DNA of 34,265 nt, from NCBI GenBank assembly GCA_947587925.1, contig CANPYF010000004.1, positions 1 through 34,265 on the forward strand. The letters run 5' to 3'. Position numbers and translations under genes: made by a program. Of the stretch, positions 1-34,265 are shown one piece after another. The notes under the pieces are model-generated. The model had not been told where the DNA came from. It saw nothing but the letters and a program-made list of their open reading frames with translations, and searched no databases. Every line of letters starts with the position of its first letter. The first letter of the stretch is position 1. Source of the DNA: an uncultured Ruminococcus sp. Its GTDB lineage: Bacteria > Bacillota > Clostridia > Oscillospirales > Ruminococcaceae.

Positions 1-113
1 CAAATCGGCTGTAAAACCGTTGATCTTACAGCGTTTTATGTCCTTAGTTCGCTTAGTGACTATCTTTGCGAAATTTGACGGCAAATTTTTTTTAATTTCA
101 TTTGTAAATAAAC

Positions 114-158
114 AAAAAACGCAGGCGTGGTCGGTTATCCGATATGCCTGCGTTTTTT
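114..158. terminator. Bidirectional-type intrinsic terminator at the 3' end of the ComEA-like gene
   Basis: AAAAAACGCAGGC (114-126) / GCCTGCGTTTTTT (146-158), perfect 13-bp inverted repeat with flanking A/T tracts; the minus-strand stop codon abuts it. Confidence 0.85.
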
Positions 159-1035
159 AATCTATGATAACGTAGTCCTTAAATTCAATAATTTCCGCGA
201 CCGTCAGCGAATTAACCAGTTCCAGTTCATCTATCGCGCTGAAATATGATATTTGCTCCCTTAGTGCAACTATGTCTTGTGCCTGTGTAATGTCGATAAG
301 AAGTGCGTCTGACAGTTCCTCCGCGCTTGCGTAATTTATGTGAACGTAGCTGTAACTTTTCGGGGCTTCGGTAACTATTGTTGTTTCAGTCGGAACTGTC
401 GTTTCCAGCGGCATTGTCTGAGGAGGTTCATCAGTGCCTTGTTCGCTTTCTGGTATCTCCTGCGGTATTTCTGTATCAACAGCCGTTTGCGTTTCGGGTT
501 GATATGGCGAATAAATATCCTCCGAGACGTAAAAATATTCGCAAAGCAAAGCTACGGTTTTTTCGCCTATACCGCTTACCTGTATCAGCTCCGTGATATC
601 GGTTATTGTGCCGACGCTTGCCCGATAATCGAGTATTTTTTGTGCGGTGACATCGCCAATTCCGCTGACGTATTTCAGATCTTCCGCGCTTGCTTCATTT
701 ATATCCATAGGAAAATTCGGCTGATAAACGCTGCTCGTTTCCGTTTGCGCCGATGTTTGAAATGAATTATTTTCAGCAGCGGAATTGTTATTAACATTAC
801 TTGAAAATGTGTCTGTTTCCGCACTGTTACTATCCGCATTTTCGCCGTCAGATGAATCGTATAAATAAACATCATCAGGCGGATCATATTTAAATTTTTG
901 GTGCAATTTATCGTCAAGAATCATACCTACAATTGCGATTACCGAAAAAATTGCGATCATTGAAAAATAAAATATCAGATTTGGATTTTTCTTGATCCGA
1001 TCAATTAACTTTGGTTTCTCCGCCATTAGACTCAC
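157..1035 (-). CDS. ComEA-like membrane-anchored helix-hairpin-helix DNA-binding protein
   Basis: N-terminal TM segment, acidic/Ser-rich linker, HhH motif 'DINEASAEDLKYVSGIGDVTAQKILDYR...VSGIGEKT' and a second, degenerate HhH-like repeat 'HINYASAEELSDALLIDITQAQDIVALR'. Start may be ATG at 1026. Confidence 0.8.
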   Translation of the reverse strand: MSLMAEKPKLIDRIKKNPNLIFYFSMIAIFSVIAIVGMILDDKLHQKFKYDPPDDVYLYDSSDGENADSNSAETDTFSSNVNNNSAAENNSFQTSAQTETSSVYQPNFPMDINEASAEDLKYVSGIGDVTAQKILDYRASVGTITDITELIQVSGIGEKTVALLCEYFYVSEDIYSPYQPETQTAVDTEIPQEIPESEQGTDEPPQTMPLETTVPTETTIVTEAPKSYSYVHINYASAEELSDALLIDITQAQDIVALREQISYFSAIDELELVNSLTVAEIIEFKDYVIID

Positions 1036-1128
1036 GCCCTGTCGGTTTTTGTCGATTTGTCATTTTATTTGATTATATCACATTTTGTAGAGGGTGTCAA
1101 GCGGGAGAGAATTTTTTTGCGCAAGTTC

Positions 1129-1157
1129 TTGAAAAACTCAATAATTTATGGTATAAT
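1129..1157 (+). promoter_or_regulatory. Sigma70-type promoter for the esterase gene
   Basis: TTGAAA (1129-1134) - 17 nt - TATAAT (1152-1157), with TG one base upstream of the -10. Confidence 0.75.
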
Positions 1158-1189
1158 TATAACATAAAAATAATTAAAAAGGTGATATC

Positions 1190-2158
1190 ATGAAACACAG
1201 TATGATCGCAGCAGCATTGTCGGCAGCGGTATTGTTTTCTGCCTGCGGCAGCACTTCAACAACATCATCACAAACTGAAAGCAATGCACAAACAACCGTC
1301 AGCAAAGCAGCTGAAGAAACACAGGAGGAAGTCATAGGCATGAAAAAATATGAGGATATGATAACCGAACTGCCGCCCGAAGGATACGACCAAAAACGCG
1401 ACGGCGTAAGCTATCCGCAGTTTGAAAAATACAGCTATTATTCGCATACGGCTGAACGGGATACCAATGTGAACGTTCTGCTCCCTGCCGATTATGACGA
1501 AAATAAAGAATATCCAGTGCTGTATATACTGCATGGATTTTATAACAACGAGGACTGGATGTCAAGCGGATCCGTTGCCCTTAGTCAGATACTAACAAAT
1601 TTGCAGGCAGACGGCGAAGCCGAGGAAATGATAGTCGTACTTCCCTACATCTTTTGCAGCAAGGAGCTGCCGTATTGTACAGGAATGGATCTCGAAAACT
1701 GCTTTGCATACGATAATTTTATAAATGACCTTACGGGAGATCTTATGCCGTTTATAGAAGAAAACTTTTCTGTTGCAAAGGGCAGAGAAAATACGGCAAT
1801 AACAGGATTTTCAATGGGCGGAAGAGAATCTCTTTTTATAGGGTTTATGCACCCCGAACTCTTTGGATATATCGGCGCAGTATGTCCAGCGCCGGGTCTT
1901 GTAGAGGTAAGCGGTTCGGCAATGCACCCGGGTCAAATGCAGCCGAAGGATATGGTCTTTTCTGATGTTAAGCCGGAAGTATTATTGATAAGTTCATCAA
2001 AATCAGACGGTACGGTAGGCGATTTCCCCGATAGCTACCGCAATATTCTTACAGAAAACGGCGAGGAATTTCTTTCCCACGTTATGGAAAAAACGGGTCA
2101 CGACCATACAAGCGTTAAACCGCATTTATACAATTTCTTCCGAATGATCTTTTCTTAA
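1190..2158 (+). CDS. Putative esterase (alpha/beta hydrolase, esterase D family), lipoprotein
   Basis: Lipobox-like 'LFSACGS'; 'YPVLYILHGFYNNEDWM'; nucleophile elbow 'GFSMGGRES'; C-terminal 'GHDHTSVKPHLYNFF'. Confidence 0.85.
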   Translation: MKHSMIAAALSAAVLFSACGSTSTTSSQTESNAQTTVSKAAEETQEEVIGMKKYEDMITELPPEGYDQKRDGVSYPQFEKYSYYSHTAERDTNVNVLLPADYDENKEYPVLYILHGFYNNEDWMSSGSVALSQILTNLQADGEAEEMIVVLPYIFCSKELPYCTGMDLENCFAYDNFINDLTGDLMPFIEENFSVAKGRENTAITGFSMGGRESLFIGFMHPELFGYIGAVCPAPGLVEVSGSAMHPGQMQPKDMVFSDVKPEVLLISSSKSDGTVGDFPDSYRNILTENGEEFLSHVMEKTGHDHTSVKPHLYNFFRMIFS

Positions 2159-2170
2159 TATAAAAGCTTT

Positions 2171-2192
2171 CAGCCGCTCCGCCGAGCGGCTG
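2171..2192. terminator. Hairpin between convergent genes
   Basis: CAGCCGCTC-CGCC-GAGCGGCTG perfect 9-bp stem; weak T tract on either side. Confidence 0.6.
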
Positions 2193-2194
2193 AT

Positions 2195-2677
2195 CTATAC
2201 TCTGTAGCTTTTAACGCTCAGACAGCGTGCTTTTTCATAGCTGTAAAGCGAAATAGGTATATCATAAACATCTCTTGTATGCGCACAGACGTGCGGTTCT
2301 CCGCCGCGCATATTTATGACAAGCAGACTGTGATGATAATTCCCGTTTTTTCCCGCAAGCTGTATTATATCTCCTGCGCGGACATTATCTATCGTTATTT
2401 CCTTTGCGAACGGTCCTATACCTTTGTTGTTTATCAAGAAAAAATAGAGATATTCCACACTCGTCCATGCGGCGGCTCTGTCTGCAAGCGAATTGTAATA
2501 CCAGCCTGTGTCGCGCGTATAATTCATCGGAGCGCCGCCTGCGTGCAGACATTGTGATATAAAATTGGTACAATCACCGCCCATATTATCAAAATTGCCA
2601 TATTCGGGATTACGCAAAAACGCCCAGTCGGCAGCATATTTTATCTCCGCCTCTATATTTATAGGGTATTCTTTCAT
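2195..2677 (-). CDS. Putative amidase-domain (amidase_6-like, NlpC/P60-like fold) protein
   Basis: 'AAdWAFLRNPEYGNFDNMGGDCTNFISQCLHAGGAPMNY' with Cys catalytic motif and 'NYHHSLLVI'; start at 2677 preceded by GGAGG. Confidence 0.75.
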   Translation of the reverse strand: MKEYPINIEAEIKYAADWAFLRNPEYGNFDNMGGDCTNFISQCLHAGGAPMNYTRDTGWYYNSLADRAAAWTSVEYLYFFLINNKGIGPFAKEITIDNVRAGDIIQLAGKNGNYHHSLLVINMRGGEPHVCAHTRDVYDIPISLYSYEKARCLSVKSYRV

Positions 2678-2703
2678 AATACTTCCCTCCACTGCAAAAA
2701 AAT

Positions 2704-2741
2704 AAAACGCCTTAAAGCATTCTATGCTCATAAGACGTTTT
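2704..2741 (-). terminator. Terminator of the PstS-like gene
   Basis: Nested inverted repeat AAAACGcCTTA-A-AGCAT-TCT-ATGCT-CA-TAAGaCGTTTT, then T-rich on the minus strand. Confidence 0.75.
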
Positions 2742-2768
2742 TTGTTATATTTGCTTATCCTGTCAACA

Positions 2769-3737
2769 TTACTCTAAAGGGCAATAGCCGCATTTTTCTA
2801 TTATTTGCCTACCCTCGTCCGAAAGTATCCATTCTATCAGCTTCTGAATATTTTCATTATTATTGTCCTCACGGTAAACGGCGTAAAAATCATACACAAG
2901 CGGATAACTGCCGTCAGAAATGTTTTCCATATCGGGATAAACGCCGTCAACGGAGAGCATTTTTACTCCGCTGCTGTCAGTCAGTTCACTAAAATAACAG
3001 CGGAATGAAAAACCTATACTGCTGCCAAAGGCGCAAAACGGCGATTTCTTTATTTTTTGCTGCCCCATAAATTTATCCATAACGCTTTGACTGCCGCTAA
3101 GCGGATGCCTTGTCAGCGGATCAATAAGTCTGTTATTTCCGCCGACCTCGCTCCAGCGTGTTATTTTCCCCGAATAAATATCCTTTATCTGTTTGCTTGT
3201 AAGCGAATCCACGGGATTTTTTTCGTTTACAATAAAAACAAACGCTTCGCGTCCGATAGGCACAAGTTTTAGGTCAACTCCCTTTTGTTCAGCATATTCA
3301 AGCTGTTCCTTGCTCGGAGCGGCGCAGAAAACTATGTCCGCATCTCCGTCAACTACCGATTTGTACGCTCCGTGTGTGTTGGTAAACTGCACCGCGCTGT
3401 CGGCGGTAAAACTGCCGTTTTCATAGCTGCAGCTTTCGGGCGGGTAGACCGCCTGTGCAAATGACGCATAGACAGGCAGCAGCGCAGCCGCGCCGTCAAG
3501 TGTTGGAAGCTCCCCTTTTAAGCTTAGCGAAGAATCGACCTTAGCAAGTTCGCTGTTTTCCTCAAACGGTATGTATTTTTCCACATCGACCGCATCGAGC
3601 GAAGCCTTTGCATCTAAACCCGAAAGGCATTTTCTTGTAAAATTAAAATATATTGACATATCGAACAGTAAAAAGAAGATCGCCGTGCCAAATATTGCGC
3701 AAAGCTGCTTTATAAGAAGCTTGTTCATGATGTTCAC
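2769..3737 (-). CDS. PstS-like phosphate-type substrate-binding protein, membrane anchored
   Basis: 'DADIVFCAAPSKEQLEYA', 'LVPIGREAFVFIVNEKNPVDSLTSKQIKDIYSGKITRWSEVGG', 'SGSQSVMDKFMG'; N-terminal TM anchor. GTG start at 3737 or ATG at 3728. Confidence 0.8.
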   Translation of the reverse strand: MNIMNKLLIKQLCAIFGTAIFFLLFDMSIYFNFTRKCLSGLDAKASLDAVDVEKYIPFEENSELAKVDSSLSLKGELPTLDGAAALLPVYASFAQAVYPPESCSYENGSFTADSAVQFTNTHGAYKSVVDGDADIVFCAAPSKEQLEYAEQKGVDLKLVPIGREAFVFIVNEKNPVDSLTSKQIKDIYSGKITRWSEVGGNNRLIDPLTRHPLSGSQSVMDKFMGQQKIKKSPFCAFGSSIGFSFRCYFSELTDSSGVKMLSVDGVYPDMENISDGSYPLVYDFYAVYREDNNNENIQKLIEWILSDEGRQIIEKCGYCPLE

Positions 3738-3871
3738 CCGCCTCTTGCAATAAAATCTATGATCGAGGTGTTCTTATAAAGGTACACGGTCAGCAAAGCA
3801 AGTGCGATAACAGAGATCATGCCCACAATGCAGACTGATATAAATATCCTATAAAAAAGCTTATCATTCAC
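3734..3871 (-). CDS. 45-aa single-TM small protein, translationally coupled to the PstS-like gene
   Basis: GTG start; VNDKLFYRIFISVCIVGMISVIALALLTVYLYKNTSIIDFIARGG*; AGGGAGGAT SD; its stop overlaps the downstream GTG start as GTGA. Confidence 0.65.
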   Translation of the reverse strand: MNDKLFYRIFISVCIVGMISVIALALLTVYLYKNTSIIDFIARGG

Positions 3872-3995
3872 CGTTAATATCCTCCCTGCCGTCCTTATCC
3901 CTTTTTTTCTTCGGCTTTACGGCTGACCAAAAAATCAGCGCGATAGGCAGCGTAACCAACGCCGCGATCATTTCAAGTATAGTTTTATTTTTCAT
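3864..3995 (-). CDS. 43-aa small protein with one hydrophobic segment and a basic tail
   Basis: MKNKTILEMIAALVTLPIALIFWSAVKPKKKRDKDGREDINGE*; AAGGTGA SD; 3' end overlaps the start of the next small ORF. Confidence 0.65.
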   Translation of the reverse strand: MKNKTILEMIAALVTLPIALIFWSAVKPKKKRDKDGREDINGE

Positions 3996-4008
3996 AATTG
4001 TCACCTTT

Positions 4009-4266
4009 TCACATATTTGTAATGGCGATCATAAATAATATCGTAAGACCGATGAAAACCGCCAAAACCACACCCATAACACAACCCGAAATAACGGCAA
4101 ACCGTTTCCTGCGCTTATGCTCCGGAGCGTCAGGCGGTGTGTTTTTTAATATTACCATGCTTATCACAAACCAGACGACAGACGCTATCGGCGCTAAAAA
4201 GTACAGAGCGACCAGACCGTAAGTTAAAATATACGATAAAATTTCTGACATTTCAACCGCCTCCAT
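4009..4266 (-). CDS. Small membrane protein (85 aa), unknown function
   Basis: Two hydrophobic segments separated by a basic loop 'PEHKRRKR'; own promoter upstream; first gene of the minus-strand operon. Confidence 0.65.
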   Translation of the reverse strand: MEAVEMSEILSYILTYGLVALYFLAPIASVVWFVISMVILKNTPPDAPEHKRRKRFAVISGCVMGVVLAVFIGLTILFMIAITNM

Positions 4267-4280
4267 TTTTCTTTTTATAT

Positions 4281-4309
4281 ATTATATCATTATATCGGCT
4301 GTTTTTCAA
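4281..4309 (-). promoter_or_regulatory. Promoter for the small-membrane-protein/PstS-like operon
   Basis: Minus strand TTGAAA (4309-4304) - 17 nt - TATAAT (4286-4281). Confidence 0.75.
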
Positions 4310-4311
4310 GA

Positions 4312-4346
4312 TGACATTTGTAATTTATATAGTGACATTTGTCACT
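4312..4346. promoter_or_regulatory. Putative activator/response-regulator binding site: direct repeat with 21-bp period, second copy palindromic
   Basis: TGACATTTGT at 4312-4321 and again at 4333-4342; AGTGAC-ATTT-GTCACT at 4331-4346; lies immediately upstream of the minus-strand -35 in a divergent intergenic region. Confidence 0.55.
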
Positions 4347-4414
4347 TTTTTTAACGCAAAAGGTTACTTTTGGGATAGAAAATTAAAATACCGTGAATAT
4401 TAACAATTTGTATC

Positions 4415-4443
4415 TTTACAAGATCTTAAAACTGTGCTATAAT
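4415..4443 (+). promoter_or_regulatory. leuC promoter
   Basis: TTTACA (4415-4420) - 17 nt - TATAAT (4438-4443), extended -10 TGC. Confidence 0.75.
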
Positions 4444-4471
4444 AAATTATATATTATCTTGGAAAGGACAG

Positions 4472-5746
4472 ATGTCTGATATGGGTATGACAATGACTCA
4501 GAAAATACTCGCGGCACACGCGGGACTTGACGAGGTCAAAGCGGGACAGCTTATAATGGCTGATCTTGACTTTGTTCTCGGCAATGATATAACATCGCCC
4601 GTTGCTATCAATGAATTTAAAAAAGCGGGCTTTAACAGCGTTTTCGATAAGGAAAAGGTCACAATGGTAATGGACCACTTTGCTCCTAATAAGGACATCA
4701 AAGCGGCGACACAGTGCAAACAGTGCCGTGATTTTTGCGGCGAACATTCGATAACGCATTTTTATGACGTTGGAAATATGGGTATTGAACACGCGCTTCT
4801 ACCCGAAAAAGGTCTTGTTGCCCCCGGTGAATGTATTATCGGCGCGGACAGTCACACCTGCACATACGGCGCGCTCGGCGCGTTTTCAACGGGTGTAGGC
4901 TCGACTGATATGTGCGCGGGCATGGCAAAGGGCAAGGCATGGTTCAAAGTACCTTCGGCTATAAAATTCAATGTCATCGGCAAACTGCCGAAATATTCAA
5001 CGGCTAAAGACGTTATACTTCATATAATCGGCATGATAGGCGTGGACGGCGCACTTTACCGCTCAATGGAGTTTTCAGGCAGCGGTCTTAAAAACCTCAC
5101 AATGGAGGACAGGCTCTGCATGGCTAACATGGCGATAGAAGCGGGCGCTAAAAACGGCATATTTGCCGTTGATGAGGTCACACTCGAATATGTAAAAGGC
5201 AGAGTTGACAGAGAGTTTAAGATATATGAAGCGGACGCTGACGCGGAGTATGACGAGGTATATGATATTGACCTGTCGCAGATCAAACCTACCGTTGCAT
5301 TTCCTCATCTTCCCGAAAACGCAAAAACATTTGACGAGATCGGCGATATAAAGATAGATCAATCGGTAATAGGTTCATGCACCAACGGCAGAATAGAGGA
5401 TCTGAGAGCTGCTGCCGAAATACTCAAGGGCAGAAAGGTCGCCGATAATGTGCGCTGCATTGTTATCCCCGCTACTCAGGCAGTATATTTACAGGCTATG
5501 GAGGAAGGACTGCTTAAAATATTTGTTGATGCAGGCTGTGCAGTCTCCACACCGACCTGCGGTCCCTGCCTCGGAGGATATATGGGAATACTTGCCAAGG
5601 GCGAACGCTCTATCGCTACTACAAACCGCAACTTTGTCGGCAGAATGGGTCACCCCGAATCAGAGGTGTACCTTGCTTCTCCGTATGTCGCCGCGGCTTC
5701 GGCAGTAACTGGAAAGATCTCGCAGCCGAGCGAACTGACAGATTAA
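4472..5746 (+). CDS. leuC: 3-isopropylmalate dehydratase large subunit
   Basis: Aconitase-family motifs '[24 protein letters not shown]', '[19 protein letters not shown]', '[16 protein letters not shown]...[11 protein letters not shown]'. Confidence 0.95.
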
Positions 5747-5759
5747 ATGGTGAATGTGA

Positions 5760-6059
5760 ATGGTAAAGCATATTATCATATGGGAGTTTAATGACGAACT
5801 CAGCGGCGAACAGCGCACTGCCGCGGCTTGCAGGATCAAGCGTGAACTTGAAGCTCTTCAAGGCGTTATAAAGGGACTGCGCAGCATAAAGGTATATACA
5901 GATATGCTGCCCACATCAAACGGCGATATAATGCTTGAAAGCTTATTCGACGATACAACGGCGCTTGTATATTATGCCGATCACCCCGAACATTTAAAGG
6001 TAAAGCAATACATTTCACAAACAGTAAAAAGCCGCAAATGCGCAGACTTTGAGGTCTGA
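5760..6059 (+). CDS. Dabb-family (stress-responsive A/B barrel) protein
   Basis: '[15 protein letters not shown]...', '[44 protein letters not shown]' matches Dabb ferredoxin-like fold motifs. Confidence 0.85.
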
Positions 6060-6076
6060 ACCATAGCGGTGCAAAT

Positions 6077-6574
6077 ATGAAAGGAACGTTATATATGAAA
6101 GCAAAAGGCACTGTACATAAATACGGCGATAACGTTGATACCGATGTAATTATTCCCGCAAGGTATCTCAATACCGCCGACCATAAGGAGCTTGCAGCAC
6201 ATTGCATGGAGGACATTGACGCAGATTTTGTAAAAAACGTAAAGGACGGCGATATTATCGTTGCACGCGCAAATTTCGGCTGCGGTTCTTCGCGTGAACA
6301 CGCACCTATTGCAATAAAGGCAAGCGGAGTTTCCTGCGTAATTGCGTCAACGTTTGCAAGAATATTCTATCGCAATTCCATAAATATCGGTCTGCCGATC
6401 ATTGAATGTGACGAGGCGAGCGAAAAGATCGAAAACGGCGATGAGGTAGAGATTGATTTTTCCACAGGCGTTATCACTGACATAACCAAAGGCGAAAGCT
6501 ATCAAGGACAGCCCTTCCCCGATTTTCTTATTGACATAATAAACAAAGGCGGACTGCTCAATTCGCTGAAATAA
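6077..6574 (+). CDS. leuD: 3-isopropylmalate dehydratase small subunit
   Basis: '[18 protein letters not shown]', '[45 protein letters not shown]'; start may be ATG at 6095. Confidence 0.95.
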
Positions 6575-6691
6575 TTTTTAAAAATGAAAAATTCCGACAT
6601 TTTTTTGAGCTTTGATTTTCAATGTTTAACGCTTGAAATGCCTGCATAAAATAATATTGCTTACAGATCTCATTATGAAAATTTTTCGGAG

Positions 6692-6874
6692 GTGAAAGCA
6701 ATGAACGTAATGGCTTTGGCAAAAGGCGCAAGTGCAGGTATCGTTGCCGGTGCGGCGGTCTATGCTTATACCAACGCTCGGTCAAGCAAAAAGCGCAGAC
6801 TTAAATCAAAGACTGCAAAGGCGATACACGCCGTCGGAGATATTGCTGAAACAATGGCTGAATTTATGTTCTGA
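6692..6874 (+). CDS. Small (60 aa) protein with one TM helix and basic region, unknown
   Basis: SD TCGGAGGTG before ATG; 'AKGASAGIVAGAAVYAYTNARSSKKRRLKSKTAKAIHAVGDIAETMAEFMF'. Confidence 0.7.
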   Translation: MKAMNVMALAKGASAGIVAGAAVYAYTNARSSKKRRLKSKTAKAIHAVGDIAETMAEFMF

Positions 6875-6920
6875 CCTATGTTCGGCATTTTAACGGTTAT
6901 AGAAATTTTTAGCTTTAAAC

Positions 6921-6955
6921 AAGGGCTGTGTGATCTTTATGGTCATGCAGCCCTT
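6921..6955 (+). terminator. Terminator hairpin separating the small ORF from the kinase module
   Basis: AAGGGCTGTGTGATC-TTTAT-GGTCATGCAGCCCTT: 15-bp stem including three G:U wobbles, followed by a weak T tract (CTTTTATC). Confidence 0.7.
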
Positions 6956-6992
6956 ATACTTTTATCGCAAACAAAAACTATACTTCACATCC

Positions 6993-7021
6993 TTGACATA
7001 AAAAAACAAAAATGCTATAAT
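6993..7021 (+). promoter_or_regulatory. Perfect-consensus sigma70/SigA promoter for the kinase module
   Basis: TTGACA (6993-6998) - 17 nt - TATAAT (7016-7021); ATG at 7046. Confidence 0.9.
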
Positions 7022-7045
7022 AAAAAAAGAAAGCGAGGTATTATT

Positions 7046-8179
7046 ATGTATATATCTGCCGATGAAACAAATGAATTTATAAATGATGAATATACGGATA
7101 GTTTATTTGAAAGCATTTGCTTTGACGAACCTATAGATCCTGCCACCTGTGATGATGTGATAAACGGTATCGAAAAAAAGATGGATTTTGATGACATTTA
7201 TATTTTTCGGGAAGGCGTTGCAGACAGGCTTACACAGCTTGGTACTGCCTGTTCGGCGGAAGATACCGATATTATGCTGGCTGAGGTAAAATGCAGATAT
7301 AAACAGCTGCTTGATAAACCATGCCCGAGAACAGTACAGGAATGGATAAAAGGAACGACTCCGGGTACGACCAACAGGCAGAATAATTACGAACTTTGCT
7401 ATGCGCTTGAAATGGATTATAAACAGACAAGGCTGTTTTTTCAAAAATGTTTTCTCACTCTTCCTTTTAATGTAAAAAGCAAAACGGACGCGGTTTTTAT
7501 GTATGCGCTGTATCATAATAAACCGTATTCGGTCGTTAAAAAGCTTCTGACAGGTTCAAATGGATTTGTTTCTCAGCAATATGCGCATACCTCGACCTCG
7601 CAGATAGCCGCTGTTATTTTTCAAACAGATGATGATGAAATATTTCTGGAATATTTGTCAGCCCATTGTTATGACAATGAACAGCAGTTTCAGCTTGCAA
7701 GATCTTATATAAATAAGGAAATATCTCTGCTGAAAACAAAGATCGCTAACGATAGTATCATTGACACGGCATCTCCGAACAGGCTGAACAGCCGCGCGAT
7801 AAGCGAACTGCTCGGTTATAAATATCAGCTTAGCGATAAAAAAAGCCGTACCCGCGTACTTCCCAAACGGTTTACCGAATCACTTCCCAATGATGTGACC
7901 TTGGGTAAAATAATAAATGGCGAAACCGCTTCGTACGAGCTGCTTCGCAAGACGCTGATGCTGCTGAAATTTTATAATTTTTATTCGGAGGCTGAAAATA
8001 CCGAAAATGAAAATATATACCGCAATCTTTTAGATTTTTTTGACGAGCTTAACGCCGCGCTGACATCATGCGGTTTTGCACAGATATATCTGCGGAATCT
8101 TTTTGACGGTATGCTTTTTTACTGCGCTAATTCATACGACCCGATACTTACTATGCATCTTTTGAATGAATGGAATTGA
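7046..8179 (+). CDS. Uncharacterised 377-aa helical protein, partner of the kinase-STAND protein; possible regulator-like segment
   Basis: The ORF-track start at 6878 lies upstream of promoter and terminator, so ATG 7046 (GCGAGG SD) is preferred. Segment 'VQEWIKGTTPGTTNRQNNYELCYALEMDYKQTRLFFQKCFLTLPFN' looks like a degenerate XRE-type helical segment. Confidence 0.8.
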   Translation: MYISADETNEFINDEYTDSLFESICFDEPIDPATCDDVINGIEKKMDFDDIYIFREGVADRLTQLGTACSAEDTDIMLAEVKCRYKQLLDKPCPRTVQEWIKGTTPGTTNRQNNYELCYALEMDYKQTRLFFQKCFLTLPFNVKSKTDAVFMYALYHNKPYSVVKKLLTGSNGFVSQQYAHTSTSQIAAVIFQTDDDEIFLEYLSAHCYDNEQQFQLARSYINKEISLLKTKIANDSIIDTASPNRLNSRAISELLGYKYQLSDKKSRTRVLPKRFTESLPNDVTLGKIINGETASYELLRKTLMLLKFYNFYSEAENTENENIYRNLLDFFDELNAALTSCGFAQIYLRNLFDGMLFYCANSYDPILTMHLLNEWN

Positions 8180-8237
8180 TTTTTATATCTGCCCGTTAAA
8201 ACAGCGTATAATATATTCATAAGGACGGTGATAAGCA

Positions 8238-10946
8238 ATGGCAAAAGAGGCTGATATTATCAGATCGGACAGCCGCGAATATACAATAATAAGGCTGCTT
8301 GGAAAAGGCGCTAATACCAATGCTTATCTTGCCGAATATAAGCAGGGTGAATTGACAGGCAAATGTATTTTAAAGGAATTTTCTCCGCACGAATCAAGCG
8401 ATAACGAGCGCGGCAAAGCGAATTTTATCGCTTCGGGCAAAATGCAGAATAAAATACGGCAGCTGTCGGCTCTGAATAATCAGACACCGCCTATAAACCG
8501 AATATTTGAAGCAAACGGTACGGTTTATATTGATACGGCTTGCTTTAACGGCAATACTCTTGACAAGCTTGACGGACTTGATCTGACGCAATATATGTCG
8601 ATATGCCGTTCAATTGCAAAAACTGTCGGATATTATCACAAGGAAGGTTATATCTGTCTTGATCTTAAACCCGAAAATATATTTATAATGCAAAACGCCC
8701 CCGACGATACGATAACGCAGCTTGTTGAATTTATTGATTTTGACAGCATACGCAGTCTTTCAAATAACGGCAATGAGATGTTTTTTCCCTATACGCCCGC
8801 ATGGGCAGCTCCCGAACAATCTTCACCTTGTTCTGTAAGAAAAATAAGCAAAGCCGCGGATATTTACGCTATTGGAGAGATAATTTTTTACATTTTGTTC
8901 GGACGTCATTCAGAGAATACGGAACACAGGGGATTTTCAAAATATTCATTTGAAGAATGTAAGCCCGAATACAGAAAATTCACCGCAAGACCTGACATTC
9001 AAGCGCTTTTTACGCGGCTGTTCAGGAATACGCTTCGTTCTTCTGCCGTCAACAGATTCAAAGATACGGAAGAAATAGTAAAACTGCTCGATACACTTAT
9101 TGCCGAAATAGAACGCAAGGACTATATTATTCCGTCAATTCCGTCAGCTTCTCCGAATTTTGTCGGAAGAGATGAGGAACTAAAACAGATAACGGAATTT
9201 TTGAAAAATGACCGCGTGTTGTTTATAACGGGAGTAGGCGGTATCGGCAAGAGTACGCTTGTCAAAAATTATATCAAGAAAAATAAGGCTGAATATGATA
9301 TAATAGTATATCTTGAATTTGACGGCGACATTAAACATACTTTTTGCGACGATCTTCAGCTTCAGATAAGTACGGTACGAAAAAGCGGCAATGAAAGTTT
9401 AGACGAATATTTTGTACGCAAGCTGACAAGCCTTAAATACATTTGCGGCGAAAAACAAGTGTTATTTATACTTGATAATTTTTATGGCAAGATAACAAAA
9501 GAGCTTAGTCGGATAATAAGCTGCGGTTATGATACATTTATAGTAACGAGGAATATGCCGCCTAAAAACAGCTTTGCGGTAATGGAGATAGGCTCGATAA
9601 CGAATAAAGCAGATTTGTTCAGACTTATCTCTGCTGACCTCGAAAGACAGCCGACAAAGGACGAAAGGCTTTGCTTTGATGAGATAATAATGCTTGTACA
9701 GGGTCACACGCTTGTTATAGAACTGATAGCGCGGCAGATCGCAGCGGGCAGGATAGATGTTCACACGGCTCTTGGACTTATCCGCGAAAAGGGATTTTCG
9801 CGCTTTTCTGATGAAAGGATAGGCAGTTATAAGGACGGAAAAGAGGTATACGACACGCTGTCGAATATTATTTCTGCAATGTTTGATATAAGCGATATGA
9901 GCGATACGGCAAGACATACGCTAAAACTCCTTGCCTTACTTAATGAGCGCGGACTTGAAAAAAGTCTCGTGCAGAGCTTTTTTCCCGACATCAGTTCTCA
10001 GACGCTCTCTTCTCTTTCTGCCGAAGGCTGGCTGTACTATGATGAACGTATCAGACTTCATTCCGTTATCGCCGAAACCGTTCGCGGTCAGCAATGGAAC
10101 GCTGATGATGTTACTGTTATGGAATATCACAAAAAAGCGATCGACATTTATGTGGGTATGGCGAATGCTTATCAGATCAAAAAAATACTGCATGAAGCCG
10201 ACCTTTTCAGAGAACAGCACCCGCGGCATATTATAACGGCAATGTATTATGATATGCTCGGCTGTTATTATGACACTTTAGCCGACGGCAGATATGTTCC
10301 CTACACTCAAGAAGAGGAAGATATTTTAATGAATTTGCTCGACGCTATGGACACAGCGATAGAACAAATGGAACTTTCGACCGACATCCGCCGCAAAAAA
10401 TACTTAAATCAATATTATTTGTCCATGGCGAGTATTCTGATACGAAGTGTTCCGGAACTTTTTTACGATGCCGCCGAACTGCTTGACAAGGTGTATAAAA
10501 ATATTGAGAAAAATAGTGACGACCACTGTTATTACTGTATGGTATCGGCTTGGTATCATACGCTCGCAAAGCCCGATATTAAAATAACAAAAAGTTTGAC
10601 CGAGCAGGCGGAGCAAATTGCAAAGCAGGTATTTAAAACTGATCTGGAAATAATTGATATTATTCACATTCCCACGGCAAATTGCTTTTTTTATCATAAC
10701 GATCTGCTCTTGGCAGAAAACAAAATAAAAGAAGCAATTGATCTGTGTGAAAATCATCCGAATATACTGCCATATATTGACAAAAAAGCGGAGCTTTTCA
10801 ATTGCTTGCTGGACATTTATTTTGAAATGGGTGATACCGCCGAATGCCGCAAGGTCATAAAAGAGATAGATATTATCAACGAAAAATACCGTGATGAAGG
10901 AATTTTCAGGGAGGTTTCTCCTGAGATACGGGAGCAAATCGAATAA
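8238..10946 (+). CDS. Ser/Thr protein kinase fused to an NB-ARC/STAND-like NTPase and helical (TPR-like) C-terminus
   Basis: Kinase: 'LLGKGANTNAYLAEY', 'CILKEF', 'YICLDLKPENIFI', 'EFIDFDSIRS', 'WAAPEQSS...ADIYAIGEIIFYIL'. STAND: 'FVGRDEELKQITEFL', Walker A 'ITGVGGIGKSTLVKNY', Walker B 'VLFILDNF', 'TFIVTRNMP', 'GHTLVIELIARQI', winged-helix-like 'LSAEGWLYYDERIRLHSVIAETVR'. Confidence 0.88.
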   Translation: MAKEADIIRSDSREYTIIRLLGKGANTNAYLAEYKQGELTGKCILKEFSPHESSDNERGKANFIASGKMQNKIRQLSALNNQTPPINRIFEANGTVYIDTACFNGNTLDKLDGLDLTQYMSICRSIAKTVGYYHKEGYICLDLKPENIFIMQNAPDDTITQLVEFIDFDSIRSLSNNGNEMFFPYTPAWAAPEQSSPCSVRKISKAADIYAIGEIIFYILFGRHSENTEHRGFSKYSFEECKPEYRKFTARPDIQALFTRLFRNTLRSSAVNRFKDTEEIVKLLDTLIAEIERKDYIIPSIPSASPNFVGRDEELKQITEFLKNDRVLFITGVGGIGKSTLVKNYIKKNKAEYDIIVYLEFDGDIKHTFCDDLQLQISTVRKSGNESLDEYFVRKLTSLKYICGEKQVLFILDNFYGKITKELSRIISCGYDTFIVTRNMPPKNSFAVMEIGSITNKADLFRLISADLERQPTKDERLCFDEIIMLVQGHTLVIELIARQIAAGRIDVHTALGLIREKGFSRFSDERIGSYKDGKEVYDTLSNIISAMFDISDMSDTARHTLKLLALLNERGLEKSLVQSFFPDISSQTLSSLSAEGWLYYDERIRLHSVIAETVRGQQWNADDVTVMEYHKKAIDIYVGMANAYQIKKILHEADLFREQHPRHIITAMYYDMLGCYYDTLADGRYVPYTQEEEDILMNLLDAMDTAIEQMELSTDIRRKKYLNQYYLSMASILIRSVPELFYDAAELLDKVYKNIEKNSDDHCYYCMVSAWYHTLAKPDIKITKSLTEQAEQIAKQVFKTDLEIIDIIHIPTANCFFYHNDLLLAENKIKEAIDLCENHPNILPYIDKKAELFNCLLDIYFEMGDTAECRKVIKEIDIINEKYRDEGIFREVSPEIREQIE

Positions 10947-10947
10947 T

Positions 10948-10984
10948 AAAGACAGCACTGTGTTATCCGCGCAGCGCTGTCTTT
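10948..10984. terminator. Terminator downstream of the kinase-STAND gene
   Basis: AAAGACAGCACTG ... CAGCGCTGTCTTT (one G:U pair), then CGTTTTATT. Confidence 0.75.
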
Positions 10985-10994
10985 CGTTTTATTA

Positions 10995-11858
10995 TTAAAA
11001 ATTTTGTTTATCGTCATTATAAGCGGCACATTCCTGCGCGAGAGTGCCAAGACACGGCTCAAAGCGGACGGAATACCACTGTTCTTCTCGTATCGGCAAT
11101 GTGGCTTTTATACATTCATGGGTAAATCTTACAGAAAGATCAAGCGCCTTATGAAGATCCATTCCGAGTGCAAGACCTCCCGAAAAAACGCCGGAAAAAA
11201 TATCGCCTGTGCTGTGATAATTTCCGCTTATATTTTCACAGAAAGAGGAATAGAACTCTCCGTTTTCGGCATTGCCTAAGATAGCGCCGTTATGCAGAGG
11301 ATCGGGCGAAGCGCCCGTCATAACAACAATTTTGCAGCCTATTGAAAAAAGGTCGGATATCATTTTGCGCAATTCATCTTCGCTGCGTCTTTCCTTGTAA
11401 TCAGTACCAAGCAGCAGGGCTGCTTCCGTTGAATTAGGAAGAATACAATCAGCTTGAGCGCAAAGCGTTTTCATAGACTTGACAAATTTTCCGTCAAATC
11501 CCGCATACATTTTCCCATTGTCGCCCATAACAGGATCAACGATAACAATAGTATTATCAGTCCTGAAATCATCAATAAAACGTTTTATCGTTTCGACCTG
11601 TTCACATGAACCGATATAACCTGTATAAATAGCGTCAAATTTAAGTCCGATCCTTTTCCAATGTTCAGCGATTTGGGGAATATCGGCTGTGAGGTCGCGA
11701 AAGGTATATCCTGTAAATCCTTCTCCCGTATGAGTGGAAAGGACAGCGGTCGGGATAACAGATGTTTCAACTCCCATTGCCGAAATAACAGGCAGCGCCG
11801 CTGTAAGAGAACATTTTCCAAAACAGGAAATGTCCTGAATCGTTACTAATCTTTTCAT
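10995..11858 (-). CDS. Pyridoxamine/pyridoxal kinase (PdxY-like, PfkB/ribokinase superfamily)
   Basis: 'VTIQDISCFGKCSLTAALPVISAMGVETSVIPTAVLSTHTG', 'IVDPVMGDNGKMY', 'ILPNSTEAALL', 'NYHSTGDIFSGVFSGGLALG'. Confidence 0.85.
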   Translation of the reverse strand: MKRLVTIQDISCFGKCSLTAALPVISAMGVETSVIPTAVLSTHTGEGFTGYTFRDLTADIPQIAEHWKRIGLKFDAIYTGYIGSCEQVETIKRFIDDFRTDNTIVIVDPVMGDNGKMYAGFDGKFVKSMKTLCAQADCILPNSTEAALLLGTDYKERRSEDELRKMISDLFSIGCKIVVMTGASPDPLHNGAILGNAENGEFYSSFCENISGNYHSTGDIFSGVFSGGLALGMDLHKALDLSVRFTHECIKATLPIREEQWYSVRFEPCLGTLAQECAAYNDDKQNF

Positions 11859-11920
11859 ATTTTTTCTCCTTTGAAATCTTATATTATTATACCATTTTCA
11901 AAGGAAAATGTCAAGAAAAA

Positions 11921-11947
11921 ACCGATGCCGCTTTTGACGACATCGGT
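11921..11947 (-). terminator. Terminator of the lacI-SBP-permease operon
   Basis: Minus strand ACCGATG ... CATCGGT followed by TTTTTTC. Confidence 0.75.
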
Positions 11948-11959
11948 ATGATTTTTTGA

Positions 11960-12835
11960 TTAGCCCTTAACAGCGCCGAGTGCGATACCGCGAATGATGA
12001 ACTTAGAAAGAATGAGATAAACGACCGCAACAGGTATGATCGAAATACCGATCGCCATGTATACAGCGCCCATATCGAACGAAGCATAGTCCGCACTGCG
12101 GATTATTCCGATAACGATAGGAAGTGTTCTCTTGTTCTTATCGCTGAGTATCAAAGCAGGAATGAAGTAGTTGTTCCAGCTTGTAACGAAGGTAAATATC
12201 ATCTGTACTGCAAGCGCAGGCTTGAGTATCGGCGTGACAAGTGAATTAAATGTCCTGAACTCGCCGCTTCCGTCAATTCGCGCCGCTTCAACTATTTCCA
12301 ACGGGAGCGAGCTGTCCATGTACTGCTTCATGAAGAAGAAGGTAGCAGGTGCTGCTATCGAAGGAACGATAAGCGGGATAAATGTGTCGGTGAGCTTCCA
12401 GCTGTTCATGAGGTTTACGAAACCGAGAGCCGATACCTGTGCAGGTACCATCATTATCATGAGTATGAATGTGAAAAGCGGCTTTCTGAGTCTGAAATCA
12501 TAAACGTGGATTGCATACGCGGTGAGCGCGGAGAAGTAAACTGACAGCAGTGAAGAAGTGAAGGAAATAATAAGGCTGTTCTTCAAGCTGTTGAGCATCT
12601 TCCAGTCATGTTTTGACATAACTGTTTTGAAGTTTTTAAAGAAGTAGTCGCCGGGTATCAGCGAGAATCCTTTCTGTATCTCGGTCGTTTCTCTTGTCAT
12701 GTTGACAAGCAAGATAGCAAACGGGATAAGCGCTATTACTGCGAAAAGTGAGAGGACAACGTAACAAACGATCCTTCTTATAAGCAGTGTACGGGAATTG
12801 CTTTGCTGACCAACCGCATCAACAGGAGCTGCCAT
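11960..12835 (-). CDS. Carbohydrate ABC transporter permease, MalG-like
   Basis: Multi-TM; EAA-loop region 'MDSSLPLEIVEAARIDGSGEFRTFNSLVTPILKPALAVQMIFTFVTSWNNYFIPALIL'. Confidence 0.92.
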   Translation of the reverse strand: MAAPVDAVGQQSNSRTLLIRRIVCYVVLSLFAVIALIPFAILLVNMTRETTEIQKGFSLIPGDYFFKNFKTVMSKHDWKMLNSLKNSLIISFTSSLLSVYFSALTAYAIHVYDFRLRKPLFTFILMIMMVPAQVSALGFVNLMNSWKLTDTFIPLIVPSIAAPATFFFMKQYMDSSLPLEIVEAARIDGSGEFRTFNSLVTPILKPALAVQMIFTFVTSWNNYFIPALILSDKNKRTLPIVIGIIRSADYASFDMGAVYMAIGISIIPVAVVYLILSKFIIRGIALGAVKG

Positions 12836-12837
12836 AA

Positions 12838-13779
12838 TTATTTACCTCCTTTCGCTGCAGGTTTTTTCTTTTTCTTAGGTTCTCTTTCCTGAACAGTAGC
12901 AAAGATAAGCAGACTGAGTACAGCCGCAACGATAAAGAGGATAACAGAAAGCGCACCCGCCATACCGTAGTTCTTGCTGACTGAAAGGTATCTCTGGAGA
13001 TACATTACGACTGTCATACTGGTTCTGTCGCAGCTAAGACCGTCCTTAGTGATTATCTGGGGAACGTCATACATCTGGAGACCGCCGATGAGAGAAGTAA
13101 TGAGAACGTAGAGAAGTATAGGTCTTATAAGCGGCAGAGTGATCTTGAAGAATGTCTGCGTCGGATTCGCGCCGTCTATCTGAGCGGACTCATAAAGAGA
13201 CGGGTCGATACCGTTTATCGCCGCCATAAGCATTATGGTCGTGTTACCGAACCACATAAGGAAGTTAATAAGCGCGATTATCGCTCTCTGTGAACCCGCA
13301 TGGGTGAAGAACATATAAGGCGCGTCTTTTCCGGTTATTGACATATAAATGCTGTTTACAGGACCGTTCTGTGAGAACATTGTGAAGAACAGCATACCCA
13401 TAGCGGCAGCCATGATTACGTTCGGAAGATAGAAAATAACCTTGTAGGCGCCGGTCTTGAGTTTAAGTCTGAGGTCGGTGAACCATGAAGCAAAAAGAAG
13501 TGAGAAGAAGATCTGGGGAATAAAGCCCGCGATCCAAAGAATGAAAGTATTTACAAAATACTTTCCAAGGTCGTTTTCTTCATCGAATATTGTACTGAAA
13601 TTCTGTAATCCGACGAAATTAGGACCGATCTGCTGGTAACCCATTACCGTGTAGTTCTCGAAAAGTGAGTTATAGAATGTGGACACCAGCGGAACTAACG
13701 TGAATATTGCAAAAACTATGAAAAAAGGTGCAATGAAAATATAACCCCATTTTGCATAGCTGACTGATTTTCTATGCAT
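12838..13779 (-). CDS. Carbohydrate ABC transporter permease, MalF-like
   Basis: Multi-TM; 'GIDPSLYESAQIDGANPTQTFFKITLPLIRPILLYVLITSLIGGLQMYDVPQIIT'. Confidence 0.92.
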   Translation of the reverse strand: MHRKSVSYAKWGYIFIAPFFIVFAIFTLVPLVSTFYNSLFENYTVMGYQQIGPNFVGLQNFSTIFDEENDLGKYFVNTFILWIAGFIPQIFFSLLFASWFTDLRLKLKTGAYKVIFYLPNVIMAAAMGMLFFTMFSQNGPVNSIYMSITGKDAPYMFFTHAGSQRAIIALINFLMWFGNTTIMLMAAINGIDPSLYESAQIDGANPTQTFFKITLPLIRPILLYVLITSLIGGLQMYDVPQIITKDGLSCDRTSMTVVMYLQRYLSVSKNYGMAGALSVILFIVAAVLSLLIFATVQEREPKKKKKPAAKGGK

Positions 13780-13824
13780 CCGATCACCCTCTTATAATTT
13801 TAACTATAGCATTATATTAGTTGA

Positions 13825-13852
13825 GATCGGAACGGGTTTCCCCGCCCCGATC
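13825..13852 (-). other. GC-rich intergenic hairpin between the SBP gene and permeases
   Basis: GATCGG-AA-CGGG-TTTC-CCCG-CC-CCGATC; flanking GTTG/CAAC extends the stem with one bulge; no T tract. Confidence 0.65.
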
Positions 13853-13887
13853 CAACATATTTTTATCTGTTTCTACTGTAGGTTAAA

Positions 13888-15408
13888 TTATTCTGTGGGT
13901 ACCTTCAGCTCAGGATACTTCTCAACTGCAGCCTTGTAGAAGTTTGCGATAGCATCTTCAACAGTAGCAGTGTTGCCGAGGTAGTAGTCCTTCATAGCAG
14001 CCTGGAATGACTCGTTAAGTCCCTGATCGTACGGTCCGAGTTTGGAAGCGTCGATCTTAGGAGCAGCTTCAGAGAACAGAGCGATGTGGTTCTGTCCGCC
14101 GAGGAAGTCGGAAGCAAAGTCAGCAGCAACTTCGTTCATACCGGAAATAGTGTTGGTGTAGTCCTGTGTACCATTGGTGATAGCAACCATGTTGTCCTTG
14201 TTGCAGGTGAGTTCTCTCATGATGTCAGCAACGGTGTCTGCATTGTCGGTGCCGTCAGCAGCGCACATCCAAGTACCGCCCCAGAAGTAAGCCTGAGGTC
14301 CGGGGCAAACTGCCCACTGTCCGAACAGATCATCACCGGCATAGCCCTTCAGAGTGAAGTCGATGCCCCATGTTGAATAGAAGAATCCGAATACCTTACC
14401 TGCTGAAGACTGGTCAGCGCACCACTGGTCATCCCAAAGTGAGGTCTTGTTGTTGTATCCGTTATCGGTGTAATTCTTGGTCTGGTCGATCCAAGTGAAG
14501 AAGGTATCGTCAATAACGATCTCCATGTTGGAGTTTACCCAAGCGTGAGAAACGTTGTTTGAGAAGGTTCTGTAAGAATCATCAAAGCTCGAAAGCATCT
14601 GATATCCGGCTTCCTTCATCTTAGCAGCGGTCTCGTCGAACTTAGTCCAGTCAGCAACAGCAGCCTGAACCTCTGTAGGATCGTCAGTTCCGAGAACTTC
14701 CTTAGCTATGTCGCGTCTGTAAGCGAACAGACCCGGAGTAGCCTGCCACGAAACGCCCTCGAGAGTGCCGTTAGAGTCGGTAACAACGTCCTTGGTGTAC
14801 TGATACTGATCAGCAAGCTCGTCATCAGTGATTCCGAGTTCTGAAACAGGCATTACATAAGGTCCGTTTACATATTTAAGAGCATAGTCAGCTTCGATAA
14901 GGAACATATCGATCTTATCGTCAGATCCTGCCTGTGCAGCAAGGTCGGTATCGAGCTTATTCTGATAAGCATTGTCAGCAGACGGAGTAGTAACCCAAAC
15001 GATCTCTGTTCCGTCAGTCAGATACTCATGCTCGCCTACTATGTAGTTGCCCTGGTCATCAACTTCACCGGTCATTCCGGAAGCGTCCTTGTCATATTTT
15101 GAATAGTAAGCACGAAGTCTGTTCTTGAACTCATCATTCCATGTGTAGATCTTGAGCTGCTTCTTGGAAGTATCGCTTCCTTCAGCGGTCTGCTCAATTC
15201 TGTCAGCCTTCTGCTGCTTGAGGTCGCCTACTTCCTGTGCCTTCTTGTTAGCAGCTTCGCTGTAGGTATAGGAAGAGCCGCCCTTGCCGCCGCTTCCGCC
15301 TTTTCCGCCGCTTCCGCTTTCGCCGTCTTTATCGCCGCAAGCTGTAAGAACAGATCCTGCAAGGCAAAGAGCAAGCGAACCTGCTAAAACTTTTTTAAAG
15401 TTTGCCAT
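13888..15408 (-). CDS. Extracellular sugar-binding lipoprotein of an ABC transporter
   Basis: Lipobox 'LAGSVLTACGDKDG'; family-1 SBP features ('MFLIEADYALKYV', 'GVSWQATPGLFAYRRDIAKEVLGTDDP', 'FFYSTWGIDFTL'); start at 15408 with AGGAGG upstream. Confidence 0.88.
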   Translation of the reverse strand: MANFKKVLAGSLALCLAGSVLTACGDKDGESGSGGKGGSGGKGGSSYTYSEAANKKAQEVGDLKQQKADRIEQTAEGSDTSKKQLKIYTWNDEFKNRLRAYYSKYDKDASGMTGEVDDQGNYIVGEHEYLTDGTEIVWVTTPSADNAYQNKLDTDLAAQAGSDDKIDMFLIEADYALKYVNGPYVMPVSELGITDDELADQYQYTKDVVTDSNGTLEGVSWQATPGLFAYRRDIAKEVLGTDDPTEVQAAVADWTKFDETAAKMKEAGYQMLSSFDDSYRTFSNNVSHAWVNSNMEIVIDDTFFTWIDQTKNYTDNGYNNKTSLWDDQWCADQSSAGKVFGFFYSTWGIDFTLKGYAGDDLFGQWAVCPGPQAYFWGGTWMCAADGTDNADTVADIMRELTCNKDNMVAITNGTQDYTNTISGMNEVAADFASDFLGGQNHIALFSEAAPKIDASKLGPYDQGLNESFQAAMKDYYLGNTATVEDAIANFYKAAVEKYPELKVPTE

Positions 15409-15449
15409 AATAAATTTCCTCCTTAAAAATCGCATTATGTGTATTCAAT

Positions 15450-15467
15450 CCGGATCGTATTATCCGG
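15450..15467 (-). other. Hairpin in the lacI-SBP intergenic region
   Basis: CCGGAT-CGTATT-ATCCGG inverted repeat. Confidence 0.5.
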
Positions 15468-15481
15468 TATTAATGCCTTTA

Positions 15482-16498
15482 TCATCTGCCGTTCGCCACA
15501 GACACCGATCTTCCTTCAAGCAGCCTTCCCTCGACCGTTATGACCTCGGAAAAACTTGAAGAGGGTTCTTCGATAGTCGATATAAGTTTTTTCGCAGCAA
15601 GTGAACCGATCATCTCAGTATTCTGTCTGTAGGTGGTAAGTTTCGGCTGTAAAAACTCCGCATAAGCTATCCCGTCATATCCGATAATTGATACATCTTC
15701 GGGTATTTTCAGACCGCAGTCGGCAACAGCATTATATCCGCCGATAGCCGAAAAATCATCCGGCATAAAAATACAAGTAGGCGGGTCGCTTTGTTTGAGC
15801 ATTTGCTTTGTCAGCTGATAGGTCGCCGCGGGACTGTGATATTCGGCGCTTACCAGCCGATCGGGTCTCACCTTTATGCCGAGATTCATGCAAGCTTTAC
15901 AGAAGCCGCTCAACCTTTTTTCCATTACAGCCGAACGTCTTCCCTGTATAAAAGCTATTTTTCTGTGACCTCTTTCCGCAGCATATCGGACAAGCTCTTC
16001 CATTCCCGATTCGTTGTTTGACACAACAGCCGAACGACATTCAAAAACATGGTCGATCGTTATAACAGGAAGATCGCCGTTTATCACCTCATAAACATCG
16101 GTATCGGAAAAGTCCGTGCATATGATCGCTATCCCGTCTACATTGCGGTATTTGCAATGCTCATATGCCGACATTTTAAGTACGCCGATATTTTTGTTGA
16201 TAAAAGTTATATCATATCCTCTGCTTTCAGCCTCGGTTTTAAAGCTGTTAAGTATTTTGGCAAAGAATTCATGAGTCAGACCGCTTCCCGCTTCCTCGTC
16301 AAACATTACGCCAATATTAAAGGTTCGCTTTGTTTTGAGCGCACGGGCTTGTGAATTTGGGAAATAACCCATTTCTCTTGCAGTTTTGATTATGCGTTCC
16401 TTAGTCGGAGCACTCACATCCTTATGGTCGTTGAGCGCCTTGCTGACTGTTGCTATCGAAACGCCGCAGCGAACGGAAATGTCCTTTAGTGAAACCAA
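15482..16498 (-). CDS. LacI-family transcriptional regulator
   Basis: 'VSLKDISVRCGVSIATVSKALNDHKDVSAPTKERIIKTAREMGYFPNSQARALKTKRTFNIGVMF' HTH plus periplasmic-binding-like effector domain. Confidence 0.95.
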   Translation of the reverse strand: MVSLKDISVRCGVSIATVSKALNDHKDVSAPTKERIIKTAREMGYFPNSQARALKTKRTFNIGVMFDEEAGSGLTHEFFAKILNSFKTEAESRGYDITFINKNIGVLKMSAYEHCKYRNVDGIAIICTDFSDTDVYEVINGDLPVITIDHVFECRSAVVSNNESGMEELVRYAAERGHRKIAFIQGRRSAVMEKRLSGFCKACMNLGIKVRPDRLVSAEYHSPAATYQLTKQMLKQSDPPTCIFMPDDFSAIGGYNAVADCGLKIPEDVSIIGYDGIAYAEFLQPKLTTYRQNTEMIGSLAAKKLISTIEEPSSSFSEVITVEGRLLEGRSVSVANGR

Positions 16499-16533
16499 CT
16501 TTGTTCCCCCATTCTCAGCGGCGCTTGCTGTCT

Positions 16534-16549
16534 AAACGTTTTCGCTGAA
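16534..16549. promoter_or_regulatory. LacI-type operator-like site 1
   Basis: AAACGTTTTCGCTGAA; about 36 bp upstream of the lacI start. Confidence 0.6.
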
Positions 16550-16598
16550 ATTTTCACTCCGCAGCCGCAGATGTTTGTACACGCGCAAATAAACCTGC

Positions 16599-16615
16599 GG
16601 AACGTTTCCGTTAAT
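16599..16615. promoter_or_regulatory. LacI-type operator-like site 2, overlapping the predicted transcription start
   Basis: GGAACGTTTCCGTTAAT; starts a few bp downstream of the -10 on the minus strand. Confidence 0.65.
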
Positions 16616-16618
16616 GAA

Positions 16619-16647
16619 ATTGTACAATAAAATCACGAAAAATGCAA
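16619..16647 (-). promoter_or_regulatory. Promoter of the lacI-SBP-permease operon
   Basis: Minus strand TTGCAT (16647-16642) - 17 nt - TACAAT (16624-16619). Confidence 0.7.
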
Positions 16648-16899
16648 GTCTTTTTGCGATTTTTTTTGCTATATGTAATAATTTATGGAGATTTGCACTA
16701 ACATTTAATCCTTATTTTGTGCATTACAACGAATAAAAAACGCCGTCTGAAACCATTTTGTAACCTTTGAGCGGTTGTAATTATGTTAACAAGCGATAAA
16801 ATTTTTTCTTTTCACATCGTCAAATTATACACATAGCAGCGCGGGTTCATGCAGATCTGATGTACATTTTAACAAAAAAGTCACCCTTCGCGATCAGCT

Positions 16900-16916
16900 A
16901 AAACGTTTTCGTTAAT
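16900..16916. promoter_or_regulatory. LacI-type operator-like site 3
   Basis: AAAACGTTTTCGTTAAT; 14/15 identical to site 2 over AACGTTTyCGTTAAT. Confidence 0.55.
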
Positions 16917-16924
16917 TTTATCCG

Positions 16925-18376
16925 CTAAAATCTTACAAATAGTGCAGGATCTGTCACATAGCCGTCGTATCTGAGTTCAAAGTGAGTATGCGTGCCTGTT
17001 GAAAAACCTGTCGAACCCATAAGACCGATAACATCGCCTTCTTTGACCTTATCGCCGACTTCGACAGACGCAGACGACAGATGTCCGTACAGCGTCAGAA
17101 AACCGTTTCCATGGTCTATTATTACAAAATTTCCGTATCCGCCTCCGCAGCCGCAGGACCCGCTTTTACCGTAATTATGCACGCAGCTGTTATTTGTCCT
17201 GACTACCTCACCCGCTTCGGCGGCAGTTACAGGCACTCCGCTCTCTCCGGGAATATCCAGACCCTTGTGATATGCTCCCCACCTTGCTCCTACGCCTGAT
17301 GAAACATAGTAATGTCCCGCCACGGGCCATTTAAATGTATAGGAACATTCCGTATCTGGAATGACCTCGCCTGCCGCTATCCTTTCGTTTATCGACTCGC
17401 GCAGTCCGCTCAGCGCTTCGGCAGCGCGCTTTTCGGTTTCCAGTCTTACCGTTTCGTCATCATTATTGCCGTAAGTACCCTTCAAAAGATCGTCAAGGAT
17501 ACCTTCGTAAGAATATATCTCATTTTCAAATATCAGCTGCTGCTCTTCAAGTTTTTTCTGTTCATCTTTATAAAGCTGCTTTGTTTCGGAACTTGAATTA
17601 TACAATTCGGCAAGTTCGGCGCGCTGTTCGTCAAGTTCGCGTGATCGGTTTTCATATTCTGCCGATTCCGCATTAAGTTCCTCCAGACGCTTTTCATATT
17701 CCGCCTTTTTCTCGACAAGCGAATCAAGGACGCTCTCGTCATGATCCGCCACACGCTTTACAAGTTCTGTACGCATAAGTACGTCAAAGAAATCTCCCGA
17801 ACTCAACAGCACATCTGTATAGCTGAGATCGCCCGCGATATACATAGCTCTCAGGCGTTTTTTATAATTTTCAACGCCTGAATCTATCTCTTTTTTCAAA
17901 GCCTCCGCCGATTCTCTTTCAGAAGCGATACTCATTTGAAGTTCTGTCATATAGGAATTTATTACTTGATTTTTTTCATTAAGAGTATTTATTTTTTCAA
18001 GTAAAAGCATCTGCTTTTCGCTTTCATCGGCTATAATGCTCTCGCCGTCAGCAAGCTGCTGCTCTATCTCCTGCTGCTTCTGATTAAGTTCGTTAAGCTT
18101 ATCCGTATAACCGCTCGTGTCTATCGAGGGCAGTTCGGACTGCTCTTCTGCCGAGCCGTCATAAACAGTCTCACTGTCATCCGAGACCGATTGGTCATAG
18201 CTGCTGTCAGATGAAGGCTCATCCTCGGCAGGTACAGATATCTCACTGTCGGAAACGCTGTCCCCAAGTTCGGTGACAGCGTCAATGGGATCTGCCGATG
18301 CCAACTCCGCCGAAAAGGTCATTGCAGCCGCGCCGCATACTGCACACAGCGCTAATACTTGTTTGATCCTATTCAT
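16925..18376 (-). CDS. Coiled-coil LytM/M23 peptidoglycan hydrolase-like protein (CwlO/PcsB/EnvC-type architecture), paralog 1
   Basis: Signal peptide, acidic linker, long coiled coil, C-terminal M23 'VGARWGAYHKGLDIPGESGVPVTAAEAGEVV...NFVIIDHGNGFLTLYGHLSS...GSTGFSTGTHTHFELR'. Confidence 0.93.
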   Translation of the reverse strand: MNRIKQVLALCAVCGAAAMTFSAELASADPIDAVTELGDSVSDSEISVPAEDEPSSDSSYDQSVSDDSETVYDGSAEEQSELPSIDTSGYTDKLNELNQKQQEIEQQLADGESIIADESEKQMLLLEKINTLNEKNQVINSYMTELQMSIASERESAEALKKEIDSGVENYKKRLRAMYIAGDLSYTDVLLSSGDFFDVLMRTELVKRVADHDESVLDSLVEKKAEYEKRLEELNAESAEYENRSRELDEQRAELAELYNSSSETKQLYKDEQKKLEEQQLIFENEIYSYEGILDDLLKGTYGNNDDETVRLETEKRAAEALSGLRESINERIAAGEVIPDTECSYTFKWPVAGHYYVSSGVGARWGAYHKGLDIPGESGVPVTAAEAGEVVRTNNSCVHNYGKSGSCGCGGGYGNFVIIDHGNGFLTLYGHLSSASVEVGDKVKEGDVIGLMGSTGFSTGTHTHFELRYDGYVTDPALFVRF

Positions 18377-18444
18377 AATTACTCCTTTTTTCAGCCACAG
18401 AAACGTATGCTTATGCAGTAATTATATCATACCCTCCGCGCGAA

Positions 18445-19956
18445 TTATACATAATTTTGCGGATCGTAAGCCGTTCCGTTGATCCTGACCTCAAAATGCG
18501 TATGAGGTCCTGTCGAATATCCTGTCGAACCGACCGTTCCGAGTACATCGCCCTTTTCAACGTGCTGTCCCTCAACAACGCTGATGTGTTCGGAATGACC
18601 GTAAAGCGTCCAGTATCCGTCACCATGATCTATTATGCAGTAATTTCCGTATCCTCCGCCGCAGCCGCAGCTGTAATTTTTTCCGTAATCATGCGGACAA
18701 GTGTTTGAAGCAAGTATAACCGTACCCGAATCCGCCGCTACTATATTTGCTCCTCTAATATTCGGAGAATATATGTCTATTCCCTTATGATATGCTCCCC
18801 ATCTCCAGCCTACGCCGTATGAGATATGATAAAATCCGGGTACGGGCCATGTAAACCGCGACTTGGGTACATATCCGTATGCGGCATTGGGATCTGCTCC
18901 CGATGTATTAGTATTAGTGTTTGAATTACCATTCGGATCTGTATTATTGTTGTTATTATCCGTATTAGTATCAGGAGAATCGTTATCGCCGCCGTTTGAT
19001 GTATTGTTATCAGATCCGTCCGAAGGCTTCTGAGTCTGGTTATTCTGCTGTTGCGCAGCCTCCTGTTTCTTACGTTCCTCTTCTGCCTTCTTTTTTTCTT
19101 CCTCCTGCTTCTTTTTCAGAGCCTCGCGCTCTTCATACAGCTTTTGCAGATCAGCTTCAAACTGCTCTTGTTCCTTTTCTACCTGTTCACGGTTTTTCTC
19201 ATATGACGCCTTATCCTCTTCAAGCGATTTAAGATTTTCCTCGCTTTGTGAATAGAGTTCCTCGAGTTTGACGATCTGAGCCTGCTGCTTAACACGCCGT
19301 TCTTCAAGTTCGGCGTACTGTTCTTCAAGCTCGGTCTTTTCGGTTTTAAGCGTTTCAAGCTGACTCTCATATTCCGTCTTTTTCTCGATAAGTTTGTCGA
19401 TAAGATCGGCGTCATGTCCCGCGACACGTTTGACCAGTTCAAGTTTCATAAGCATATCGTAAAAATCCGATGCGCCGATTAGTATATCGGTATATGTATC
19501 GCCGCCCGCGATATAAAATGCTCTTAAACGTTTTTGAAGATCGTCTACTCCGCTCTCTATTTCCTGTTCCTTTTGCTGAGTATCAGTTTCCATCTGAGCG
19601 ATAAGTTCTTCATTATCCGCTATCTGATCTTCAAGTTCACTGATAGAATCCGCAAGCTTGTGCAGAGTTTCCTCGACCGTATCTATCTGATCGGATATAG
19701 CCTGCTGCTTTTCCTCCTGATCGGCAATATCGTCAGAAGCCGCGCTTATAAGTTCGTCAAGTTCCGCCTGCTTTTCTTCAAGATCGGAAAGTTCCTTTTC
19801 CGTTTCATTTATTGCACTTTCGTTTTCCTTTGCAGCCTTGTTGGTATCCGCTGACGCTATACCGAGCGCATTTCTGTTTTGTGTAAACAGAGTCAGCGCA
19901 AGCACCATAGCCGCCGCGAGTGCAGCTGTCCTCTTTGCCGCTGAATAAACCGACAT
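18445..19956 (-). CDS. Coiled-coil LytM/M23 peptidoglycan hydrolase-like protein, paralog 2
   Basis: Signal peptide, coiled coil, Asn/Thr/Gly-rich linker, M23 'GWRWGAYHKGIDIYSPNIRGANIVAADSGTVI...YCIIDHGDGYWTLYGHSEH...GSTGYSTGPHTHFEVR'. Confidence 0.93.
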   Translation of the reverse strand: MSVYSAAKRTAALAAAMVLALTLFTQNRNALGIASADTNKAAKENESAINETEKELSDLEEKQAELDELISAASDDIADQEEKQQAISDQIDTVEETLHKLADSISELEDQIADNEELIAQMETDTQQKEQEIESGVDDLQKRLRAFYIAGGDTYTDILIGASDFYDMLMKLELVKRVAGHDADLIDKLIEKKTEYESQLETLKTEKTELEEQYAELEERRVKQQAQIVKLEELYSQSEENLKSLEEDKASYEKNREQVEKEQEQFEADLQKLYEEREALKKKQEEEKKKAEEERKKQEAAQQQNNQTQKPSDGSDNNTSNGGDNDSPDTNTDNNNNNTDPNGNSNTNTNTSGADPNAAYGYVPKSRFTWPVPGFYHISYGVGWRWGAYHKGIDIYSPNIRGANIVAADSGTVILASNTCPHDYGKNYSCGCGGGYGNYCIIDHGDGYWTLYGHSEHISVVEGQHVEKGDVLGTVGSTGYSTGPHTHFEVRINGTAYDPQNYV

Positions 19957-19985
19957 GATCTTTTCCTCCGTTAAAATGCGAAAAG

Positions 19986-20007
19986 CTGTGCTTTTTTATA
20001 AGCACAG
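19986..20007 (-). terminator. Hairpin between ftsX and the M23 gene (possible attenuator/partial terminator)
   Basis: CTGTGCTT-TTTTAT-AAGCACAG, followed on the minus strand by CTTTTCGCATTTT. Confidence 0.55.
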
Positions 20008-20052
20008 ATCCCGCACACAATTAAGTCTTTTCCTTCACCGACTGTCCTATTA

Positions 20053-20961
20053 TCATACTTTAAGATGTTTTCCTGCGCTGATAGATGTACCCAGAGCGCC
20101 TATTACCGCTCCTGCCATAAGATAAGCCACGGTCACCTTTACAAGCATATCGTTAAACGGATACAGATTATCTACGCCGAGTATGCTCCAAAGGCTCATA
20201 TCGTTTTCAAAGATACCGTATACGCTTTCATAAGCAAATTTTGTAAGCAGAAGCGCCGCACCCGCCGCGAGAACTCCCACGACCATACCCTCGATAAAGA
20301 AAGGTATGCGGATAAAAGTGTTGTTTGCGCCGACATACTTCATTATGTTTATCTCTTTGCGTCTTGAAAAAACGCTTGCGCGTGTGGTATTTGAAATAAT
20401 TATCAAACATACAACGATAAGTGCGGCAATGACTGCCGTCATGATTATCATTATAATATTTTTAATGCTGACAAGCTGATTGGCAAATTCTGTAGGGCTT
20501 TTAACGGTATCGACATTTTCAAGCGAGCCGATTACCAGTGCGGTATCAGCCATTTGACCTATATCCTTTACTGTTACTCTGAACGTATCGGGCAGCGGGT
20601 TTTCGTCCTCGGAATATCTGAACAGATCCTGCTGTTCCTCTTTCATATCCGATTTCATTTTTTCCCATGCTTCGTCTTTTGAATAAAACCGTACTTCGGC
20701 TATGTTGGGTATCTGCTCTATCTGAGATCTGAGCTGATCCTGCTGTTCTTGGGTTATTCCGTCCTTGATTATAACAGCCGCTTCGCTCTGATCTTCGATA
20801 CCCTCGATTATTCTGTTAAGATTTATGGTAGCAAGCACCGAAACGCCGACCATGAGCAGCGATACAAGTATTATGCAAAATGATGCAAATGACATCATTC
20901 TGTTTCTCCAGATGCTTTTCATACCTTGTCCGACAAGGTATCTTGCACTGCTAATTTTCAT
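20053..20961 (-). CDS. ftsX: Permease-like cell division protein FtsX
   Basis: 'YLVGQGMKSIWRNRMMSFASFCIILVSLLMVG', 'FYSKDEAWEKMK', four-TM topology, overlaps ftsE. Confidence 0.93.
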   Translation of the reverse strand: MKISSARYLVGQGMKSIWRNRMMSFASFCIILVSLLMVGVSVLATINLNRIIEGIEDQSEAAVIIKDGITQEQQDQLRSQIEQIPNIAEVRFYSKDEAWEKMKSDMKEEQQDLFRYSEDENPLPDTFRVTVKDIGQMADTALVIGSLENVDTVKSPTEFANQLVSIKNIIMIIMTAVIAALIVVCLIIISNTTRASVFSRRKEINIMKYVGANNTFIRIPFFIEGMVVGVLAAGAALLLTKFAYESVYGIFENDMSLWSILGVDNLYPFNDMLVKVTVAYLMAGAVIGALGTSISAGKHLKV

Positions 20962-21640
20962 TTTCTGCCGAGCCTCCTATCACCTCATCGAACGCTATGC
21001 TTCCGTGATTGATATTTATTATTCTTCCGCCGAAGTAACGGACAAGATCATGCTCATGAGTGACCATAAGCACCGTTGTGCCGCATTCGTTTATGCTTCT
21101 CAGAAGATCTACTATCTCATACGAAAGCGTGGGGTCTATATTTCCCGTAGGCTCGTCCGCAATAATAAGCTTAGGGTCGTTGACAAGAGCGCGTGCAAGC
21201 GCGACTCTCTGCTGTTCGCCTCCCGAAAGCTCGGTCGGGTACGCCTTTGCTTTATCCTGTAATCCCACAAGACTGATAACATACGGTACGCGGCTCCTGA
21301 TATATTTTGAAGGCGCGTCTATAACTCTCAGAACAAACGCAACGTTTTCATATACCGTCATTGTGGGTATAAGTCTGAAATCCTGGAAAACAACTCCGAT
21401 AGTACGGCGCAGCGCGGGTATCTTTCCTCTTCTGAGTTTTGAAAGATTAAATCCGTTGACCATTACCGTTCCGCTCGTTGCATTTATTTCCTTTAGTATC
21501 AGTTTGATAAGCGTTGATTTGCCTGCACCCGAAGAACCGACGACAAATGCAAAATCTCCGTCGTTTATCTTCAGATTGATCTTATTGAGAGCGTCAACGC
21601 CGCTTGAATAAGTAACCGATACGTCTTTAAATTCTACCAA
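20951..21640 (-). CDS. ftsE: Cell division ATP-binding protein FtsE, probable TTG start
   Basis: 'VEFKDVSVTYSSGVDALNKINLKINDGDFAFVVGSSGAGKSTLIKL', 'ELSGGEQQRVALARALVNDPKLIIADEPTGNID'; TTG at 21640 preceded by GAGGTGA. Confidence 0.93.
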   Translation of the reverse strand: MVEFKDVSVTYSSGVDALNKINLKINDGDFAFVVGSSGAGKSTLIKLILKEINATSGTVMVNGFNLSKLRRGKIPALRRTIGVVFQDFRLIPTMTVYENVAFVLRVIDAPSKYIRSRVPYVISLVGLQDKAKAYPTELSGGEQQRVALARALVNDPKLIIADEPTGNIDPTLSYEIVDLLRSINECGTTVLMVTHEHDLVRYFGGRIININHGSIAFDEVIGGSAENEN

Positions 21641-21664
21641 AATAATTTCACCTCGAAAAAAACT

Positions 21665-21693
21665 ATTCTGCACCTAAAATATATTTATGTCAA
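21665..21693 (-). promoter_or_regulatory. ftsE promoter
   Basis: Minus strand TTGACA (21693-21688) - 17 nt - CAGAAT (21670-21665). Confidence 0.6.
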
Positions 21694-21899
21694 AAGGATG
21701 CAGCGTTAAATTACACAATGTCAGAATTTCAATACAAAAGGCTGATCTGAACGGGCGATGTGTCAAGAGAAGGATCTCGTACCCCGCGTTTTTCCGCTCA
21801 GCCAGCCGCAATGCATTCCGTTAGAAGTGGAGAAAGCTTCAGACTGCAAAAGTCTTAAAACAATTTCTTGCTATGCAAAGCACGGTGATAAAACCGTCA

Positions 21900-22985
21900 T
21901 CAGAATTTTGCCGGATTTGCAGCAAGATATTTTCTTACCATAAGCGCTATCCTGAAAATAATAGCGTGATCGAATTCCCTCAGATCAAGTCCCGTAAGTT
22001 TCTTTATTTTTTCAAGTCTGTAGACCAGCGTGTTGCGGTGAACGAACAGTTTTCTTGAAGTTTCGGAAACATTCAGATTGTTTTCAAAGAATTTTTGTAT
22101 AGTAAAAAGCGTTTCATGATCGAGTGATTCGATACTTCCCTTTTTAAATACTTCTTTAAGGAAGGTCTCGCAAAGGGTAGTAGGAAGATGATATATCAGT
22201 CTTGCAATACCCAGATTATCATAAGAAACTATTACCTTATCGGTATCAAAGACCTTGCCGACTTCAAGAGCGGTCTGAGCCTCCTTAAAGCTGCGCGAAA
22301 GATCCTTGACGCTTTCCACAACAGTACCTATGCCTACGTTTACTCTTGTATAGAATTCGCCGCTGAGCGTATCCGAAATGCTTCTTGCAAGTTTTTCAAG
22401 ATCCTTTGAATCTATGCCGCTTGCGACTTCTTTAACAAGAACGATGTCGCTTTCCGTGATGTTAAATACAAAATCCTTATTTTTATCAGGGAAAAGATTC
22501 TGTATCACGTCATAAGCGGAGACCTCGTTGGAAACAACGATCCTGATAAGAAGCACCACCCTTGAAACATCCGAATTAAAATGCAGCTCGCGTGCTTTTA
22601 CATGAATATCTCCGGGAAGAACATTGTCAAGAACAACGTTCTTAATAAAATTGTTTCTGTCATATTTTTCATCGTAATATTGCTTGATAGACGCAAGAGA
22701 AATGGCAAGGATACTTGCATATTTTGCGGAAACCTCGTCTGTACCCTCAACAAACACGGCATAATCCGGTTTTATGTGAGAACCGAACGGTTTATATGTA
22801 AATCCGTCACGGACAAAAATATCGTGACTGTCGCTCAGATCGAGCGAAACAAACTCATTTGTTGATCCCACCTGAGATATTTCCGAGCAAGCTATTATAG
22901 TTGCTGTTTCATCTATGACTCCAATAGTGCAGTCAATGGTCTCGCGCATTTGATGTATTACATTCTGAAACAATCTGTTGGACAT
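21900..22985 (-). CDS. PucR/CdaR-like transcriptional regulator with C-terminal HTH
   Basis: C-terminal 'TIQKFFENNLNVSETSRKLFVHRNTLVYRLEKIKKLTGLDLREFDHAIIFRIALM' is the PucR-type HTH; start 22985 with AAGGAG. Confidence 0.85.
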   Translation of the reverse strand: MSNRLFQNVIHQMRETIDCTIGVIDETATIIACSEISQVGSTNEFVSLDLSDSHDIFVRDGFTYKPFGSHIKPDYAVFVEGTDEVSAKYASILAISLASIKQYYDEKYDRNNFIKNVVLDNVLPGDIHVKARELHFNSDVSRVVLLIRIVVSNEVSAYDVIQNLFPDKNKDFVFNITESDIVLVKEVASGIDSKDLEKLARSISDTLSGEFYTRVNVGIGTVVESVKDLSRSFKEAQTALEVGKVFDTDKVIVSYDNLGIARLIYHLPTTLCETFLKEVFKKGSIESLDHETLFTIQKFFENNLNVSETSRKLFVHRNTLVYRLEKIKKLTGLDLREFDHAIIFRIALMVRKYLAANPAKF

Positions 22986-23515
22986 GATATCATTTCTCCT
23001 TTTCGGGTTTTTGACAGCCCGACGCATATTTTTAGGCATAATAAGGTCAAGCAACGTGTATAACATTATTATAACAAAAAAAAACGCGAATTTCAAGTGC
23101 TTTGCGGTAAAAATGTTTAAAAGCCGTTTATCCTGCGGCAAGGCATTTTCATCATCGTCTGCACTATATATTACAAATTGTAACATACTTAAAGCGATTA
23201 TGTGTGAACGAATTGTTAAAATCTTGTTTTTTCATCTATTTTTCAGATTAACAACACCATTACAAGTGTATTTTTCGGCAAAAAGATTACAAAATAATTA
23301 CTTTTAAATTTTTATTTAAGTTTTTGTGAACAATAATCTTTTTAAAAAATTCCATAGAAAAACGCCGTGATATGCTCAGATCGTCTTTAGCGTCCGTGCA
23401 TATTTACGGATAAATCGAGTGTCGGCATTTGGAATCCGTTTTTATAACAGTAATATCCAATATGGTATACTATGATAAACAGAAAAAATACGTCATGATA
23501 AAGGAGGTAAAAAAC

Positions 23516-23653
23516 ATGAATGAAATCGGAAAGGGTATGCTTGTGATCCTGATCATTTTATATATAGTATCGCCGATCGACTTTGCTCCCGGACCGGTCG
23601 ATGATGCTATCGCTCTTTTACTTGGTCTGGCGGCGGCGAAGAGGTTGGATTGA
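23516..23653 (+). CDS. Short DUF1232/YkvA-like membrane protein (45 aa)
   Basis: 'MNEIGKGMLVILIILYIVSPIDFAPGPVDDAIALLLGLAAAKRLD'; SD AAAGGAGG; start corrected from ORF-track 23429. Confidence 0.75.
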   Translation: MNEIGKGMLVILIILYIVSPIDFAPGPVDDAIALLLGLAAAKRLD

Positions 23654-23720
23654 AAGGGGAAAATTATCAATAAAACATATTCATTAAAATTTTTCTATAA
23701 ATAATAAAAAGGATCGGAAA

Positions 23721-23746
23721 AAGGCAATGCCCCGAAGCATTGCCTT
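23721..23746. terminator. Bidirectional terminator between convergent genes
   Basis: AAGGCAATGC-CCCGAA-GCATTGCCTT, 10-bp perfect stem, followed by CATTTTTC. Confidence 0.85.
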
Positions 23747-23763
23747 CATTTTTCATAAACCTA

Positions 23764-24237
23764 TTAAATTTCGTCCGCAAGATTTACTATCTTTTTGCCC
23801 TGTTTTTCGGCATAACGTATCGTTGAATAAGCTCCGCCGCTTTTGTGCTGTATACAGCATATTACAAGATCCGAGCGGTCGATCATGCTGCGGTTGCGTA
23901 CTTGGATAGCCGACTTAGGGTGAGCCTTGGACGATTCGGCGCACACCTCGACTTCATCATAATATTTAAGGTACTCTTCTTCGTTGTCGCGGTATTCGGC
24001 TTTCATGTATGGCAGGACAAGGGTGAAATGAGCATTGCCGTAGGCATGATCGGATATCGCCTTTTTGACGGCTGCCGAAGCGAGCATATCAAACTCCCCT
24101 TCCCGTCCGACCAGAAACTCCACATACTCCTTTTGCGTTATAATATCGCGCAGGAGCTTGTCAAGGCGGTTACCGATCTCCGTTCCGTGCTCAACGTACC
24201 TGTGTCCGAAAAAGCTGACTGTATAAATGTTCATCAT
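23764..24237 (-). CDS. SLOG-superfamily (DUF1273/YpsA-like) protein
   Basis: 'TVSFFGHRYVEHGTEIGNRLDKLLRDII...EFLVGREGEFDMLASAAVKKA...RNRSMIDRSDLVICCIQHKSGGAYSTIRYAEKQGKKIVNL'; start within ORF at MMNIYTV. Confidence 0.8.
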   Translation of the reverse strand: MMNIYTVSFFGHRYVEHGTEIGNRLDKLLRDIITQKEYVEFLVGREGEFDMLASAAVKKAISDHAYGNAHFTLVLPYMKAEYRDNEEEYLKYYDEVEVCAESSKAHPKSAIQVRNRSMIDRSDLVICCIQHKSGGAYSTIRYAEKQGKKIVNLADEI

Positions 24238-24380
24238 CACTATACACCTCATACTAAATAATGTCTGTTTGAAAATATTATAACACATAAAACATAACTT
24301 TGTCAATAGCCTATAAAGCAAATATATATTCCGATCAATGCTTTTTATCCAAAATTTTTCATAAAAATCCCCTCACCCCA

Positions 24381-24409
24381 TTGACAAACCGACCAATATA
24401 TGCTAAAAT
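24381..24409 (+). promoter_or_regulatory. Promoter for the lipoprotein gene
   Basis: TTGACA (24381-24386) - 17 nt - TAAAAT (24404-24409). Confidence 0.75.
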
Positions 24410-24582
24410 ATAAAAAATGATCTATGATAACGAATGGTTTTTGATGTCAGATATACCCTTTATAAATATTATCAAAAACAGCCGATCGGGAGAATTTCAA
24501 ACTGGTCGGTGATTTTATTATGAGGTCTATTTTAAACTGCAAAAGAATTTAAAAAGAAAATTTTTAAAAGGGAGATTTTAAA

Positions 24583-25236
24583 ATGTATAAAAAACTCATT
24601 GCCGTATTGACCGCCGCCTTTTTGTTTACCTCCTGTGGTATGCCTGACGCTGTTAATAAAAAAATAGACAAAGCAAAAGAAAAGGTAAAGGAAAAAGTAA
24701 GTGAAGCAGAAGAGAAGTTTTCTGATAAAATGGAGGATATTTATGGAGAATCTTCTTTAGATGAGGGAAAAAGAATTGCAAAAGAAGTAGGACAGAATGT
24801 CTTAACGGCAATTCAAAATGAAGATGTGGACGCGCTTGCAGGTCTATTTTGTCAGTACACGGTCGATGAATATGGCGATAATTTAAAACCCGAAATACAA
24901 AATTTATTTGATTATTTTGACGGTGAAATTATTTCCTATGATGAAATAGAAACAAGGTCAGGTCCTGCTAAAACAACCGCAGAAGATGGACCGGTTATTT
25001 TCTCTTATTGCGCGATAATTGGAAATGTCATTACTGATAAGGGAACCAATTACTCGATCAGTTGCAAAGGCTATACTATATATAAAGACCATCCGGAATT
25101 AGTCGGTTTTGTAACACTTTATGTTTATGATATGGATAAATCCGAATACATTATTGAACACGATACTACCGGTAATATTGATGATTCTGAGTTTTCATAT
25201 CATATAAGAACTTTGCCGCAAGAAGATTTAGTATAG
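24583..25236 (+). CDS. Lipoprotein, DUF5104-like, unknown function
   Basis: Lipobox 'FLFTSCGMP', Lys/Glu-rich stalk, C-terminal globular domain; family name recalled, not searched. Confidence 0.7.
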   Translation: MYKKLIAVLTAAFLFTSCGMPDAVNKKIDKAKEKVKEKVSEAEEKFSDKMEDIYGESSLDEGKRIAKEVGQNVLTAIQNEDVDALAGLFCQYTVDEYGDNLKPEIQNLFDYFDGEIISYDEIETRSGPAKTTAEDGPVIFSYCAIIGNVITDKGTNYSISCKGYTIYKDHPELVGFVTLYVYDMDKSEYIIEHDTTGNIDDSEFSYHIRTLPQEDLV

Positions 25237-25291
25237 TACCCGCCAAAACTCAAAATAGGCTGCGGTAATATTTTTAAATTATAGTACTCAA

Positions 25292-25324
25292 CTGACAAAT
25301 ATTGATTTTTACAATATTTGTCAG
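25292..25324. promoter_or_regulatory. Perfect 13-bp inverted repeat, candidate operator upstream of the hybrid kinase promoter
   Basis: CTGACAAATATTG-ATTTTTA-CAATATTTGTCAG; AT-rich, no downstream T tract. Confidence 0.6.
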
Positions 25325-25330
25325 CCGCTC

Positions 25331-25359
25331 TTGACAATTTATATAATATATGTTATAAT
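25331..25359 (+). promoter_or_regulatory. Perfect-consensus, extended -10 promoter for the hybrid kinase
   Basis: TTGACA (25331-25336) - 17 nt ending in TGT - TATAAT (25354-25359). Confidence 0.88.
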
Positions 25360-25411
25360 TTCAATAGTTTGGTTTTGTTTAAAACAACCGTATTCAAAGG
25401 AGTGAAATGTC

Positions 25412-27511
25412 ATGAAGCATATATCGCTTCGGTATTTTTCCGCGGTTATTACTTTAATATACATTTTTATATGCTTTTTAGGCGCTGTGCCTGCGGTAAG
25501 CGCTTCCGCTGAGGGCTTGCCGGATTTTACGGCAGAAGAAAAAGCGTACATAGATTCTCATAAAAAACTAAAGGTCGGATATGTTCAGGATCGTATACCT
25601 ATATGCTTTAAAGATGAAAACGGCGAGGCGGCGGGAATATCGCGGTATATTTTCGATAGGGTAAGCGAAATATCGGGTCTTGATTTTGAGTATGTCGCTC
25701 TTCCCGAGGGAAGCGTTACATATGATTATCTTCTTAAAGAAAACTTTGATCTTGTCACAAGCGTGGAATATAACGAAGAAAATAAAAAAGCACGCGGTAT
25801 CCTGATAAGCGAGCCTTACCTTTCAAGCCGTAAGGTGGTCGTTGCTAAAGAAAACCTTAATTTCAGCTATGACGCCGATTTCACGGCAGCAGTCTCTACA
25901 GGTTCGCAGACATTAAAAAAGGTGCTTGCAAAGTCTTTTCCTCATTTTACATTAAAAGATTACGAATCGATACAGGATTGCTTTGACGCCGTTGATTCCG
26001 GAAGCGCCGATCTAATGATACAAAATCAGTTTGTGGTCGAATACTGGCTCAATAAGCCTAAATATGAAAAATTAAAGGTCATACCTATAGAAGGTCTTGA
26101 AGACAAAATGTGCTTTTCCGCTGTGGTGACCTTAGACGGTAAAACGGGAGTACCGCAGGAAGAAGGCGAAATGCTGATAGATATTCTCGACAAGACGATA
26201 AAAAGCATGAACGAGGACGAGGAAGGCAGCTATATCATACAAGGCGTTATGGAATATCAGTACGAATATACGTTTTTAGATTTCATCGACCGTTATCGTT
26301 ATGCTGTCGGCATTTTTATAATTTCCGCGCTTATCATAATATCACTTGTGATACTGCTTTCCCGTCAGCGTATCAAATACGCCGAAAGCCGAGCAGACGT
26401 AAAAGCCAAAGGGCGTTTCCTGTCGACCATGAGCCACGAGATACGAACGCCGCTAAACGGTCTTATCGGGCTTAATAATCTTATGGAAAAGAAGATAGAC
26501 GATAAGGAAAAGCTGATGGATTATATCAGGCAATCCTCCGTCACGGCGAACTATCTGCTGTCGCTTGTGAACGATATCCTCGATTCGTCAAAACTCGAAG
26601 AAAAAAAGCTTGAGCTTCTACTCGCTCCCATCAGTCTCGGGCTTGTTATAGAAACCGTAGGATCAATAGAAAACAGCGCCATGACCGAAAAAAAGCTTGA
26701 CTTTTCAGTCGATCTCGATATGCCCTATCCTTACATTGTCGGTGATGAGGTCAGAATACAGCAGATACTTCTGAATCTGCTTGACAACGCCCGCAAGTTC
26801 ACCAAAGAAGGCGGAAGCATTACGCTTACACTGGCGCAGGAGCTGCAATCAGACAAGGTATTGACCACTATCAACGTTAAGGACACCGGTAAAGGAATGA
26901 GCGAGGATTTTCAGGAACACATCTTCGATCTGTTTTCGCAGGAACTCGATACCGTTTCCAAAGGCAATCAGGGTACGGGACTTGGTCTTTCAATAAGCCG
27001 GCAGCTTGCAAGGCTTATGGACGGAGATCTCACCTGTGAAAGCAAAAAGAACGTCGGAAGCTGCTTTACATTTACCTTCCTTTCCGATACCGCACAGCCG
27101 CCTTCGGAACAAATACACATTACCGATCATTCCGATAAAGAGCGTCCCGTTATTCTGATAGCGGAGGACAACGAACTTAACGGTGAAATATTAATAGAGC
27201 TTTTAAAAGGCGAAGGCTTTGAAGCCGATCTTGCGCAAAACGGAAAAAAAGCTCTTGAAATATTCAAGTCGTCGCCCGAAGGAAAGTACGGCGTGATACT
27301 CATGGATCTGCTCATGCCCGAAATGGACGGATTTGAAGCGGCAAAGGCAATACGTTCCCTTGACAGAGATGACGCCAAAACTGTAAAAATCTTTGCCTGC
27401 ACCGCAAATTCCTTTACGGAAGATAAGGAAAAAGCCTTTGAAAGCGGAATGAACGACCTTATCCCAAAACCGATAGATATAAATATGCTTATAAACAAGC
27501 TGTATCAATAA
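25412..27511 (+). CDS. Hybrid sensor histidine kinase with extracellular SBP_bac_3-like sensor and C-terminal receiver domain
   Basis: 'LKVGYVQDRIPICFKDENGEAAGISRYIFDRV'; HisKA 'FLSTMSHEIRTPLNGLIGL'; HATPase 'QILLNLLDNARKFTKEGG', 'GTGLGLSIS'; REC 'ILIAEDNELNGEILIELL...VILMDLLMPEMDGFEAAKAIR'. Confidence 0.94.
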   Translation: MKHISLRYFSAVITLIYIFICFLGAVPAVSASAEGLPDFTAEEKAYIDSHKKLKVGYVQDRIPICFKDENGEAAGISRYIFDRVSEISGLDFEYVALPEGSVTYDYLLKENFDLVTSVEYNEENKKARGILISEPYLSSRKVVVAKENLNFSYDADFTAAVSTGSQTLKKVLAKSFPHFTLKDYESIQDCFDAVDSGSADLMIQNQFVVEYWLNKPKYEKLKVIPIEGLEDKMCFSAVVTLDGKTGVPQEEGEMLIDILDKTIKSMNEDEEGSYIIQGVMEYQYEYTFLDFIDRYRYAVGIFIISALIIISLVILLSRQRIKYAESRADVKAKGRFLSTMSHEIRTPLNGLIGLNNLMEKKIDDKEKLMDYIRQSSVTANYLLSLVNDILDSSKLEEKKLELLLAPISLGLVIETVGSIENSAMTEKKLDFSVDLDMPYPYIVGDEVRIQQILLNLLDNARKFTKEGGSITLTLAQELQSDKVLTTINVKDTGKGMSEDFQEHIFDLFSQELDTVSKGNQGTGLGLSISRQLARLMDGDLTCESKKNVGSCFTFTFLSDTAQPPSEQIHITDHSDKERPVILIAEDNELNGEILIELLKGEGFEADLAQNGKKALEIFKSSPEGKYGVILMDLLMPEMDGFEAAKAIRSLDRDDAKTVKIFACTANSFTEDKEKAFESGMNDLIPKPIDINMLINKLYQ

Positions 27512-27529
27512 TATCGACAATACATATAA

Positions 27530-27572
27530 AAAAGCGGCATTCCTTTACTTTAAGTAAGAGAATGTCGCTTTT
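27530..27572. terminator. Bidirectional terminator between convergent hybrid kinase and dnaC-like genes
   Basis: AAAAGCGGCATTC / GAATGTCGCTTTT (one G:U pair). Confidence 0.85.
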
Positions 27573-27607
27573 ATTATTGATACTTTTTTATCCGTGCAGC
27601 ATTAAAC

Positions 27608-28582
27608 TTATTTTTTCCCGTACCGCTTTACCGAACGCTGCTGACGTATATCGCTGCCGACAAATAAAACAGGTATAAAATCATTCAGCAGACGTGATAC
27701 GATACGCTCATTATAACGTTCGTTAAGCTTTTCGGAGGACATATTTGTTGAAATGATAGTCGGTCGGTGAAGATTTATTCTTCCGTTTATAATGTTATAC
27801 AGCGCGGAATCATAAAACGGACTTGTAAATTCCGAACCAAGATCGTCTATGATAGCAATATCGGCTGCAATGACCGAATCAAGTGTACTGCCCTCGCTCC
27901 TGCCAAAATGCTCATCTTCTATTTTTCTCAATATATCAGGCGCGGAAACTAACAGAACGGAAAATCCTCTTGAAGCTATCTCCTTTGCCATACAGCAGGA
28001 TATAAGCGTCTTTCCAAGACCTGTTTTCCCGATAAAAAGCAAAGAATTGCAGCCGTCAGGAAAATTTGCACAATAGTCCTTGAAATAACGCAGATATGAC
28101 GCCATACGATCTCTTATTTCACCCTGCGGATAATATTCGAGCGAAAAGCGGGAAAAATCCTGCACCGAAATAGAGGAGCTTTCATTCAAGGAACGCACCA
28201 TATATTCTTTGAGCAGTTCCTCCGCGCACTCGCAGCGTTTCCCGTCCGCTTTTCCCGTATCCTTACATTTTTTGCAGAAAAAATGCGGTTCGAGATAATT
28301 TTCGTCGTTAGTAAGCGCTTTGACAAGTTGTTTGATCTTTTGCTGCGCCGCAAGATTATCGTCAGCAACTTTGCGTGCAGCCTCCGCGGCATTGCTTTTA
28401 TGCGAAGCAATTATCTGATATAGATTTAAATACGAATCCTTCAAGCTGTTTTCAAGTTTCTTTACCTCAGGGAGCTTTTCATAAACATACGCGCGGCGTT
28501 TCTCTGATCCGTTCTGCGCCTTTTCCCGACGCTCTTGGAGCGTCTGCATCATAAATTCAAACGCTTCGTCACTGTATCTCAA
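27608..28582 (-). CDS. DnaC/DnaI-like helicase loader ATPase
   Basis: Zn-finger-like 'CKKCKDTGKADGKRCEC', Walker A 'LLFIGKTGLGKTLISCCMAKEIASRGFSVL', Walker B 'IAIIDDLGSEF', 'PTIISTNMSSEKLNERYNERIVSRL'. Confidence 0.92.
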   Translation of the reverse strand: MRYSDEAFEFMMQTLQERREKAQNGSEKRRAYVYEKLPEVKKLENSLKDSYLNLYQIIASHKSNAAEAARKVADDNLAAQQKIKQLVKALTNDENYLEPHFFCKKCKDTGKADGKRCECAEELLKEYMVRSLNESSSISVQDFSRFSLEYYPQGEIRDRMASYLRYFKDYCANFPDGCNSLLFIGKTGLGKTLISCCMAKEIASRGFSVLLVSAPDILRKIEDEHFGRSEGSTLDSVIAADIAIIDDLGSEFTSPFYDSALYNIINGRINLHRPTIISTNMSSEKLNERYNERIVSRLLNDFIPVLFVGSDIRQQRSVKRYGKK

Positions 28583-29586
28583 TCATCGTCCCCTCCTTTG
28601 AACCCTATTTCATTCGGGTCGATAGAAGCAGCCATATCCTGCCATGCCTTAATGTCATAAGAAGGAGCATCACTGCCGTTATTTTTATTTTTCTGCTTAT
28701 TTTCCTTAAACTCGATATCCTGCTGCTCTGCGTCACGCGGAGTAAAAATACCGCTTTTGCGCCAGTTTTCCATAATACCGTTAATATACCGCATATCGAC
28801 CTTATTCAGCCTGTCGCGCGAACGTTCGCCCGCAAGAGATATCATGTCGATAGTGAATCCCCAATTCCGCCAGTCGTTTATAAATTTTCTCTGACGTTCG
28901 GTAAGACCGTCTCTTATATTGAGAGATCTTGCGGCGCGTTTATCAAAATCGTTTTCATCGGTAAGGCGTATTATTTCAGCCTCCGCCTGGTGATAATCAA
29001 TTATCCCCTCTTCAAACCAACTTTTAGCAAGCTTTTCAAGATAGGATATTCTTTCCTTACCGTTATCCCTGCAATACTGCGCCATTATAAGTATCGTTGA
29101 AACGGAAAATCCGTAATATTCATATATGGTAATGAGAGCAGCCGTTTCATGTGCATTTATCGTTCTGCCGAAGATCTTCTGTATTTCTTCAAACAGCATA
29201 CCGATCTCGGGCACATCCTTGCCTTTTTTTGCAAGTTCGCTCGGCGAATATTTCACGACCGCCTTTGATGCAGTTTGCTGAGCCGGCTTTTGCTCGGAAT
29301 GTTCCATGCTTGCCGAAGCAGCGACAGCTTTGGGTCTATCCTTTTGTTTGCCGTCAAGAGATAAAAGACCGTTTGAATCCCAGAACAGCAGCGCATCATT
29401 TGCCTTTTGCTCGGAAATACCGCACCGCAATGCTATGTCAGCTGTATCGGCAATATCGCTGTCGCTGCCGTAAACGGTTATAAGCACCTTATAAAAATCA
29501 CCGTCCGCCGTTTTGAGAAAACTGTCGGCAGCGCACGGAAGAGCAAAGACTTTTCTGAATGTCGGCGTACTTATGTTATATATCAT
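28579..29586 (-). CDS. DnaD-domain primosome protein
   Basis: DnaD domain 'LFEEIQKIFGRTINAHETAALITIYEYYGFSVSTILIMAQYCRDNGKERISYLEKLAKSWFEEGIIDYHQAE', second C-terminal DnaD-like repeat; 4-nt overlap with the downstream ATPase. Confidence 0.88.
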   Translation of the reverse strand: MIYNISTPTFRKVFALPCAADSFLKTADGDFYKVLITVYGSDSDIADTADIALRCGISEQKANDALLFWDSNGLLSLDGKQKDRPKAVAASASMEHSEQKPAQQTASKAVVKYSPSELAKKGKDVPEIGMLFEEIQKIFGRTINAHETAALITIYEYYGFSVSTILIMAQYCRDNGKERISYLEKLAKSWFEEGIIDYHQAEAEIIRLTDENDFDKRAARSLNIRDGLTERQRKFINDWRNWGFTIDMISLAGERSRDRLNKVDMRYINGIMENWRKSGIFTPRDAEQQDIEFKENKQKNKNNGSDAPSYDIKAWQDMAASIDPNEIGFKGGDDD

Positions 29587-29850
29587 TGCAGATTATACTC
29601 CTTATGTAAAATTGGCGCAAAGGCTGTACAAAGCAAGCGTACTTCCCTGCCGTCAATATCGCTGAATCTTATTATATCATAAAACAGACCGTATGTCAAT
29701 CATGGGAGAGCGTTTTCATGAAAAACTGTTGCTTTTGCCGACAATAAAAATATAAAATCATGACATAAAACTAACTTAGTGATTGTATAAAATCACATAA
29801 AATGCGTGTGAAAATTTGTAGAAAAATACATAGAAAAAAAGTGCGATATT

Positions 29851-29859
29851 TGATATAAT
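29851..29859 (+). promoter_or_regulatory. Extended -10 promoter for the HlyD-type adaptor gene
   Basis: TGATATAAT (TGnTATAAT); no good -35. Confidence 0.55.
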
Positions 29860-29976
29860 TATATAAAGGCGGCAGCGCATAAAGCGGCAGGTATGCCTTG
29901 TGCGGTGCGCTTTAAGTTACTGTAAAACATTTTATTATGACTGCTTGGCAGCATAAAAGTACAGGAGATATATTTT

Positions 29977-31026
29977 ATGAACAAAAGAACATTCACAACG
30001 CTCTGCGCACTGCTTTGTGCGTGCGTATGCACTGCATCATTCTCGGGCTGCTATCTGCTGCCTGACGAAGAAGAGGTCCTCGCAGCACCTACCGTAAAGG
30101 CAAGCGAGGTGACCTATACCACCGTTACCGCAAAGCGCAAGACGCTTGAAAAGCGCATAATCAACAGCGGCACGGTAAAAAGCGAACAAATGTATAATGT
30201 CGGCTTTGAAGATCACGGCGGAACTATCAGCGAATTTTATGTACACATCGGCGACGAGGTCAAAAAGGGCGATAAGATATGCGAGATCGACACCACCGAT
30301 ATAGATTATCAGATACAGCTGAAAGAACTTGACCGCAAACGCGCTTTTCTGAATACCGAGGTGCTTTATGAAAGCGGCTGTACTCAGGCTGAGTATGACC
30401 GTGCATATGTTGATGTTCAAAAACTCGATCTTGAACTTGAACAGCTTTACGCCCAGCGTGACGGGTCAACACTGTATGCTCCCTGTGACGGCGTTATATC
30501 CGCACTTGCGGATATAAGAGTCGGCGACAATGCGTCCTCGGGACAGACTATAGCTACCATTATGCAGACAAGCGGGCTTTATATTGAAATAGAGCCGAAT
30601 GATTTCACCGAATTTCCCATGGGTCAGGAACTTCAGATAAGAATAGATGATGTCTATTATGACGGTGAAGTCTTTATGACTCCCGATGAGCTTGTCAAGG
30701 TCAAGGAGGAGGAATCCGACAGTCATGACAAGCTTGAAGAAGGCGGCATTGAATTTAAAATGGATAAGATATATGTACGCTTTTCGGGAGAAACACCTCC
30801 CGATGCGATAGGTCAGCTTGTTGATACTATCCGCGTACTCGATACAGCAGAAAATGCCGTTGTTATTTCAAACAACCTTATCAAGACCGTTGACGGAGAA
30901 AAGATCGTTTATGTTTTGAAAAACGGCGAAAAAACCGCAGTACCGGTTGAAATAGGTCTTCAGACCGGCTCACAGTCGGAGATACTTTCGGGCGTAAACG
31001 AAGGCGACGAGATCGTTATAAGATAA
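29977..31026 (+). CDS. HlyD/MacA-type periplasmic adaptor-like subunit, efflux transporter
   Basis: Lipobox-like 'FSGCYLLP'; barrel-sandwich hybrid 'GTISEFYVHIGDEVKKGDKICEIDT', 'LYAPCDGVISALADIRVGDNASSGQTIATIM'. Confidence 0.85.
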   Translation: MNKRTFTTLCALLCACVCTASFSGCYLLPDEEEVLAAPTVKASEVTYTTVTAKRKTLEKRIINSGTVKSEQMYNVGFEDHGGTISEFYVHIGDEVKKGDKICEIDTTDIDYQIQLKELDRKRAFLNTEVLYESGCTQAEYDRAYVDVQKLDLELEQLYAQRDGSTLYAPCDGVISALADIRVGDNASSGQTIATIMQTSGLYIEIEPNDFTEFPMGQELQIRIDDVYYDGEVFMTPDELVKVKEEESDSHDKLEEGGIEFKMDKIYVRFSGETPPDAIGQLVDTIRVLDTAENAVVISNNLIKTVDGEKIVYVLKNGEKTAVPVEIGLQTGSQSEILSGVNEGDEIVIR

Positions 31027-31124
31027 TTTGCCAAAGTACATGCTTTTTTGTGAAAAAAAGTTTTGTAAAAAAGTATTGTAAAAAAACGGCGTAATCAAAA
31101 ATAAATCGGGAGAAACAGACAAAT

Positions 31125-34112
31125 ATGTTTACTTTGCTCATGCGCAAAATGCGCAATACAAAATGGATGGTGCTGTGTCTGCTGACGGGATTTATCATGG
31201 CATCAGCAATGATGAGTACCATACCTATATATATGAACGCTTCCCTCCAGCGTATGCTGGTAAAGGATATGGAGATATTTCAGAATGAACAGGGCGTTTA
31301 TCCGGGTATATATGCTGTCAGCTACAAGCCCACTATGGATTCGACTACATCTGCTCAGCGGCAGCAGATAGAAGATGTTGTTTCGCTTGCCGAGCAAAAT
31401 TACAACGATCTCGGCTGCCCTGCACAGTATGAAAAAAAGGTCATAAGCGACGATTACCTTTATGTTACCTCCATAGAGGTAACTGACGGCGATTCCGCTT
31501 CCCGCTTCTCACTTGCAGGCATGACAGATATTGAAAACAATATAGAGATAGTTCACGGCAGAATGCCCGAAGCAGGCAGACGCTCTGACGGGGTGTATGA
31601 ATGTGTAGCAACGGAGCGCGCTCTGAAAGCCTGCGAGCTTGCTCTGGGTACGACCTATGAAATAGGAAATATATTCGGAGCAGACAAGACCTGCAAGGTA
31701 GAAATAGTCGGAACATTTGATGTTAAAGAAGGCTGTGACGCTTACTGGGCGGAGGAACTTAGCGAATATGCCGCGACAATTTTTACCGATTACGATACGC
31801 TCTATTCCGAAATAATGGATACAGGGGCTGTAAATATCACTTCAATGGACGTAAGGTTCGGCATTGATTATCCGAATATGGATATGAATAACCTTTCGTC
31901 AATGAATGAAAAGATCAAAGAACAGCGCAGAACATATGAAAAAGCTAAGATCAGTCTTTCGATACCCGCGCAGGAACTTTTTAAGGACTACGAGGGACGC
32001 GCCTCACAGCTTCGCCTGACGCTCTGGCTGCTTCAGATACCTGTTATACTTATGATACTCATTTATCTTTTCATGGTATCTCAGCTTAATGTCGAACAGG
32101 AAAGAAACGAAATAGCCGTATTCAAAAGCAGAGGCGCGAGCCGAGGTCAGGTCATACTGATATATGTGCTTGAATCACTGATACTCGGCGTGGTGACGGC
32201 TGTTGTCGCACCGTTTGCAGGAATGGGACTTTGCACCGCGCTCGGCGCGTCAAACGGATTCCTTGAATTTGTCAACAGAAAATCTCTGCCTATAAAAATG
32301 ACGGCAGATGCCTTTATCTATTCGGGAGCGGCTATTGTGGTATTCTTCCTTGCGACAATGGCGCCTATAATCCCCGCTACCAAAACAACGATAGTTGAAC
32401 ATAAGCAGTCAAAAGCAAAGAAGAGAAAGCTCCCGCTTTGGGAAAAACTTATGGTGGACTTTGTGCTGATCGCCGGTTCGCTTTTATGGCTGAAATATTA
32501 CACCGATCAACAGGCAAAAATACCCACCTCTGCGGAAAGAGATACCTCTGTAAACCCGATGATGTTTATTGCTTCAACAGCATTCATAGTCGGCTGCGGA
32601 CTGTTCATTATCAGAATACACCCGCTTGTTATAAGAATATTCTCAAAGCTGTTCAAGCGGATACTCTCCCCTGCGGCTTATGTTTCATTTAACAATATCG
32701 GACGCACCGCTTCGGGTAAAGAAAGATTTTTAATGATATTCCTCATCTTTACCGTTTCGCTCGGACTTTACTTTGCAAATACCGCACGCGCCCTTAACCG
32801 AAACGCCGAGGAACGTGTTATTTATTCAATTGGCGCAGATGCGATAATAGAAGAGGTATGGAGCGATAATACGGGAGAATTAAAAGGAGAAAATGCTGCA
32901 TCTGCGGCGGATCAGGCGCTGGCACAGCAGCAAAGCGCAGCTTCAAATGCCGAGCTTGTCGAAAACCGCGATGAAAACGCCGAGGAGGAGGAAATAGACG
33001 AATCGGAAATACAATACACCGAACCGCCTATAGAAAGATTTGAAAATCTTGCGGGTGTCGAAAATGTTGCGAGGGTGCTTATAAAGGATAAGGTCAAGAT
33101 ACAAAACGATCTTATGCAAGTGCCCGTCGTTGAAGAACATAATGAATATGATTTTGCATTCAGAGAAGAGGAAGAATCCGTAACGAGATATGAGGACAAT
33201 ACCGAAAATGTTACGCTAATGGCAATGTCGCCGGGAGAATTTTCAAACGTCTGCCTGTTTGAGGACAGACTTCTTCCGTCGCATATAAATAATTATCTTG
33301 AAGCGCTCAGCGAATATCCTTCGGGAATAATATTGTCAAAAGCGTTCAAGGATACATACGGGTTAAAGCTTGGCGATACCGTTCATGTAAGCTGGGGAGC
33401 AAACGAACCGTTTGACGCGGTAATACTTGCGTTTGTCGAATACTGGCCGTCTATGAATCCGTATCTGACTGCAAAAGACGGCACTTATATGAATTTTGCC
33501 GTAATGAACCGTGATTATGTAAATATAATGACAAAACTTGAACCATATCAGGTATGGATAGATATGGAAGAAGGTGCGCTTACCGAAGATTTTTACAAAT
33601 CAATTGAGGATTCCGATATTACGACCACAACGCTGCGCGTCAACAATCAAGAGATAATAACCGAAAAGAACGATCCCATGCTGCAAGGCATGAACGGAGC
33701 GCTTACGCTTGGATTTATAATAATCATGGTAATGTGTATAATCGGTTTCCTGATGTATTGGATACTGTCGATAAAGAGCCGAACGCTTCAATTCGGTATA
33801 CTGCGTGCTATGGGTATGAAATACCGTGAAATAATTGCCATGATAGTATACGAACAGCTTTTGACTTCGGGAGCGGCGATATTTGCAGCAATTTTCATCG
33901 GCGGTTTTGCAAGCGACCTTTTCGTCCCTCTGTTCCAGTATCTGTATACGGTCCGCGAACAGGTACCCGGATTCGTAGTTATCCCGCAGCGTTCGGATTA
34001 CCTTAAAGTATATGCTATAATTGCAATAATGCTGCTCATATCATTCCTTGTGCTTGGCAGACTGATAAGGAAAATAAATATTTCAAAGGCATTAAAACTC
34101 GGCGAGGATTGA
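31125..34112 (+). CDS. Large ABC transporter permease, FtsX/MacB-like domains
   Basis: Two FtsX-like permease modules ('VSQLNVEQERNEIAVFKSRGASRGQVILIYVLESLILG' and 'ILSIKSRTLQFGILRAMGMKYREIIAMIVYEQLL') and large extracytoplasmic segments. Confidence 0.9.
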   Translation: MFTLLMRKMRNTKWMVLCLLTGFIMASAMMSTIPIYMNASLQRMLVKDMEIFQNEQGVYPGIYAVSYKPTMDSTTSAQRQQIEDVVSLAEQNYNDLGCPAQYEKKVISDDYLYVTSIEVTDGDSASRFSLAGMTDIENNIEIVHGRMPEAGRRSDGVYECVATERALKACELALGTTYEIGNIFGADKTCKVEIVGTFDVKEGCDAYWAEELSEYAATIFTDYDTLYSEIMDTGAVNITSMDVRFGIDYPNMDMNNLSSMNEKIKEQRRTYEKAKISLSIPAQELFKDYEGRASQLRLTLWLLQIPVILMILIYLFMVSQLNVEQERNEIAVFKSRGASRGQVILIYVLESLILGVVTAVVAPFAGMGLCTALGASNGFLEFVNRKSLPIKMTADAFIYSGAAIVVFFLATMAPIIPATKTTIVEHKQSKAKKRKLPLWEKLMVDFVLIAGSLLWLKYYTDQQAKIPTSAERDTSVNPMMFIASTAFIVGCGLFIIRIHPLVIRIFSKLFKRILSPAAYVSFNNIGRTASGKERFLMIFLIFTVSLGLYFANTARALNRNAEERVIYSIGADAIIEEVWSDNTGELKGENAASAADQALAQQQSAASNAELVENRDENAEEEEIDESEIQYTEPPIERFENLAGVENVARVLIKDKVKIQNDLMQVPVVEEHNEYDFAFREEEESVTRYEDNTENVTLMAMSPGEFSNVCLFEDRLLPSHINNYLEALSEYPSGIILSKAFKDTYGLKLGDTVHVSWGANEPFDAVILAFVEYWPSMNPYLTAKDGTYMNFAVMNRDYVNIMTKLEPYQVWIDMEEGALTEDFYKSIEDSDITTTTLRVNNQEIITEKNDPMLQGMNGALTLGFIIIMVMCIIGFLMYWILSIKSRTLQFGILRAMGMKYREIIAMIVYEQLLTSGAAIFAAIFIGGFASDLFVPLFQYLYTVREQVPGFVVIPQRSDYLKVYAIIAIMLLISFLVLGRLIRKINISKALKLGED

Positions 34113-34163
34113 TGAGAATTTATAATTATCCGTTTAGTTAAATATGACCTATATAAATTACAA

Positions 34164-34263
34164 ACAATGACAAAAATACCTCCTATGGCATTTTGAACCG
34201 AACCAGTAAAAAAGGACAATGACAAAAAAGACCTCCTATGGTATAATAGAAAACATAGGAGGT
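34164..34263. repeat. Direct and inverted repeat cluster at right window edge (possible leader/terminal region of a mobile element)
   Basis: ACAATGACAAAAA-TACCTCCTATGG (34164-34188) repeated as ACAATGACAAAAAAGACCTCCTATGG (34216-34241); ACCTCCTATG (34231-34240) inverted as CATAGGAGGT (34254-34263). Confidence 0.6.
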
Positions 34264-34265
34264 TT

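Follow-up and report, generated by a model that had tools for sequence, protein, structure and literature searches.

A probable two-gene operon with its own promoter

The window, by which we mean the whole 34,265-nucleotide stretch of gut Ruminococcus DNA analyzed here, contains a pair of genes, termed UP and KIN, which lie 58 bp apart on the plus strand and are preceded by regulatory signals of their own:

6921 to 6955, plus strand: terminator-like hairpin of 15 pairs, predicted to insulate the module from upstream genes
6993 to 7021, plus strand: sigma-A promoter (TTGACA, 17 nt, TATAAT) with an extended -10 TG, matching the consensus at 12/12 positions
7046 to 8179, plus strand: UP, encoding a 377-aa putative tandem Cro/C1-like HTH protein, partner of the kinase
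8238 to 10946, plus strand: KIN, encoding a 902-aa kinase-STAND-helical repeat protein

An earlier note on this DNA had described two genes in the same orientation with a 58-bp spacing, all of which holds to the base, and the terminator and promoter that it assigned to the module correspond to the hairpin and the promoter listed above. While a terminator scan of the region returned 4 sites versus 3.9 expected by chance, the stem at 6921 to 6955 is by far the longest. The reading frame of UP could also be opened farther upstream, at an ATG at position 6878 that would yield 433 aa. Because both the hairpin and the promoter fall between this ATG and position 7046, the latter is the likely start.

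Perfect 12/12 promoters with a 17-nt spacer precede 9 of 11 close UP orthologues, compared with 8 of 103 other ORFs at the same loci (Fisher p = 2e-7); the promoter of the Ruminococcus albus 7 copy is not perfect. We infer that UP and KIN constitute one strongly promoted operon. No operator palindrome was identified, and Rfam and tRNA scans of the whole window gave no matches. Repeats were also detected in the region, which look like chance.

KIN combines an intact kinase with a STAND switch

The three parts of KIN can be delimited as follows:

8265 to 9107, plus strand: Hanks-type Ser/Thr kinase domain, residues 10-290 (Pfam Pkinase, 1.7e-16)
9135 to 10097, plus strand: STAND NTPase and winged-helix region, residues 300-620 (motifs, AlphaFold, Foldseek)
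10107 to 10940, plus strand: helical-repeat C-terminus, probable sensor, residues 624-901 (helix pairs in the AF2 model, pLDDT about 90)

Every motif quoted for KIN in the earlier note was recovered, namely LDLKPEN at residue 141, DFD at 167, VGRDEEL at 309, GVGGIGKST at 332, FILDNF at 410, TR at 437, GHTLVIEL at 489, and LHSVIAE at 607. The AlphaFold model (mean pLDDT 84, pTM 0.64) shows a kinase, a STAND domain with winged helix, and a superhelix of helix pairs. Its top Foldseek match is 6mfv_A (E = 3.9e-11), a solved STAND protein with a TPR sensor; further matches are to kinases, CED-4, and plant NLRs. In Pfam, the NTPase region gave exclusively weak matches just below the curated cut-offs (ATPase_2, 2.3e-7; AAA_16, 1.6e-6; NB-ARC, 5.2e-5), and neither an NB-ARC nor a NACHT subtype can be assigned at these thresholds. 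The features that characterize STAND proteins are all present, including a P-loop (G332-K338), a Walker B aspartate (D413), a sensor arginine (R438), an MHD-like histidine in the winged helix (H608), and a superstructure-forming C-terminus. Likewise, the predicted fold, the catalytic Lys, Asp, and Asn, and the metal-binding Asp are those of a Hanks-type kinase, with a catalytic loop that reads CLDLKPEN and lacks the usual His/Arg of the HRD motif.

Across 14 KIN homologues with as little as about 22% identity, D142, K144, N147, and D167 of the kinase and the P-loop, D413, R438, and H608 of the STAND part are invariant, and K46 is nearly so. Kinase and NTPase therefore both appear to be under selection for activity. 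Residues 626-760, within the helical repeats, evolve fastest (45% mean identity versus 56 to 63% elsewhere), as would be expected of a sensor.

UP resembles a tandem of Cro/C1-type HTH modules

The earlier note had left the 377-aa product of UP uncharacterized, which direct searches bear out: no family match was obtained in Pfam, NCBIfam, PADLOC, or PHROG, a profile sequence search of the PDB gave no match, and a whole-fold Foldseek search with the UP model returned nothing significant. Nor was there a match to an unrelated housekeeping family in Pfam or NCBIfam. Profile searches of 396 genomes at order level and 388 at class level take the description further, however, as they revealed distant full-length relatives along with short relatives of 140-175 aa. 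The short relatives are Cro/C1-type HTH proteins (Pfam HTH_31 up to 1.2e-9, in 6 of 12 members), and their profile aligns to two regions of UP:

7196 to 7558, plus strand: predicted HTH module 1 with two-helix extension, residues 51-171 (hhalign, AF2 helices)
7841 to 8176, plus strand: predicted HTH-like module 2 with an insertion between helices, residues 266-377 (hhalign)

Specifically, hhalign of the short forms against the N-terminal half gave a probability of 98.1% (E = 6.4e-14) and against the C-terminal half 95.6-95.8% (E = 7e-9 to 1.1e-8), the E-values being those of a single pairwise comparison. Reversed and shuffled controls reached at most 0.2%, and at most 0.6% when segments from the UP middle region and from KIN were included. 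Given the separate alignment to each half with controls near zero, the best interpretation of UP is a tandemly duplicated module consisting of an HTH plus two helices; the HTH similarity becomes clear only via the short intermediate forms. Its AF2 model is all-helical (pLDDT 84.7, pTM 0.84), with a helix pattern compatible with the five-helix Cro/C1 arrangement, and module 1 contains a recognition-helix-like segment, PRTVQEWIKG (residues 94-103). As the alignments mainly cover the helices that follow the recognition helix (helices 4-5 and the extension), we refer to UP as a putative DNA-binding protein. Fused proteins of HTH-STAND appearance, encoded on integrative elements (L052-L058), were considered as Rosetta-stone cases and rejected, their N-termini being unlike UP or the short forms (hhalign 0.7-1.3%).

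UP and KIN occur as a pair

Among 199 genomes of the family, intact UP occurs together with intact KIN in seven and neither gene occurs alone intact in any (Fisher p = 5e-13, a value that overstates independence since the genomes are related); two other genomes retain just a fragment of one gene. Gene order and adjacency are kept in every intact close copy and also in distant kinase-STAND relatives with about 25% identity, across families. Strict co-conservation, which the earlier note had named beforehand as a check, is thus what we find, and it supports the proposal made there of a partner gene dedicated to the kinase and located upstream of it. Chance adjacency of two unrelated genes is hardly credible in view of both the genome counts and the adjacency seen across families.

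The association with kinases extends to more distant UP relatives. Across Clostridia, a kinase-domain gene is the immediate neighbor at 33 of 45 UP-family loci and lies no more than three genes away at 36; about a quarter have no adjacent kinase gene, some of them at contig edges. Several of the adjacent kinases have no STAND domain and belong to operons that also encode PP2C phosphatases or FHA-ABC proteins. On the strength of this adjacency, which includes STAND-less kinases, the UP proteins are best described as a kinase-associated HTH family. With regard to the three roles that had been offered for UP, the combination of substrate and HTH-type regulator fits best.

A conserved threonine as candidate phosphorylation site

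Comparison of divergent family members singled out one residue of UP:

7595 to 7597, plus strand: codon of Thr184, candidate phosphoacceptor (conservation across divergent family members)

In a 30-member set reaching down to 14% identity to the window UP, this alignment column holds threonine in 28 and serine in 1 of 29 sequences. After addition of 13 members as an out-of-sample check (43 in total), it holds T in 39, with S, E, G, and a gap once each. These counts are identical in three MAFFT modes despite differing alignments, and two misfits carry a threonine one residue away, which makes misalignment likely. Conservation of this degree is not reached by any other Ser or Thr column within the body of UP, although a weaker Thr column exists near the N-terminus. 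As the sole strongly conserved Ser/Thr in the body of the protein, Thr184 is the best candidate phosphoacceptor. In the UP model, it begins a helix where HTH module 1 meets the middle region. A possible alternative is therefore conservation as a purely structural helix N-cap, which the position at a helix start would suit; yet Asp and Asn, which also cap helices, are absent from the column.

A mobile cassette with variable neighbors

Within the genus of the window (13 genomes), UP is intact or nearly intact alongside KIN in three, namely the window itself, G942, and G949. Two further copies are cut by contig ends, one consists of fused fragments only, and several genomes have no cassette. The sequences that flank close copies are unrelated to each other, and an integrase, serine recombinase, or relaxase is often encoded in the vicinity. 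Judged by these patterns, UP-KIN is a horizontally mobile cassette that is patchily distributed, decaying, and moving between sites. The window copy is flanked by leuCD and a pyridoxal-kinase-like gene; its neighbors are exclusively metabolic, and we found no defense gene or recognizable effector beside the pair. At the leuD site of ten sister species, leuCD is conserved while the module and pdxK are absent nearby; no clean empty-site pair was obtained.

Other copies keep different company. G949 has an additional piece of UP adjoining a type I restriction-modification operon, and neighbors of some copies include a PsyrT-like helicase (2.8e-248), a HerA ATPase, and an AAA_13 defense-candidate protein. 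A CRISPR-Cas-like operon, recognized by eye, lies beside copy L212. An illustrative case is plasmid pRUMAL01 of R. albus 7, whose pair (UP, WP_013483441.1; KIN, WP_013483440.1) is 60.8% and 64.4% identical to that of the window and sits between a PIN/antitoxin pair and genes for BrxL, E1-E2, JAB, and a CBASS-type 2TM effector, that is, among toxin-antitoxin, BREX, and CBASS genes; no CD-NTase is annotated in the stretch of pRUMAL01 that was read. These defense neighborhoods are individual examples, and no UP relatives were found in phage records. The phage-responsive role that had been suggested for the pair thus gains from the defense genes near some relatives, but has no such neighbor to draw on at the window copy.

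The gene that follows KIN also varies. In two lineages of different families, G487 and G673, the stretches read have just three genes in common: UP, KIN, and, 3' of KIN, a gene for an NYN-domain RNase (matches 6e-34 and 3e-33; 50% identical to each other). The next gene in the same direction encodes a secreted or membrane-anchored protein in 8 of 11 close copies, four of them with DUF6591, compared with a background of about 26% (p = 0.0015, a rough value, since hydrophobicity was judged by a simple rule and the cases were counted by hand). Neither an NYN RNase gene nor a DUF6591 or secreted-protein gene is next to KIN in the window. The output of the switch is probably related to defense or stress and would differ between copies.

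Relation to known systems

The closest parallels in logic are CapK-CapS, in which phosphorylation of a repressor by the kinase releases a neighboring immune operon, and the related VapKSC, made up of a kinase, an antitoxin-substrate, and a VapC-like RNase (PMC13373217). Both have, like UP-KIN, a kinase gene with the gene of a regulatory partner next to it, in the vicinity of immune operons, and the third gene of VapKSC is mirrored by the NYN RNase gene in the two distant UP-KIN lineages. The domain families differ, however: CapK is a GHKL kinase with STAS and CapS a STAS-wHTH protein, whereas a Pfam scan of our pair gave Pkinase and NTPase matches and none to STAS or GHKL. A kinase gene placed after a gene for a Cro/C1-type HTH protein recalls HipB-HipA, and phage protection is known for a HipA-type kinase whose partner is predicted to bind DNA (PMC13092281). 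Yet HipA is not of the Hanks type, HipB is small with a single HTH, and neither STAND domain nor helical repeats are part of that system; KIN has no HipA match in Pfam, NCBIfam, or the listed PADLOC matches.

In its overall architecture, a STAND switch with a helical sensor and a further domain in the N-terminal effector position, KIN resembles PH0952-type STAND-TPR proteins (6mfv), CED-4, plant NLRs, and Avs/bNACHT proteins. What sets it apart is an N-terminus that is an intact protein kinase and a dedicated HTH partner; a role of UP-KIN in defense is putative. Finally, the kinase domain resembles those of PD-T4-6, Mad6, Stk2, and KKP (Mad6, 1.3e-21; PD-T4-6, 5e-18; Stk2, 1e-6), a similarity limited to the kinase domain and linker (residues about 10-340). 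The NCBIfam MAD6 model scores 39.9 bits against KIN versus a cut-off of 460, and no companion genes of these defense-kinase systems are recognizable beside the window pair.

A model for UP-KIN and its alternatives

The pairing, the domains, the intact active sites, the conservation of the threonine, the promoter, and the mobility are computationally supported, and on this basis we propose the following course of events. The helical-repeat C-terminus of KIN would sense a trigger, in keeping with what is known of the family, whereupon nucleotide exchange and probably oligomerization would activate the N-terminal kinase. Active KIN would then phosphorylate UP, most likely at Thr184, and so alter the binding of UP to its own promoter and to that of a neighboring effector operon, in a CapS-like manner. 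Alternatively, phosphorylated UP might change its binding to a partner effector protein, as in VapKSC. We give even chances to the core of this model, a STAND-gated kinase that acts on UP to release transcription or an effector, and favor it because CapK-CapS and VapKSC show a similar logic with unrelated domains. More tentatively, and with somewhat less than even confidence, the UP relatives might represent an undescribed family of tandem-HTH phospho-switches that serve as dedicated substrates of varied Ser/Thr kinases in Clostridia; where the kinase is fused to STAND, an NLR-like sensor would phosphorylate a co-encoded HTH repressor or antitoxin and thus release an RNase or other defense effector.

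Two other readings were weighed. In a toxin-antitoxin or abortive-infection system, the kinase itself would be the effector, akin to HipA, PD-T4-6, or Stk2, and UP a HipB-like antitoxin and autorepressor; phage infection would trip the STAND switch and lead to phosphorylation of essential host proteins. The order of the genes, the strong and possibly repressible promoter, the mobility and defense-island setting of copies, and the precedent of the phage-protective HipA-type pair would all suit such a system, as would the best PADLOC matches of the kinase domain being the defense kinases Mad6 and PD-T4-6. Those matches are confined to a generic kinase domain, however, HipA belongs to a different kinase family, and UP, with its 377 aa, its two modules, and an internal threonine that is conserved, looks more like a substrate. 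Moreover, the HTH family of UP is also found beside kinase/PP2C/FHA operons of signaling appearance. We therefore consider the toxin-antitoxin reading unlikely.

The other reading is ordinary signaling in stress or at the envelope rather than defense, with KIN responding to a cue from metabolism or the envelope and UP controlling transcription of adjacent DUF6591 genes for secreted lipoproteins. Here, the secreted or membrane-anchored neighbors of close copies and the many UP relatives in kinase/PP2C/FHA-ABC operons are what one would expect, yet the patchiness, decay, and differing insertion sites within one genus would be unusual for a core stress pathway. Since, in addition, no lipoprotein gene of this kind accompanies the window copy and some copies lie within defense islands, we regard this reading, too, as unlikely.

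If the STAND-gated kinase model is true, bacterial STAND/NLR-like sensors would gain an output mode in which a substrate dedicated to the kinase takes the place of a domain that is itself toxic, and the many orphan Ser/Thr kinases of Clostridia would have a candidate substrate along with a candidate site. The separate domains were already known; new are the combination of an NLR-like switch, a Hanks-type kinase, and a tandem-HTH partner, as well as the recognition of the partner family. No published description of the pair was found in the literature searched, which counts as weak evidence given its partial coverage. With the pair present on pRUMAL01 in the cultured strain R. albus 7, UP-KIN is testable now.

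Relatives, remnants and neighbours of the pair

At loci L136-L150 from Oscillospirales, a macro-domain-like protein often carries C-terminally the short HTH module, a Cro/C1-type relative of each half of UP, the 377-aa kinase partner; the gene for this fusion adjoins a vWA-like gene (both domains recognised by eye). Such a fusion in such a neighbourhood suggests that the short HTH module also serves other conflict or stress systems. A UP-family HTH protein is further found in operons with PP2C, a Ser/Thr kinase and an FHA-ABC transporter-like ATPase (L099, L103, L185), the FHA-ABC part being a 772-aa fusion.

On plasmid pCY186 of Butyrivibrio proteoclasticus (L225), UP is paired with a 1106-aa kinase-STAND protein, and a caspase-family gene lies ~3.4 kb downstream. 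Elsewhere, two genes follow the pair formed by UP and the kinase-STAND protein KIN:

L181:4740-10949 and L186:5513-8000, 544-547-aa protein and HerA-like ATPase, 3′ of the pair

The former had no Pfam match, the latter has 1029 aa (DUF87, 1.4e-12), and together they are possibly a separate two-gene defence system.

The KIN copy at L015:7184-8665 lacks residues ~460-867 yet stays in frame, with kinase and P-loop retained along with the final 35 residues; it is either a natural truncation or an assembly artefact. Remnants occur in genomes without an intact module:

L048:6756-7163, C-terminal 135 aa of KIN
L049 (G190:C4:62487-62603), C-terminal 37 aa of UP

Between leuD and the module lies a small ORF, also kept 3′ of leuD in the sister genome G942 (84%):

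window 6692-6874, 60-aa ORF, 3′ of leuD

Its product may be a small membrane-anchored protein.
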